In this document: positions 1 through 64,000 of the stretch, one piece after another | Numbering within the stretch: the stretch's first letter is position 1 | How the letters are laid out: each line of letters opens with the position of its first letter | Source: Chloroflexota bacterium | Lineage (GTDB): Bacteria; Chloroflexota; UBA11872 | NCBI GenBank assembly: GCA_026707285.1 | Contig: JAPOXD010000007.1 | Coordinates: 1-64,000, forward strand | Direction of reading: 5' to 3' | DNA: 64,000 nucleotides | Made by a program: the position numbers and the translations under genes | Notes under the pieces: generated by a model | The model's input: the letters and a program-made list of their open reading frames with translations, nothing else | Database searches by the model: none | What the model was told of the DNA's origin: nothing

Positions 1-226
1 AAATGTGTAAACGATGTCTCCGAACACCCGTAAACCATCTATCCGGTCTAAACAGAGGGAGAGGGTTGGGGTGAGGGGGCTCCGAGGCTCGGGCCCGGGA
101 TGTCGCCCACTTTCGCAGCGGCCTCCTCAAGGAGACCCTTGCGCAATTGCCACAGCCGTAGTCGGAATCCAGGCCCATGCGCCGCGAGCCGCCAGCCGTG
201 TGGGTATGCACTTACGCGGTAATGTC

Positions 227-496
227 ATGCTCTGCATAGTGCAAACCACCATTTCGCTCGATGACCAACTGGCTCGACGCGTACGTCGGGAAGCCGCCGC
301 GCGGGGCTTGACCGTGAGCGCCTTCATCGCGCAGACCCTGGACGATGCGCTCAAGCGCCGCGAGCCAACCCCCGCGCCGCCGTTTCAACTCGTGACCGTT
401 CGCGGCAGTCGACCGCGTCGTGGCGTGGATCTCGATCGGCCACGCTCGCTTGACGTTCATGACGATCAAGGCCGGTACAGCCCCTGGGGCGCCTGA
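227..496 (+). CDS. Ribbon-helix-helix (VapB-like) antitoxin
   Basis: ORF from internal ATG: MLCIVQTTISLDDQLARRVRREAAARGLTVSAFIAQTLDDALKRR, typical RHH/VapB pattern. Confidence 0.6.
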   Translation: MLCIVQTTISLDDQLARRVRREAAARGLTVSAFIAQTLDDALKRREPTPAPPFQLVTVRGSRPRRGVDLDRPRSLDVHDDQGRYSPWGA

Positions 497-537
497 TACT
501 TGTCGCGGTACACGAACGTCCGTAACGGCGTGTGGCG

Positions 538-804
538 ATGGCCCAGCTGAATGTACGGCTCGACGCCGAGCAACGACGGCGGCTGGAGGAGCTTGCCGCC
601 GCGAAGGCCAAGTCAATCTCCGAAATCGTGCGTGGCCTGATCGACGACGCTTACGAGGACATCCGGCGGGAGCGTCGGCGACAGGCCGTCGAGCGATTGA
701 TCAGGCTGGAAGTCGAGGACCCGCCGGACGCGGCAACCCTCTCGCGCGAGTTGGAGGCGGCCGACCCAATCGGACTCGAGCTGACGACCTCCGCAAAGCC
801 ATAA
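538..804 (+). CDS. Second ribbon-helix-helix antitoxin-like protein
   Basis: MAQLNVRLDAEQRRRLEELAAAKAKSISEIVRGLIDDAYEDIRRERR, RHH/CopG-like. Start could also be GTG at 532. Confidence 0.6.
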   Translation: MAQLNVRLDAEQRRRLEELAAAKAKSISEIVRGLIDDAYEDIRRERRRQAVERLIRLEVEDPPDAATLSRELEAADPIGLELTTSAKP

Positions 805-878
805 GGCGCCCGTCTTCCAGGTTCTCCCTGGCGGCGCCATCCTGCTTCTCGTGGATCGCTGGACCGAGCTCACGGCGA

Positions 879-1157
879 CTACGGCGAAGGAGACCGGGGC
901 CGCCGCAGGGAGCCATCCTCATCCTGGCAGTACATGAAGACGGTCCCCACTGCGACGGTACGACCTGACGGAGCTTCCTTGATGACCCTCTGAATCCCCT
1001 CGGGCGTCTCCGGGAAGGTGATGGTCGTCCCCCCAGCGTGCGACTGGGTGACAACCCCTTCCACCTCCTGGCAGGTGTCATCGGCCGACCCACATGCGCT
1101 CGCGAGCAGCAGGCCTCCCAGCGCCAGGCACCAGCCCAACCTGAAGACGAGAATCAT
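879..1157 (-). CDS. Small putative lipoprotein
   Basis: MILVFRLGWCLALGGLLLASACGS signal peptide and lipobox followed by a short soluble domain. Confidence 0.55.
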   Translation of the reverse strand: MILVFRLGWCLALGGLLLASACGSADDTCQEVEGVVTQSHAGGTTITFPETPEGIQRVIKEAPSGRTVAVGTVFMYCQDEDGSLRRPRSPSP

Positions 1158-1732
1158 TGCGCCGCGCCGACGCTCAAAACCCCCATCGGTCCTGGCGTCC
1201 CGGTCGGCCCGCCCATCGCGGAGCGTCGTCCGCAACTCGCGGATATCGGCGGCGTGGTGGGCCGCATGCGCCCGCCAGTCCGCCTCGGCGGACTCCCACA
1301 GCCTGCGAATCCCCCCGCGCACGTCACGCCAGGCACCACGATGAGGGCCGCGAGCGCGACGCCGACCGTGAGCATGGCCACCAGCAGCGAAACGAGGTCC
1401 GCCTTCACGCGACGGCATTCCGGCGAGCGACGCCCTGCTTCTGGCTGGCCGATACACCGTACCCTTCAATCAGGCTGAGTACTGCCCACGCCAGTCCGCG
1501 ACGTCTGCGACGAGATTTGCGGCGGGATGTAGCTGGTCGGGCGGCAGTAATGTAGGACTGTGAACTCTGTAGCCATCCGCCACCTTCGATCTCGGCAACC
1601 ATAATCAAGGCCGTGGTTGCGCGATTCATGGCCTCGCCTGTCCCGTGCAACGCGCCCTCTGTATCTCCAATCCAGGCCGGATAATATGGGGCTTGACGGT
1701 TTGAGTTCCGATCCGCAACGGAGCGTGACGTC

Positions 1733-2794
1733 ATGGCTGACTACCAGAACCTGAAGAGCCGTATCGACCAGGGTGAGGTGATCCTCCTGGACGGGGCCAT
1801 CGGAACCGAGCTGCAGTCCATGGGCGTGCCCATGGACCCCGCCGCGTGGTGCGGCCCCGGCAACTACACGCACCCGGCCACCGTGCGACAGATGCACGAA
1901 CGCTACATCCGGGCGGGGGCCGACATCATCACCACCAATACGTTCAACACCCTGCGCCCCGCGCTGGAGGCGTCCGGCTACAGCGAGTTGGTCCGGGAAG
2001 TCAACGTGCGCGCGGTGGACGCGGCTCTCGAAGCCATCGATCGGTCCGCCGGCGACCGGCCCGTCTACATCGCCGGTTCCATCTCGTGCCGCATCCCAAT
2101 CCGGGACCGTAGGACCGGGACGCTGTTGGGCGGCACGGGCTACGGCTATGGCGCCAGCCTTTCGGCGGAAGAACTGAGCGCTCACGCCAAAGAGCAGGCG
2201 AACATCCTGGCGGAGTCCGGCGTGGATTTCTTTCTGATCGAGAATCTGTGGGCCGACAACGAGTCCAGGGCGATAGCCGCCGAAGCGGCCAAGGCCACGG
2301 GCCTGCCGGTTTGGGTGGCCTTTACGGCCTCCGTGTCATCTGACGATCAGGCGGTCCGGATGAGTTTCGGCGAGGACCGCGCCTACAGCACCGGCCTAGG
2401 TATGCCCATGTGGACGTCGACTTGGCGAACGGTCGACGACGACATGAGCCTGGCCCAAGGCATCGACGAGATTGCGGCTCTCGGTCCCGACGTCCTTGGA
2501 ATCTTTCACAGCCGGATTGACGAAACCGCGGCGGCCCTGCAGGTCATGCTCGACCGGTGGTCCGGGCCCGTCGTCGTCTATCCGGACGCCGGCCGGGAAG
2601 ACTATCTGGAGACCTGGCAGGACGCCAGCGTGGCCAACGAACAGACGGTGGCGGAGTTGACGCAGGAGGCGGCCACCTGGGTCGAAATGGGCGCCCAGAT
2701 CATTGGCACCTGCTGCGGTTTCGGCGCCAACTACACCAAGGCGCTGCGGGGCGTCCTGCCGGACCGGATCGCCTCGCCGCGAAACGGCGCGTAA
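1733..2794 (+). CDS. Homocysteine S-methyltransferase family protein (betaine-homocysteine methyltransferase-like)
   Basis: N-terminal LLDGAIGTELQSMGVPMD and C-terminal IIGTCCGFGANYTKAL zinc-site motif. Confidence 0.85.
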   Translation: MADYQNLKSRIDQGEVILLDGAIGTELQSMGVPMDPAAWCGPGNYTHPATVRQMHERYIRAGADIITTNTFNTLRPALEASGYSELVREVNVRAVDAALEAIDRSAGDRPVYIAGSISCRIPIRDRRTGTLLGGTGYGYGASLSAEELSAHAKEQANILAESGVDFFLIENLWADNESRAIAAEAAKATGLPVWVAFTASVSSDDQAVRMSFGEDRAYSTGLGMPMWTSTWRTVDDDMSLAQGIDEIAALGPDVLGIFHSRIDETAAALQVMLDRWSGPVVVYPDAGREDYLETWQDASVANEQTVAELTQEAATWVEMGAQIIGTCCGFGANYTKALRGVLPDRIASPRNGA

Positions 2795-2875
2795 GCCAGA
2801 GACATCCAAGCACCTCTGAGCTAGAGCAGACGTCCGGATCGACGGGAGGGACTTCAGCTGGATTCGAAACCGCTG

Positions 2876-4387
2876 GTGGTTGTCGGGGCTGGGGCGGCGG
2901 GCACGGCCGCCGCTATCGAGGCGGCCCGAGCCGGAGTCCAGGTCACACTCGTCGACGAGAACCCCATTGGCGCTTCCATGATGGCGCTGGACGTCCCGCA
3001 GTTCTTCGGCCGACGGGCCATCGACCCGCTCCCCGCCAGGGATGAAATGCTGGAGCGAGTTGCCGCGGCCAACTCCGCGCTGGCGGAAGCCGAGGAAGCC
3101 GGGGTCGAGGTTCAGCTTGGAACCAGCGTCTGGGGCGCCTTCCGAAATTCGGACACGAGCAGGGTCCTCGACGGCCCGCAGCTCGGGCTGGCCGACGCCG
3201 AGCGGTCGTGGATGGTCAAGTACGACCGGCTCATCGTGGCCGCCGGCGCCCGGGACCTGGCGATGTCCTTTCCCGGGTCGGGGATGGCGGGCGTCATGGG
3301 CGCCAACGGCGCGCACGCGCTGATGCGTCGCTACCGGACGTTGACCTCGCGGCGCATGGTGGTCCTGGGATCCGGTGACCTGGGCCTCAACACCGCGGCG
3401 ATGGCGCAGGACAGTGGCGTCGAGGTAGCCGCCGTCGTGGACGTCTCACCCTCCGTGCGCGGCGACGAGGTCCTCATGTCGCGGTTGAGGGCCACGGGCG
3501 TTGAGCTATGCATGTCCCACACGGTCAAGGAAGCCGTCGGCAGCGCCGGCGAGATCGAATCCGTCGTGCTGGTCGAGATCGACGACTGCCAGCCGGTTGC
3601 CGGCACCGAGAAGGTCATTGCCGCCGACGCCGTCTGCCTCGCCATTGGCCTGGTTCCCAACGTCGAGCTTCTTGGTCTCCTGGGGTGCGACCTCGCCTTT
3701 GCGTCCGAGCGCGGCGGTTGGGCGCCGGTCCACGACGACCGGATGCGGACCAGCGTCGACGCCGTGTTCGTCGCCGGGGACGCCGCCGGCTTCCACGATG
3801 GAATGGTCCTGGACGCCGAGATTGCACGAAACCAGGGCCGCCTGGCCGGACTCGCCGCCGCCGAGTCGCTCGGCGCTATCGACAGGGACGAAACGCTCGC
3901 CCGAAGAAGCGAGCTCCAAGCCGCGGCCGTCGATGCAACGTCAGCCGATGGGCACTCGGCCTGGCAGCGATGGCATCGATCCCTCGTCAACGCCGGTGGG
4001 ATGAATGTCTTCGCGTGCCCATGCGAGGAGGTCACGCGCGCCGAGATCATCGGCTTGCAGCCGCCGCGCTATCTAGGCCTGGGCTCGGAGCAGGCGAGCC
4101 GTCGCAGCTTGCGGACCCAAGCGAGGAATAACCCGGTCAACGCCGATCAGGTCAAGCGCCTGACACGGGCCGGAATGGGCCACTGCCAGGGCCGGCTGTG
4201 CCGTGAGCAGGTGTCGCTGCTGCTCGCCGAGGAGTCCGGCGCCGACATCGCCGACATACCCGTCATGTCCTACCGGCCGCCGGTGCGGCCGCTCCCGCTC
4301 AGGGTCATGTGGCCCCACGACGAGCCGGAGCAGGTGCGCAGCGAGTGGCCCAAGTGGTTCAGCCCCACGCATCGGGTGCTGGGATAG
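2876..4387 (+). CDS. FAD/NAD(P)-dependent oxidoreductase with BFD-like [2Fe-2S] C-terminus (HcnB/opine-oxidase alpha-like)
   Basis: VVVGAGAAGTAAAIEAARAG FAD motif; CPCEEVTRAEIIG...GMGHCQGRLC cysteine motif. Start codon uncertain. Confidence 0.8.
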   Translation: MVVGAGAAGTAAAIEAARAGVQVTLVDENPIGASMMALDVPQFFGRRAIDPLPARDEMLERVAAANSALAEAEEAGVEVQLGTSVWGAFRNSDTSRVLDGPQLGLADAERSWMVKYDRLIVAAGARDLAMSFPGSGMAGVMGANGAHALMRRYRTLTSRRMVVLGSGDLGLNTAAMAQDSGVEVAAVVDVSPSVRGDEVLMSRLRATGVELCMSHTVKEAVGSAGEIESVVLVEIDDCQPVAGTEKVIAADAVCLAIGLVPNVELLGLLGCDLAFASERGGWAPVHDDRMRTSVDAVFVAGDAAGFHDGMVLDAEIARNQGRLAGLAAAESLGAIDRDETLARRSELQAAAVDATSADGHSAWQRWHRSLVNAGGMNVFACPCEEVTRAEIIGLQPPRYLGLGSEQASRRSLRTQARNNPVNADQVKRLTRAGMGHCQGRLCREQVSLLLAEESGADIADIPVMSYRPPVRPLPLRVMWPHDEPEQVRSEWPKWFSPTHRVLG

Positions 4388-4394
4388 GCGGCGC

Positions 4395-5555
4395 ATGGAC
4401 AGCGCGGACGTAGTCGTCATCGGGGCTGGGGTTTCGGGCCTCAGCTCGGCCTATCGCCTGGCCAAGGCGGGCCGGGACGTCGTCGTCGTCGACAAGGGGA
4501 TCGTCGGGGGCGAGGCGTCCGGGCGAAACGGCGGAATGGTCAGCGAGCGGGTCGACGAGCCGGCGCTGATTCCGCTGGCCGTGGAAGCCACCAGGACCTG
4601 GGAGACGCTGGCCGATGAGCTGGGCTATCCCACCGAGTTCGTCCAGCAGGGGCGGCTCCAGGTCGCCGTGACGGAGGAGGAGATGGGCGCCCTCCACTCC
4701 GAACGGGACAACGCGCTACGCCACGGCCTGCACGCGGAAATGGTCGATCCCCCGGAGATTCGGGACATGATTCCCGGCATCACCGAAAGGACGCTCGGCG
4801 GGCTCTTTTTCAGCAAGGGCGGTCACGCCAACACCCAGCTGGCGGTCCAGGCGTTCGCCTGGGCACTTCAAGACCTGGGCGGACGGCTCTATCAGAACAC
4901 GGCCGTCACGGGCTTCCAGGTCGTTGGCGACAGGGTGACGGCGGTGGAGACGACCGCCGGCCCAATCGCCGCCGACATGGTCGTCGCCGCCGCCGGACCC
5001 CAGACCGGGCTGATGGCGGGGCTGGTGGGCGTGCACATTCCCGTGGCCCCGGCAAGGGTCGAGATTCTGGCGACCGCCCCCATTGAGCCGCTCACCAGCA
5101 TCGCCCTGGTGGGGAACGGCCTCTACGGACACCAGGCCGTGCGGGGAAACCTGATCTTCGGCGGAGGCGCCCACGAATGGGCCGACGTGGACCTCACCAC
5201 CACGCCCGGCAAGCCCAACACGCCGCTCATCAGGAGCATCGCCAGGCGCCTCGCGGAGCTGCTGCCGGAAGTGGCCGACGTGCCGGTCATTCGAAGCTGG
5301 GCCGGGGTGGTGGAACAGGCACCGGACTATATGCCGATCATCGACATCCTGGACTCCCCCAGCAACTACGTGGTCGTCACCGCCTCGGCCCACGGCTTTG
5401 GCATCTCCCCAGCCACGGGCAAGGTCGTCAGCGACCTGGTCCTCTACGGCGAAACGAACATCGACATCGGCGGCCTAGGTCTGGGACGCTTCGCCAACGT
5501 CAGTCCCAACTGGCGCCACCAACGCGGCTGGATTCCGGCTCCAAACCGGTCCTGA
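4395..5555 (+). CDS. FAD-dependent oxidoreductase, DAO/glycine-sarcosine oxidase-like (HcnC-like)
   Basis: MDSADVVVIGAGVSGLSSAYRLAKAGRDVVVVDKG; C-terminal SAHGFGISPATGKVVSDLVLYGE typical of DAO family. 7-bp gap from the upstream gene. Confidence 0.85.
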   Translation: MDSADVVVIGAGVSGLSSAYRLAKAGRDVVVVDKGIVGGEASGRNGGMVSERVDEPALIPLAVEATRTWETLADELGYPTEFVQQGRLQVAVTEEEMGALHSERDNALRHGLHAEMVDPPEIRDMIPGITERTLGGLFFSKGGHANTQLAVQAFAWALQDLGGRLYQNTAVTGFQVVGDRVTAVETTAGPIAADMVVAAAGPQTGLMAGLVGVHIPVAPARVEILATAPIEPLTSIALVGNGLYGHQAVRGNLIFGGGAHEWADVDLTTTPGKPNTPLIRSIARRLAELLPEVADVPVIRSWAGVVEQAPDYMPIIDILDSPSNYVVVTASAHGFGISPATGKVVSDLVLYGETNIDIGGLGLGRFANVSPNWRHQRGWIPAPNRS

Positions 5556-5607
5556 CCGGTGCGACTGCCATCGCGGCGCGGTAAACGGTGGTGGGTGATT
5601 TTGGTTC

Positions 5608-5640
5608 CGTCATTCCGGCGCAGGCCGGAATCCAGGTCCG
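5608..5640. repeat. REP-like palindromic intergenic repeat
   Basis: attccggc-gcag-gccggaat perfect dyad within cgtcattccggcgcaggccggaatccagg. Related ggaatccaggcccatgcgccgc near 163-190. Confidence 0.5.
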
Positions 5641-5714
5641 TGCGTCGCCTGACGAATAGAGAGCGCGCGCCTGCGGTGGGTCGCCATCGCCACATCCCAA
5701 GGCAAAGTGACCCA

Positions 5715-8700
5715 CTACCGAATTCTGGAGACCCACTCACCAATTGATACGCCTGATTCCCACACCTCGCCCGGCACTTCATATCTGAGAGCGGACTCGT
5801 TGCGGACGGCTATTGACCTCGTCCTCGCAGCTTCAACTAGAGAATATGTTCCTTCAACTCTTGAGCCTATATCAGGGACGATCTTGGCTAAGGGCTCTAC
5901 GATGGACGCGGACCATTCACTCGTCAAGTCTTCGATCTTGAAGGAGCGAAGATCAACTACGCAGAGCACGTAGTTATCGGGTTCTTTACTTGCCGTCTCC
6001 GCTTGCAGAGGTGTGAGACGGGCCTGTCCTGTGGTCGTAGCCTTAACCTCAAGCAGGTATGGGCCAACCGAAAACCTTTGCGATGCATCGTCTAGAACGT
6101 TATCTGTCGGTGACGTGACTTTGTAATCGACCCCGTGATCTACAAGCTCCAGATTCAGGCTGTAGGCTTCCATTGCTGACTTGATTGCTTCTTGTACACC
6201 AACGCCCATGCACCTGAAACGGTGGATGTCCCGCTCTTGACACTTTCGCGCCTCTACTTCCTCTGCTAACGACGAATATAGCTCAAGGTCGGCTCCGCCA
6301 GATTCAACCAATCTGGCTAAACCATTCCGCAATTCCTCGCGTCGTTCGGTGTCCGGTTCAATGCCCAGCAGTCGTAACTCCAGCCGGTCAAACTCAAACC
6401 AGTCACTCAACAGCCTGATTGCGGCGTCGTTGTGTTCCAACCATCCTGGATCCAAGAGCTCATCGAGGGTCTTTGCGTTTGCAAGCATTGGCATGGGCTT
6501 GCCATCTTCGTCAGGTATCGGCACCCATGGTCGGATTCTCAGGTCGGCTAGCCATAGTGCGCCCGCGACTGGAACGTCCGTAGGTTCACCTGCCCTCCTA
6601 CCTCTCACGATTTGCTCCCTCTGCCATGCGGAATCATGTGGCGCCACATGGCACAAGACCAGGCCAAGCAACGCGCGCGCCTCGTTAAATCCCTCTCGGC
6701 ACCGATTCAGAACCTCAGGCTGGAGCAATGCGATCTGACTGAACACTTCGTTGTTGCTCGGGACCGTGAGTCCGTTGGTATCAATCGAACTGAGTTCTTC
6801 CAAACGGCGTGGTGTCAAAGCGGACGGTATGTCGGCGCAGATTGGGTCTGCGATTGCAATGCCCCATGCGATCAGCGCTGAAACACAGTCGGGCAAGTCT
6901 TTGGCGGGGGAGCCCGAATACATCTCGTCCAAGACCCGGTCGGGTGGATACGCGCTTGCGAATGGCTGAGCAGCCTTATGCCAACATCGAATAGGGGCCA
7001 TCATCATACGCGCTCGGCTCCAGCGAACCGCAGTCTTGCCGTGGGTGATGAGCGGTATTTGGCTGGCCGTCGAACGGGCCTGACTCTGACTAGATTCCCA
7101 GAGGTATGACAATAGCCTTACAGTTCCTTGCTGTATTTCAGGAGGCTTATCTTCGCATCGCTCGTCTTCAGGAAGCGAGTTAGCCAGAGACTCCACTGCT
7201 TTCTGAATGACGTCATCCTCCGACATGATATTCGGCAGCGCGTTTTCAAGAGCGTAGTGAAGGTGGGGCAGCCCATGCTCAGCAACAGTTTCGTCAAACC
7301 CAGCAAGAAGAAGCTGGCTGCGAATGTCGAGACCGATATCGGCGCAAATGTTCTTTAGCGAAACTGGTATACCGTTGTCGCGGTTCAAGTCTGACGGCGA
7401 ACGAAGGCGTTGATTCTGGTCTGGAAGCATGCCGTGAAGCACCGTTGGGTCTACCCCAGAACGCTTCCGCCAACACTCACCGGTAACATCCAAGAAATGC
7501 GCCATCCATTGCTTGACATCCCCATCAACCATTAGGTCTTCAAGCTTACCTGATTCTCCTTTGACCCAATCGGGAATCTCTTTGACGCTGATGCGATTGA
7601 GTGATAAGCCCAGGCTGTCCCATCCGTTCGCTATATCACTCCAGGCTAAAGCGAGTTCTTTCCTAGGAGGGAATAATTCGGATGCCGCCTCAAGAAGGGG
7701 CCACATGCGATCCACGGTTGTCTCATCGTCGGACGATTCAGTCAGAAGTCTTGGGGCAATGAAGTCGGCAAAAGCACCGTCCTCTGCAATCGCGGGCAAC
7801 ATGCTTGATGAACAATCGACGATGGGCAATTTGGCAACTCGCCCTGCAAATGACGCGAGTTGCTCGTGCCACCAGTCCCTTTCGGCGGCACTTGCAGTAT
7901 CGAAGCCCCTTGTAGGAGCATACGCCTGCGCAAGGAGATGTGCGTCTATCCATTCCTGGTCAAATGCGTGCTTGACCGCGACTACGGCCGCGGAAAGGGC
8001 GTCTTCAACTAGGCTCTTATCTCCGTCGTCCAAAAGCAGTCTACTACGGTCTTGGTCCGGCTTAAACTTGCCGTCGAGTATGAAGTTTGTCGGAATGAAC
8101 CCTGATCCACTCAGGGGGTATTCCCGGTAAACCCGAGGAGCGTTCCCATTCGGTGGAACGACCCTCCACCCTTTTTCGGTATGTTCCGTTAGCACGAGAG
8201 CCGAAGCCGGACCATGTTCGCTGCTCTTGAATCGAAAGACACGAATCTCAGGTCGATGAGTACCATTCTGGAGGATTTGAATGGAACGTTCTTCAACATA
8301 GCCGTCTTCCAAGGCTTGCGCAGTCACCTCGGTAGGCGTCCAGACCTCTCCGTCGTCTTTCCTATTTCGCAGTTCAGCGCAGCCAAGCACTGGCCGGGTA
8401 GCATAGAGATAGGGCAACGCGGACCTAAGCGATTCGACCCCCAAAGTGAGCGGATTGTCGTCGTGAATGTGATAGTCGAACGTTGCTGATGGGACGCCAT
8501 CCAAGTTCGACACTCGGCTTGCCGATCGGATGGCTTCCCTGCAAGCTGCCATGTTCTCCAGGATTGCGTCTTCGTCACCTCCACGATCCAACAGCAGGCC
8601 AAATCGTTCGGACCCGTCGGGAGTATCGAGTAGTCCGCGTAGGGTTGTGCGCTCAGCAAGGACGTGTGTGACAAGGAAACCCGTACCGAAGCGACCGGTC

Positions 8701-9014
8701 GTCTGTTCGGATTCGAAATGCTTATTGGATCCACCGGAAAGCAACGCGGTCAGGTCGCTGGATGTGAATGGGACACCGTCATGCTCGAATGAGACTTTCG
8801 CCTGCTCGGAACTCAGGCGAATCGCTACAGATTTGCTGCCAGCACGAGGGCCGAAGTCGAGCGCGTTCTGCAGCAATTCAAACGGCCAACGAAGTCCGGC
8901 TGACGCAACGCTTTTGCGAGCCTCTTCCACCTGCGATCGAATGCGCCTGGCTTGGTAGCGGCTCTGTTGATCTCTGAAGGTCTCTTCGAATAGCTTAAAT
9001 GCGGCTTCGCTCAA
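5715..9014 (-). CDS. Large GHKL/HSP90-type ATPase (sacsin-like N-terminus) with C-terminal DUF3883-like nuclease domain; candidate defence protein
   Basis: ELLQNALD N-box, DGVPF, GRFGTGFLV GHKL motifs; C-terminal YLLEVKATTTGQARLTPLQAETA...YVLCVVDL resembles DUF3883/PD-(D/E)xK. Visibly lower GC than flanks. Confidence 0.75.
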   Translation of the reverse strand: MSEAAFKLFEETFRDQQSRYQARRIRSQVEEARKSVASAGLRWPFELLQNALDFGPRAGSKSVAIRLSSEQAKVSFEHDGVPFTSSDLTALLSGGSNKHFESEQTTGRFGTGFLVTHVLAERTTLRGLLDTPDGSERFGLLLDRGGDEDAILENMAACREAIRSASRVSNLDGVPSATFDYHIHDDNPLTLGVESLRSALPYLYATRPVLGCAELRNRKDDGEVWTPTEVTAQALEDGYVEERSIQILQNGTHRPEIRVFRFKSSEHGPASALVLTEHTEKGWRVVPPNGNAPRVYREYPLSGSGFIPTNFILDGKFKPDQDRSRLLLDDGDKSLVEDALSAAVVAVKHAFDQEWIDAHLLAQAYAPTRGFDTASAAERDWWHEQLASFAGRVAKLPIVDCSSSMLPAIAEDGAFADFIAPRLLTESSDDETTVDRMWPLLEAASELFPPRKELALAWSDIANGWDSLGLSLNRISVKEIPDWVKGESGKLEDLMVDGDVKQWMAHFLDVTGECWRKRSGVDPTVLHGMLPDQNQRLRSPSDLNRDNGIPVSLKNICADIGLDIRSQLLLAGFDETVAEHGLPHLHYALENALPNIMSEDDVIQKAVESLANSLPEDERCEDKPPEIQQGTVRLLSYLWESSQSQARSTASQIPLITHGKTAVRWSRARMMMAPIRCWHKAAQPFASAYPPDRVLDEMYSGSPAKDLPDCVSALIAWGIAIADPICADIPSALTPRRLEELSSIDTNGLTVPSNNEVFSQIALLQPEVLNRCREGFNEARALLGLVLCHVAPHDSAWQREQIVRGRRAGEPTDVPVAGALWLADLRIRPWVPIPDEDGKPMPMLANAKTLDELLDPGWLEHNDAAIRLLSDWFEFDRLELRLLGIEPDTERREELRNGLARLVESGGADLELYSSLAEEVEARKCQERDIHRFRCMGVGVQEAIKSAMEAYSLNLELVDHGVDYKVTSPTDNVLDDASQRFSVGPYLLEVKATTTGQARLTPLQAETASKEPDNYVLCVVDLRSFKIEDLTSEWSASIVEPLAKIVPDIGSRVEGTYSLVEAARTRSIAVRNESALRYEVPGEVWESGVSIGEWVSRIR

Positions 9015-9465
9015 TCGCCTAACTCCATGCTAGTCCTGTTCGGCTTAGGATGACGACCGTAGACTCGTGGGAGTGGTCGCCCTACCCTCAAATGGCCCCG
9101 GCGCGGGAAGGGGACTAGGTTGGGAAGCGTCACACTGTCACCTCCTGCTCGAAGTGGGCGTGAGGCTCAAGGGTGTCGGGACTGCGGGGGGTAGCGCCAA
9201 ATGCGCCATGCAGATGTTCTGGGCCGTGAGGATGGATAGAATATCATTTGCGACGCAGCTAATGGCAATAGCTTCACGATCACCGTCGCCAGCCAAGCGA
9301 TGAAGCGGCCTGGGAAGCGCCGGGGAATCGAGGCAATCAGACGATCGAGCCGTGCCGGATGCTATAGGATTCCGTCAAACCAACCGTCGCAACGTCTGGC
9401 GGCATCAGGTTCCGCACCACCGGGGAGAGTCGCCGGGGAGTTGGCGCTGAACGGCTCGGCACATG

Positions 9466-9541
9466 TGGTGGACCGATTCGGACTCGAACCAAAGAGCGCC
9501 TCAATGCCATTGAGGCGCTCTTTCAGCTGATCTATGGGCCG
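9466..9541 (-). pseudogene. Degenerate tRNA-Ala copy
   Basis: Aligns along its length to the intact tRNA-Ala(GGC) at 10202-10277 with substitutions in several arms; variable/T-stem region replaced so a long hairpin supplants the cloverleaf. Confidence 0.8.
9491..9523. repeat. Perfect 16-bp inverted repeat, 1-nt spacer
   Basis: aaagagcgcctcaatg-c-cattgaggcgctcttt inside the degenerate tRNA-Ala. Confidence 0.95.
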
Positions 9542-9638
9542 TGGGGCCGAGATTATCTCTCGCTGTCAGGCACAGCGGCGACATCGCTATCCGTGTCCTG
9601 GCGACGGCCTCGTTGACGGCCAGCGTGGTACGTGTTAG

Positions 9639-10103
9639 CTAGCGAGAATCCGCGTCCGGGCAGATCACCATGTGGGAGCCGTCGGCGTTGGAGTGCACCG
9701 CGTGGGACGTGCCCGCCCGGTCGAAGATTAGCTTGTAGCCCGGAGTAATGACCTGGGCGTAGGCGTATCCCTCCTGCGGGCAACCGAGGCTGGCGTCCGA
9801 CCAGTCCATGGCTTCGGAACTGATGGGCGTGTAGTCACCCTCGCCCACCTCTTGCTCCAAGAGCCGCCGCGCCGCGGCCTCGATCTCGCTCAGTGCTTCT
9901 CCGGTTGTGGGCTCGTCGGCGGTCGGCGTGGGCGCATCGGATGAGGGAGCGGCTGCGTACGGCGCGGTGGGCGATGCGACCGGTTCCGTCTTCGTCATGT
10001 CATCGGCGCCGTCACAAGCCACCGCGACCATGAGTGCAGCCGCCGTCGCAAGCAGCAACAAGAACCGGACGGTCGTCAGTCTCAAGAGTCTCATCAGGCC
10101 CAT
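9639..10103 (-). CDS. Putative lipoprotein
   Basis: MGLMRLLRLTTVRFLLLLATAAALMVAVACDG lipobox. The longer ORF start at 10289 reads through the tRNA-Ala, so an internal start is chosen. Confidence 0.6.
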   Translation of the reverse strand: MGLMRLLRLTTVRFLLLLATAAALMVAVACDGADDMTKTEPVASPTAPYAAAPSSDAPTPTADEPTTGEALSEIEAAARRLLEQEVGEGDYTPISSEAMDWSDASLGCPQEGYAYAQVITPGYKLIFDRAGTSHAVHSNADGSHMVICPDADSR

Positions 10104-10201
10104 TCGGAGGCCGAGGCGGCGGATTGAACCTCGCGGCGCACCGTTCCAGGCAACACCGCCAGCTCGCATATCAAAGGAAAGGCTCTTGATTTCATCCGGT
10201 G

Positions 10202-10277
10202 TGGTGGACCCAGTCGGACTCGAACCGACGACCTCCTCAATGCCATTGAGGCGCTCTTCCAACTGAGCTATGGGCCC
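10202..10277 (-). tRNA. tRNA-Ala (anticodon GGC), CCA encoded
   Basis: Cloverleaf: GGGCCCA/TGGGTCC acceptor, CCTCA-ATGGCAT-TGAGG anticodon arm, GGTTCGAGTCC T arm, ACCA 3' end. Confidence 0.9.
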
Positions 10278-10288
10278 CGGGGCCGACA

Positions 10289-10936
10289 TTATGCCCCGCT
10301 GGCGGGCGGGGCGTCGGAGTCTGACAGGCCGAACATGGCGCGAGCGGCGTCGTAAGCCGCGCGGGTGTTCAGGTTGAGCAGGACGTGCGGGTAAGTGGTC
10401 GGCGCGTCGCGCAGGCGGTCGGCGTGGCGGCGGACCACAGCGCGGGGGCCTTCGGTGGCGTCGTCCACGGCGGCCAGCTCGGCGCGCAGATCGCCGGGAA
10501 AGATGACGGGGTGTCCGTGCTTTCCCTCGTGGAGCGGCCGCACAATGTCGCCGGGTGCCGCGCGCCAGCCGGCGACCAGGTCGGCCAGGGCGTCCGGATG
10601 CAGCGGCTGGTCGACGCTGACCAGCAGGACGCCATCGCAGTCCTCGGGTAGCGCGCGGGCGGCGCGGGCGACCGACGTGGCCCTGCCCTGCGCGTAGTCT
10701 GGGTTGTGCACCGTGCGCGCCCTAAGGCCGTTCAGCGCCGCCCGCACGTCCTCGGCGCGATGGCCGGTGACGACGATCACCTCAGCCACCTCATCCAGGG
10801 ACGCCAGCGTCCGCACCTGGTGCGCCACCAGCGTGAGGTCGCCCCACGGGATCAGCGGCTTGGGCGAGCCGAAGCGCTCGGAGCGACCGGCGGCCAGCAC
10901 CACCGCGCAGAGCTTGGGCGCGGGCGGGGCGGCTAT
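10289..10936 (-). CDS. MobA/MocA-like NTP transferase
   Basis: KLCAVVLAAGRSERFGSPKPLIPWGDLTLV nucleotidyltransferase motif. 5' end approximate; the longer ORF is spurious upstream. Confidence 0.75.
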   Translation of the reverse strand: MAAPPAPKLCAVVLAAGRSERFGSPKPLIPWGDLTLVAHQVRTLASLDEVAEVIVVTGHRAEDVRAALNGLRARTVHNPDYAQGRATSVARAARALPEDCDGVLLVSVDQPLHPDALADLVAGWRAAPGDIVRPLHEGKHGHPVIFPGDLRAELAAVDDATEGPRAVVRRHADRLRDAPTTYPHVLLNLNTRAAYDAARAMFGLSDSDAPPASGA

Positions 10937-12399
10937 GGGTGGGCGTCGGCGGCGCCGCTGCGGCGCAGGTTGTTCACCTCGGCGCACGAGACCGCGGTGG
11001 GGAAGATCTTGCCCGGATTGAACAGGTTGCGCGGGTTGAAGACGTGCCGCAGGCACTGCATGCGCTCCAGGTCGGCGTCGCTGTACACGAGCCCCATGTT
11101 GCGGTGCTTCTCCATGCCGATGCCGTGCTCGCCGCTGAGCATGCCGCCGGCGTCGGCGCACACCTTCAGCACGGACGTGCCGCACTCGATCACGCGGTCC
11201 AGGGCGCCGTTCTCGCGGTCGTCGAACAGCAGCAGCGGGTGCAGGTTCCCGTCGCCGGCGTGAAAGACGTTGGCGATGGTGATGTTGAAGAAGTCGCTCA
11301 CGCCCGCGATCTGCGCCAGCACGTCGGTGATCGTCGTCCGCGGGATCACGCCGTCCTGCACGTAGTAGTTGGGCGAGATTCGCCCCATCGCCCCGAAGGC
11401 GCTCTTGCGCCCCAGCCAGAGCAGCGCGCGCTCGCGCGCGTCGGCGGCCACGCGGACCTCGTCCGCCCCGTGCTCGGCGAACACGCGGCGGATCGCCGCT
11501 TCCTGCGGCTCCAGCTCGGCGGCCACGCCTTCCAGCTCGATTAGCAGCACGGCGGCCTTGTCGATGGGCAAGTTGGCCGCCGGCACGTACTGGGCGATGG
11601 CCTCCAGCGAAATCTGGTCCATCATCTCCATGGCCGCCGGCACGATGCCCGCGGCGACGATCCCGGAGACCGCGGCGCTGGACTGCGCGACCTCGGCGAA
11701 GGACGCCAGCATCGTGCGCACCTGGTCCGGCGTGCGAACCAATCGCACCACGGCTTTCGTGGCGATGCCCAGCGTGCCCTCGCTGCCGCAGAAGAGCCCC
11801 GCCAGGTCGTAGCCGGGATGATCCAGCGCCGCGCCGCCGGCGGTGACGATGCGCCCGTCGAGGGTGACGAACTCGACCCCCAGCACGTGGTTGGTGGTCA
11901 CGCCGTGGAGCAGGGTGTGTGGGCCGCCGGCGTTGGTGGCGATGTTGCCGCCGATGGTGCAGGCGGCCTGGCTGGACGGGTCGGGCGCGTAGTGGAACCC
12001 GTAGCTCGAGGTGTGCGCGCTCAGGTCCGCGTTCACCACGCCTGCCTCCACCACCGCGCGCATGTTGCGGTAGTCCACCTCGAGGATGCGGTTCATGCGC
12101 GACGTGCTGACCACGATGCCGCCGCACGCCGCAATAGCGCCGCCGCTGAGACCGGTGCCCGCGCCGCGGCCGATGATCGGCACGCCGAGCTCGTGGGCGA
12201 TACGCACCACCGCCTGAGTTTCGGCAGTGTCCCGCGGGAACACGACCGCGTCGGGCAGCGCGTGCTCCACCGAGCCGTCGTAGGCGTAGATGGCCACCTC
12301 GTCGGGCTCGGACATGACCCAGTCGTCGCCGATGGCGCGGCGCAGGGCGCCGGCAAGCGCGATCCGGCCCACGCTGAAGGTCGAAGTCGCGGTGGCCAT
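10933..12399 (-). CDS. FAD-linked oxidase, glycolate/D-lactate dehydrogenase GlcD-like
   Basis: PIIGRGAGTGLSGGAIA; CTIGGNIATNAGGPHTLLHGVTTNHVLG; GGMLSGEHGIGMEK. Confidence 0.9.
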   Translation of the reverse strand: MATATSTFSVGRIALAGALRRAIGDDWVMSEPDEVAIYAYDGSVEHALPDAVVFPRDTAETQAVVRIAHELGVPIIGRGAGTGLSGGAIAACGGIVVSTSRMNRILEVDYRNMRAVVEAGVVNADLSAHTSSYGFHYAPDPSSQAACTIGGNIATNAGGPHTLLHGVTTNHVLGVEFVTLDGRIVTAGGAALDHPGYDLAGLFCGSEGTLGIATKAVVRLVRTPDQVRTMLASFAEVAQSSAAVSGIVAAGIVPAAMEMMDQISLEAIAQYVPAANLPIDKAAVLLIELEGVAAELEPQEAAIRRVFAEHGADEVRVAADARERALLWLGRKSAFGAMGRISPNYYVQDGVIPRTTITDVLAQIAGVSDFFNITIANVFHAGDGNLHPLLLFDDRENGALDRVIECGTSVLKVCADAGGMLSGEHGIGMEKHRNMGLVYSDADLERMQCLRHVFNPRNLFNPGKIFPTAVSCAEVNNLRRSGAADAHP

Positions 12400-12522
12400 G
12401 GTGCCCCTACGCTACGACGACGAGGCGGGCGGTGCAATGACGGGACGGTTGGCGACAGGTGCGGGGCATGAGACCGATATCCTGACGCGGACTCCGTACC
12501 GGCTGGGGATGCGCTGCACGCG

Positions 12523-13965
12523 ATGGCGACGGTCATTCACGACAACGTGCTCGGACCAATCGAGCTCGAGGCGCCGTTGCTGGCGCTGGTGGACCATCCG
12601 GCGGTGCAGCGCCTCCGGCGGTTGGAGCAGCTGGGCACGGCCTCGCTCGTGTTCCCCGGCGCGCGGCATACTCGCCTGGCCCACTCGATCGGGGCGCAGG
12701 AGATCATGCGCCGGGTGTGGCGGCGGCTGAAGGCCACGGAGCCGCCGCCGGGCGTTGATCTCGACGCCGAGGGCCGACTGCTTCGAGCGGCGGCCCTGCT
12801 GCACGACCTAGGGCACTACCCGCTTTCGCACGTCGTCGAGCCGATCGCGGCGTGGCTGCATGAGCCCGCCACCGACCGCCTCGACTTCGGGTTAGACCCC
12901 TGCTGCGAGTCCGACTGGCTGCAGCTGGCGGCGGTAGCCGCCTCGCTACCGGCCCCGACGTCCGACATGCACCACGAGCGCCTGGCCGCCGAGATCATCC
13001 GGCGCGATCCTGGGCTGCAGCGCGGCATCGACGCCTACGTGGGCCGGCCCGATGCGGCTGCCGAGGTGCGGGCGCTCCTTCAAGGCTGTAGCAGTCCGCG
13101 CTACCGCGGACAGCTCGTCTCGTCGCACTTCGACGTCGACCGCCTCGACTATCTGCTGCGCGACGCGCACAACGCCGGCGTGCGCTACGGCGGGGTCGAG
13201 CTCGAGCACCTGATCCGCCGCATGCGGCTGGGGCCTGACGGCGCTGGGAACCATGTCGTGTACGTCGAGACGCGAGGCCAGCCGGCACTCGAGCACTACC
13301 TGCTGGCCCGCCGCTTCATGTACAGCCAGGTGATCTTTCACAAGACCGTCACGGCGTTTTCGGTGCTAGTGGCCGCGTTTTGGGTATCGCTGGCCGTTCG
13401 TGACCGATTGCCGTTTACCTCCCTGGCGGGCCTCCACCAAGCACTCGACGACGGCATGTTCCGGAGCTTCGACGATCACTGGCTCTGGAACGAAGCCGCG
13501 CGCCGCGCCGATCCCGCAGGTCGCGGCATGACCGCGCGCATTGCCACAGCCCTGGTCGATCGGAAGCCCCCGCTGCTGGCCTGGGAGCAGCGCGCTCGCG
13601 GGACGCAGGCGCAGTCAGGGTTGCTGGAGACGTTCACTGAACACAGGCGCGCGATTGCCCGCGACGCCGGCGTGGAGGCTGCGGACATCTTCCTCACCGA
13701 CCAGGTCGTCACTGGTACATCGGGTGGCAACGGCGGCCTTGGCGCCGGCGAGCCGCCGCTCGTGGGCGACCCCGGTGGAAGGCTGCGACCGATTACCGAG
13801 GCGCCGGGGTCCGCGCTCGAGGGTGTCGGCGGTCAGCCGGAGCGCCTCGCTCGGCTCTTTGTCCTGCGAACGGGCGACCTGGACGTCGATCCCACGCGCC
13901 GCAGGCGTGTGCGCGACGCTTTTCTGTCGGGGATGAGCCTAGCGGCGCCGCCCGCGGCGAACTAG
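12523..13965 (+). CDS. HD-domain phosphohydrolase (dNTPase/SAMHD1-like)
   Basis: RHTRLAHSIGAQEI, LLHDLGHYPLSH HD motif, SSHFDVDRLDYLLRDAHNAGVRYG. Confidence 0.85.
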   Translation: MATVIHDNVLGPIELEAPLLALVDHPAVQRLRRLEQLGTASLVFPGARHTRLAHSIGAQEIMRRVWRRLKATEPPPGVDLDAEGRLLRAAALLHDLGHYPLSHVVEPIAAWLHEPATDRLDFGLDPCCESDWLQLAAVAASLPAPTSDMHHERLAAEIIRRDPGLQRGIDAYVGRPDAAAEVRALLQGCSSPRYRGQLVSSHFDVDRLDYLLRDAHNAGVRYGGVELEHLIRRMRLGPDGAGNHVVYVETRGQPALEHYLLARRFMYSQVIFHKTVTAFSVLVAAFWVSLAVRDRLPFTSLAGLHQALDDGMFRSFDDHWLWNEAARRADPAGRGMTARIATALVDRKPPLLAWEQRARGTQAQSGLLETFTEHRRAIARDAGVEAADIFLTDQVVTGTSGGNGGLGAGEPPLVGDPGGRLRPITEAPGSALEGVGGQPERLARLFVLRTGDLDVDPTRRRRVRDAFLSGMSLAAPPAAN

Positions 13966-14396
13966 CGGTCGCAGCAGCCGCAGCAGAGCCGCTCGATCGC
14001 GTCCAGGAGCGCGTCGCGATGGTCGAAGGCGATGTCGTCGGGCAGCTGGTTGATCGGAAACCAGCGCGCGTCGGCGGCATCGTCGCCGGCGGTGACCGGG
14101 GGCGGCGCGTCCAGCCGGGCGCCGAACACGATGCCGATGATGCGCCCGCGGGGATCGCGGTCCGGGTGGCCGTAGGCGCCGATATGCACCAGCGAGTCAA
14201 GGGAAATGCCGGTCTCTTCGCGCAGCTCGCGGCGCGCCGCGTCCGGCAGGTCTTCGTGCGGCTCCACGAACCCGCCCGGAATGGCCCATCCCGGCGGCGG
14301 GGTTCCCCGTCGCACCAGGAGCACGCGATCGCCGTCCTCGAACGGCGCGATGATCACCGCGTCGGCGCCGACGGGATAGCGGGGCGGCGGCGGCAC
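13962..14396 (-). CDS. NUDIX hydrolase
   Basis: Nudix box GGFVEPHEDLPDAARRELREETG. Confidence 0.85.
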   Translation of the reverse strand: MPPPPRYPVGADAVIIAPFEDGDRVLLVRRGTPPPGWAIPGGFVEPHEDLPDAARRELREETGISLDSLVHIGAYGHPDRDPRGRIIGIVFGARLDAPPPVTAGDDAADARWFPINQLPDDIAFDHRDALLDAIERLCCGCCDR

Positions 14397-14400
14397 GGCG

Positions 14401-15009
14401 CTACTCGGCGGACTCGGAAGCCGGCTGGCTCCGCCGCGCGACCAGGCGCAGCACGACGATTCCGACGATCAGCACCACGACGAAGGCCAGGGCCAGCACA
14501 TCGAAATACTCATCGATCGCCGCCTCGATGGGGTCGCCAAAGAGGGTGATCAGCCCGCCCACGAGAAAGAAGCGGCCGGCGCGTCCGATCAGCGAGGCCA
14601 GCAGAAACCGCTTGAAGTCCAGCCGGAACGCACCGGCCCCAATGGCAAAGACCTTGTAAGGAATAGGCGTAAACGCCGCGACGGAGACGGCCCAGACGTC
14701 GCGCTTCTGGAACTGGCGCTCGACGTAGAGGATGCGGTCCTGCGCGAACAGCCGATTCAGGATCGGCCGCCCGCCGCGGAGTCCGATCCAATAGCCCAGC
14801 ATGGCGCCGGTGAGCGAGCCGACGGTGGCGATGGCGGCAAAGCCGAACGTGAATGGCAGATTGCCCACCATCAGCGCGATCATGAGGCCGTCGGGCGGAA
14901 TGGGGAAGAAGCTCGACTCCCAGAACGCCAGCACCAACAGCGCCAGCGCGCCCCAGGGCGTGTCGGCCCAGTCCAGCACCCAGTGGCCGAGATCCGAAAT
15001 CAGCTGCAT
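14401..15009 (-). CDS. DedA/VTT-domain membrane protein (YqaA-like)
   Basis: FWESSFFPIPPDGLMIALMV...FAIGAGAFRLDFKRFLLASLIGRAGRFFLVGG. Confidence 0.8.
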   Translation of the reverse strand: MQLISDLGHWVLDWADTPWGALALLVLAFWESSFFPIPPDGLMIALMVGNLPFTFGFAAIATVGSLTGAMLGYWIGLRGGRPILNRLFAQDRILYVERQFQKRDVWAVSVAAFTPIPYKVFAIGAGAFRLDFKRFLLASLIGRAGRFFLVGGLITLFGDPIEAAIDEYFDVLALAFVVVLIVGIVVLRLVARRSQPASESAE

Positions 15010-15048
15010 GGGCGTGCGGGATGGCGGAGGCAGGGCATGGTGCGATCC

Positions 15049-16638
15049 TCAGGACGTGGTGGTGAAGTGGGTCGCGACGACGAACGGCTCGCCGTTGCGC
15101 TGACCGGTGACCCGCACATGATAGAGGGTGTTTGGGGCCAGTGGGTCGTTGGGGATGAGGGCCAGCGCGCGCCGCCACTCGCTGACCGAGCGCGTGACTG
15201 CGACCGGTGCGCCGCCGTCCGGTGTCACGGTGGCGTCGCCCCACTCGACGCGGCCGCCGAGGCCGAAGATGAGGGTGATGGGCGGTCCCAGCGGTCGAGT
15301 AACGCCGGGCGCGGGGTCGGGCCACTCGGCCCCGTCCCAGGTGTGGGGCACATTGACGGCCGCGCTGCGCGGCATCACCGACGGCAGGGGCACGTCGGCG
15401 GTGTGGCGCGGCGAAAGCCCCACGTTGAACACGGCGGCGCGCGTGCCCTCGGCGGAAGCCCAGCCGTAGCCGACGTGAACCGCCGAGGGGTGCACGAACA
15501 TGTAGCGGTGGAACACGGTGCCCAGGGCCCACTCCAGCGTGCGCGCGGGCGGCAGAAAGCCGAACGTCTCGTCCACCCAGCCCAACGGATATCCAGCGGC
15601 GTCCGCGCGGTCGCCGATGGTGCGTCCGGTGAAGCCCGGCTTTCCGGCCACTTCCGTGTGCAGGCCGCCGGACGTGGGGTCGTTGCGGTTGATCACGTAG
15701 TAGTCGGCGTGGGCCTGGGCCGCCTGCATCAGCGCCGGGTGCGCCGTCAGCGGCGGCAACCCCAGGTCGGCGCGCACCTCGTTCATGCGGTCCACGACCG
15801 CGTCGCCGCTGACGCTGACCGTCGGGGTAGGTGCGGCTGTCGGTGTAGGTGTGGCGGTTGGGGTAGGTGCGGCCGTTGGTTCAGGTGTCGCCGTTGGGGC
15901 GGGTTCGGCACCCTCGCGGCGCGGCTGTAGGACCGATTCCGGGAACAGCCCAAGTTGCTTGGCCAGATCGCCGCCGTTGGCGATGGTCACCTCTCCCGCG
16001 CGCGCCCAGGGGGTGTCGATGTGCCAGAGCTGGATCACGGCCCGCTGCGCGCGGATGGAGCTCATGCCGTCGTAGTGGACGATTTCGGATGTCGGCAGGC
16101 CAAACCAGCGCAGGGGGTCGTCGGGTCCGAAGTACGCGTCCCGTATCGGCGGGCTGGCGTCCATGAAGCCCCAGCGGCGGCCGATGACTTCGTTCCAGGA
16201 CAGCCCCCGCTCCTCGGGGAAGGTCTGGTGCCGCGGAACCAGCAGCCGAGCCAGCTCGTCGTCGAGGCCGGCGCGATTGAGTTCGTCGAAAACGTTGATG
16301 AACATCACCTGCGAGGTGGCCGGATGCCACTGGAACACCAGCTTCTGCATCACCTGGACGGTGAAGCCGAGCCACTCGAAGCGCTGGCTCACGGGATAGC
16401 CCACGACGTGCGGACCTCCCAGCTCCTGGAAGCGGGTCCAGAAGGGAATGCCGTCGGCGTCGCTCACCAGGTAGCCGGCGCCCGGCGGGGCGTTTCCCGC
16501 GGCTTGCGTGTAGACATGGCCGCCGGGCACCGCGTAGTCCGCCTCTTGGGCAAGCGCAGGGCCGACCGTGGCCCAGACCGCGAGGCCCAGGAGCACGGCC
16601 CCGAGCCGCCACCAGCGCGCAACACTCGCCCGGACCAT
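15049..16638 (-). CDS. Secreted protein with Pro/Thr/Ala linker and CAP (SCP-like) domain
   Basis: Signal peptide; (PTPTA)n linker; VVDRMNEVRADLGLPPLTAHPALMQAAQAHADYYV CAP motif. Confidence 0.75.
   Translation of the reverse strand: MVRASVARWWRLGAVLLGLAVWATVGPALAQEADYAVPGGHVYTQAAGNAPPGAGYLVSDADGIPFWTRFQELGGPHVVGYPVSQRFEWLGFTVQVMQKLVFQWHPATSQVMFINVFDELNRAGLDDELARLLVPRHQTFPEERGLSWNEVIGRRWGFMDASPPIRDAYFGPDDPLRWFGLPTSEIVHYDGMSSIRAQRAVIQLWHIDTPWARAGEVTIANGGDLAKQLGLFPESVLQPRREGAEPAPTATPEPTAAPTPTATPTPTAAPTPTVSVSGDAVVDRMNEVRADLGLPPLTAHPALMQAAQAHADYYVINRNDPTSGGLHTEVAGKPGFTGRTIGDRADAAGYPLGWVDETFGFLPPARTLEWALGTVFHRYMFVHPSAVHVGYGWASAEGTRAAVFNVGLSPRHTADVPLPSVMPRSAAVNVPHTWDGAEWPDPAPGVTRPLGPPITLIFGLGGRVEWGDATVTPDGGAPVAVTRSVSEWRRALALIPNDPLAPNTLYHVRVTGQRNGEPFVVATHFTTTS
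15817..15905. repeat. Degenerate tandem repeat encoding the Pro/Thr/Ala linker
   Basis: Repeated ggtgtaggtgcggctgt/ggcggttggggtaggtg units. Confidence 0.7.
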
Positions 16639-16885
16639 GGGGCGATGGTAACGAGTGGAGCGTCAACGAGGCGTGTACAACGGCGGTGGGTTGACTGTGG
16701 GCGGGCGAGTTCTTTTGCATGTTCGGCGTTTAACTTCGACTCCGAAGTGTTATCCGATCACGCCGCTTGCGGCGGGTGCTTGGACCGGCCGTGCCGCGGG
16801 CGACCACTAGGGTCGCCCCTACACCGGAGGGGCCGCTGGGCCAGTGGCCGAATCGTAGGGGCGGTTCGCGAACCGCCCTTCCGGG

Positions 16886-17308
16886 CTAGTCGCCGACCGC
16901 GTTTTCGATGACTTCCACCGTGTAGCCGCCATCCGGCGCGATGTCGATGGCGACTACGTCGATGCGCCAGTCGGTTGCGCCGGCGGTCTGCGCATAGCGC
17001 TGGCCCAGTGCCACGAGCCGGCGGGCCTTGGCGGTCGAGATGGCATCCCGCGCCTCGCCGAAGGCGCCCGCGCGGCGCGTCTTGACCTCAACGAGAACCA
17101 CGGTGCGTCCGTGTCGCGCCACCAGGTCCACCTCACCACGGCCGACGCGCTGGTTGCGCTCGAGCACCTGATACCCGCGTCGCCGAAGCTCGCGCGCGGC
17201 GAGGTCTTCGCCCCAGCGGCCCAGTGCGGCCCGATCCTCGACGGGCGCCCGGCGCGCCGGGATGGCGCGGCGCAGCCTGCCGAGGAGCCGGCCGACCCAG
17301 ACCTTCAC
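16886..17308 (-). CDS. YraN/UPF0102 family protein
   Basis: LGRWGEDLAARELRRRGYQVLERNQRVGRGEVDLVARHGRTVVLVEVKTR. Confidence 0.85.
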   Translation of the reverse strand: MKVWVGRLLGRLRRAIPARRAPVEDRAALGRWGEDLAARELRRRGYQVLERNQRVGRGEVDLVARHGRTVVLVEVKTRRAGAFGEARDAISTAKARRLVALGQRYAQTAGATDWRIDVVAIDIAPDGGYTVEVIENAVGD

Positions 17309-17324
17309 AGGTGCGACAGGCTGG

Positions 17325-17996
17325 CTATGCGGCCGGGGCGACGCGCCGGCATTCGGCCACGGGGCGGAAGCTGGCCCGGTGCAACGGCGAAGGTCCCTCG
17401 GCGGCCAGCGCCTCGCGGTGCGCCGCCGTGCCGTAGCCCTTGTGCCGACCGAAGCCGTAGGCCGGATGCTGGAGGCAGAGGCGCCGCATCAGCTCGTCGC
17501 GGGCGACCTTGGCGCACACCGAGGCGGCGGCGACGGCCAGGCAGGTGGCGTCGGCGCGCACGATGGCGTCTTGCGCGTTGGCGTAGCGGCAATCGGCGGG
17601 CAGGGGAAAGGCGTCCACGATGACGTGGTCGGGCGCCACCGGCAGCGCGTCCAATGCTCGCAGCATGGCCAGTCGCGACGCCTCCGCGATGCCGACGCGG
17701 TCGATCAGGCGCGGTGAGACGTAGGCCACGCGGGCGGCGATGGCGGTGGCGCGCACCCGGGCGCTCCAGCGGCGGCGTTCGGCGGCGCTCAGCTGCTTGG
17801 AGTCGGTCAGTCCCCAGAGCAATCGGCGGTCCTCGTAGACGGTTGGTGGGAGGATCACCGCGGCCGCCGTCACCGGGCCTGCCCAGGCCCCGCGTCCGGC
17901 CTCGTCGACCCCGGCGATGCGCCGGACGCCGCGCTGCAACAGCGCACGCTCGTGAGAGAGGTCGTGGATCCGAGGCTGGGAGGAGGCGGGAACCAC
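17325..17996 (-). CDS. rnhB: Ribonuclease HII
   Basis: IAGVDEAGRGAWAGPVTAAAVIL; DSKQLSAAERR; ASVCAKVARDELM. Confidence 0.92.
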   Translation of the reverse strand: MVPASSQPRIHDLSHERALLQRGVRRIAGVDEAGRGAWAGPVTAAAVILPPTVYEDRRLLWGLTDSKQLSAAERRRWSARVRATAIAARVAYVSPRLIDRVGIAEASRLAMLRALDALPVAPDHVIVDAFPLPADCRYANAQDAIVRADATCLAVAAASVCAKVARDELMRRLCLQHPAYGFGRHKGYGTAAHREALAAEGPSPLHRASFRPVAECRRVAPAA

Positions 17997-18014
17997 TCAC
18001 CCCCTCGGACGTTG

Positions 18015-18362
18015 CTAGGCGCGCCGCTCCTTGACCCGAGCGGCGCGACCGACGCGGTCGCGCAGATAGTACAGCTTGGACCGGCGCACCTTGCCGCGGC
18101 GCGTCACTTCGATGTCGCGCACGATTGGCGAGTGCAGCAGGAATGTGCGCTCGACGCCGAGGCCGTGCGTCACGCGTCGCACGGTGAAGTTTTCATTTAC
18201 TCCGCCGCCGCGGCGGCGAATCACCGTGCCCTCGAAAACCTGCACGCGCTCGTTGTCGCCTTCGCGAACCGTCACGTGGACGCGGACCGTATCCCCGACC
18301 TGGAATTCGGGAATCTCGTCCCGCAGTTGGGCGCGTTCGAACTCGTCGATGAGGCTTGCCAT
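18015..18362 (-). CDS. rplS: 50S ribosomal protein L19
   Basis: [57 protein letters not shown]. Confidence 0.95.
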
Positions 18363-18692
18363 GCGATTGCTGCTTGCCGGGACGCCATCTGCCCACCGGG
18401 GAGATGGCACAGGAATCCGCTGCGCCCAGTGTGGGCGCGGGACGCCACGTTACCACAAGGCGGGTGCATGGCGGTGATATGGGCGGTGGCAGGATCCCCT
18501 CACCCCGACCCTCTCCCCGCGGGCGAGGGAGCCGGACCCTGGGCGGAGAAAACGATGTGCCGGGGCGATTCATCCGCGGCGAATCCCACGCTGCACGCAG
18601 CGCGGGCCACCGGGCAAGTTACAGATAACACTTAAATCGCCGGAATCGTTCCTATACTGATTTGTCCATGGCGCTGTGAGCCCACCTGCTCC

Positions 18693-20582
18693 ATGACCCG
18701 TCGCCAGATGCTCATCACCACTGCCGCCGGTGGCATTGGCGCCGCCGCTGCCGCCGCCGCGGGCTGGACCGCGTTCGTGGCCGTGCGGGAGGCAAAGCTC
18801 GCGGGCCAGTTTCGCTCGGGCGCCGTTGTTGACGGGGAGTCCCTGGCCGGTCTCACGTTCGACGAGGCCGTGGCGCGCGCGCGGGCTCGGTGGGCGCCGT
18901 ACATCGAGAGTCCCATCGTCCTGCGGCTTGGCGGGCGCACCTGGACGCCCGCCGCCCATGAGATCGGCATTTCGGTGGACTTTATGACGCCCCTTCGCGA
19001 AGCCTACGCCTGGCGTCGCGAGGCGGCGCTGACCGATCAGGTTCTCGGTCGCGCGGACGGCGGGCCGGACGCCTATGCCGGGCACACGGTGGTCAACTTC
19101 GATCCGACGGTATTCCAGGCGTACTTGGAGCGAATTGCCGTCTGGGTGCATCTCGACCCGGTGGACAGCGTGCTGCGGATCGAGGAGCAGGCCGGCCGGC
19201 GCCGCCTGGTCGTCGAGCCGTCGCGCGAGGGCCGGCGGCTCGCGCCGGCCGGCTATGCGGAGAGCGTGGCCGCCAATCTGCGCCCGCCGACCCGGTTGAT
19301 CGTCGACTTGGCGTCCGAGGTCGTCGCGCCCGCCGTGGTCGAAGATCAGCTCGAACCAATCGCCGCCGACACCGCCGGCTTGCTCGACGGGCACATCGAG
19401 ATCAACACGCCGTGGGAGAGCTGGGAGGTGGCTCGGGACTCGCTGGTTTCCGACGTCGCAATCGACGGCCCCGCCGCCGATCCGGAGATCAAGATCTCGC
19501 TCGACTATGGGTCCTTCGAGCGTCTCGCGCGCCAGGTTGCCGACCAGCTGCGCGTCACTCCGGTTGATCCGCGCATCCGCATGAGCGCGTCGGGTGAAAT
19601 CGTCCCGCTCGACGAAGGCCAGGCCGGCCGGCACGTCGACGTGGAGGATCTCTGGACGCGCGTGCAGACCGCCTTCGCCAGCGGTGAATCGGCGGTGCAG
19701 GCGCCGATCGTCATCGTCAAGCCCGACGTCAGTCGCCTGACGGCCAAGGAGCTGCAGTTCGATAACGTCATCGCCGTCGGCGAGTCGATCTTCTGGGGCT
19801 CCGAGGAGAACCGGATCCACAACATCGACCATGGATCCCGGCTCATTGACGGCGCCATCATCGCGCCCGGCGAGTCCTTCTCCCTCAACGAAACGGTCGG
19901 GCCGATCACGATTGACAACGGGTTCGTGGAAGGACTGATCATCGCGCCCACGCGCACCGAGCCCGGCGTTGGCGGCGGCATCTGCCAGGTGTCCACCACG
20001 ATGTTCCGGGCGCTGTTTTGGGCCGGGCTGCCCATCGACGAGCGTTGGCAGCATGTCTATCGCGTGGGGTACTACGAGCTGGGCGAGAACAGCCCGCCCG
20101 GATTCGACGCCGCGATCTGGCAACCGCGACAGGACCTGCGGGCGACGAACGACACCCCCCACTACCTCTTGATTCGACGCGAGTTCGACCCAGTGCGGCT
20201 GATCCTGCGATTCAAGATCTTCGGCGCGCCCATCGGGCGCAAGGTCACGCTCGATTCGTCGCGCGGGGAGATTGCCGAGCCGCCGCCGCCGGTGGTCGTG
20301 GCGAACCCCGAGTTGGAACCAGGCGAGGTCAAGCAAACGGACTCGGCCCGCGAGGGCATGAAGACCGTGATCTACCGCCACGTGGCGCTCGGCGACCAGG
20401 TGCTGTTCAAGGACCAGTTCGCATCGCTCTTCAGAGCCTGGCCGGAGCGGTGGGAGGTCGGGCCGAACGAGGACGGTTCGCTGGACACGAGCCAGATTCC
20501 CGAATACGTGCCCCCCGGCGGTGAGGCCCCCGACGACGGCGAGGCGCCGGCCGACAATGGAGAGTCGTCCGCCCAGTCGTAG
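18693..20582 (+). CDS. VanW family protein (YoaR-like peptidoglycan-binding region plus VanW)
   Basis: IAPGESFSLNETVGPI...TEPGVGGGICQVSTTMFRALFWAGLPIDERWQHVYRVGYYE. Confidence 0.88.
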   Translation: MTRRQMLITTAAGGIGAAAAAAAGWTAFVAVREAKLAGQFRSGAVVDGESLAGLTFDEAVARARARWAPYIESPIVLRLGGRTWTPAAHEIGISVDFMTPLREAYAWRREAALTDQVLGRADGGPDAYAGHTVVNFDPTVFQAYLERIAVWVHLDPVDSVLRIEEQAGRRRLVVEPSREGRRLAPAGYAESVAANLRPPTRLIVDLASEVVAPAVVEDQLEPIAADTAGLLDGHIEINTPWESWEVARDSLVSDVAIDGPAADPEIKISLDYGSFERLARQVADQLRVTPVDPRIRMSASGEIVPLDEGQAGRHVDVEDLWTRVQTAFASGESAVQAPIVIVKPDVSRLTAKELQFDNVIAVGESIFWGSEENRIHNIDHGSRLIDGAIIAPGESFSLNETVGPITIDNGFVEGLIIAPTRTEPGVGGGICQVSTTMFRALFWAGLPIDERWQHVYRVGYYELGENSPPGFDAAIWQPRQDLRATNDTPHYLLIRREFDPVRLILRFKIFGAPIGRKVTLDSSRGEIAEPPPPVVVANPELEPGEVKQTDSAREGMKTVIYRHVALGDQVLFKDQFASLFRAWPERWEVGPNEDGSLDTSQIPEYVPPGGEAPDDGEAPADNGESSAQS

Positions 20583-20608
20583 CCGCCATGTAGCATAATG
20601 GCGGCCCA

Positions 20609-20635
20609 GGGCAGCCTTGCGGCTGCTCGCTTTTT
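20609..20635 (+). terminator. Putative intrinsic terminator between VanW gene and rpsP
   Basis: gcagcc-ttgc-ggctgc stem followed by tcgcttttt. Confidence 0.5.
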
Positions 20636-20663
20636 CCCACCGTTACGTTTGGAGCACCGTCGT

Positions 20664-20933
20664 ATGTTGCGAATCCGCCTGGCGCGGCTTGGTCGAAGAA
20701 ACCGCCCGCACTATCGGGTGGTCGTGGCCGAACGCCGCTCGGGTCGTGACGGCCGCCGCGTCGACGAGCTTGGTCACTACGACCCCCTCACCGAGCCATC
20801 CACTGTCGTGCTGGACGTCCCGCGCACCGAGGAGTGGATCCGCAAGGGCGCCCAGCCCACCGAGCGCGTGCGCAAGCTGCTGGCGATCGCGCGCGAGGCC
20901 GCGGCCGCCGCGCCGGCCGGCAACGGCGAGTAG
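20664..20933 (+). CDS. rpsP: 30S ribosomal protein S16
   Basis: MLRIRLARLGRRNRPHYRVVVAERRSGRDGRRVDELGHYDPL. Confidence 0.95.
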   Translation: MLRIRLARLGRRNRPHYRVVVAERRSGRDGRRVDELGHYDPLTEPSTVVLDVPRTEEWIRKGAQPTERVRKLLAIAREAAAAAPAGNGE

Positions 20934-20942
20934 CCCGGGCCC

Positions 20943-21179
20943 GTGGACGAGCTGATCGAATTCATCGGCCGAAACCTGGCCACGGTGCCGGACGAGGTGC
21001 GCGTGGAGCGCTTTCGGCGCCACCACCTGCACGTCTACAAGCTGTTCGTCGACCCGCAGGACATGGGGCGGGTGATCGGGCGGCAGGGCCGGGTGGCCAT
21101 CGCGATCCGGGCCGTCATGCAGGCGGCGCCCATCAGCCAGGGGCGACGGCTGGCGCTCGACATCCAGGAAGCCAGCTAG
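20943..21179 (+). CDS. khpA: KH-domain RNA-binding protein KhpA
   Basis: Short KH protein after rpsP; KLFVDPQDMGRVIGRQGRVAIAIRAVM. Confidence 0.9.
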   Translation: MDELIEFIGRNLATVPDEVRVERFRRHHLHVYKLFVDPQDMGRVIGRQGRVAIAIRAVMQAAPISQGRRLALDIQEAS

Positions 21180-21289
21180 GCGCGATCGTCGCCGACGCGG
21201 TGACGCCAGCCCGCGGCGCGTCGCGGCGCAACTGGATTCCGGCGTACGCTTGATCGACCGCCGCTAGGTCAGAAAGCCGGAGGGCGTCC

Positions 21290-22042
21290 GTGCGCTTCGA
21301 TGTCGTCACCATCTTCCCCGGCATGCTGGAGCCCGTGCTTCAGGCAAGCCTGCTGGGCAAGGCGCGCGAACGCGGGCTGATCGACGTCCGCGTCCACGAC
21401 CTGCGGCGCTGGGCGGACCCGCCCCATCGACAGGTCGACGACTACGCCTACGGCGGCGGGCCGGGAATGCTCATGAAGCCGGAGCCGATCGTGCGCGCCG
21501 TCGAGGAGCTGCGCACCGCCGACTCGTGGACCGTGCTGCTTTCGCCGCAGGCGCCGCCCCTCACGCAGCCGGCCGTGCGGCGGCTGGCCGAGCGGGGACA
21601 CCTGATCCTCGTCTGCGGGCGCTACGAGGGCGTCGACGACCGGGTCCGTGACCTGGTGATCGATGAAGAAATCAGCATCGGCGACTACGTCGTCGCCGGC
21701 GGCGAGGTGCCGGCCCTGGTGCTCATCGAGGCAACCTCGCGGCTGGTTCCGGGCGTCGTCGGATGCGAAGACTCGGTGCGGGACGAGTCCCATGCCGCGG
21801 GCTTGCTGGAGCACCCGCAGTACACCCGCCCGGAGGAGTTCCGCGGTCGGCGCGTGCCGGCCACGCTGCTCAGCGGCGATCACGGTCGCGTGGCGGATTG
21901 GCGGCGGGCGCATGCGCTCCGCCGCACGCTCGACCGGAGGCCAGATTTGCTGTCCGAACGCGACCTCACCGACGCGCAGCGACAGCAGCTGGCCGAATTC
22001 GATCTCGACCGGCCCGACGCGGGCACCGAGGCGCTCCCGTGA
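21290..22042 (+). CDS. trmD: tRNA (guanine-N1)-methyltransferase
   Basis: MRFDVVTIFPGMLEPVLQASLLGKARERGLIDV; LVCGRYEGVDDRV; SIGDYVVAGGEVPAL. Confidence 0.95.
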   Translation: MRFDVVTIFPGMLEPVLQASLLGKARERGLIDVRVHDLRRWADPPHRQVDDYAYGGGPGMLMKPEPIVRAVEELRTADSWTVLLSPQAPPLTQPAVRRLAERGHLILVCGRYEGVDDRVRDLVIDEEISIGDYVVAGGEVPALVLIEATSRLVPGVVGCEDSVRDESHAAGLLEHPQYTRPEEFRGRRVPATLLSGDHGRVADWRRAHALRRTLDRRPDLLSERDLTDAQRQQLAEFDLDRPDAGTEALP

Positions 22043-23685
22043 GCGACGTCGCAATCCTCCACGACCTCGAGGCGCGGCTGGCGCTCACGGCCGGGGTCGA
22101 CATCGTCGCCAACACCGTCAAGTGCACCATGGGCCCGCGCGGGCGGAACGTGGCCTACCGGGGCGAGATTGGCCCTCCCAAGATCACGCATGACGGGGTA
22201 TCCGTCGCGCGGGACATCCAGCTCCGCAACGGGTTTCTGCAGACCGGCGCCGCCATCGTCACGGAGGCCTGCCGGCTCACCAACACCGCCGCCGGCGACG
22301 GCACGACGACTGCCGCCGTGCTGACCCAGGCCCTGACACACGAAGCCCAGCGGCTGGTGGCCGCGGGCGCCGACCCAATGCGCCTGCGGCGGGGGCTGGC
22401 GGCCGCCGTCCTGCAAGTCGACCAGGCCGTGCGCGAGCAGGCCAGGCCGATCACCACCAGGCGCGAGACGGCCTGGGTGGCCGGGCTGGCGGCGCACGAT
22501 GCCGACCTGGGGGAGATCATTGCCGGCATCTTCGACCGGTATGGGTTGAGCTCGGCGGTGACCGTCGAGCTTGGCCAAGGTCTCAACACCGAGGCGCGCA
22601 CCGTCGAGGGAATGCGGTTGGAGCGCGGGCTGGCCTCGCGCCAGCTGGCCACGGTGGGCGCCGGCACGCGCGCCGAGCTCGAAGACTGCGACGTGCTCGT
22701 CACCGACCGCGAGCTCGGGGGCGTGGGGCCGATGCTCCCGTTTCTCGACGCCTATGTCGCCGGCGGCGGAAAGCGCCTGCTCGTCGTGGCGAAATCCATC
22801 GGCGGCGAGACTCTCGCCACGCTTGTCGAGAACCACCGTCTCGGCCGAATGTCCGTGATCGCCGTGCGCGCGCCGGTCTTCGGCGAACGCCAGCGCGCCA
22901 TGCTCGAGGACCTGGCGATCTTCACCGGGGCCACGCTGGTGGCGCACGAGTCGGGCGACCCATGGGGATCGGTTCCCGTGAGCGTCCTGGGACGCGCCGC
23001 CCGGGTGCGCAGCGACACCACCGAGACATTGGTCATGGGTGGCGCGGGCGAGCCGCAGGCCGTCGCCGATCGCGCGGAGCTGCTGTGGCTCTACCGCGAC
23101 CGCGCCAAGAATCAGTTCGACCGCGAGAAGCTGGAAGAGCGCATTCGGAATCTGTCCGGCGCGGTTTCGGAGATCCACGTCGCCGCGGCGACGGATGCCG
23201 AGCGCCAGGAAGCGCGGCAGCGCGTCGAGGACGCCGTGGCCGCAACCCGCGCGGCCCTGGAGGAGGGCATCGTGGCCGGCGGCGGGGCCTCGCTGGCCCA
23301 CGCCGCACGGGACCTCGCCGCGCCGCCCGACGCGCACCCGGACGAGGCCGACGGCTGGCGCGTGGTGCGGCGCGCGCTTTCGGCTCCGGTGGCGACGATC
23401 GCCCGCAACGCCGGATTCGAGGGCGCCGTCGTGGCCGATGCCGTGGCGGCGGCCGATCCGCCGCGCGCCTTCGACGTCACCACCGGCGAATACGTCGACC
23501 CGCTGGCGGCCGGCATCGTGGACCCGGTCGCCGTGGTCCGCGCGGCCTTGCGTTATGCGGCCAGCGCGGCGGTGATGATCGTCACCTCGAACGCGGTCGT
23601 GGCCGACGCGGCGTCCTATGGTCCCTGGGTGCGCGGACTGCGCCGCAGGATTGCTCGCGACGCCGGGATTCTGCTGGCGGGCTGA
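22039..23685 (+). CDS. Divergent GroEL/Cpn60 paralogue
   Basis: VDIVANTVKCTMGPRGRNV...AGDGTTTAAVLTQAL...DREKLEERIRNLSGAVSEIHVAAATDAE...EEGIVAGGG. GTG start overlaps trmD stop. No GGM tail. Confidence 0.88.
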   Translation: MSDVAILHDLEARLALTAGVDIVANTVKCTMGPRGRNVAYRGEIGPPKITHDGVSVARDIQLRNGFLQTGAAIVTEACRLTNTAAGDGTTTAAVLTQALTHEAQRLVAAGADPMRLRRGLAAAVLQVDQAVREQARPITTRRETAWVAGLAAHDADLGEIIAGIFDRYGLSSAVTVELGQGLNTEARTVEGMRLERGLASRQLATVGAGTRAELEDCDVLVTDRELGGVGPMLPFLDAYVAGGGKRLLVVAKSIGGETLATLVENHRLGRMSVIAVRAPVFGERQRAMLEDLAIFTGATLVAHESGDPWGSVPVSVLGRAARVRSDTTETLVMGGAGEPQAVADRAELLWLYRDRAKNQFDREKLEERIRNLSGAVSEIHVAAATDAERQEARQRVEDAVAATRAALEEGIVAGGGASLAHAARDLAAPPDAHPDEADGWRVVRRALSAPVATIARNAGFEGAVVADAVAAADPPRAFDVTTGEYVDPLAAGIVDPVAVVRAALRYAASAAVMIVTSNAVVADAASYGPWVRGLRRRIARDAGILLAG

Positions 23686-23690
23686 GCGGC

Positions 23691-24545
23691 CTAGTCAAGC
23701 TCCAGGCGGTCGATTACTCCGCGGCGGATCTTGAATCCATGCTCGGCGGTCGGGAACGCGCCCTGCGCGACCTCGTCGCGGTACTGCGTCAACGCCTCGC
23801 GGGCGGCGCCGGCCAGGTCGGCATAGCGCCGCGCGTGGCGCGGGGGCGATCGGAAGGCCAGCCCCAGCAGATCGTGCAGCACCTGAATCTGGCCGTCGCA
23901 GTTCGGGCCCGCGCCGATGCCGATCGTCGGAATCGCCAATTGTTCTGTCACGACGGCGGCCAGGCGCGCCGGAATGGCTTCCAGGACCACGGCGAACGCG
24001 CCCGCGGCCTCCTGGGCTCGCGCGCCGTCCACCACGCGCTGCGCTCCCGCCAGGTTGACCCCCTGCGCCAGGTAGCCGCCGGTCGCGAGTACGGACTGCG
24101 GCGTGAGGCCCACGTGCGCCATGACCGGGATGCCGCGGGCCGTCAGCCCTTCGGTGATGCCGGCCACTTCGGCTCCGCCTTCCAGCTTCACCGCCGTCGC
24201 GCCGCCGTCGCGCACCAGACGCGCGGCGTTGTGCAGGGCGTCGTCGAGCGTGGCGTAGGACATGAACGGCAGGTCGCCGATGACCAGGGTGGAAGAAACG
24301 GCACGGGTGACCGCGGCGGTGTGGTGCACGATGTCATCGACAGTCACGTGCAGCTCGCGCGCGTGCCCCAGCACGTTTGGCCCCAGGCTGTCGCCGACGA
24401 GAATCCCGTCGACCCCGGCCTCCTCGGCGAGGCGGGCAAACGGGGCGTCGTAGGCCGTGACGCACACGAGCGGCGCCCCGCCCTTGCGGGCTCGGAAACC
24501 GCTTGCGGTCAGCGGCGCCTCACTCGAAGCTGCCTCGTGCGCCAT
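23691..24545 (-). CDS. panB: 3-methyl-2-oxobutanoate hydroxymethyltransferase
   Basis: GAPLVCVTAYDAPFARLAEEAGVDGILVGDSLGPNVLGH; PVMAHVGLTPQS; IPTIGIGAGPNCDGQIQVLHDLLG. Confidence 0.93.
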   Translation of the reverse strand: MAHEAASSEAPLTASGFRARKGGAPLVCVTAYDAPFARLAEEAGVDGILVGDSLGPNVLGHARELHVTVDDIVHHTAAVTRAVSSTLVIGDLPFMSYATLDDALHNAARLVRDGGATAVKLEGGAEVAGITEGLTARGIPVMAHVGLTPQSVLATGGYLAQGVNLAGAQRVVDGARAQEAAGAFAVVLEAIPARLAAVVTEQLAIPTIGIGAGPNCDGQIQVLHDLLGLAFRSPPRHARRYADLAGAAREALTQYRDEVAQGAFPTAEHGFKIRRGVIDRLELD

Positions 24546-24580
24546 GCGTTGATGGTACGCCCTCGGCAGGACCGCGGTCG

Positions 24581-24991
24581 CTAGTAGGCGTACCGCTCCT
24601 CACGCGACCAATCCACCGGCGCGAAGCTCGGCCTGGTCGGCATGCGGGTCAGCAGCTCGGGGTCCAGGTCCGACTCGTCGTAGAGGCCGCGAATCTGATT
24701 GGAGGGCAGGTTGAACTCGCGGGTCATTTCCTCGTAGAACGACTCGATGGCCTTGTAGCGGTGGAACCACTCGACCGGGTCGTCGAACGAGTCGCAGTGG
24801 TCGGCGAAGTAGAGCACGATGTCCCGCACGCTGACCTCGACGGGACTCGTTCGTCGGGGCAGGCAGGTGCGGAAGTCGTCAATCCATCCGATCTGGCGCC
24901 TCACGTCGCGAGCAGGCAGGCGCCGACGCCGGCTGAGCTGCTCCGTATACCATGCGAGGGCGGTCCGAAAACTCGTGCACTCCGCTGCCAT
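24581..24991 (-). CDS. Hypothetical protein
   Basis: ORF MAAECTSFRTALAWYTEQLSRRRRLPARDVRRQIGWIDDF...; plausible composition, no family recognised. Confidence 0.5.
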   Translation of the reverse strand: MAAECTSFRTALAWYTEQLSRRRRLPARDVRRQIGWIDDFRTCLPRRTSPVEVSVRDIVLYFADHCDSFDDPVEWFHRYKAIESFYEEMTREFNLPSNQIRGLYDESDLDPELLTRMPTRPSFAPVDWSREERYAY

Positions 24992-25448
24992 CGATTGCCT
25001 CCCCCTGACAACTTGTGCCCGCGGACCTCGCCCTGGCCGACTGCCCAGATAAAGACAATCGCCCATCCAAAATGGATGGGCGACGGCGGCGCCTTATTCG
25101 AAGCGGTCGGAATGACGGACCACGAGCGAGCCTCCCCAAGCCCGAAAATGCAGCAACGTTACGGCCGGGGCCGTAAGCTGCTTCAACTGTAAGCCTTACT
25201 ACGCCAATGTCAATAGTTCACCTTCGCGAAAGGCGAGAAGTTTATCGTTCGCGAGTCGGGCATCGACGTTGGCGAACTATTTTGAAGCATCAAAATACGT
25301 CAAACTGTTCGACCGGTGTCCGCCGTGCATGCAGCCCGTCCCTATCGTTTCAGATAGGCGCCGCGCGACTTGTCATAAGTGTTTGTCGTGACAGCCCGAG
25401 TTCACCACTGCCGCCGGGCGTTGGATCTGGTCCAGCCGGACGTGCCTC

Positions 25449-26819
25449 ATGACCGACCAGCCACGACCGCTGCCAATCGACAGCCCGCCCGCGCTGGCCG
25501 GTCGACGCGTGGTGGTGATGGGGCTGGGATTGCACGGCGGAGGGCTGGGCGTGGCCCAGTTCTTGCGGCGCCATGGCGCGTCGCTGGTGGTGACGGACCT
25601 GCGCGACGCGTCCCAACTGGCCCCAAGCCTGGAGCAGCTCGGCACGCAGGGCGTGCGCTACGTCCTTGGGCGCCACGACCTCCAGGACTTTCGTGACGCC
25701 GAGATCGTGGTGCGCAACCCCGCGGTTCCGCTGGATGCACCGGCGCTGGCCGTGGCGCGAGCGGCCGGCGCGCGCATCGAGATGGAGCTCACCATGTTCT
25801 TGCGCTGGTGTCCCGCGTCGCACGTGGTGGCCGTGACCGGCACCCGCGGCAAGACGACCACCGCTGCCGCCGTGCACGCCATGCTGCACGCCGCCGGTCG
25901 GCCCACACGGCTCGCGGGGAACATGGGCGTCTCGGCGCTGACCCAGCTCGACGAGATTCAAGCCGACGAGGTGGTGGTGCTCGAGATGTCGAGCTGGCAA
26001 ACGGAGGGCCTGGCGGGAGCCGGCGTGCGCGCATCGGGCGCCATCGTCACCAACCTGCTGCCCGATCACCTCAATCGCTATGACTCGATGGAGACCTATG
26101 CCGCCGCCAAGGCCGAGTTGCTCCGCGCCCAGCAGCCGGGCGATTGGGCCGTGCTGCCCGCCGGTCCCGGCTGGGGCGATTGGTTCGCGGACCGCGCGCG
26201 GGGCCGCGTCGTCCGGGTTCCCGCCGGGGCCGAGCCGGCGGGCTGGAGCGAGGCCGGGCTGCGCGGCGCGCACAACCGCGCGAACCTGGCGGCGGCGGCG
26301 CTGGCCGCCCAGGAACTCGGCGTGCCGGAAGCGGCGGTGCGCCAAGCCGTCGCCGGCTTCACCGGCGTGGCGCACCGCCAGGACTTCCTCGGGACGATCG
26401 CCTCCGTTCGCGTCTATAACGACACCACCGCAACCATTCCGGACGCGACCCTGGCGGCCCTCGACACCATTCCGGGGCCCTGGGTGCTCATCGCCGGCGG
26501 TTCGGACAAGCGGCTCGACTTCAGCGCGCTGGCGCGGCGCTTGGAGAGCGACGCCGGCATACGCGGCGTCGTGTTGCTTCCGGGCGCCGGCACCGATCGC
26601 TTGATCCCACAGTTGGGTTCGCTGTCGCCGGTGGTGGTTGACGACATGGACGCCGCCGTCGCGGCCGCGCTCGACATGGCCGAGCCAGGCGACGCGCTGC
26701 TGCTCTCGCCGGCGTGCGCCTCGTTTGGACTATTCGCGCACGAGTTCGACAGAGGGGCGCAGTTCATCGCGGCGGTCGAGGCGCGCGGGCTCGCCCGTCC
26801 GCCTCGCGGCGATCCTTAG
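25449..26819 (+). CDS. murD: UDP-N-acetylmuramoyl-L-alanine--D-glutamate ligase
   Basis: VVAVTGTRGKTTTAAAVHAML; HNRANLAAAALAAQELG; ILIAGGSDKRLDFS-like C-terminus. Confidence 0.9.
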   Translation: MTDQPRPLPIDSPPALAGRRVVVMGLGLHGGGLGVAQFLRRHGASLVVTDLRDASQLAPSLEQLGTQGVRYVLGRHDLQDFRDAEIVVRNPAVPLDAPALAVARAAGARIEMELTMFLRWCPASHVVAVTGTRGKTTTAAAVHAMLHAAGRPTRLAGNMGVSALTQLDEIQADEVVVLEMSSWQTEGLAGAGVRASGAIVTNLLPDHLNRYDSMETYAAAKAELLRAQQPGDWAVLPAGPGWGDWFADRARGRVVRVPAGAEPAGWSEAGLRGAHNRANLAAAALAAQELGVPEAAVRQAVAGFTGVAHRQDFLGTIASVRVYNDTTATIPDATLAALDTIPGPWVLIAGGSDKRLDFSALARRLESDAGIRGVVLLPGAGTDRLIPQLGSLSPVVVDDMDAAVAAALDMAEPGDALLLSPACASFGLFAHEFDRGAQFIAAVEARGLARPPRGDP

Positions 26820-26835
26820 GTCGGGTATTGGCGCG

Positions 26836-27489
26836 TCAGTCCTTCAGCCGGAGGCCACCGAAAATTGCCGTTCCCCGCAGATTGATCGTGATCGCGTCTG
26901 ATCCCGAGGCGGGACGCTGATCCTCGACGCCGCCAAACAGCGCCAGCACGTCGTTCTGCACCGCCGCATCCGGCGGCAGGCGGATTTCGACGCCGCCGAA
27001 GAGGCACGAGACGTCGATGGTCGCCGGCGGGTTGTCCATGCGCGCCTCACGCAAGTCGAGCTCCACGCTGCCGAAGATTGACGTGGCCTGCAGCTGGCCA
27101 AGCGGTCCGTTCACCCGGTCCTGCACCCCGTGGAACACGGCGACATAATTCGCGCCGCCGTCGGGGGTGGTGCGTCCCCGCGACGTGCGCCAGAAGATGA
27201 GCAGCAGACCGAAGAAGATAACGAGGACCGGCCATATCGCCGATCGAACGCCATCGGGCACTTCATCCAGGATCGTCAGCTGCACGGCCACGCCCACCGC
27301 GATCAGCAGCAGGGGGCCGACGGGCTGGCGGAACCCCGTGCGCGCCAGCGCCCACAGCCCGATCAGAACAATGACCGAGGGAAAGAATCGCCACGGGCTG
27401 CCGCCCACGTCGAGGTTGTCCAGCAGCAGGGCCAGCCCAACCGCGATGATGACCAGCCCGATGAGGACTTGCCCCGAATTGCGTCGCAC
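26836..27489 (-). CDS. LiaF-like membrane protein (LiaI-type TM + DUF2154-like domain)
   Basis: TM helices LIGLVIIAVGLALLLDNL; C-terminal TSIFGSVELDLREARMDNPPATIDVSCLFGGVEIRLPPDAAVQNDVLALFGGVED. Confidence 0.75.
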   Translation of the reverse strand: MRRNSGQVLIGLVIIAVGLALLLDNLDVGGSPWRFFPSVIVLIGLWALARTGFRQPVGPLLLIAVGVAVQLTILDEVPDGVRSAIWPVLVIFFGLLLIFWRTSRGRTTPDGGANYVAVFHGVQDRVNGPLGQLQATSIFGSVELDLREARMDNPPATIDVSCLFGGVEIRLPPDAAVQNDVLALFGGVEDQRPASGSDAITINLRGTAIFGGLRLKD

Positions 27490-27630
27490 GGCGCCACCTC
27501 CACGCGGGCTGCCGCGCGTGACGGCAGCGCATTCAGTATGGGCCATCTGCCGTGTGCCGTGCACACCGGGGAGCCCCGCGCATAATGGCCCCAGCGCCGC
27601 CTCGGGCGCACCGAATGACGGAGCGCGCTC

Positions 27631-28368
27631 CTGACGATCCTGGTCATTGCCGACGTGCATGGCAACCTCGCCGCGCTCGACGCCGTGCTCCGTGCCGCCG
27701 GCAGCGTCGACGAGGTCTGGTGCCTGGGCGATCTGGTTGGCTATGGGCCGTCCCCAAACGAGGTCGTCGAGCGCCTGCGGGAGCTGCCCCTGCGGTCGCT
27801 GGTCGGAAATCACGATTGGGGGTCCATTGGCAAGGCCGACCTGGTTCGGTTCAACGCCGATGCCCGCACGGCCTGCGAGTGGACCGGCGGCGTGCTCACG
27901 CCGGTCAACCGGCAGTATCTGGCCGACCTCGAGCCGGCCGGAATGTTCGGCGATGTCGCGGTCGCCCACGGCAGCCCCCAGGACCCCGTTTGGGAGTACA
28001 TCACCAACGCGCGCATCGCGATTGCCAATTTCGGCTATTTCGCCAGCGACATCTGCCTCGTTGGGCACACGCACGTCCCGCTGGTGTTCCGCTGGCGCAG
28101 CGGGGCCACCGGCAGCGAGGCCTTCATCACCGAGGTCCCGACGCCCGGGCAGCGCATCGTGGTCGACGACGATCGACTGATTGTCAATCCCGGCAGCGTG
28201 GGTCAGCCGCGGGACGGCGATCCGCGCGCCGCCTTTGCCCTCTTCGATCCCGAGGCCCGCACGCTCCAGGTCGAGCGCGCGACCTATGACGTCGCCCAGG
28301 TCCAGCGCCGCATGACCGACCTCGGCCTGCCGGAGCGGCTCTCCATTCGCCTGCAATATGGGTGGTAG
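27631..28368 (+). CDS. Metallophosphoesterase (YfcE-like)
   Basis: DVHGNLAALDAVLRAAG...WCLGDLVGYGP...VGNHDWGS...VGHTHVP...NPGSVGQPRDG. Upstream start codon uncertain; metal-ligand Asp lies upstream of the tracked ATG. Confidence 0.85.
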   Translation: MTILVIADVHGNLAALDAVLRAAGSVDEVWCLGDLVGYGPSPNEVVERLRELPLRSLVGNHDWGSIGKADLVRFNADARTACEWTGGVLTPVNRQYLADLEPAGMFGDVAVAHGSPQDPVWEYITNARIAIANFGYFASDICLVGHTHVPLVFRWRSGATGSEAFITEVPTPGQRIVVDDDRLIVNPGSVGQPRDGDPRAAFALFDPEARTLQVERATYDVAQVQRRMTDLGLPERLSIRLQYGW

Positions 28369-28393
28369 CCGGCACGGCGCGAACGCTCGGCGC

Positions 28394-28399
28394 TATAAT
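28394..28399 (+). promoter_or_regulatory. Consensus -10 box TATAAT five nt before a small upstream ORF
   Basis: gcTATAATtgcccATG. Confidence 0.5.
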
Positions 28400-28464
28400 T
28401 GCCCATGCATCAGCAGCGCTTGGTTTGCGTGCGGTTGTCAACGCATCGAGCCGCTGAGCCTTGG

Positions 28465-28491
28465 GCGCCCGGTCGTGTCCGGGCGCTTTTT
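28465..28491 (+). terminator. Intrinsic terminator/attenuator upstream of the SWIM-like gene
   Basis: gcgcccgg-tcgtgt-ccgggcgc-ttttt, located before the SD aaggaggt (28511-28518). Confidence 0.7.
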
Positions 28492-28523
28492 CATTGGAGT
28501 GGGGCGGCGTAAGGAGGTCTCGC

Positions 28524-28775
28524 GTGCAGTCGAGTCTGATCAGCAAGGTCCAGAAAGCCCAGAAGTACGCTCAAGAACCGCATCGCATCCACTTCGAGGC
28601 GTTGACCGTGCGGTTCGATGGCGACAACAACGATCATGTGATCAGGCTGGCCGACGGTGCGTGGAGTTGTGACTGCGAGTTCTTCATGGTTTGGCAGACG
28701 TGCAGCCACACCATGGCGCTCGAGAAGTTGCTTGAAGGCATGGTCCCGGTCGGAAGCGCCTCGGCCGCCGGCTAG
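28524..28775 (+). CDS. Small SWIM-type zinc-finger-like protein
   Basis: VQSSLISKVQKAQKYAQEPHRIHFEALTVRFDGDNNDHVIRLADGAWSCDCEFFMVWQTCSHTMALEKLL; CxC...CxH; strong SD aaggaggt. Confidence 0.75.
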   Translation: MQSSLISKVQKAQKYAQEPHRIHFEALTVRFDGDNNDHVIRLADGAWSCDCEFFMVWQTCSHTMALEKLLEGMVPVGSASAAG

Positions 28776-28831
28776 CCCCGCGCCCAGCCCGCCTGCGGGC
28801 GAGGTCCGCGCACGGTCCGGCACGGACTAGC

Positions 28832-29320
28832 GTGGCGCGCAAACGCCGGCGGCGGCAGGCGACGCCGCCCCCAACCAGCCGGAATCGCACCCTCGCCGTC
28901 AACCGGCGCGCCCGTTACGACTACGTGGTGCTGGACACGTTCGACGCCGGCCTGGAGCTCCGCGGCACTGAAATCAAGAGCCTGCGCACCGGGTCGGTCT
29001 CGCTGCGCGAGGGCTATGTCGCCGTCCAGGACGGCGAAGCCTTCCTGCGCGACGTGCACATCGCGCGCTACAAGCCGGCCGCCGACGCCAATCACGATCC
29101 CGACCGCCCGCGCAAGTTGCTGCTCCACCGGGCCGAAATCGACGAGCTGGCGCGCCACACCATCCAGGCCGGGCAGACCGCCGTGCCGCTGAGGCTATAC
29201 CTCGACAAGGGATGGGCCAAGGTCGAGGTCGGGCTGGTGCGGGGACGGCGCGACTATGACAAGCGGGAAAAGATTCGCGCCCGCGACGATGCGCGTGAGA
29301 TCGCGCGGCGCATGCGCTAG
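28832..29320 (+). CDS. smpB: SsrA-binding protein SmpB
   Basis: NRRARYDYVVLDTFDAGLELRGTEIKSLRTGSVSLREGYV; LYLDKGWAKVEVGLVRGRRDYDKREKIRARD. Confidence 0.95.
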   Translation: MARKRRRRQATPPPTSRNRTLAVNRRARYDYVVLDTFDAGLELRGTEIKSLRTGSVSLREGYVAVQDGEAFLRDVHIARYKPAADANHDPDRPRKLLLHRAEIDELARHTIQAGQTAVPLRLYLDKGWAKVEVGLVRGRRDYDKREKIRARDDAREIARRMR

Positions 29321-29332
29321 CATTGAATCGCT

Positions 29333-29688
29333 GGGGATGCCGGGTTTCGACAGAAGTCCGAGGTCCGCTGCTGCAGGTCGAGCATGCCGTCACGCTCGAA
29401 AAAAAGGCGGCAAACCAAGTAACTGGCGAGCAAGAAGCGCTCCCACTCGCGGCCTAAGCGCCGTGACGTCTGCCCGGCTCGTGCCTAGCGGGCCGGACCA
29501 GGCGCCAACTCCCTAGGCTGCGCCGGCAGAGGCGTCCGCATATGCCGGCTAAGACACGCGGACTGGTCGGGTTGCCCGCGGCCGAACGGCGGGCAAGTCG
29601 GCGAGAACCATAGCGATCGGCTATGCCTGTAGACGCGGCGGGGTGACGGCCTCTGGACGGGGCGTTCGACTCGCCCCCATCTCCACCA
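29333..29688 (+). ncRNA. ssrA: Transfer-messenger RNA; tag ANQVTGEQEALPLAA
   Basis: GGGGATG...CATCTCC-ACCA tRNA-like ends, ggtttcgacaga motif, tag ORF at 29410-29457 (gcaaaccaagtaactggcgagcaagaagcgctcccactcgcggcctaa), adjacent to smpB. Confidence 0.95.
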
Positions 29689-29719
29689 TGGCGGGGCGGC
29701 GGCTGCCTACAATCGCGGC

Positions 29720-30187
29720 GTGAGCCGCCCTGCCCTTCCGGACAAGCACTTCACCGCCACCGGATTCCTGGTGCGTGACGGCAAGGTGCTGCTGGTCAAC
29801 CATCGCAAGCTCAAGAAGTGGCTCCCGATCGGCGGGCACATCGAGGCCGGCGAGGATCCCACGCAGGCTCTGCGCCGCGAGGTGCGCGAGGAAGTCGGCC
29901 TCGACATCGAAATCGTGGCGGACGTCCTGCCCGTGGACGACGATGACGTGCGGGGCCTGCCGCGACCCGAGACGATCCTGCTGGAGACCATCGAACCCGG
30001 GCACTTTCACATCGACCTCATCTATTTCGGTCACGCCGTGGGCGGCGAGCCCCGGTTGGCCGCGGCGGAGCACAGCGAGCAGCGCTGGTTCTCGTCGAAA
30101 GACCTTGGGGCCAGCCACATCAGCGACGACGTGCGCATCCTCGGACGCCGCGCCATCCAGGCGCTGGCTGCCGAAGCTTCGCCGTGA
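29720..30187 (+). CDS. NUDIX hydrolase
   Basis: GGHIEAGEDPTQALRREVREEVGLD. Confidence 0.85.
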   Translation: MSRPALPDKHFTATGFLVRDGKVLLVNHRKLKKWLPIGGHIEAGEDPTQALRREVREEVGLDIEIVADVLPVDDDDVRGLPRPETILLETIEPGHFHIDLIYFGHAVGGEPRLAAAEHSEQRWFSSKDLGASHISDDVRILGRRAIQALAAEASP

Positions 30188-30891
30188 CCCGGCGTTTCGA
30201 CCATGCGTTCCAGGCGCCTGTGGCACATCCCAACGGGCTGCAGGCCACCGACGAGGGCCTGTGGATCGCCGATCAGGACCAGGGCCGAGCGTTTCTGGTC
30301 GCCCCCGACGATGGCACGGTCATCCGGTCGTTCGCCACGGGCGCCGGAAAGTCGAGTGGGGTGACCTTCGGCCACGGCGCGCTCTGGATGTGCTCCAACG
30401 GCCTGCCGAAAACGCGCCCGCCGACGGCCATGGACACGGCGCGCACGCGGATCGTCAAAACTGATCCCCATACAGGCGCGATGCTGGCCCAGTTCCGCGC
30501 GCCCGGCGATAGCGACGTGCACGGCCTGGAGTGGACCGCCGAGGGCTTGTGGCTCACGACGCTGGATCAGCGCGCCCTGACGCTGGTTGACGCCGAATCG
30601 CTGGCGCCGCGCCGCGCCATTCCGGTGCCCATGGACCGCGCCCACGGGCTGGGCTGGGACGGGAACGCGCTCTGGTGCGCCTTCACCTCGGATCGAATGG
30701 TGCTGCGGCTGAACGCGCGGGACGGGGCCGTGCTGGAGCGTCTGGATCTCGATGGCGAGTCGTTCGAGCCACATGGGCTCACGATGCGCCAGGGCCGGCT
30801 GTGGATCTGCGACGCGGTTACTGGCGCCGTTTGGCGCCAGCGCGAGCCCGCTGCGGTCGCCCCGGCCGCCGCCGGGGCGACGGGTCGGTGA
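30184..30891 (+). CDS. Beta-propeller-like (YncE/SMP-30-like) protein
   Basis: Repeated AxGLWIAD/ALWMCSNG/EGLWLTTLD/ALWCAFTSD blades. Confidence 0.6.
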   Translation: MTRRFDHAFQAPVAHPNGLQATDEGLWIADQDQGRAFLVAPDDGTVIRSFATGAGKSSGVTFGHGALWMCSNGLPKTRPPTAMDTARTRIVKTDPHTGAMLAQFRAPGDSDVHGLEWTAEGLWLTTLDQRALTLVDAESLAPRRAIPVPMDRAHGLGWDGNALWCAFTSDRMVLRLNARDGAVLERLDLDGESFEPHGLTMRQGRLWICDAVTGAVWRQREPAAVAPAAAGATGR

Positions 30892-31432
30892 TCGGTACGG
30901 CGTGGATGTACCAATAGCGCGAGCGAATCCCCGCGGCATCGCTATCCATCAGACCGATGAGTTCGCGCAGGTTAAAGGTGTTGCGCATGACTTGCGATAC
31001 CTCGGCGCCGGTGAGGCTGCGAAACGGGGAGTCGTGGGTCCTGAAGTCCGCCAGCGTGCCCATCACCGCCACGCCGGTGGATCGCAGCGTGCGTTGAAAC
31101 TCCCGCAGCGCGCGCCGGATGTCTTCGTTGCCATCGACGCCGAGCACCTGCAGCAGCCCGAAGCTGTAGACGGCGTCCAACGCGTCGGTGGCGATCGGCG
31201 TCCGGTCGGTGTCAGCCCGGACGTACCAGATGTTGGGATGCCGCGGCGCCAGCGCCAGCGCCTGGGCGTCGCGATCCATGGCAATCACCTGAGCGCCGGC
31301 GGCGAGCTGGACGGTGGCGCGGCCGGCGCCGCAGCCCGCGTCCAGAATAAGGCGCGCCGAGCGGAGCACCGCCATCCCGCGGGCGAGCACCGACACTTGA
31401 GACCCCGAGTCAGCAGCGGGCGAGCCAGGCAT
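30818..31432 (-). CDS. Class I SAM-dependent methyltransferase
   Basis: LILDAGCGAGRATVQLAAGAQVIAMDRDAQAL. Confidence 0.78.
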   Translation of the reverse strand: MPGSPAADSGSQVSVLARGMAVLRSARLILDAGCGAGRATVQLAAGAQVIAMDRDAQALALAPRHPNIWYVRADTDRTPIATDALDAVYSFGLLQVLGVDGNEDIRRALREFQRTLRSTGVAVMGTLADFRTHDSPFRSLTGAEVSQVMRNTFNLRELIGLMDSDAAGIRSRYWYIHAVPITDPSPRRRPGRPQRARAGAKRRQ

Positions 31433-32189
31433 CGTGCCCGTACCGTACCTTGACCAGTTCGTCGCTGCGATTGCGCTCGGCGGGCGTAAGCGCGCCCGGC
31501 TGGGGGGCAATGCGCAGCCGCTCGGCCACGCCCTGTGTGAGGGCCTGAACCAGCTCGCCAATCGTCGTGGGCTGCGGCAAGACGTCGCGCAGACCCGGCG
31601 GGCGAGCGTTGGGCGCCGACGTGCGAGTGAGCGAGTGAAGGTCCAGGTCGTGAGACATCACCAGGCTGCCGTGCTGCAGCACGCCGCCGTGCACTCGGCC
31701 CTGGGCGCTGGCGACCATCTTGTGTTCGGCCACCCACAGCTCGTGCCCGCTCGGTGACCAAAAGCAGAGGCCTGGCAGCGTCTCCTCGGCCGCATGGGCG
31801 GGAGCGCCGGCCTCCGGCGCCAGCCCCAAGGCTTCCAGTCCGGCGATAAGCCCCTGCGTGAGCGCCGCATAGGATGCCCGCACCCCGCCTCGCACCAGTC
31901 GATGCCGCCGCGGAACGGCGATCGCATAGGTCAGCTCGTCGCTGTGCAGCAGGGCCGCGCCGCCGGTGATCCGGCGCACGACATCGATGCCGCGTCGCCG
32001 CGCCAGCAAGCGGTCCACGAGGTGCAGCGGCTGGTGATAGCCGAGGGAAAGCGCGCGCGGCCGCCAGCTGTAGAAGCGCAGCGTGGGTGGAGCGTCGCCG
32101 CGCTGCACGGCTTCCGCCATGGCCTGGTCGATCGCCATGTTCCGCGCGCCGGCCGCCGCCGGGTCAACGAGCAGCCGCCATGTCTCCAT
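31410..32189 (-). CDS. Lipoate--protein ligase A family protein
   Basis: NMAIDQAMAEAVQRG...LRFYSWRPRALSLGYHQ...VVRRITGGAALLHSDELTYAI. Confidence 0.85.
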   Translation of the reverse strand: METWRLLVDPAAAGARNMAIDQAMAEAVQRGDAPPTLRFYSWRPRALSLGYHQPLHLVDRLLARRRGIDVVRRITGGAALLHSDELTYAIAVPRRHRLVRGGVRASYAALTQGLIAGLEALGLAPEAGAPAHAAEETLPGLCFWSPSGHELWVAEHKMVASAQGRVHGGVLQHGSLVMSHDLDLHSLTRTSAPNARPPGLRDVLPQPTTIGELVQALTQGVAERLRIAPQPGALTPAERNRSDELVKVRYGHDAWLARC

Positions 32190-32239
32190 GCGCTCCGGAT
32201 CCTTTCGTCACGGATTGCGCCGTCTAGAATGACAGCGCA

Positions 32240-32311
32240 GCCCCCGTAGCTCAGTGGATAGAGCGCCGGCCTCCGGAGCCGGGCGCGCGCGTTCGAATCG
32301 CGCCGGGGGTA
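32240..32311 (+). tRNA. tRNA-Arg (anticodon CCG)
   Basis: GCCCCCG/CGGGGGT acceptor, CCGGC-CTCCGGA-GCCGG anticodon arm, GCGCG-TTCGAAT-CGCGC T arm. Confidence 0.88.
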
Positions 32312-32319
32312 CCCACAGC

Positions 32320-32835
32320 CTAGCCCGGTGGGGCCGGACCCTTGGTGGCGCCGGCCGGAGGATTGGCCGTCGGCCGGCGCTCGCGCAGGCTGTCGGCCAC
32401 CAGCACGATCAGCCCCGCGCCGATGGCCAGGTCAGCGAAGTTCAAAAAGCCGACGAACGGCGTAATGTTGAGATAGTCGAAGACCGCGCCGATGCGCAGA
32501 CGGTCAATCACGTTGCCGAACGCGCCGCCGATCAGCAGCGCAAAGGCGGCAACCAGCCACCACCGCCGCGGCGGCCGCGCGGCGACGTAGGCGGCGAAGC
32601 CCACGCCGATCGCCACGGTGACGATTAGGATCGGCGCGGGATGGTCGCTGAACAGCCCGAAGTTGACGCCGGGATTGTTCACTCGCCGCAGGGTGAACAC
32701 CGGCCCGATCGTGGCTCCGCCGGGCGGGAGCACCGCGTCCACGATGAGCTTGATGGCCTGATCCACGCCGGTCACGACGAGACCGAGGCCAAACGTCGCC
32801 AGGCGTGCACGCCTCGCGTGGGCGCGACTAGCCAT
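32320..32835 (-). CDS. lspA: Lipoprotein signal peptidase (signal peptidase II)
   Basis: VDQAIKLIVD; VNNPGVNFGLF; GGAFGNVIDRLRIGAVFDYLN...FNFADLAI-like motif. Confidence 0.9.
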   Translation of the reverse strand: MASRAHARRARLATFGLGLVVTGVDQAIKLIVDAVLPPGGATIGPVFTLRRVNNPGVNFGLFSDHPAPILIVTVAIGVGFAAYVAARPPRRWWLVAAFALLIGGAFGNVIDRLRIGAVFDYLNITPFVGFLNFADLAIGAGLIVLVADSLRERRPTANPPAGATKGPAPPG

Positions 32836-32984
32836 TCGGTCCCTCCGTTGCGTCGCCGTGTGGCGATTCCAGTCCGAGCACCGTCCTGCGCTCGACATCG
32901 ACCATGGGTGGCGGCGCCGGTCGCTCGTGCGGGCGCGCCTGGCGACCGAGGGATCGGGCGGCAATCGATGCCAGCGCGGCCGCC

Positions 32985-33635
32985 CTAGCCTTCGTGAATC
33001 TCGATGGACGTGATGGTGATGGTTTCTTGCGGCCGGGATCGTTCGCCGGTGCCGGCCACTCCAACGGGGACCGCCTCGATCTTGGCCAGCGTGTCTTCGC
33101 CTTCCACCATCTGCCCAAACAGCGAGTAGTCCGGCGAAAGCCGACCCAGGGCCGTGAGATCGTCGAACACGATGAAGAACTGCGAGCCGTTCGAGTGTGG
33201 CCGACCCGTGTTGGCCATCGCGAGGCTCCCGCGGACATAGGGGCGTTGCGGTGGCTCGATGGCAAAGGTGTAGCCAGGTCCGCCGGTGCCGAGGCCGGTA
33301 GGGTCGCCGCTCTGGGCCATGAACCGTGGAATCAGCCGGTGGAACACCACACCGTCGTAGTACCGGTTGCGCGCCAGGACCACGAAGTTATTCACGGCCA
33401 GCGGGGCTTCCGCCGGCAGCAATTCAAAGGTCATCTGGCCGAGATTGGTCGTCACCACGGCCGTGTATGACTCCTCGGAATCGATCTGCATCTCTGGATA
33501 GGCGTCGTACGTCAACACGCGCTCCTGGGTTTCGGGCGTCGGCTCAGAGTCGCCCGCGGGCGGCGCCTCGGCCTCGCCGCAAGCAACGGCGGCAAGGATC
33601 CCAAGCGCCAGCAGGCTGCGGACGATGCGCCTCAC
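32985..33635 (-). CDS. Secreted/lipoprotein cyclophilin-type peptidyl-prolyl isomerase
   Basis: LGILAAVACGE lipobox; NNFVVLARNRYYDGVVFHRLIPRFMAQSGDPTGLGTGGPGYTF; SLAMANTGRPHSNGSQFFIV. Confidence 0.9.
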   Translation of the reverse strand: MRRIVRSLLALGILAAVACGEAEAPPAGDSEPTPETQERVLTYDAYPEMQIDSEESYTAVVTTNLGQMTFELLPAEAPLAVNNFVVLARNRYYDGVVFHRLIPRFMAQSGDPTGLGTGGPGYTFAIEPPQRPYVRGSLAMANTGRPHSNGSQFFIVFDDLTALGRLSPDYSLFGQMVEGEDTLAKIEAVPVGVAGTGERSRPQETITITSIEIHEG

Positions 33636-33937
33636 CGGTCGTCCTCCGCAGCCTCGGCTTCACTCCGGCGATTCTAGCCGCTTGCGAGGGCTGCCCGTTC
33701 CTGGCGCGACCTTGTTTTCCGGGTCTCGGGTCACGCGACCTCACCCTATCCATGTGGTAGCTTGGCTGCTGTGTAGACCGTTGCACTAGAACGTTACCAA
33801 GGTGTCCTCGCGTTTACTGAAACGGCGAGGATGCTGACGTACGGGTGAGAAACGACCTGATGCATTTCCACCATCGGTCTGATCGTGGGCCGGCGCGCCG
33901 CTTGGCTCTTTCGAACCCACGCACAAAGGAGATTGGC

Positions 33938-35497
33938 ATGCGAAAGCCAAGGTGGTGGCGCAGGAGCCTTATTGTCCTGGCAATCGTGGTCGGCGCGCTC
34001 ATGGCGCTGCCGGTAGCGCACGCGCAGCAAGTCTTTCTGCCCGGCACCGTGGTGGCGCTGCAGGGCACGCCGCATCTGTGGATTGCCGACGACCAGGGCG
34101 TCCTGCACTGGGGCGGCGACACCCGAGCCTTGTCCGGCAGGCATATCAACTGGAACGCCCGCATCGAGGTCAGCTTGGAGGGGCTGCGCGCCCTGCCCAA
34201 GGGCGATCCGTGGCTTTCGGCCGGTCTGTTGAAACAGGGCGATCCGATCTATCTCGTCAAGTGGGAGACCGAATGGCCGCAGCCGCGCCTGTTCCACATC
34301 CAGTCCATCGCCGACGTGGAGATCTTTGGCATCAATGAGACCAACTACGGCAGATTCGTCCTCGACGTGCCCACCTGGGAGGCGCGCTACGGCATGTCCG
34401 TGGCCGGCCTCCAGCGGGCGGTGTTGCCGCCGGCCGTGCCTTCCGCGGGCACGACGCCGACGACCCCGACGACCCCAACGACCCCAACGACGACGGCTGT
34501 CCGTTACCAGGTCATCAGCGGCTATAACCAAGGCGGTGGAATCCTCAACCTGCCGCAAGGTGATATCACGCTCAAGCTCCGGTTCGGTGGTTGGGGTTCC
34601 GGCCCGGTGACTGTGACCTACCGGATCGATGGGGGCGCGCCGATCTTCTTGATCAATAACAGGTCGGTGGGCTACTACGGCGAGATGGACTTCAACGTGC
34701 CGCGGGCTGCAAGCTACACCTTTGGAGTGACCGCCGCCCGAGACTGGCGAATCTGGGTTGGCAATGAGCCCGGATTGCCATCCGTGCCCCAGCCGTTGGC
34801 TGGCTGCCGGGCAACGACGCAGTGGCACAAGTCCGGAGATGACATGCACCGGGCAAGCTATAACTGTGGCGGAATCAAGCTCGAAGGCAGGTCGTACTCG
34901 GAAATCAACTCCCGAGACAGGTACTGGGTGGTTTGGTACCGCGACAACAAATTCTTTGCCGTGACGTCAACGAATTCCCCGGTTGGGACCAATGATGTGG
35001 CGGTTACTCATCAACTCCTCAGGGGATACAACGGCGGCGGGGGCAATCTGAACCTGCCGGAGGGCCGAGTCACGATCATGCTCGAGTACGGCAACTGGAG
35101 CCAGACCCCGCTCACGTTGACCATTCAATCGCCCAGCGGCGAGCAAATCCGCGTGATTGATGCCGCAAGGATTGGGTATCGGACGACTCGGACGATCACC
35201 GTTACGCAGGCTGGCGTTCACCGCGTGCATGTTGACGCGGAGCGCGACTGGCGGCTCTGGGTCGGCGTTGACACCGGGGCGGTTGCCGACGAACTCTCGG
35301 AGGCCGAATTGCCAGTGGACAACTGCAGCACGAGGAGAGAGTGGAAGTTGTCTGAGCGCGTCTACCGAGCCGAATTCAAGTGTCCGTCGTTCACTTTGCG
35401 CGGCACGTACTATCCCGGCCTCAACAGTGCCGTCGGCTTTTGGATCATCTGGTCGGAAGGGGACAAGTTCCGTGAGATCACCTTCCACCGGAACTAG
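33938..35497 (+). CDS. Secreted protein with N-terminal domain, PTT linker and two related beta-rich domains
   Basis: MRKPRWWRRSLIVLAIVVGALMALPVAHAQ signal; (TPTTP)n linker; two copies of V(T)xQxxxGYNxGGGxLNLPxG...RDWRxWVG. Confidence 0.7.
   Translation: MRKPRWWRRSLIVLAIVVGALMALPVAHAQQVFLPGTVVALQGTPHLWIADDQGVLHWGGDTRALSGRHINWNARIEVSLEGLRALPKGDPWLSAGLLKQGDPIYLVKWETEWPQPRLFHIQSIADVEIFGINETNYGRFVLDVPTWEARYGMSVAGLQRAVLPPAVPSAGTTPTTPTTPTTPTTTAVRYQVISGYNQGGGILNLPQGDITLKLRFGGWGSGPVTVTYRIDGGAPIFLINNRSVGYYGEMDFNVPRAASYTFGVTAARDWRIWVGNEPGLPSVPQPLAGCRATTQWHKSGDDMHRASYNCGGIKLEGRSYSEINSRDRYWVVWYRDNKFFAVTSTNSPVGTNDVAVTHQLLRGYNGGGGNLNLPEGRVTIMLEYGNWSQTPLTLTIQSPSGEQIRVIDAARIGYRTTRTITVTQAGVHRVHVDAERDWRLWVGVDTGAVADELSEAELPVDNCSTRREWKLSERVYRAEFKCPSFTLRGTYYPGLNSAVGFWIIWSEGDKFREITFHRN
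34452..34494. repeat. Short tandem repeat encoding a Thr/Pro linker
   Basis: acgacgccgacgaccccgacgaccccaacgaccccaacgacgac. Confidence 0.85.
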
Positions 35498-35540
35498 GAC
35501 GTTGGCGCCGGTCGGCCACTGAATCGGTCGGCCCGGCCGC

Positions 35541-35566
35541 AGCCCCGCGCCCAAAGGCGCGGGGCT
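35541..35566. terminator. Possible bidirectional terminator hairpin between convergent genes
   Basis: agccccgcgcc-caaa-ggcgcggggct, 11-bp perfect stem; no strong T-run. Confidence 0.4.
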
Positions 35567-36914
35567 AGGTGCCGGGGCTCGAGTCGTACGCCCAGCGCTC
35601 CTCGCGCATCACGCCGCGCTGGTACGCCAGGTACTCGTCGCGCGTCATGAGCGGTTCGAAGTCGTCCACAATGCGCCGCGCGGCGCCCGCGTCCTCGCCC
35701 AGTAGATCCACGGCCATCCAGGCCAAGGCCTTGGCCGGCTCCACGTAGGCCATCTGCGAATCGACGATGTCCCAATCGGTGGCGTGGTTGGTGCCGGTGG
35801 CGCCCGCCATGCTGGGATGCAAGGCCGGCATGATGTGCGACACGTCACCCATGTCCGTCGATCCGGTGCGGTGGCCCAGCCGCTTGATCCCGTCATCGCC
35901 GTGGACATCCCGCTGGTTGGCGAGAAACAGCTCGGCCATGGCGCCGTTGTTCACCAGCGGCAGGTAGCCGGGCAGGCTGCGGATCTCGACGTCGGCGCCT
36001 AGGGCCATTGCCCCCGCCCTGAGGGCGCGGTCGACCGTGGCCGAAGCCGCGTCGATCACATCGGTCGTCTTGCCGCGAACATAGGTTTCCAACCGAACGT
36101 CGGCGGGAATCACGTTCACCAGGTCGCCGCCGTGGGTGATGATCGGGTGCACGCGCACCGCGTCCTCGTCGCGGAATGTCTCGCGCAACGCGTTGATGCC
36201 CGCCATGCCAAGCTGGGCGGCGTAGAGCGCGTTCACGCCCCGTTCCGGCGCGGCGCCGGCGTGGGAAGCCAGGCCGATATAACGAATCTGCTTGACCACG
36301 CAGCCGTTGTTCGAGGCCGTCACGGCGGCCATGCCGTTTTGGTCGGGCTGGGCGTGGGTGTGAATCATCATGGCGAGATCGATGTCGTCGAACTCGCCGC
36401 GGGCGATGAGCTCGGGTTTGCCGCCCAAGAACTCAAGCTCACCCGCGAGCTGGAGACCATACCGGTACTCGACCTCGACATACTCCTCCGCCGGCACGGC
36501 CATGAGCACGATCGTGCCGCTCAACTCACGCTGAACCCGCGGGTCGCTCAACGCCGCGGCGGCGCCCATGAGCCCCGCGATCTGCGCGTTGTGCCCGCAG
36601 GCATGCGCGGCGTGGGTGGCCGGATCTTCTCGCGGGTGTCCCGGCACCGTCAGCGCGTCCAGCTCGCCGATCAGAGCCAACGTGGGACCCGGACGCCCGG
36701 TGTCGATCCGCGCGGAGACGCCGGTGATCGCCAGGCCCGTGCGGTGCTCCAGCTCCAGTTCGGCGAATGTCTGCGCCACGAGCGCCGCGGTCTCAAACTC
36801 TTTGAAGCCCAACTCGGGCCGTCCCATGATGGTTTCGCCGATCGCGATGATCTCGTCCTGTCGGTCGTCAATCGCGTCCGCCACGCGTTGCTTCAGGTCT
36901 GCGATGGTGGTCAT
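35565..36914 (-). CDS. M20-family amidohydrolase (AbgB-like)
   Basis: MGRPELGFKEFETAALVAQTFAELELE...THAAHACGHNAQIAGLMGAAAAL...HRTGSTDMGDVSHIMPA. Confidence 0.88.
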   Translation of the reverse strand: MTTIADLKQRVADAIDDRQDEIIAIGETIMGRPELGFKEFETAALVAQTFAELELEHRTGLAITGVSARIDTGRPGPTLALIGELDALTVPGHPREDPATHAAHACGHNAQIAGLMGAAAALSDPRVQRELSGTIVLMAVPAEEYVEVEYRYGLQLAGELEFLGGKPELIARGEFDDIDLAMMIHTHAQPDQNGMAAVTASNNGCVVKQIRYIGLASHAGAAPERGVNALYAAQLGMAGINALRETFRDEDAVRVHPIITHGGDLVNVIPADVRLETYVRGKTTDVIDAASATVDRALRAGAMALGADVEIRSLPGYLPLVNNGAMAELFLANQRDVHGDDGIKRLGHRTGSTDMGDVSHIMPALHPSMAGATGTNHATDWDIVDSQMAYVEPAKALAWMAVDLLGEDAGAARRIVDDFEPLMTRDEYLAYQRGVMREERWAYDSSPGT

Positions 36915-36957
36915 GGTGTCTCCGGGGCTTGGCTGGTGGGCTGAGCAGCGGGCCGAT

Positions 36958-38328
36958 TTAGTGTGCCAGCCGAGAGTCCTCGGCGCTGACCGCAGCCTCG
37001 CGTGGCAGCTCGTCGGCAGGCTGGAAGCCATGTGCCACGCGAGCCATGAGCACGCTGCCCACCCCGGCCAGACCCAGCGCCGCGGCAAACGCCGCCACCG
37101 GTCCGCCGGCCACCAGAACGGCGGCGCCAACGAGCGGACCGGCAATCCCCAGGATGCCGAGAATGACCCAGAAGCTGGTCGCGAACGCATCCACGTCCTC
37201 GGGTCGCGCCAGCGATGCCAGTGACGTCTGCCAGCCCACGTCCCCGGCCGCGAAGTTCAGCCCGATGGCCGCGTACGCCGGCACCAGCAACCACAGACTG
37301 TCCGCCTGGATGGCCAGGATGAAGAGCGCCGCGACCGCCAGCTTGAGCAGATTGGACATCCAGACCACGAACGGCCCGGAGCGCCGGTCGCTCACGGCGC
37401 CCCAGAGGAGATATCCCGCCGCCCAGGTGACGCTCTGGATCAGCGCCAGCACGCCGACGATGGTGAAGGAGGCGTCAAACGTGTCCACCAACACCACCGC
37501 GATGGTTGGCTGGATGAGCAAGTCGCCGAACAAGGCAACGTTGGAGGACGCGGTATAGCTGCGAAACCGTCGGTTTGCCAGGGTCTGGCGAAACATGCGC
37601 CACGGTGGTGGGCGCACCGTCGGGGCGCGGGGCCGCGCCCGGATTCGAAGCAGCGCCAAGGCCCCAAGCGCGCCGGCAACGGCGCCGCCGGCGAACACGG
37701 GGCCGTAGCCCACGGCATCCATCAGCCCCCCGGCGAGCGGCGACACCAGCAACACCACCACCGCCATGGCGGCCTGCGCCGCGCCAATGAGCCTGCCCCG
37801 CACGCGCCGGGGAAACGCCGACTGCGTCACGCCCACGTAGATCGGGACGCCCATCATGGCGATGATCGACCACGCCAGGAGCATGACCAGAAACGGCCCG
37901 GCCTCGTCGATAAAGAGCGCGGCGACCAGCACCAGCCGTCCGATGGTCCAGAGCGCGGCCACCGCGCGTTCGGGCCGAAACCCTCGGAGAAGATAAGGGC
38001 CGGCGATGGCCAGGATTCCGCCGATGAATTGCACGGCAACGGCCAACGCCACCGTGAACTCGTCGCCGCCGATCCGGCGAACGACGACCGCCATGTAGCT
38101 CCCGACGCTGCCGACGAAGACTCCCGCCAGGAGCCAGTGAATGAGGGTGGCGCGGAAGTTGCGCCGCACGTCCGGGGCCAGCCCCGCGTTCAACTCGGCG
38201 ATGCCCGGCAGGCGCAGCGGCGCGCGCCCAACCCTGGCGGCAACACGACCCAACGGCGCCGACGGCGCGCGACGTGCTTTCACCCGGCCCCGCACGAGGC
38301 ATCGCCCGCACGATGCGAGCGATGGCAT
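36958..38328 (-). CDS. MFS transporter
   Basis: About 12 hydrophobic segments; PRRVRGRLIGAAQAAMAVVVLLVSPLAGGLMDAVGY. Start uncertain. Confidence 0.75.
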   Translation of the reverse strand: MPSLASCGRCLVRGRVKARRAPSAPLGRVAARVGRAPLRLPGIAELNAGLAPDVRRNFRATLIHWLLAGVFVGSVGSYMAVVVRRIGGDEFTVALAVAVQFIGGILAIAGPYLLRGFRPERAVAALWTIGRLVLVAALFIDEAGPFLVMLLAWSIIAMMGVPIYVGVTQSAFPRRVRGRLIGAAQAAMAVVVLLVSPLAGGLMDAVGYGPVFAGGAVAGALGALALLRIRARPRAPTVRPPPWRMFRQTLANRRFRSYTASSNVALFGDLLIQPTIAVVLVDTFDASFTIVGVLALIQSVTWAAGYLLWGAVSDRRSGPFVVWMSNLLKLAVAALFILAIQADSLWLLVPAYAAIGLNFAAGDVGWQTSLASLARPEDVDAFATSFWVILGILGIAGPLVGAAVLVAGGPVAAFAAALGLAGVGSVLMARVAHGFQPADELPREAAVSAEDSRLAH

Positions 38329-38378
38329 CGTACTCGCTCGCGAGAATCCCGAGCGGCTAGGTTGCGGCTATGGGCGGC

Positions 38379-38807
38379 TCACCCGCCGACGCGCCAGTTG
38401 AATTCCTCCGTGCTGGTCCCGTCCGAAAAGACGAGTCGAAATCTCCACACGTGGTCGAGCAGCACCCCGCCAATGGCTTCCACGACTTTCTGGAACTCCT
38501 GACTCGCATCCGCCGGTGTGGCGTCGCCCGCCTCGAACGCGATCATCGTCATGCCGTCCGGCGCTACGCTGGGCAAATCCACCTCGACGTCGAGCACGCC
38601 GGTGCGAACCGCGAATTGTCGGATGCGCCACGACCAGAAGTGCTGCTTGATCGCCACAATGAAGGGCATCGCCGCGGTGTCATACCGTTCCGGGTCCCAC
38701 GCAATGGGCGTGCCGTTGTATGCGGCGGGACAATCCTCGACGTTCCAAGGGGGTCCGGGCTCCATGGTGGTCATGAGGGGGGCGGCGACCTGCCTGACAC
38801 GCGACAT
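38379..38807 (-). CDS. Hypothetical protein
   Basis: Coherent ORF MSRVRQVAAPLMTTMEPGPPWNVEDCPAAYNGTPIAWDPERYDTAAMPF...; no family recognised. Confidence 0.55.
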   Translation of the reverse strand: MSRVRQVAAPLMTTMEPGPPWNVEDCPAAYNGTPIAWDPERYDTAAMPFIVAIKQHFWSWRIRQFAVRTGVLDVEVDLPSVAPDGMTMIAFEAGDATPADASQEFQKVVEAIGGVLLDHVWRFRLVFSDGTSTEEFNWRVGG

Positions 38808-38822
38808 GCGGATCGTACGTTA

Positions 38823-39629
38823 GTGGCGGGTGAGTCACAGCCTGCCGATCCGCGGCCCATCTTTCCGCGTGACGCGCCTCCTGCGCCGCCGCAAGGTTGG
38901 GGACTGGCCGAGCTGCACGCCCACACGTCCGCCAGCGACGGCGTGCCGTCCCCGGGCGCCCTGGTCCAACGGGCCGACGAGCTTGGCTTGGACGTGCTGG
39001 CGGTCACCGATCACGACACGATCGACGGCGCGCTGCGAGCACGCGACATCGCGGCCGCCACCGACGCGCGGGTCGAGATCATCGTGGGCATGGAGGTCAC
39101 CACCCGGCGCCAGGATCATGTGGTGGGGCTGTTTCTGGAACGCCCGGTCCCGATCTTCCGCCCGCTGGTCGAAACAGTGGAGGCCATTCAGGCGCAGGGC
39201 GGATTGGCCATCGTGGCGCACCCGTTCTTGGGCGTGCCCACGTCCATTTCCGCCAAGCGACTCCTGCGCGCGCTGGCGCACGTCCGGTTTGACGGAATCG
39301 AGACCGAGAACCAGTACTTTCGGGAAGGCGCCCGCGCCGAAGCGCGCCGGTTTCAGGAGCTGCACGCCGAGCGGGTGGGTGCGGCCCTTGGCGCCACCGA
39401 CGCCCACTTCGGAGATCTCGGCCGCGCTCTGACCCTGTTTCCTGGCCGCACGACGGCCGAGTTTCGCGCCGCGATCGGCGCACGCGCCGCGGTGCCCGCG
39501 CGCGGCGGCGTGCAGCACCCGCGCCCGGCATTGGCCGACCACGCGCGCAATCAGTATCGAAGTCTGGTCAAGCTGCCGGTCATGCGCGCCCGCACGCTAT
39601 GGCGCCAGCGCCGCGGAACGGGGCCTTAG
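38823..39629 (+). CDS. PHP-domain phosphoesterase
   Basis: AELHAHTSASDGVPSPGALVQRADELGLDVLAVTDHDTIDGALRA...IVAHPF...GATDAH. Confidence 0.85.
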   Translation: MAGESQPADPRPIFPRDAPPAPPQGWGLAELHAHTSASDGVPSPGALVQRADELGLDVLAVTDHDTIDGALRARDIAAATDARVEIIVGMEVTTRRQDHVVGLFLERPVPIFRPLVETVEAIQAQGGLAIVAHPFLGVPTSISAKRLLRALAHVRFDGIETENQYFREGARAEARRFQELHAERVGAALGATDAHFGDLGRALTLFPGRTTAEFRAAIGARAAVPARGGVQHPRPALADHARNQYRSLVKLPVMRARTLWRQRRGTGP

Positions 39630-40900
39630 CCACACCGCCGCCGCCCCGGCGGCTGGCGGCGTACATCCGGCGCACGTGGCGCGCCTTGGCCGCGGACGGC
39701 GCGGTGTATGCGCGGGAGATGCGCCGCTTCTCACGCAACGCGCGCCTCCTGCTGCTGAGCACCCTGCTCGGGGCGTTCAGCGCCGGCGTCTTTCGCGTGG
39801 CCTACAACCTCTATGTGCTGGAGCTGGGCTTCACCGCCGCGGATGCCGGTCGCCTGGTCACCAGCGCCAGCCTGGCCGCCGGGCTGGCGGCGATTCCGGC
39901 CGGACTGCTGGCGCTTCGGGTGGGCGCGAAGCCGGTAATCCTCGGTGGCGCCGTGCTCCTTGGCGTGGGGACGGCGCTGCAGGTGACGCCCTTCGGCTAC
40001 GGCTACCTGGTGGCCGGAGCGGCCCTGGGAGGCTTGGGCGGCGCGCTGTGGAACGTCGTCATCGCCCCGCTGTACGCGGGCAGCGCCGACGACGAGGGTC
40101 GGAGCTACCTATTCACCGTGGCGGCAATTGTGTTCCTCGGCATGAGCTTTGCCGGAAACGCCGTCGGCGGGTGGGCGCCGCGCGCCCTGGCGGACGCGAC
40201 GGGCTGGCCGGTGTGGCTCGGGTTCTTCGCCGTGCTCAGTGCGGCGGCGCTCTACGGCGGGTTGGGGTTCTTTCCGCTGTTGGCGCTGCGCGCGCCCTCG
40301 GCTCGGATCGATCGATCGGCGTTTGGCGCCCTGCGCGGCCAGGTCAATGCGATCGCGCGCCTGCTCATCGTGCACGTCGTGATCGCCGTCGGGGCCGGCC
40401 TCACCATTCCGTTTCTCAATGTCTACTTCACCCGACAGCTGGGTCTAACCGAGGCGCAGTTCGGCCTGCTTGCCGGGGCCGGTCTCATGACGCGGCTGGG
40501 CGCGTCGGTGTTCGGCCCAATCGCGGCGCGGCGCCTGGGCAAGGTCACGGCCATCGTGGTTGCCCAGTCGGCCTCGATTCCGCTGCTGCTGGCCATGGGC
40601 CTGCTGCCGTGGCCCCTGGGAAGCTCCCTGGCGTTTCTGGCCCGTGGCGCGCTCATGAACATGACGGCCCCGGTGCGCGGCGCCCTCTACATGGAGCGGG
40701 TCACCGAGGCCGCGCGTCCCGCCACCAACGCCTGCTTGCTGCTGGCGTGGAACCTGGCTTGGGCCGGCGCGGCCGCCATCGGCGGCGTGCTGGCCGAGCA
40801 GCGGGCGCTGGCGGTTGCCGTCACGGTCACCGCCGCCTGCTACGCGCTCGCCAACGGCTTGATGTGGCTGCTCTGGCGCCGTCGAGCCGGCGCGGAGTAG
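39599..40900 (+). CDS. MFS transporter
   Basis: Multiple TM segments; FRVAYNLYVLELGFTAADAGRLVTSASLAAGLAAIPAGLLALRVG. Confidence 0.82.
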   Translation: MAPAPRNGALATPPPPRRLAAYIRRTWRALAADGAVYAREMRRFSRNARLLLLSTLLGAFSAGVFRVAYNLYVLELGFTAADAGRLVTSASLAAGLAAIPAGLLALRVGAKPVILGGAVLLGVGTALQVTPFGYGYLVAGAALGGLGGALWNVVIAPLYAGSADDEGRSYLFTVAAIVFLGMSFAGNAVGGWAPRALADATGWPVWLGFFAVLSAAALYGGLGFFPLLALRAPSARIDRSAFGALRGQVNAIARLLIVHVVIAVGAGLTIPFLNVYFTRQLGLTEAQFGLLAGAGLMTRLGASVFGPIAARRLGKVTAIVVAQSASIPLLLAMGLLPWPLGSSLAFLARGALMNMTAPVRGALYMERVTEAARPATNACLLLAWNLAWAGAAAIGGVLAEQRALAVAVTVTAACYALANGLMWLLWRRRAGAE

Positions 40901-40940
40901 TCCGGCGCGGGCCGCCGGGTCGCGCCCCGATGCCGGGCGG

Positions 40941-42914
40941 CTAGCCGGCGGCGCCCTCCGCCGGGCGCTGCTTGGGCGCGGGGGTGGGCTCCGCCGGCGG
41001 CTCCGGGGGAGACGCCGGCGCTGCCGGCGCCGGCGACGGACCTGGCGGGGCGGGTTGCGGGTCGCTCTGCGTCGCCGGCGTACGTCCCTGGTATTCGTCG
41101 ACGTAGCGCTCGAAGGCCTCTGCATCGAGCGTCTCGACCTCGATCAGGGTCTCCGACAGCTTCTCGAGCAGGCCACGATTTCGCGCCAGCATGTCCTGGG
41201 CGCGGTGATGAGCGTCATCGATCAGATGCGAAACCTCACGGTCAATCGTCTCGGCAACCGCTTCGCTGTAGTTCCGCTGCTCTGCGATGTCCCGCCCCAA
41301 GAACACCAACTCCTCCCGGCGACCAAATGCGCGGGGTCCGAGCTTGGTGCTCATGCCGTACTGCGTGACCATGCGACGGGCGATCTCGGTCGCCATTTGG
41401 ATGTCGTTGCTGGGCCCTGTGGTCATCTCCCCGAACACCAGCAATTCGGCGGCGTGGCCGCCCATGGCCACCGCCAACTGGTCCTCAAACTCCGACTTGG
41501 TCAGCAGGTGGCGATCCTGCGAGGGCAGGAACCGGGTATAGCCGCCCATCTGGCCGCGAGGCAGGATCGTGACCTTGTAGACGGGGTCGGCGCGCCGCAG
41601 CAGGTGGGCCACCAGGGCGTGCCCGATCTCATGGAAGGCCGTGACGCGCTTCTCGTGCTCGCTCATCACCCGGCTCTTGCGCTGGGGACCGGCGATCACT
41701 CGGTCGATCGCCTCCTCGAGCTCGAACATGCCCACGGTCGTGCGGTTGCGGCGGGCGGCCAGAATGGCCGCCTCGTTGAGCAGGTTCTTCAGGTCGGCGC
41801 CCGAGAAGCCGGGCGTTTGCCGCGCAATGGTTCCCAGGTCCACGTCCTGCTCGATGGGCTTCTCGCGCGCATGCACGCGCAAGATCGCTTCGCGTCCGCG
41901 AATGTCCGGCAGATCCAGCACCACGCGGCGGTCGAATCGTCCGGGCCGCAGAAGGGCCGGGTCCAGCACGTCTGGGCGGTTGGTCGCGGCCAGCACGATC
42001 ACCGTCTGATCCGTGTCAAAGCCGTCCATCTCGACGAGGATTTGATTCAGGGTCTGCTCGCGCTCGTCGTGGCTCCCGCCCAGGCCCGCGCCCCGCTGCC
42101 GGCCCACGGCGTCGATCTCGTCCACGAACACCAGGCTCGGCGAGTTCTGCTTGGCCTTCTCGAACAGGTCGCGCACGCGCGAGGCGCCCACGCCCACGAA
42201 CATCTCCACGAACTCGGAGCCGCTGATGTTGAAAAACGGCACCCCGGCCTCCCCGGCGACGGCTTTCGACAGGTGCGTCTTGCCGGTGCCCGGCGGGCCC
42301 ACCAGCAGCACCCCGCGCGGGATCTCCGCGCCGATCTTGGTGAATTTCTCGGGGTACTTGAGGAACTCGACCACCTCGGCCAGCTCCTGCTTCGCCTCGT
42401 CCACGCCCTGAACGTCCTTGAACGTCACGCGCGGGCGGTTGCCCGTCACCATGCGGGGGCGGCTCTTGCCGAAGCTCAGCGCCTGCGAATTGGAGCCTTG
42501 GGCTTGCCGCATCATAAACACCAGCAACCCGACGAAAATCAGCAGCGGCAAGATCGAGGTGAGGATGCTGATGATGGTTGGGGCGGGACTAGGCGTCTCG
42601 TATTGGACGGCGACCTGCTGGCCGTTGACATTGAGGCCTCGGTTGGCGAGCGCCTGGTCGATGTCAAAGCGTTCGTTCACCACGGCGCTGATGGTGACGT
42701 TGCCGTCGAACGCGGCCACGATGCGCGTGTCGCTCACCATGATCCGGGGCAGCGAGCCGCTGTCGGAGGCGGCTTCGACACGGCTCAGCAGCTCGCTGAT
42801 CGGCACGACCTGCTGATTCGGCTGTCCGGGATTGAACATGACGAACAGCACGACCAGGATCGCCACGGCCAGCACGAGATACATGAACCCGTTGCGCACG
42901 AGTCGGTTATTCAT
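40941..42914 (-). CDS. ftsH: ATP-dependent zinc metalloprotease FtsH
   Basis: [61 protein letters not shown]. Confidence 0.96.
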
Positions 42915-43072
42915 GATTCGAGAATCTTTCGTGCGGGAATGCGACGGGCCGCGATGAAGTCGCGAGTTGTCGGCGGAACGGCCAGTATATCAAGGGAGGG
43001 CCTCGCGGCACCGCGCCCGGCGCGGTGACCACCTTCGAGTCTCGCGCAGTCCAGGTCTGCCATCCGTAGGAT

Positions 43073-44533
43073 TCACGCCCGTGCTTTCGGCGGGCGAATC
43101 GCATCCCAGCGCGCATGCAGCGCCACGACCGTGCGCGCGTCCGGACGCGGCGCAAAGCCATGGTCTCGCCATACGCCGGGCACACAGACGGCCGCGCCGT
43201 CGACGTCGAGCACCGGAATGCCCGGTGCGATGTCGGCTGCCACCCCGCGGCTGCGGAGCAGCCGTGCGAGGTCGCGCATGTCCTCGCCGCGAGCCGGGCG
43301 CACGCGCTCATGCGGCGCCGGGGCGCGCAGCGTCAGCGTGCGGCCCCGCAGCTGCTCGTGGTCGAGCTCGCTTCCGTCCGCCGCCACGCCGTGCCCGCGG
43401 GGCGAGCCGCCCTCGATCAACTCGGCGACGACCGACCCGCCGGGCACCCGCGCCTCGCCCGGCACGGGCAGCGAAACCGGCGGTCGCCAGGTCGCGTCGC
43501 GCACCCGCTCCGGGTACAGCACCACCGCCCCGTCGCGGACAAAGGCGTGCGTGTCGGCCGTCAGATCGACCCAACGCCCATGGGTGTCCTCGCGCAGCGC
43601 ACGGGCCACGGCGCCGAGCGGCGCCGCTCGAAGCTGTCGCCGGCCGCCAAGAGCGCGGACGGCGGCGACCAACGTCGCGGGAAACAAACCCTCCGGCACT
43701 GCCGCGCGCTCCGGATGAAGCGGCATGCGCCGGCCGTCGGCGGACTGCACGTAGAGCGGAAGCCCGTCGATCTCGCCGGCGAGCACCTCGGCGCTGCGGG
43801 CGATGGCGTTCACCGCCCCGGGATAGATGTCGTCCAGCAGCGGCAGGGCTTCGTGCCTGATGCGATTGCGCCGGAACCTCGGCGTCTCGTTTAGCGGATC
43901 ACGATCGACGACCAGTTGCCGGGCCTGCACGTAGGCGGCGATTTCGCGGCGCGAAACCGCGAGCAGCGGCCGCAGAATCTCGCCATCGTCCGCCCGCATT
44001 CCCGCAAGCCCGCGCAGCCCGGATCCGCGAGCCAGGTTCATGATCACGGTCTCGGCCTGGTCGTTGCGAGTGTGGCCCGTGGCGAGGCGCGCGGCCCCCA
44101 CGCGCCGCGCAACGTCTCTGAGGAACGTCCAGCGGGCGCGGCGGGCGGCGTCTTCGGACGGCGAGCCCTCCGTCCCGCCGACCGGATAATCGCGGGGCGC
44201 GCCGGCGGTCACCGGCAGACCGGCGTCGCGCGCGTGGCGGACGACGGCTTCCGCCACCTGTGCGGCTTCGGCGCGCAGTCCGTGGTTCAGGTGCGCCACG
44301 TGCACGGCCGGCCCGCCCCGGCGCCGGGCGGCGACCAGGCAATCGAGCAGGGTCATGGAATCCGGTCCGCCCGAGACCGCGGCGACGATCAGGTCGTCCG
44401 GACCGAGGCCGGCGGTCGCCAAGGCCGCGTGGACGCGATCCTGCACCTGCCGAACCCGACGGCGAGTTAGCGGCGCAGCGTCTTGGGAATCGCTAGTCGC
44501 CGGTGCTGCCGAATCCTCCACGGCTTTTCGCAC
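43073..44533 (-). CDS. tilS: tRNA(Ile)-lysidine synthetase
   Basis: VAAVSGGPDSMTLLDCL; ATGHTRNDQAETVIMNLARGSGLRGLAGM. Confidence 0.9.
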   Translation of the reverse strand: MRKAVEDSAAPATSDSQDAAPLTRRRVRQVQDRVHAALATAGLGPDDLIVAAVSGGPDSMTLLDCLVAARRRGGPAVHVAHLNHGLRAEAAQVAEAVVRHARDAGLPVTAGAPRDYPVGGTEGSPSEDAARRARWTFLRDVARRVGAARLATGHTRNDQAETVIMNLARGSGLRGLAGMRADDGEILRPLLAVSRREIAAYVQARQLVVDRDPLNETPRFRRNRIRHEALPLLDDIYPGAVNAIARSAEVLAGEIDGLPLYVQSADGRRMPLHPERAAVPEGLFPATLVAAVRALGGRRQLRAAPLGAVARALREDTHGRWVDLTADTHAFVRDGAVVLYPERVRDATWRPPVSLPVPGEARVPGGSVVAELIEGGSPRGHGVAADGSELDHEQLRGRTLTLRAPAPHERVRPARGEDMRDLARLLRSRGVAADIAPGIPVLDVDGAAVCVPGVWRDHGFAPRPDARTVVALHARWDAIRPPKARA

Positions 44534-44924
44534 CCTCCGGTTCGCCTTCCACCCACTCCGCCGTCTCCACCCGAACCAGTATGGCCTGCGCGATGCGCGT
44601 CCCGCGTTCCACTTCTATGGGGCTGTCGGTGGGGTTCCAGAATTGGACGTGAATCTCGTCCTCGGGTCCGCAATAGTCGCGGTCGATGATGCCGACGCCG
44701 TGAGCCGCGACCAAGCCGGTGCGCCGCGGGGTGCTGCTGCGGGCGGCGACCAGGATCATGAATCCTGGGGGCGCGGCGATGATGACGTTCGCGGGAACGA
44801 GGCCGATCGCCCCGGGCTCGATGCGCGTGGTTTCGCGCGTGATCAGGTCGAAGCCGACGGAACCCTCAGTGGCGTAGCGCGGCAGCGGAAGCGTCGGATC
44901 GACCCGCGCAATGGGCACGCGCAT
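44493..44924 (-). CDS. dut: dUTP diphosphatase
   Basis: GSVGFDLITRETTRIEPG; ARSSTPRRTGLVAAHGVGIIDRDYCGPEDEI; KSRGGFGSTGD. Confidence 0.9.
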   Translation of the reverse strand: MRVPIARVDPTLPLPRYATEGSVGFDLITRETTRIEPGAIGLVPANVIIAAPPGFMILVAARSSTPRRTGLVAAHGVGIIDRDYCGPEDEIHVQFWNPTDSPIEVERGTRIAQAILVRVETAEWVEGEPEGAKSRGGFGSTGD

Positions 44925-44953
44925 AGTCGGTGAGTCTAGCGGGGCTGCCCGGT

Positions 44954-45355
44954 TCAGTCGCCGCCGAACAGGAGCGCCATCCAACCGCCGAGGTACCCAA
45001 TCTCGATCGGCTCGGGCTCGGGCGGAGGCACCGTCGGGATCGGCAGCGGCGCCGGTCTGGGGCGGTCCTCCACCTGGCCCTGAAGCACCACGGCCTGGTC
45101 CCCGGGGTTCACCAGCCCGAGCTCGCGCTTGGCCATCTCCCGCAACGCCGGCAATGAGCGGGCATATTGCAACTGCTCGTCGAGGCGTTGATTCTCGAGC
45201 TCGGCGGCGCTGATCCGCTGCCGCAACTCTTCGACGCGCTGCTGCGCCACCTGCTGGGTGGATGAACCGCTGGCCTCTTGGATGATCACCACCAGGACGG
45301 CGATCAGCGCCAGCATCGCCAGGGATCGAAGCAGGAACTGCGTCCGCGAGGCCAC
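44954..45355 (-). CDS. FtsB/DivIC-like septum formation protein
   Basis: Single TM plus coiled coil QQVAQQRVEELRQRISAAELENQRLDEQLQYARSLPALREMAKRELGLVNPGDQAVVL. Confidence 0.75.
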   Translation of the reverse strand: MASRTQFLLRSLAMLALIAVLVVIIQEASGSSTQQVAQQRVEELRQRISAAELENQRLDEQLQYARSLPALREMAKRELGLVNPGDQAVVLQGQVEDRPRPAPLPIPTVPPPEPEPIEIGYLGGWMALLFGGD

Positions 45356-45390
45356 TTAGGCCAGCCGATCCAGCGCGATGCACACCGGGG

Positions 45391-47232
<1,842 letters not shown>

Positions 47233-47357
47233 CCGCTTGCTCCAAGGAAGACGCGCCTGGCGGCGCGGTTATGTCAACTATACCGCCCTAGGTGTCACTT
47301 GGACAACGTTGGCGGACGCCCAAGGTGTGACGATCCCGCAGTCCGGGACCTACGGCC

Positions 47358-47474
47358 GGGCGACGCATGCGTCGCCCCTACGCCGGTCCCGGCGCCGGAC
47401 GGGCGGGTCGCCGACTCGCCCCTACCGCAGCTCCGATGGGTTGTGGCCGGTAGGGGCCGGTTTCAAACCGGCCC
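47358..47474. repeat. Cluster of short palindromic intergenic repeats
   Basis: gggcgacgcatgcgtcgccc (47358-47377) and gggccggtttcaaaccggccc (47454-47474). Confidence 0.75.
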
Positions 47475-47524
47475 GCGTCGCGAACCCGCGCACATCGCCG
47501 GTCGCCGCGGCCATTTGGGGCGAT

Positions 47525-47725
47525 CTAGGGCCAGGCGACGCGGCCCGTGCCGTAGCAGCGCGGACAGCGGTGGGGACGTCCGCTGGGCAGCGGGCCGGAA
47601 TGACCGGCCTCCAGACCCCCTCCGTCGCAGACCGGACAGGACCGCGAGAGCACCCGGCGCCACGCAGCCCACCACAGGCGCATGAACCAACCGCCGCCTT
47701 TGTAGCCCGGCCCGGAGTCGTTCAC
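47525..47725 (-). CDS. Small protein with two CxxCxG zinc-ribbon-like motifs
   Basis: SCPVCDGGG...RCPRCYGTGRV; 4-nt overlap region with the downstream gene. Confidence 0.45.
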   Translation of the reverse strand: MNDSGPGYKGGGWFMRLWWAAWRRVLSRSCPVCDGGGLEAGHSGPLPSGRPHRCPRCYGTGRVAWP

Positions 47726-49290
47726 TCGGTGGGCCGGCCCCGGCGCAAGCCTCGACCCGGCGTTGCGCCCGTGTGCCGGCCGTCGTCGATCACGGCGGTG
47801 CCGTTCACGATCACGTGGTCGATGCCGGTCGGCAATTGCCGTGGCTGTTCGAAGGTGGCGTTGTCGATCACGGTGTCCGCATCGAACACCACCACGTCGG
47901 CGGCCATACCCGGGGAAAGGATTCCGCGGTCCACCAGCCCAAAGCGCGCCGCCGGCATGCCCGTCATTCGCCGCACCATCGCCTCCAGCGGAACGACCCC
48001 CAACTCACGCACCCAGCGGCCCAGGAAGCGCGGATAGGTGCCGTAGGTGCGCGGGTGCGGGGCGTCGCCCAGCAGGATGGCGTCGCTGCCCACCATGTGG
48101 CTCGGATGGCGCATGATCTGCGCGAAGTCGTCGTCCGTCTGGTCGTTGAAGAACACCGACGCGGCGCGCCCGCGCTCCTCCCGCACCAGATCGACCAGGA
48201 ACGCATGCGGCTCCCGGTCACGCTCGTCGGCCACCTCGCCGAGCATGCGGCCCTCCAGGTGGCGGTTGGGACCGGCCGGCATGCTCGACAGCAGCGCGCG
48301 GTCGACTTCGAGCGCGTTGTCGCCGGCGCGATTGGCCATCTCCGTCGCGATCCGCGCCCGCGTATCCGCGTCCTCCAGTCGGCGCAGCATTTCCCGCGGC
48401 CCGCCCTCGAGCGCCCAATCGGGGAAGGAGAAGTGCAGCAGCGAGCTGCCGGCGGGATAGGCATAGGTGTCGAACGACAGCGACACGCCCGCGCGAATGC
48501 CCCGGTCCGCCTCGTCCAGGTTCTCCCACCAGCGCTTGCCGCTGCTGATGTAGTGCGAGATGTGCACCGGGCATCCGGCCCGTCGCCCGATGGCCATGGT
48601 CTCCCGGATGGCGTCGCGCATGCCGAGGATGTAGCGCATGTGTGGCACGTACGGCGCGCCGAACTCGGCGGCCACCTCGCTCAGGGCCACGAGCTCATCG
48701 GTGTCGGCAAAGGCGCACGGCTTGTAGTCGAGGCCGGTCGAGAGCGCGATGGCCCCATCCTGGAATGCCTCGTGCGTGATCTGCTGCATCGCCCGCAGCT
48801 CTTCGCGTGTGGCTTGCCGGTCTTCCCACCCGACCAGGGCCGCCCGCACGCATCCGTGCGGCACGTGATGCGCCGCGTTGCAGGCCGCCGCGCCCTCGAA
48901 CGTGTCCAGCCAGCCGGCGACGGTGGACCAGTCGCGGCTGATCGGGGGATCGCCATTGAGCGCGGCGAAGTAGTCGCGGAAGGACGGCTGCAACTCGTCG
49001 GCCAGCGGCGCGTAGCCGATCCCGTCGAGCCCCAGCAGGTCGGTCGTCACGCCCTGGCGCACTTTCGGCTCGTGCGCCGGCTCGGCCAGCAGCATCAGGT
49101 CCGAGTGCGTGTGCACGTCGATGAATCCCGGGCAGACCACGCGGCCGCCGGCGTCGATCTCCCGCGCGCCCTGATCCGGGACCAGCCCCACGGCGGCGAT
49201 TCGCGTGCCGTCGATGGCCACGCTGCCGCGGTAGCCGGGCGCGCCCGTGCCGTCGACGATGTTCGCGTTGCGAATCACCAGGTCATGCAC
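47722..49290 (-). CDS. N-acyl-D-amino-acid deacylase-type amidohydrolase
   Basis: MHDLVIRNANIVDGTGAPGYRGSVAIDGTRIAAVG...VVCPGFIDVHTHSDLMLL. Confidence 0.88.
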   Translation of the reverse strand: MHDLVIRNANIVDGTGAPGYRGSVAIDGTRIAAVGLVPDQGAREIDAGGRVVCPGFIDVHTHSDLMLLAEPAHEPKVRQGVTTDLLGLDGIGYAPLADELQPSFRDYFAALNGDPPISRDWSTVAGWLDTFEGAAACNAAHHVPHGCVRAALVGWEDRQATREELRAMQQITHEAFQDGAIALSTGLDYKPCAFADTDELVALSEVAAEFGAPYVPHMRYILGMRDAIRETMAIGRRAGCPVHISHYISSGKRWWENLDEADRGIRAGVSLSFDTYAYPAGSSLLHFSFPDWALEGGPREMLRRLEDADTRARIATEMANRAGDNALEVDRALLSSMPAGPNRHLEGRMLGEVADERDREPHAFLVDLVREERGRAASVFFNDQTDDDFAQIMRHPSHMVGSDAILLGDAPHPRTYGTYPRFLGRWVRELGVVPLEAMVRRMTGMPAARFGLVDRGILSPGMAADVVVFDADTVIDNATFEQPRQLPTGIDHVIVNGTAVIDDGRHTGATPGRGLRRGRPTE

Positions 49291-50086
49291 GGGCTTCTCC
49301 GGATGCGGCTGGCGGAGCGGTCTCGAAACCGGCCCGCAGGGATGGCGAATCGTAGCGCGCCCCGTCGCCGCGCTCGTAGGCCGTCAGGCGTCGGTCGATC
49401 TCTTCCGCGGCCAGCGCCGCAAAGCGCTCCGCCACGTCGTCGCCGAACAGCTCCCGCCCGGTCGCGACGCGCTCGGCGGCGATGCGGTCGGCCTCGGCCG
49501 AGTCGTCCGGTCGCCCGTCGGCGCGAGCGAACACGCCCACGATCTCCGCCGGGCTGGTTGCAAGCGCCAGCGAGTGCGCCCATCGCGTCAACTTCGACAG
49601 TGGCTCTGCCGCGACGATCAGGTCAACTCCGCCGGGATCGATTGGATGCACCGCGGTCGCCGCGCGCGCCAGCGCCCCTGACGGGTCGTCCCAGCCGCGC
49701 TCCAGGGCGTAGGTGAGTCCCACGGTCGCGGCCCGATCCGCGCGCCGTGCATGCTCCCCGCAGACCAGGACGAAGACTTCGTCCACGGCCAGATGCGCCA
49801 GGTAGCCCGCCACGTAGGCGGCTTGCGCGTCCGACACGGCATCAGGGCGCGCCAGCGCGGGCCGGGCGGCGAACAGCTCCGCCGTCGCGCGTCCCCAGGT
49901 GGACGGCTCGCGAAACTCGAAGTAGTGGGTGGCCGCGCGGCCCGTTGAGGTGCGCTCGCGCGCGTCGGGCGCCACGGCCCCGACGCAGAAGTGGCTGAAG
50001 TGCGCGTCGATCACCCGCCGCAGCGGTCCGCTCGCGCGGTCCGCCGCCTCGACGGCAAGCTGCAAGTGCGCGCGTGACAGGGCCAT
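49283..50086 (-). CDS. Zinc-dependent phospholipase C-like protein
   Basis: HFSHFCVGAVAPDARE...THYFEF...YVAGYLAHLAVDEVF, His/Asp pattern of the Zn_dep_PLPC family. Confidence 0.6.
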   Translation of the reverse strand: MALSRAHLQLAVEAADRASGPLRRVIDAHFSHFCVGAVAPDARERTSTGRAATHYFEFREPSTWGRATAELFAARPALARPDAVSDAQAAYVAGYLAHLAVDEVFVLVCGEHARRADRAATVGLTYALERGWDDPSGALARAATAVHPIDPGGVDLIVAAEPLSKLTRWAHSLALATSPAEIVGVFARADGRPDDSAEADRIAAERVATGRELFGDDVAERFAALAAEEIDRRLTAYERGDGARYDSPSLRAGFETAPPAASGEARA

Positions 50087-50148
50087 CAGGCAAGCCAATC
50101 CCACCCGCGTGCGCCACAATGGCGGCAGACGGGTGCAGGAGGAACGCT

Positions 50149-50586
50149 GTGGCAATCACGATAGGGCATACCGGAGTCGTCGTGCGCGATCTGCCGCTCA
50201 TGGAGCGGTTTTACGGCGAGATCCTCGGGCTGGAGGAAACCCGCCGCGTCGTCCGCGAGGGACCGTTCATCGACGGCATCACGGGTCTCACCGGCGTTGT
50301 GTTGCAGGCTGTGATCCTGGGGACGCCGGAGCATCCCAACGGCGTCGAGCTGATCAAGTATCCAAATCACCCCTCGGCCATCGTGCCCAAGGGGCCCAAC
50401 GGCCACGGCATGAATCACATTCACTTCATCGTCGACGACCTGGACCCGATCCTCGCCGCCCTGGAGGGCCTGGGCCTGGACTACTGGGGATCGCCGCAGG
50501 ACTGGCCGGACACCTGGAAGCGCGTGGTCTACGCCAAGGATCCCGAGGGCAACGTCATCGAGTTCACCGAGCGGCTGCCGGGCTGA
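50149..50586 (+). CDS. VOC-family (glyoxalase-like) protein
   Basis: ITIGHTGVVVRDLPLMERFYGEILGLEE...GMNHIHFIVDDLD...YAKDPEGNVIEFTE; SD aggagg upstream. Confidence 0.87.
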   Translation: MAITIGHTGVVVRDLPLMERFYGEILGLEETRRVVREGPFIDGITGLTGVVLQAVILGTPEHPNGVELIKYPNHPSAIVPKGPNGHGMNHIHFIVDDLDPILAALEGLGLDYWGSPQDWPDTWKRVVYAKDPEGNVIEFTERLPG

Positions 50587-50620
50587 GCCCCGCTTCCGTA
50601 GGAGACCGTTGCGTAAAGAG

Positions 50621-50648
50621 GTAGGGACGACGCATGCGTCGCCCCTAC
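50621..50648. repeat. Short palindromic intergenic repeat, same family as 47358-47377
   Basis: gtagggacgacgcatgcgtcgcccctac. Confidence 0.75.
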
Positions 50649-50705
50649 GGTCTGTTCACAGGTCTCCGCGGCGAGCAGAGCCGCACCGGCCCCGTCCCGA
50701 GCGCG

Positions 50706-51737
50706 CTATTCGGCGGTCAATTCCTCCGCGTAGGCGAAAATCAGCGGCGTGCCGCCGGTGTGCATGAACGCAACGGCGTCCTGCTCCGTCAGTTCCCCGC
50801 TGCGCATGTCGTCCAGTAGCGCCGCGAACGCTTTGGCCGTGTAGACCGGCTCCAGGAACACGCCCTCGGTGCGCGCGAGCAGCTTGATGGCCTCGATGCC
50901 GTCCGGCGTGGCCCCCGCATATTTCGGTCCCATGTACGCGTCGGTGTTCGAAATCTCGGCGGCATCGAGCGTCAGGTCCAGGCCCAGAAACTCCGCCGTC
51001 ATGTTCGCCATCCGGGCCTGCTCGGGCGTGCGCCCGCCGGGCACGCGCAGCGGCGTGAATCCCCGGATCTGCAGGTCCAGGCCAAGCGCCCGCACGCCAA
51101 GCTCCAGCCCGGCCTGCGTGCCCCCGCCGGACGCGACGTAGACGTGGCTTAGCGACACGCCGCGCTCGGTCGCCTGCTCCACGGTTTCAATCAGGCACTC
51201 GACGTATCCGACGGCGGTGAGCGGGCTGTAGCCGACGATGTAGGGACGGCGTCCGTTGGCGCGCAGCTCGCGCTCGACCCGATCCATCTCCTCCTCGACG
51301 CCGAACATCTCGTCGCTGTCCACCTGCCGCACGTCGGCGCCCAGCAGCTCGGTGAGCAGGCGGTTGCCCTGGCGGTCGTCGCCGTGGATGCCGCGGTTCA
51401 GCACCAGCACCACGTCCAGCCCGGCCTTGCGCGCGGCCGCCGCGCACTGGCGCGCATGGTTGGACTGGCGCACGCCGCCGCCCCACATGATCAGGTCGCA
51501 CCCCTGCTGTAGGGCGTCGGCCACCTCGAACTCGAACTTGCGATTCTTGTTGCCGCCCAGGGCGCTATGCGTCAGGTCGTCGCGCTTGATGAAGACGCGC
51601 GGCCCGCCAATCGCCTGCCGCAGATTGGTCAACTCCTCGAACGGCGTCGGCAAATCAGTGAGGTGAAAGCGCGGCAGGGCCGCAATCCGCCGCCGCAGAT
51701 CGGCCACCGACACGGGCACAGGATCGCGGGTGGTCAT
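50706..51737 (-). CDS. PLP-dependent D-cysteine desulfhydrase/ACC deaminase-like protein
   Basis: LPRFHLTDLPTPFEELTNLRQAIGGPRVFIKRDDLTHSALGGNKNRKFEF. Confidence 0.87.
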   Translation of the reverse strand: MTTRDPVPVSVADLRRRIAALPRFHLTDLPTPFEELTNLRQAIGGPRVFIKRDDLTHSALGGNKNRKFEFEVADALQQGCDLIMWGGGVRQSNHARQCAAAARKAGLDVVLVLNRGIHGDDRQGNRLLTELLGADVRQVDSDEMFGVEEEMDRVERELRANGRRPYIVGYSPLTAVGYVECLIETVEQATERGVSLSHVYVASGGGTQAGLELGVRALGLDLQIRGFTPLRVPGGRTPEQARMANMTAEFLGLDLTLDAAEISNTDAYMGPKYAGATPDGIEAIKLLARTEGVFLEPVYTAKAFAALLDDMRSGELTEQDAVAFMHTGGTPLIFAYAEELTAE

Positions 51738-51844
51738 GCGTGCATATTCCAGATTTCGCAGGCCTCAAGTATGCGACGCGCCCCTGCCGGGCGCGTAAAG
51801 CCGATGGAGTATGCTACGCGCACCCGCCGGGCCGGTTGCGCCGC

Positions 51845-51921
51845 GGGCGCGTAGCTCAGCTGGTTAGAGCGCCACGTTGACATCGTGGAGGTCAGAGGTT
51901 CGAGTCCCCTCGCGCCCACCA
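51845..51921 (+). tRNA. tRNA-Val (anticodon GAC), copy 1
   Basis: GGGCGCG/CGCGCCC acceptor, CCACG-TTGACAT-CGTGG anticodon arm, TTCGAGT T loop, encoded CCA. Confidence 0.93.
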
Positions 51922-52019
51922 CCCTTGACAGATCCAAGAGCCTGAAAACGTCGGCTATGCAGGCGGTATTTCGTGCCGGCTACGCGAATTTCGCGGGCAC
52001 ATAGCGGAGGCGTGCAGAT

Positions 52020-53084
52020 ATGGCCAATGCCGCACGAATTGGAAAAGTCCAAACTGTCCTGGGCTTGATATGCGGCGACGAGCTGGGCATTACCTTGCCT
52101 CACGAACACCTGCTCGTCGATCTGTCCTGCGCCTTTGCGCTGCCCGCCGCGGCGAGCCAGCGAGGGCGGGCCTACGAGCCGGTCGGCATCGAGAATCTGG
52201 GCTGGTTGCGCTATCACTCCTTCGAGAATCTGGACAACCTGCGCCTGCTGGACGAGCGCGAAGCCATCGACGAAGCCCTGCTCTTCAAAATGGCGGGCGG
52301 TAAGAGCATCGTCGACTGCACCATCAACGGCGTCGGCCGCGACCCGGAAGGCCTGGCGCGGATCGCCCGCTCCACGGGGCTCAACATCATCATGGGATCC
52401 GGCTATTACACGGCCCCGAGTCATCCCCCCGAGCTTGCCGCGAAGAGCGAGGATGAGGTCTTTGCGGAGATCGTCCGGGACATCGAAATCGGCGTCGGCG
52501 ACAGCGGCGTCAAGGCCGGCATCGTCGGCGAGATCGGCTGCTCCTGGCCGCTGGAGGACAACGAGCGCAAGGTGCTGCGCGCCGCCGCCCGGGCGCAGCA
52601 GCACACCGGCGCATGCCTCAGCATTCATCCGGGCCGCAACCGCGCCGCACCCTTCGAAATCGTGGAAATCGTCTCCGCCGCCGGCGCCGATCTGAGCCGC
52701 GTCATCATGTGCCATATCGACGTCCGCCTACGCACTCCCGAGGAGCGCCTGCGACTGGCGCGGACCGGGTGCTACCTCGAATACGACGTCTTCGGTTGGG
52801 AGGGCCACTTCCCCTCCTACTGGACCGCCGACGATTACATGGATATCCCCAACGACACCCAGCGCATCTACGAGATCCTGGCGCTGATGGAGGCGGGCCA
52901 CCTCGAGCAGATCCTGGTTTCACAGGACATTTGCCGCAAGTCGACGCGGGTTCGCTACGGTGGCTGGGGCTTTCCCCACATCTTGAACTATGTGGTGCCG
53001 ATGATGCGGCAACGAGGCTTCGACCAACAGCAGATCGACACCATCCTGATCGAGAATCCGAAGCGCATTCTCGGCTTTGTTTGA
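52020..53084 (+). CDS. Phosphotriesterase-related amidohydrolase
   Basis: TVLGLICGDELGITLPHEHLLVDLS; DCTINGVGRDPEGLARIA...MCHIDVRL...VSQDICRKSTRVRYGGWGF. Confidence 0.87.
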   Translation: MANAARIGKVQTVLGLICGDELGITLPHEHLLVDLSCAFALPAAASQRGRAYEPVGIENLGWLRYHSFENLDNLRLLDEREAIDEALLFKMAGGKSIVDCTINGVGRDPEGLARIARSTGLNIIMGSGYYTAPSHPPELAAKSEDEVFAEIVRDIEIGVGDSGVKAGIVGEIGCSWPLEDNERKVLRAAARAQQHTGACLSIHPGRNRAAPFEIVEIVSAAGADLSRVIMCHIDVRLRTPEERLRLARTGCYLEYDVFGWEGHFPSYWTADDYMDIPNDTQRIYEILALMEAGHLEQILVSQDICRKSTRVRYGGWGFPHILNYVVPMMRQRGFDQQQIDTILIENPKRILGFV

Positions 53085-53099
53085 AGGCGGGTTGCGCGC

Positions 53100-53176
53100 G
53101 GGCGCGTAGCTCAGCTGGTTAGAGCGCCACGTTGACATCGTGGAGGTCAGAGGTTCGAGTCCCCTCGCGCCCACCA
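53100..53176 (+). tRNA. tRNA-Val (anticodon GAC), copy 2, identical to copy 1
   Basis: Same 77-nt sequence as 51845-51921, starting 15 nt after the phosphotriesterase-like stop codon. Confidence 0.93.
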
Positions 53177-53464
53177 CTTTCGGCCGAAGTGGACTGATCC
53201 GATAGCTCTTCGTTCCTAGGCGTCACCATTCCGAGGGCGGCGTCGTGGCCGACGATCGCCACCAATGTCGAGTTGGGGAGAGCAGCGCAGCGCACTGCCC
53301 CGATCCGGCACCGCGATAGTGCGGTTCAATCCTGCGACCCGACCATCGGCTCCGCCGCGCGCACCGTGGCGTTTGCCGCGGGTCGTCTCCGGCATCCTTT
53401 CGATGGGAACTGGGCTGCCCGATAGTCAGTAGCCGCGGAGCGATAAAATGCCACCAGTAGACAT

Positions 53465-53800
53465 GTGTCAGACGAGCCACCGATGAGTGATGTGAAGACG
53501 CCGGCCCAGACACAGGGAGAGGGAAGGGTGGCGAGCCCGCGCCGCCCACGTGAAGAGACGGCACGTCTCGGCAAGGTGTTGTACGAGCGGGACATTCGTC
53601 CGCGGGTCGAAGCCGACCACCACGGGGAGATCGTCGCCATCGACGTGGACAGCGGAAGCTGGGTCGTCGCCGAAGGCGAGATTGCCGCGGTGGATCGCCT
53701 GCGGGAAATGCGACCGAGCGCCGTGAATGTCTTGTGTGAGCGTGTCGGCTACCGCACGCTTCGCAGCTTTGGTGCAGGGTCCCGGCGGGGCGCCGGGTGA
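53465..53800 (+). CDS. Conserved hypothetical protein paired with aspartyl protease
   Basis: LGKVLYERDIRPRVEADHHGEIVAIDVDSGSWVVAEGEIAAVDRLREMRPSAVNVLCERVGYRTL; overlaps start of next ORF. Confidence 0.6.
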   Translation: MSDEPPMSDVKTPAQTQGEGRVASPRRPREETARLGKVLYERDIRPRVEADHHGEIVAIDVDSGSWVVAEGEIAAVDRLREMRPSAVNVLCERVGYRTLRSFGAGSRRGAG

Positions 53801-54168
53801 TCGAGGGTGTGGTAAACGACGCCCATGAAGCGGTCGTGACCCTTTCCCTGCAAGGCCCCGACGGGCAGGCTCAGGACATTGAGGCGGTCATAGACACCGG
53901 CTACAGCGGCTTCCTGACCGTGCCGACCACGTTGGCGAAGGAACTCGATCTACCCTTCGCCTATATAGGCTGGGCGCTGCTGGCCAACGATGCTGAAGTG
54001 GCTTTCGACGTCCACGACGTCACGGTTTTGTGGGATGGCCGACCAAGACATGTCAAGGCCGATGCCGCCGGCAGCACTTCGCTCGTGGGCATGCTGCTGC
54101 TCGATAGGCACAACGTGAGCATCGAAGTCGAGCGCGGGGGCCGAGTCCTGATTGAGGCCAGGGAATAG
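53797..54168 (+). CDS. Clan AA aspartic (retroviral-type) protease-like protein
   Basis: AVIDTGYSGFLTVPTTLAKELDLP...STSLVGMLLLDRHNVSIEVERGG. Confidence 0.75.
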   Translation: MIEGVVNDAHEAVVTLSLQGPDGQAQDIEAVIDTGYSGFLTVPTTLAKELDLPFAYIGWALLANDAEVAFDVHDVTVLWDGRPRHVKADAAGSTSLVGMLLLDRHNVSIEVERGGRVLIEARE

Positions 54169-54360
54169 CCCGGCGGCGAGCCGGAACCGACGCAGTCGAT
54201 CAATGCTGCACAGAGGACTTGGGGAAGTGAACGGCCTGGATTTGTCGGTTCGAAAGGTCAGGTCGCAGACGTACGAGTTGGCCAATGGGCGAGGGCGTCT
54301 GCCTGAGCGAATCGAGAGCCTTCGATTTGATACTCGTGCCCGGGCTTTTGGCGAACGCTG

Positions 54361-55110
54361 ATGCCCGTTGACGGCCCGTTGTCCGGCAAAGTGGCGGTCG
54401 TCACCGGCGCGGGAAGGGGCATCGGCAGGGCGATTGCCGTCGCCTACGCCGCCGCCGGCGCCGCCGTGAGCTGCGTGGCCCGCACCGAGTCCGACATCGC
54501 CCAAACCGCAGCCGAAATCCAACGAGGGGGCGGGCCCGCGACGTTTGTTCAAGCGGACGTCACCAACTACGACTCAGTCCTCGAAGCATTCCGTGCCACC
54601 GTCGACGAGTTCGGTGGCATCGACATCGTCGTGATCAATGCGGGCGGCAATCTCGATCACAGCCCCGATGTGGAGCGTGGAAGCCCCGAGCAGTGGACGG
54701 GCACCGTGCAACTCAACCTCATCGGCTCCTACCACACGGCGAGAGCGGCGATTCCGCACCTGAAGGAGCGAGGCGCGGGGAAACTCATCGCGATAGGGTC
54801 GGGCCTGGGGCATCGCGGTAGGCCGGGCGAGTCGGCATACGCATCGGCGAAGGCCGGGCTTTCCATGCTCATCCGCGTGCTCGCCCTGGAACTCTGGCCG
54901 CACAACATCAGCGTCAACGAGCTTGTCCCCGGTCCCGTCCTCACGGACCGCGTCGCTCAATATGCCCAAGAACCAGGCTCGGTCTTCCAGGACGACAGCG
55001 AATGGGTCAAGACTCCGGAAGACGTTGTGCCGCTCGCCCTCTTCCTCGCCACGCAACCCGACAAGGGGCCCACCGGGCAGATGTACAGCCTCATGCGACG
55101 CGATGCGTGA
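54361..55110 (+). CDS. SDR-family oxidoreductase
   Basis: GKVAVVTGAGRGIGRAIAVAYAAAGA; YASAKAGLSMLIRVLALELWPHNISVNELVPGPV. Confidence 0.9.
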   Translation: MPVDGPLSGKVAVVTGAGRGIGRAIAVAYAAAGAAVSCVARTESDIAQTAAEIQRGGGPATFVQADVTNYDSVLEAFRATVDEFGGIDIVVINAGGNLDHSPDVERGSPEQWTGTVQLNLIGSYHTARAAIPHLKERGAGKLIAIGSGLGHRGRPGESAYASAKAGLSMLIRVLALELWPHNISVNELVPGPVLTDRVAQYAQEPGSVFQDDSEWVKTPEDVVPLALFLATQPDKGPTGQMYSLMRRDA

Positions 55111-55111
55111 C

Positions 55112-55168
55112 GCTGGTGAAACCGCCACGTTGACATCGTGGTGATCAGAGGGTTGGAGTCACCGCGCG
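55112..55168 (+). pseudogene. Degenerate tRNA-Val(GAC) remnant
   Basis: gctggtgaaaccgccacgttgacatcgtggtgatcagagggttggagtcaccgcgcg aligns to D-loop through T-arm of the tRNA-Val copies; anticodon arm ccacgttgacatcgtgg is identical. Confidence 0.8.
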
Positions 55169-55252
55169 TTCCCCATGACGTGGTGAACGGCGGCCCCGGC
55201 CACTCGATCCGACCGCGGCGGCGTCCAGGGGGGCTATCCGGACAAGGGCATC

Positions 55253-55438
55253 ATGTCGCGGTACGCGACGGAGGCGACACGGCTGCGCGCAGATAAGAAC
55301 ATCGGTGTGGGCATCGCGCTCGGAGCTGGAGTCGGCGTAGGCATAGGCGCGGCCTTGGGCAACGTCGGCGTCGGCGTGGCAATTGGCGTTGCGCTGGGCA
55401 TCGCGCTCGCTGCCGGTTGGGCCCGACGTCGGCGCTAA
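55253..55438 (+). CDS. Small Gly/Val/Ala-rich (glycine-zipper-like) membrane protein
   Basis: NIGVGIALGAGVGVGIGAALGNVGVGVAIGVALGIALAAGWARRRR. Confidence 0.45.
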   Translation: MSRYATEATRLRADKNIGVGIALGAGVGVGIGAALGNVGVGVAIGVALGIALAAGWARRRR

Positions 55439-55617
55439 GGCTCATGCGAGCACGCGCCGGTCTAAGGGCGTTCGATCTTCGGTTATCGTTGGTCGTGGTC
55501 GGCCATCTCCGATGGGGTTCTCCCGGCCCTGAATGTCTCGACGATGGCGTCGGGGAGCCGACGTGCGAGGAAGCAATGAACCGGCATCGCGGCGGTAGCG
55601 GCGCCTGAGGGACGGAT

Positions 55618-58600
55618 ATGACGCGAGCAGACACGCCCCCTGAATCTCCCGCGGAACCCATCGCGATCGTGGGCATGGCGTGCCGGTTTCCGGGCGCGAG
55701 CGATCTGGATGCCTTTTGGCAGCTACTCCTCGATGGCGGAAACGCGGTAACGGAAGGGGTACCCGGTTCGGGCGTCGGACGCGTGGGCGAGATCATCCGC
55801 GATCCCGAATTCGATAACCCGGCCTGCCGCTTCGGCGCCTTTGTCGACGATATCGACCAGTTCGACGCCTCGTTCTTCCGCATATCACCGGTCGAGGCGG
55901 AGCTGCTGGACCCGCAGCAGCGCATGATGCTGGAAACGACGTGGCAGGCCCTCGAGGACGCGGCAATCGATCCGGCGCAGCTGATCGGCAGCCGCTCCGG
56001 CGTCTACACCGGGATCAGCAACGACGAGTACCGCATGCTGGTCGTGGACGCCAGCCGGCCCACCGAGGCTGCCGGAAGCCTCTACGCCCTCAGCGGCACC
56101 AACCTCAACGGCACCAGCGGGCGGGTCTCCTTTTTCCTGGGGCTGATGGGGCCGGCCAAGGCGGTCGACGCCGCCTGCGCGTCGGCCATGGTGGCGGTGC
56201 ACGACGCCGTGCAGGACCTGCAGTTCGGCAAGGCGGATCTGGCCATCGCCGGCGGCGTGCAGGCCATCCTGAACGGGCGCATCTACGAGCTGCGCGCCGA
56301 CGCGATGATGTTGTCGCCCGACGGCCAGTGCAAGACCTTCGACGCCTCGGCCAACGGCTACGTGCGGGGCGAAGGCTGCGGCGTGGTCGTGCTCAAGCGC
56401 CTGAGCGACGCCGAGGCCGACGGGGATCGCATCTGGGCGGTGATCAGAGGTTCGGCGGTCAATCACGGCGGCGCCAGCGTTGGTCTGACCGTCCCGCACA
56501 CGCCCGCGCTGGAACAGGTGATGGCGACCGCGCTGGCCGAAGCGGGCGTCCAACCGTCGGACGTCGACTACGTGGAGGCGCACGGCACCGGAACCGCCGT
56601 GGGCGATCCGATCGAGCTCGATGCGGTTGCCGCCGTCTACGGGCAAGGACGGAACGCCGACCGACCGCTGCTGATGGGTTCGGTGAAGACCAACCTGGGG
56701 CACCTGGAGTCCGCTGCCGGAGTCGCCGGACTGATCAAGGCCGCCCTGGTCGTGAAGCGAGGGGTGATCCCGAAACATCTGCATTTCCAGGACCCGAACC
56801 CGAGCTTCGACTGGGATCGCCAGCCGCTGCAGGTGACGGCGACCATGGCGGAGTGGCCGAGAGACCGCCGGCGGCCACGGCTGGCCGGGGTGAACTCCTT
56901 CGGGATATCCGGCACCAACGCCCACCTTGTGGTTGGCGAATACCCCGGCGCGAACGGCACGCCTAGCGAGGCAGGCTCGCCGACGGGCTCCGCGCAGGAT
57001 GTCGGGGCTTCGTTGCCGGCTTCTCTGGAGACTCTGCCGCTTCCGAAAGACGATCTCGTTCCGCGCCGAACCCGTAGCTTGCCCCTGTCGGGCAAGTCCG
57101 AGGACGCACTCAAGGACGTCGCCAAGCGATATCTGTCGTGGGTTGACGAAAGCGCCGACGACGCGGCCTTGGCGGATGCGGCATGGACGGCGGGGGTTGG
57201 ACGGAGCCATTTCGATCACCGGGCAGGGGCCGTGTTCCACGACGCCAAATCGTTGCGAGTTCGGCTCGCCGCGTTGTCGGGCTCGGACGCGGGGGCGGAG
57301 CCGCGTTCGCCGTCCACCGTGGCGTTTGTCTACACCGGACAGGGCAGCCAGTGGGTCGGCATGGGACGGGCTCTCTACGAGACCGAGCCGGTGGCGCGCG
57401 CGGTGCTCGACCGCTGCGAGGCCGTGTTCCGCGTGGCGCGGGGCGCCTCGTTGCTGGACGTGATGTTCGGTCGAGACGGAGCCAGCGGGGACCTGGGCGA
57501 CACGGCCTGGGAGCAGCCGGCCCTCTATGCGCTGGAGTGCGCCCTGACGGCGCTGTGGGCAAGCGTGGGCGTGCGGCCCAGCGTGGTGCTGGGGCACAGC
57601 GTCGGGGAGATCGCGGCGGCGCAGGCGGCCGGCATCTTCAGCCTCGAGGACGGCATGCGCTTTGCCGCGGCGCGGGGCGCCCTCTTGTCCGATGTCAAGC
57701 CCGGCGCCATGGCCGCGATCTTCGCCCCGGCGGCGCGGGTGGCGGCGGAAGTCGAGGCGCTGAACGCGGCGTCCAACGGCGTCGAGCTGAGCATCGCGGC
57801 GGACAACGGCGCCCACATGGTGGTCAGCGGTCCGGCCGCGGGCATTGATGCCGTCCTGGAGCGCGCCGAGTCCGAGGGCCTCCGGGCACGACGGCTCAAC
57901 ACGACCCGCGCCTTCCACAGCGCCCTGGTCGAGCCGGCCCTGGATGGGCTGGAAGCGTCCCTGGACGGCGTGACGATCGAGACGCCCACGCTCGCGGTTA
58001 TCAGCAACCTCACCGGCCGGGCGGTGGAGCCGGGCATGGCGCTCGACTCAGCCTACTGGCGGCGTCACGCCCGTCAGCCGGTGGCGTTCGCCAGCGGCGT
58101 GCGAGCGATGGCGGACCTCGGGGTGGACCTGGTGCTGGAGATTGGCCCGCACGCGGTGCTGGGACCCATGACCACGCTGGCCTGGCCGGACGACGCCGCC
58201 GACGCGCCGGTCGCGCTTGCCAGCCTCAGGCGCCCACCCAGGAACGGCGCTTCTTCGGAGCCGGAGACCGGCTTCGTCGACGCCGTCGCGGCAGTCTACG
58301 AAGCCGGACTGGACATTTCCTTCGAGGGGCTGTTCGTGGGCGAGGCCCGGCGCCGGGTTTCGCTGCCGAGCTATCCGTTCCAGCGCGAGCGCTACTGGCT
58401 CGACGCATCGAAGCAACGGCGAACCAGCGCCGGTCACCCATTGCTCGGCGTCCGCCACGAGTCCGCTCGCGGCGAGATTACCTTTGAGACGGAAATACTC
58501 CCGTCCGACCCGGCCTGGCTGCAGGACCACAAGGTCTTCGACCGGCTGGTGGCGCCGGGCGCGCTCTACGGCGCCATGGCGGCCTCCGCGTGTCTGGCCG

Positions 58601-61600
58601 AGGGCGGCGGCTCGATTGTCGTCGACGACATGCAGCTGCACAGCCCGTTGGTCTTCTCGGAGAAGGAGTCCGCCGACGACTCGGATGCCGCGGGCCGAAT
58701 GATCCAGGTCGTGCTCGACGCCGCCGAGCCGGCGTCCCCGCGCCCCGTGCAGATCTTCAGCAAGGGCTCCGAGCAGGAGTGGACCACGCACGTGGAATGC
58801 CGCGCGGCGCCGGACGCTCCGTTGCCGGAAGCGGGTGAACGGATCGATCTGGAAGCGCTCAAGGCCCGCCTGTCACCGGCCGACGTGCCGGCGTACTACA
58901 GCGCCAGGAGCGCGACCGGCGTCGACCTCGGTCCGTTGTTCCGCGCGCTGGGAAAGGCATGGTCCGGTCCCGGTGAGGCCTTGGCCGAGGTGGTGTTGCC
59001 GGAGGCCGTGGGCCGGAACCAACTCGACGTGCATCCGCTGGTGCTGGATGGCTGCTTCCAGGTCGTGGGCGTCGCGCGCAACGTGACCGGTGCGCCGGAC
59101 GAGGCCACCTATCTGCCGTTCGGCTGGGAGCGATTCTGGCTCAGAGGACGGCTGCCGGATCGCGTGCATTGCCACGTCCGCATGAGCGAGGCCGCGCGGG
59201 AGGCGGAAGCGGAATCGGAAGAGCCGCCGGAGGTCCTGAGCGGCGAGCTGCGGCTCTACGACCCCAGCGGCGTTCTCATCGGCGGCCTGAGCGGGTACAC
59301 CGTCAAGCGAGCCACCCGGGCGGCGCTGCTCGCGGCGGTTGAAGGCGTCGACGACCTGCTGTACGAGATCGCGTGGCGCGAGCGCGTGCTTCCACCCGGA
59401 ATCGAGTCCGCCGATTTCTTCCCGAGCCCGGCGGAAGTTGCGTCTGGATCACAGGTGTTCCCCGGCTATCTGACGGACGCCGGCGTCGATCCCGAAGGCC
59501 GGAACGCGCTGCTGGCCGATCTGGAGCGGTGGTCGCGGTCCCGCGCGCTCGAGACGCTCAAAGAATTGGGGTGGGAGCGCGTGGCCGGCGAGGTCGTGGA
59601 CCCCGAAGACCTGCGGGAACAACTGGGCGTCCTGCCGGAGCACCAGCGCGTCTTCCGCCGCATGTTCGAAATGCTCGCCAGCTCCGGGGTGGTGGAAGAG
59701 ACCGACGACGGCTTTGCGGTGGTCGTTGGGCCGGACGACCCGTTGCCGGAACACATGCCGCGCGACGTGGACGAGTTCGCCACGTGGATGGCGGAGACGT
59801 ATCCCGACGGCCAGATCGAGATCGGGCTCTTTCGGCGCTCGGGCCGCGCCCTGGCCGACGTGCTGCGCGGCAACGAGGACCCGCTGACGCTGCTGTTCAG
59901 CAGCGGCGAACCGACGGCGGCTGACCTCTACCTGAAGGCGCCCGTGGCGCGCGCCGCCAACCAGATGCTGTCCGAGGCCGTCCAAGCGTTGGTCGCCACA
60001 CTGCCCCAAGACCGGCGCCTGCGTGTGATCGAGGTGGGGGCGGGAACGGGTTCGGCCACGGCGTCCGTGCTGCCGGAGCTTCCGGACGGGCGATTCGACT
60101 ACACCTACACGGACATCTCGGCGGGCTTTTTCGCGGAGGCGGAAGCACGGTTCGGCAGCGACGGCATCGACTACCGCCCGCTGGATATCGAGCGGGACCC
60201 CGTGGCGCAGGGCTTCGACGCGCACGGCTATGACTTGCTGATCGCATCCAACGTGCTCCACGCCACCCGCTTTCTCCAAGAGACGCTGGCGCACTGCGCC
60301 GACCTGCTCGCGCCGTCGGGTCACCTGGTGGCGCTCGAAAACCTCCGCGGCCTGGGTTGGATGGACCTCACCTTCGGACAACTGGACGGCTGGTGGCGGT
60401 TCGCCGACGACTACCGTCCGCACCACGCCCTGGCGGAACCGTCGGTCTGGCGGCGCGCTCTCGGAGACGTGGGCTTCACGGGAGTGGAGGTCTTGGGCGT
60501 CGATGACTCCTTCACGTTCGAGATGCTGGATAAGGGCGTGATCGTGGCCCAGGGTCCCGCGCAGGTGGCTGAGGCCCCGGGTCTGTGGGTGTTGACGTCG
60601 GACCGCGGCGGCGTCGCGGACGAACTCGCCGCGTCGTTGGCGGCGCGCAACCAGACGGTCGTCCTCGCGGGCCAAGCGGCGGCGGAGAACGGCGCCTCGG
60701 CAGCCGGCGGCTCCATGATCGTCAAGACCGACGTGGACCCCGCGAGTCGCGAGTCGTGGCAATCACTGCTCGAAGGTCTGCCTGCGGACGTGCCGTTCAA
60801 CGGCGTCGTGCATCTCGCGGGGCTCGACGGCCACGGCCGGCAGGCGACGACCGACGAGATTGCCGAGGACGTGACCCGCGCGGGGGCGAGCGCGCTGGCG
60901 ATGGTGCAAGGTCTGGGCGACTCCGACGTCGTGCCGGAACGCGGCGTGTGGTTCGTCACGCGCGGAGCGCAGGTGCTCGAGCGTGAGCAGCGCGGACAGC
61001 TTGCCGGCGCGGTTCTCTGGGGCCTCGGCAAAGTCGTGACGCTGGAAGCGGCCCACTTGCAGCCGCGAATGCTCGATCTGGACCCCGGTGCCTCCGTGCC
61101 GCTGGCCGATCTCGTCAATGAGCTGCTGTATCCCGACCCGGAGAACCACATCGCCTACCGCTCGGGGAGTCGCCGCGTGGCGCGGCTGGTGCGGCCCGGC
61201 GCCGCCGGTGAGCGTCTGGAGTTGCCGGAGGACCCGGATTGGGTGCTGGCCCCGGACCGGAGCGGCATATTCGACAGTCCCGAGATCAAGCCGCTTCCCG
61301 TGCGTTCCCTCGAGCCGCGAGAAGTTCGCGTATCGGTCGAAGCCACCGGGCTCAACTTCTGGGACGTGTTCCGTTCGCTCGGCTTCATCGAGGAGGGCGA
61401 TCTGGGCCGGGAGATGTGCGGGCACATCCTCGACGTAGGTTCCGAGGTGTCGACCGTCTCCATCGGCGACCGCGTGGTCGGGTTGGGATTCGGTGCGTTC
61501 GGGCCGGAAATGATCACGCGCGAGGAATTGGTGGCGCCGGCGCCCGCGGGCATGTCCGTGTCGGCCCTGGCGACCATCCCGAGCGCGTACGTCTCGGCCG

Positions 61601-64000
61601 CGCTGTCCTACCACTACTCGGGCCTGGAAGCCGGCGACCGCGTGTTGATTCACGCCGGCGCGGGCGGAGTGGGGCTGGCGGCCATCCAGCTGGCCCAGGC
61701 CGCCGGCGCGGAGGTCTTTGCCACCGCCAGCGCTCCCAAGCAGGCCTACCTCCGGTCAGTCGGTGTCAAGCACTTGTTCGACAGCCGGCAGACCGCCTTT
61801 GGCGAAGAAATCCTCGAAGCCACCGGCGGCGAGGGCGTCGACGTGGTGCTCAACAGCCTCACCAGCGAAGGATTCATCGACGCCAGCCTCTCCTGCCTCG
61901 CGCAGGGTGGACGGTTCGTCGAGCTGGCCCGGCGGGACATCCTGAGCCACGAGGAGATGGCGGCGCTTCGCCCCGACGTCTCCTACGACATCTTGGAGCT
62001 GGACGTACTCAAGAAAACCGACCCCGCGTGGGTTGGCGAGGTGCTTCGAGAGGTGATGGGACGGCTGTCGGCGGGAGAGCTGACGCCGATCATCCACAGC
62101 CGGTGGCCGCTGGCCGAGGCGGGAGCCGCCTTGAGTTTCATGCGATCGGCCCGACACATCGGCAAGATCGTGCTCACGCCGCCGCCGCTCATGCGGGGGC
62201 AACTGCGGCAGGACCGCTCCTACCTGGTGACCGGCGGCCTGGGCGGCATCGGCTGCGCCGTGGCCGAATGGCTGGCGGGGCACGGCGCGGGCGCCATCGT
62301 GCTGAACGGCCGGAGAGACCCCGACCCCGAGGCGCAGGCGGCCATTGACGCCCTGCGCCGGCGTGGGGTCAGGGTCGAGGTCGAGCTCGCGGACGTGACC
62401 GACACCGCGGCCATCGACGCCATGCTGGCGCGCATCGATGCGGACCTGCCGCCGCTCGGAGGCGTCATCCACAGCGTGGGCGTGCTATCCGACGCCGCGC
62501 TGACCAATCAGACCTGGACGAGCTTCGAGAGAGTCCTGCGGCCGAAGATCGTGGGCGCCTGGCACCTGCATCGCGCGACCTTGGACCGCGACCTTGACCT
62601 CTTCATCCTCTTTTCCAGCCGGGTCGGCGTGATGGGGAATCCGGGCCAGGCCAACCATGCCGCGGCCAACGCCTTCCTGGATCAGCTGGCGGGACACCGT
62701 CGTTCCCTCGGTCTCGCGGGACAGTCCATTGCCTGGGGCGCGTGGTCGGAGATCGGCGAAGCCGCCGAGCAACGGGAACGGATCGAGCAACGGCGGGCCG
62801 CCCTCGGCGGGCGCTGGTTTACTCCGCAGCAGGGCATCCAGGCCCTGGAGCGGCTGGTGCGGCAGGACACCACGACCTCAGTGGTGATGTCGATGGACTG
62901 GTCAGTCTTCGAAGAGGCCGTCCAAGACCGCCCGCCGTTGCTGGAAGACATGCTCACCTCGGCCGCCGACGACCAAGCCGACGGCGCGACCTCGTCGGAT
63001 GACCTGCTGACCCAGTTGCGAAGCGCGCCGGCGGCCGATCCCGAGCAATTGCTGGTGTCCTTCCTGCAGCAGGAGTTGCAGGCGGTGCTGCGGTTAACCA
63101 CCGCGCCGTCGCCGACGGTTGGCTTCTTCGACTTGGGCATGGACTCGCTGATGGCCGTGGAGCTGCGAAACCGGCTGAACCGGGCGTTCGCGGACGAATA
63201 CGTGGCCTCGAACACGCTGGTCTTCGATTACCCGGACGTCGCCAGCCTCGCGCGCCATCTGGTCGGTGAGCTCGGCCAGGTCGGCGGCGCGGCGCCGTCG
63301 CCGGAGCCGGAGGCGCCGGCGCTCATTCCCCAGTCGCAGCAAGAGGACGACGGCATCGCCATCGTCGGCATGGCATGCCGCTTCCCCGGCGCGGACGATC
63401 CGCTCGCCTTCTGGCGGCAGCTGCAGGCGGGTGTTGACCCCGTGACGGAGGCGCGTGACGCGGACGGTTCCTGGACCGGATTGTTCGGAGACCCGGCGGC
63501 CGAAGACCCCGTGTTCCGCCGCGGCGCGTTTATCGAGGGCATTGAGCAATTCGACTCCCGCTTCTTCCGCATCTCGCCGATCGAGGCGCGCGGCATGGAC
63601 CCACGCCAGCGGCTGCTGTTGGAGACGACGTGGCACGCGCTCGAGGATGCGGGCATCGACCCGGAGGGACTGCGAGGCAGCAGCACGGGGGTCTACGTCG
63701 GACTGGGCGGCAACGAATATCGCGACGTCATCGCGGCCAGCGGCCAGCCCGACAGCTTTGTCGGTACCGCCGGCAGCATGGCCGTTGGACGTTTGGCCTT
63801 CGTGTTTGGGCTGGAAGGGCCGGCGATTCCACTGGACGCGGTTTGCGCGTCGTCGCTAGTTGCGGTGCACCAGGCCATGGCCAGTCTCCAGCGTGGCGAG
63901 GTAGAGATGGCGCTGGTCGGCGGCGTGAGCATTCCGCTGTCCCGCGGGATCACACGATTCCTGAACGATCTCGGCATGCTCTCCCCCAGCGGCCGCTCGC
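55618..64000 (+). CDS. Type I polyketide synthase, KS-AT-DH-cMT-(psiKR)-ER-KR-ACP-KS..., open at window edge
   Basis: Open frame from ATG 55618 checked in frame at several codons (56176, 58528, 62656, 63145, 63346). KS EPIAIVGMACRFPG, AT GHSVGE, ER AGAGGVGLAAIQLAQ, KR TGGLGGIG, ACP LGMDSLMAVELRNRL. Confidence 0.93.
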   Translation, partial: MTRADTPPESPAEPIAIVGMACRFPGASDLDAFWQLLLDGGNAVTEGVPGSGVGRVGEIIRDPEFDNPACRFGAFVDDIDQFDASFFRISPVEAELLDPQQRMMLETTWQALEDAAIDPAQLIGSRSGVYTGISNDEYRMLVVDASRPTEAAGSLYALSGTNLNGTSGRVSFFLGLMGPAKAVDAACASAMVAVHDAVQDLQFGKADLAIAGGVQAILNGRIYELRADAMMLSPDGQCKTFDASANGYVRGEGCGVVVLKRLSDAEADGDRIWAVIRGSAVNHGGASVGLTVPHTPALEQVMATALAEAGVQPSDVDYVEAHGTGTAVGDPIELDAVAAVYGQGRNADRPLLMGSVKTNLGHLESAAGVAGLIKAALVVKRGVIPKHLHFQDPNPSFDWDRQPLQVTATMAEWPRDRRRPRLAGVNSFGISGTNAHLVVGEYPGANGTPSEAGSPTGSAQDVGASLPASLETLPLPKDDLVPRRTRSLPLSGKSEDALKDVAKRYLSWVDESADDAALADAAWTAGVGRSHFDHRAGAVFHDAKSLRVRLAALSGSDAGAEPRSPSTVAFVYTGQGSQWVGMGRALYETEPVARAVLDRCEAVFRVARGASLLDVMFGRDGASGDLGDTAWEQPALYALECALTALWASVGVRPSVVLGHSVGEIAAAQAAGIFSLEDGMRFAAARGALLSDVKPGAMAAIFAPAARVAAEVEALNAASNGVELSIAADNGAHMVVSGPAAGIDAVLERAESEGLRARRLNTTRAFHSALVEPALDGLEASLDGVTIETPTLAVISNLTGRAVEPGMALDSAYWRRHARQPVAFASGVRAMADLGVDLVLEIGPHAVLGPMTTLAWPDDAADAPVALASLRRPPRNGASSEPETGFVDAVAAVYEAGLDISFEGLFVGEARRRVSLPSYPFQRERYWLDASKQRRTSAGHPLLGVRHESARGEITFETEILPSDPAWLQDHKVFDRLVAPGALYGAMAASACLAEGGGSIVVDDMQLHSPLVFSEKESADDSDAAGRMIQVVLDAAEPASPRPVQIFSKGSEQEWTTHVECRAAPDAPLPEAGERIDLEALKARLSPADVPAYYSARSATGVDLGPLFRALGKAWSGPGEALAEVVLPEAVGRNQLDVHPLVLDGCFQVVGVARNVTGAPDEATYLPFGWERFWLRGRLPDRVHCHVRMSEAAREAEAESEEPPEVLSGELRLYDPSGVLIGGLSGYTVKRATRAALLAAVEGVDDLLYEIAWRERVLPPGIESADFFPSPAEVASGSQVFPGYLTDAGVDPEGRNALLADLERWSRSRALETLKELGWERVAGEVVDPEDLREQLGVLPEHQRVFRRMFEMLASSGVVEETDDGFAVVVGPDDPLPEHMPRDVDEFATWMAETYPDGQIEIGLFRRSGRALADVLRGNEDPLTLLFSSGEPTAADLYLKAPVARAANQMLSEAVQALVATLPQDRRLRVIEVGAGTGSATASVLPELPDGRFDYTYTDISAGFFAEAEARFGSDGIDYRPLDIERDPVAQGFDAHGYDLLIASNVLHATRFLQETLAHCADLLAPSGHLVALENLRGLGWMDLTFGQLDGWWRFADDYRPHHALAEPSVWRRALGDVGFTGVEVLGVDDSFTFEMLDKGVIVAQGPAQVAEAPGLWVLTSDRGGVADELAASLAARNQTVVLAGQAAAENGASAAGGSMIVKTDVDPASRESWQSLLEGLPADVPFNGVVHLAGLDGHGRQATTDEIAEDVTRAGASALAMVQGLGDSDVVPERGVWFVTRGAQVLEREQRGQLAGAVLWGLGKVVTLEAAHLQPRMLDLDPGASVPLADLVNELLYPDPENHIAYRSGSRRVARLVRPGAAGERLELPEDPDWVLAPDRSGIFDSPEIKPLPVRSLEPREVRVSVEATGLNFWDVFRSLGFIEEGDLGREMCGHILDVGSEVSTVSIGDRVVGLGFGAFGPEMITREELVAPAPAGMSVSALATIPSAYVSAALSYHYSGLEAGDRVLIHAGAGGVGLAAIQLAQAAGAEVFATASAPKQAYLRSVGVKHLFDSRQTAFGEEILEATGGEGVDVVLNSLTSEGFIDASLSCLAQGGRFVELARRDILSHEEMAALRPDVSYDILELDVLKKTDPAWVGEVLREVMGRLSAGELTPIIHSRWPLAEAGAALSFMRSARHIGKIVLTPPPLMRGQLRQDRSYLVTGGLGGIGCAVAEWLAGHGAGAIVLNGRRDPDPEAQAAIDALRRRGVRVEVELADVTDTAAIDAMLARIDADLPPLGGVIHSVGVLSDAALTNQTWTSFERVLRPKIVGAWHLHRATLDRDLDLFILFSSRVGVMGNPGQANHAAANAFLDQLAGHRRSLGLAGQSIAWGAWSEIGEAAEQRERIEQRRAALGGRWFTPQQGIQALERLVRQDTTTSVVMSMDWSVFEEAVQDRPPLLEDMLTSAADDQADGATSSDDLLTQLRSAPAADPEQLLVSFLQQELQAVLRLTTAPSPTVGFFDLGMDSLMAVELRNRLNRAFADEYVASNTLVFDYPDVASLARHLVGELGQVGGAAPSPEPEAPALIPQSQQEDDGIAIVGMACRFPGADDPLAFWRQLQAGVDPVTEARDADGSWTGLFGDPAAEDPVFRRGAFIEGIEQFDSRFFRISPIEARGMDPRQRLLLETTWHALEDAGIDPEGLRGSSTGVYVGLGGNEYRDVIAASGQPDSFVGTAGSMAVGRLAFVFGLEGPAIPLDAVCASSLVAVHQAMASLQRGEVEMALVGGVSIPLSRGITRFLNDLGMLSPSGRS
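55654..56940 (+). other. PKS domain KS1
   Basis: VDAACASAM active-site Cys codon at 56176; EAHGTGTAVGDPIE; GSVKTNLGHLESAAG. Confidence 0.92.
57319..58185 (+). other. PKS domain AT, malonyl-type-like motif (xAFH)
   Basis: VAFVYTGQGSQWVGMG; VLGHSVGEIAAA; RAFHSALVEPAL. Confidence 0.88.
58436..59320 (+). other. PKS domain DH (atypical HxxxD motif)
   Basis: HPLLGVRHES...WLQDHKVFDRLVAPGALYGAM; HPLVLDGCFQ. Confidence 0.8.
59880..60540 (+). other. PKS domain C-methyltransferase
   Basis: LTLLFSSGEPTAADLYLKAPVARAANQML; RVIEVGAGTGSATASVLPEL SAM motif. Confidence 0.88.
61255..62190 (+). other. PKS domain enoylreductase
   Basis: VEATGLNFWDVFRSLG; VLIHAGAGGVGLAAIQLAQAAGAEVFATAS. Confidence 0.9.
62215..62770 (+). 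other. PKS domain ketoreductase (Tyr to His at catalytic position)
   Basis: SYLVTGGLGGIGCAVAEWLA; LFSSRVGVMGNPGQANHAAANAFLDQL. Confidence 0.88.
63050..63260 (+). other. PKS domain ACP
   Basis: VGFFDLGMDSLMAVELRNRLN; phosphopantetheine Ser codon at 63145. Confidence 0.9.
63349..64000 (+). other. PKS domain KS2 (truncated by window)
   Basis: DGIAIVGMACRFPGADDPLAFW...PLDAVCASSLVAVHQAMASLQRGE. Confidence 0.9.

Follow-up and report, generated by a model that had tools for sequence, protein, structure and literature searches.

A probable additive insertion hotspot at a tRNA-Ala(GGC) gene in a Chloroflexota bacterium, with small defence cassettes set among tRNA copies

Additive islands bounded by tRNA genes are a known kind of genomic element (PMC10872708, PMC3146451). 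In Dehalococcoides, which belongs to the same phylum as the organism studied here, ssrA islands target the tmRNA gene and are marked by a 20-bp repeat, and about half of them carry an integration module (PMC3146451). In Methylophilaceae, additive islands occur at tRNA-Lys, where the repeat consists of the final 20 bp of the tRNA and the cargo is mostly of unassigned function (PMC10872708). Tycheposons, as summarised in the latter work, are elements of 4-200 kb with a tyrosine recombinase (PMC10872708).

The window analysed in this study is a stretch of 64,000 nucleotides on contig C11 of draft genome G000 (3.2 Mb). We consider it probable that its tRNA-Ala(GGC) gene is an additive insertion hotspot, at which small cassettes entered repeatedly and left tRNA copies behind. 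Like the Dehalococcoides ssrA islands (PMC3146451), the insertions are arranged in tandem behind an RNA gene and are delimited by direct repeats of its 3' end. In those islands the 3' end of a large serine recombinase overlaps the attachment site, and we found the same at tRNA-Val of one congener (G002) and tRNA-Ile of another (G005), although not at the window locus. Here, however, the targets are tRNA genes, the repeats are 68-110 bp long, and the cassettes have one to a few genes and lack an integration module. Serial insertion at one tRNA, repeated tRNA pieces and sizes that vary from hundreds of bases upward are shared with the Methylophilaceae islands (PMC10872708), whereas the copies in our genomes are near-full or full-length and the cargo is largely defence.

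Tycheposons, too, carry cargo, sit at tRNA genes and remodel islands (PMC10872708). Unlike tycheposons as described there, the window cassettes have no recombinase and the lipoprotein cassette is smaller than 1 kb; no tyrosine recombinase, the hallmark in that description, was found in the cassettes at these loci in G000, G002, G005 and G018. Integrative mobilizable elements, which have tyrosine or serine integrases, likewise insert at tRNA genes, restore the tRNA and bring defence cargo, as does an McrBC element in G002, but the window cassettes carry neither integrase nor mobilization genes, and an integrase of the element's own beside the tRNA was represented only by a remnant in G001. Of the features expected of additive islands, flanking of the cargo on either side by a direct repeat of the RNA gene was found for the lipoprotein segment and not for the Tiamat segment, and atypical composition in the Tiamat segment and not in the lipoprotein segment. 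Variable content and empty sites were both found, the pristine empty Ala(GGC) site being in a different genus. What is distinct here is the combination of near-full to full-length repeats that include the promoter, tiny cassettes without integrases, the involvement of several tRNAs and a strong defence content. A literature search on sponge or SAR202 tRNA islands returned nothing specific.

Anatomy of the tRNA-Ala(GGC) locus

The earlier note had described an intact tRNA-Ala(GGC) gene and a degenerate copy of it on the same strand, and ARAGORN called both with identical coordinates (Table 1). Rfam accepted the intact gene (10205-10277, 65.8 bits) and rejected the copy at 9466; the two disagree at 10 of the 76 positions of the tRNA. 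The repeat is longer than the tRNA, with 108 bp aligned at 84.3% identity, and the ~30 bp upstream that it includes correspond, at the intact copy, to the end of the MobA-like gene and the tRNA promoter region. The degenerate copy scored 105 bits, against a best of 32.6 bits for the same query among 300 Markov-generated copies of the window, and the 108-bp direct repeat is well above chance expectation. The third tRNA-Ala copy (51 bits, 83%) lies on the same strand 9.4 kb downstream. It sits past the conserved sarcosine-oxidase-like block, and its position there suggests that this block is possibly an old insertion itself.

The hairpin in the anticodon arm of the degenerate copy has a predicted dG of -33.2, compared with -21.0 for shuffles (z -4.1). 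It is not seen in the corresponding copies of G001 and G002. All three mismatches of the original quasi-palindrome are repaired, which resembles a templated quasi-palindrome mutation. The hairpin might serve as a terminator separating the lipoprotein gene from the Tiamat gene.

Table 1 Features of the tRNA-Ala(GGC) and tRNA-Val(GAC) loci in the window
Feature	Coordinates	Strand	Basis or remark
tRNA-Ala(GGC) copy, outermost, partial (tRNA positions 17-71)	763..819	-	alignment
Far flank conserved in genus: methyltransferase, sarcosine-oxidase/DAO-like genes	1733..5555	+	congener comparison; conserved region 1655-5570
Tiamat-type (TmtA) gene, sacsin-like ATPase domain, low GC, second cargo	5715..9014	-	PADLOC, domain match, GC
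Distal direct-repeat copy, degenerate	9464..9571	-	alignment
tRNA-Ala copy, full-length, degenerate; anticodon arm a perfect 15-bp hairpin	9466..9541	-	ARAGORN
154-aa lipoprotein, first-cassette cargo	9639..10103	-	no Pfam/PADLOC match; same site in G001, G002 (two copies), G005
Proximal 108-bp direct-repeat copy: tRNA and ~30 bp upstream, overlapping mobA stop region	10200..10307	-	alignment
tRNA-Ala(GGC), intact, insertion target	10202..10277	-	ARAGORN, Rfam; found in all congeners
MobA-like nucleotidyltransferase, fixed flank upstream of tRNA	10289..10927	-	adjoins tRNA-Ala(GGC) in both genera
tRNA-Val(GAC), first copy	51845..51921	+	ARAGORN
Phosphotriesterase-family cargo gene at tRNA-Val	52020..53084	+	domain match
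tRNA-Val(GAC), second full-length copy	53100..53176	+	ARAGORN, census
SDR cargo gene, second tRNA-Val segment	54361..55110	+	domain match
tRNA-Val third copy, 3'-partial (positions 15-77, 81%)	55112..55175	+	census

The gene between the intact and degenerate tRNAs is, as had been proposed from the sequence, an open frame with a signal/lipobox-like N-terminus, and it has homologues in relatives. Pfam and PADLOC profile searches gave no match for it, an NCBIfam match was weak and far under the cut-off, and the viral contigs searched held no relatives. Its structure prediction, from two sequences, was poor (pLDDT 50.5). Homologues also occur elsewhere in the phylum. One of them, in another family of the order (G019, L064), has 52% identity and lies ~166 bp downstream of tRNA-Val(TAC), where a second tRNA copy was sought and not found.

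The large gene beyond the degenerate copy is real, and the atypical composition that had been noted for it was confirmed (54-56% GC, compared with ~70% for the window). Its product matches PADLOC TmtA (Tiamat) at 4e-83. Both marks of the Tiamat family are present, an N-terminal ATPase domain of the sacsin-type/HSP90-like kind and an overall profile match, the best-matching stretch being residues 11-578 of 1099. The gene is missing at the tRNA-Ala(GGC) site in all five congeners. The idea that both cargo genes are bounded by tRNA-Ala copies holds for the lipoprotein and fails for the Tiamat gene, which is variable but has no copy at its far edge: a search at the conserved flank (~5570) found none, the next copy being the outermost one. 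When the far junction was compared among congeners, homology stopped soon past the DAO stop codon and no common motif was found.

Content of the site in relatives and recurrence at other tRNAs

We compared the locus with 18 relatives, among them the five congeners G001-G005 and some genomes from a second genus in the same family; all are draft genomes, and the named ones come from metagenomes. tRNA-Ala(GGC) is kept in all congeners, with mobA directly upstream in both genera. The DNA between this tRNA and the next conserved genes is unlike in every congener and consists mostly of anti-phage defence genes. The lipoprotein and the degenerate tRNA were expected to be variably present, and they are: both occur in G000, G001 and G002, the lipoprotein alone in G005, and neither in G003 or G004.

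Where G000 has the lipoprotein, the degenerate tRNA and Tiamat, G001 has the lipoprotein, a second tRNA copy, a TIR-type effector, a recombinase remnant, a restriction-type endonuclease (REase_II) and an unassigned gene. In G002, the array is split across two contigs: mobA, the tRNA, the lipoprotein and a tRNA copy are followed by the contig gap, then by a leucine-rich-repeat gene, a 68-bp 3' tRNA copy, a second lipoprotein and another tRNA copy, and finally by a DUF4268 nuclease (PDC-S11), yet another tRNA copy and an unassigned gene before the flank. G003 and G004 lack the lipoprotein and a distal tRNA copy, and hold other cargo instead of a pristine empty site: a cytosine (C5-) methylase, Vsr, a UvrD-like protein, a HATPase endonuclease and an AspBHI-like endonuclease in the former, and one endonuclease (REase) in the latter. 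G005 has the lipoprotein, a 525-bp flank copy and two AAA ATPases. This copy reproduces the terminal part of the DAO-like flank gene with 89% identity and lies beside the lipoprotein, with the ATPases between the copies (L057). The two-ATPase operon type of G005 is also found at tRNA-Ala(GGC) in G014 and G007, with 65% DNA identity.

Within the second genus, the site is empty in G016, where a core gene begins ~97 bp after the tRNA start. Comparison of G018 with G014 reveals a 4.18-kb restriction-modification cassette between two intact tRNA-Ala copies, with a 106-bp repeat made of 27 bp upstream, the entire tRNA and 4 bp beyond; two methyltransferases are among its defence matches. Across the genomes compared, the tRNA-Ala loci thus show neither conserved synteny nor a lack of empty sites, the outcome that would have spoken against variable insertion.

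The earlier note had also supposed that the layout was unlikely to be a one-off, and a census bore this out. Extra copies were present at four of the ~50 tRNA genes of G000, namely Ala(GGC), Val(GAC), Ala(CGC) and Arg(TCG), after we set aside weak isoacceptor cross-matches, neighbouring tRNA-Ser genes and a 24-bp match distant from tRNA-Ala(TGC). Among the 54 tRNAs of G018, from the second genus, three loci have them. Every extra copy in the census of these two genomes is downstream of its tRNA and on the same strand. A clean case is Ala(CGC), which is single-copy (an empty site) in G001, G003 and G004; relative to G001, the insertions in G000, G002 and G005 have three different cargos and, in every case, a repeat of 75-87 bp. 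A Rosmerta system is the cargo in G000. In G018, an array of five tRNA-Ala(CGC)-type copies (L185:4024-14984) spans ~11 kb and includes restriction genes, an antitoxin and a metabolic operon. One copy in this array has its anticodon changed to TGC and is still called a tRNA by ARAGORN.

The likeness that had been drawn to the tRNA-Val locus of the window is sound for the anatomy. It does not extend to variability, as the phosphotriesterase cassette at tRNA-Val is nearly fixed, occurring in five of six congeners and missing in G001. Between the second tRNA-Val copy and the SDR gene, two small overlapping genes at 53480-54200 (+) encode a 111-aa protein and then a retroviral-type aspartic-protease-like protein. 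Homologues of these genes adjoin a lipoprotein homologue in G010 (L062) and, in G014 (L202), are separated from a tRNA-Ala(TGC)-type copy by a few hundred bases.

The defence assignments are profile matches, with E-values of 9e-35 and 2e-91 for Rosmerta (RmrT/RmrA) alongside that for Tiamat; a control set of ten flank genes yielded no strong defence match. Judging from family membership, the benefit of the cargo would be phage defence. Both families were already known, and only their place in tRNA-bounded cassettes is noteworthy.

Possible recombinases and alternative origins

The cassettes, of one to a few genes and mostly without integrases, probably insert into the 3' portion of the tRNA gene. 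Each would bring a partial to full-length tRNA copy, leaving a working tRNA gene in the proximal position and displacing the older copy downstream, where it would decay. The lipoprotein would thereby come to lie between tRNA copies and the Tiamat gene in the next segment out. Joining may be carried out by a site-specific recombinase that acts in trans or has since been lost. The likeliest candidates are tRNA-targeting tyrosine integrases, which adjoin other tRNAs in G000, and large serine recombinases, which occur in congeners and of which a remnant is present at tRNA-Ala(GGC) in G001.

No intact integrase was found in the cassettes examined, including those at Ala(GGC) in every genome examined, and a profile search of G000 found no serine recombinase. 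Integrase-bearing elements nonetheless use the same kinds of sites as the integrase-less cassettes. In G000, tyrosine integrases lie directly downstream of tRNA-Thr(GGT), tRNA-Arg(TCT) and tRNA-Leu(GAG). The tRNA-Arg(TCT) integrase unit is repeated on contig C45, 91% identical and starting at a 68-bp tRNA copy (positions 8-75), the same footprint as that of the 68-bp hybrid tRNA-Ala(GGC) copy of G002 (positions 9-76). The two tyrosine-integrase units (C14, L138; C45, L141) have the appearance of a tandem or duplicated element. The large serine recombinases (L150, L151, L153) have C-termini that are an antisense reading of tRNA-Val in G002 and tRNA-Ile in G005, and the element at tRNA-Val in G002 carries a replication-relaxation protein in addition to McrBC. 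The remnant in G001 consists of the last 115 recombinase residues, 70% identical to an intact serine recombinase of G002. Most simply read, the window cassettes would be integrase-less derivatives or passengers of integrase-bearing elements.

The alternative that survives best is homologous recombination, in which tRNA-flanked cassettes, as fragments or circles, join the resident tRNA via the shared 75-110 bp. This would explain the lack of integrases in the cassettes and why the repeats are often a whole tRNA with upstream sequence, exceeding most site-specific cores. The repeat edges can be taken either way: across loci, the 5' edge varies from about -30 to +30 and the 3' edge is constant near CCA, and while this pattern would suit homologous recombination, it is the usual mark of tRNA-targeting integrases. 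Furthermore, the same genome holds integrase-bearing elements with the near-full-length 68-bp footprint, and ~100 bp of homology is short for RecA-dependent recombination. We regard this mechanism as possible but doubtful.

It is quite improbable that the locus is the eroded remains of a single large, ancient island or prophage at tRNA-Ala, with the tRNA copies as internal modules. The outermost partial copy does enclose the entire 9.4 kb, and the serine-recombinase remnant in G001 would be in keeping with such an origin. However, the contents are unrelated among congeners and include defence systems without a shared backbone, and G002 has successive nested units that differ in decay. A tandem tRNA duplication followed by decay, with the lipoprotein as an old resident gene trapped between the copies, accords with the similar divergence of the lipoprotein unit and the flanks among congeners and with the homologues elsewhere in the phylum, but we rejected it as highly improbable because the clean insertions at Ala(CGC) and in G018, between otherwise collinear flanks, are of new rather than duplicated DNA, two congeners lack both the lipoprotein and the copy, and the pattern recurs at several unrelated tRNAs.

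The age of the lipoprotein cassette bears on the hotspot reading itself. Among congeners, the lipoprotein units diverge by 12-19% and the flanks by 9-15% (81-88% and 85-91% identity), and by this measure the cassette is no recent arrival. Four of the six species may have inherited it from their ancestor, with its loss or replacement in the other two. Against the preferred reading, such divergence also fits a single old acquisition inherited vertically. The two lipoprotein units of G002 are 85% identical to each other, below most of the congeners' flank identity, which fits either a separate arrival or an old duplication. Trees of the two flanks of the locus disagree, and this discordance suggests recombination there.

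Implications for the spread of defence genes

A bolder possibility is that tRNA genes serve as an integron-like platform, on which integrase-less cassettes of one gene or one operon, each with a full-length tRNA copy of its own at the end, would be captured and stacked in ordered arrays at several tRNAs, mobilized in trans and expressed by read-through from the tRNA promoter. Of the cargo units, 15 of 19 have the orientation of their tRNA, in a hand count of units that are not fully independent. We consider the platform as a whole unlikely.

From the perspective of genome evolution, the clean cases at Ala(CGC) and in G018 open the mechanism of additive insertion to direct testing. If the hotspot reading is correct, surplus degenerate tRNA copies would offer an inexpensive way to find new defence genes and to tell in what order they arrived, and searches based on integrases would miss such cassettes. 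Small defence systems would then be able to spread in minimal cassettes that lack any visible mobility gene, for which the tRNA copy is the sole handle.
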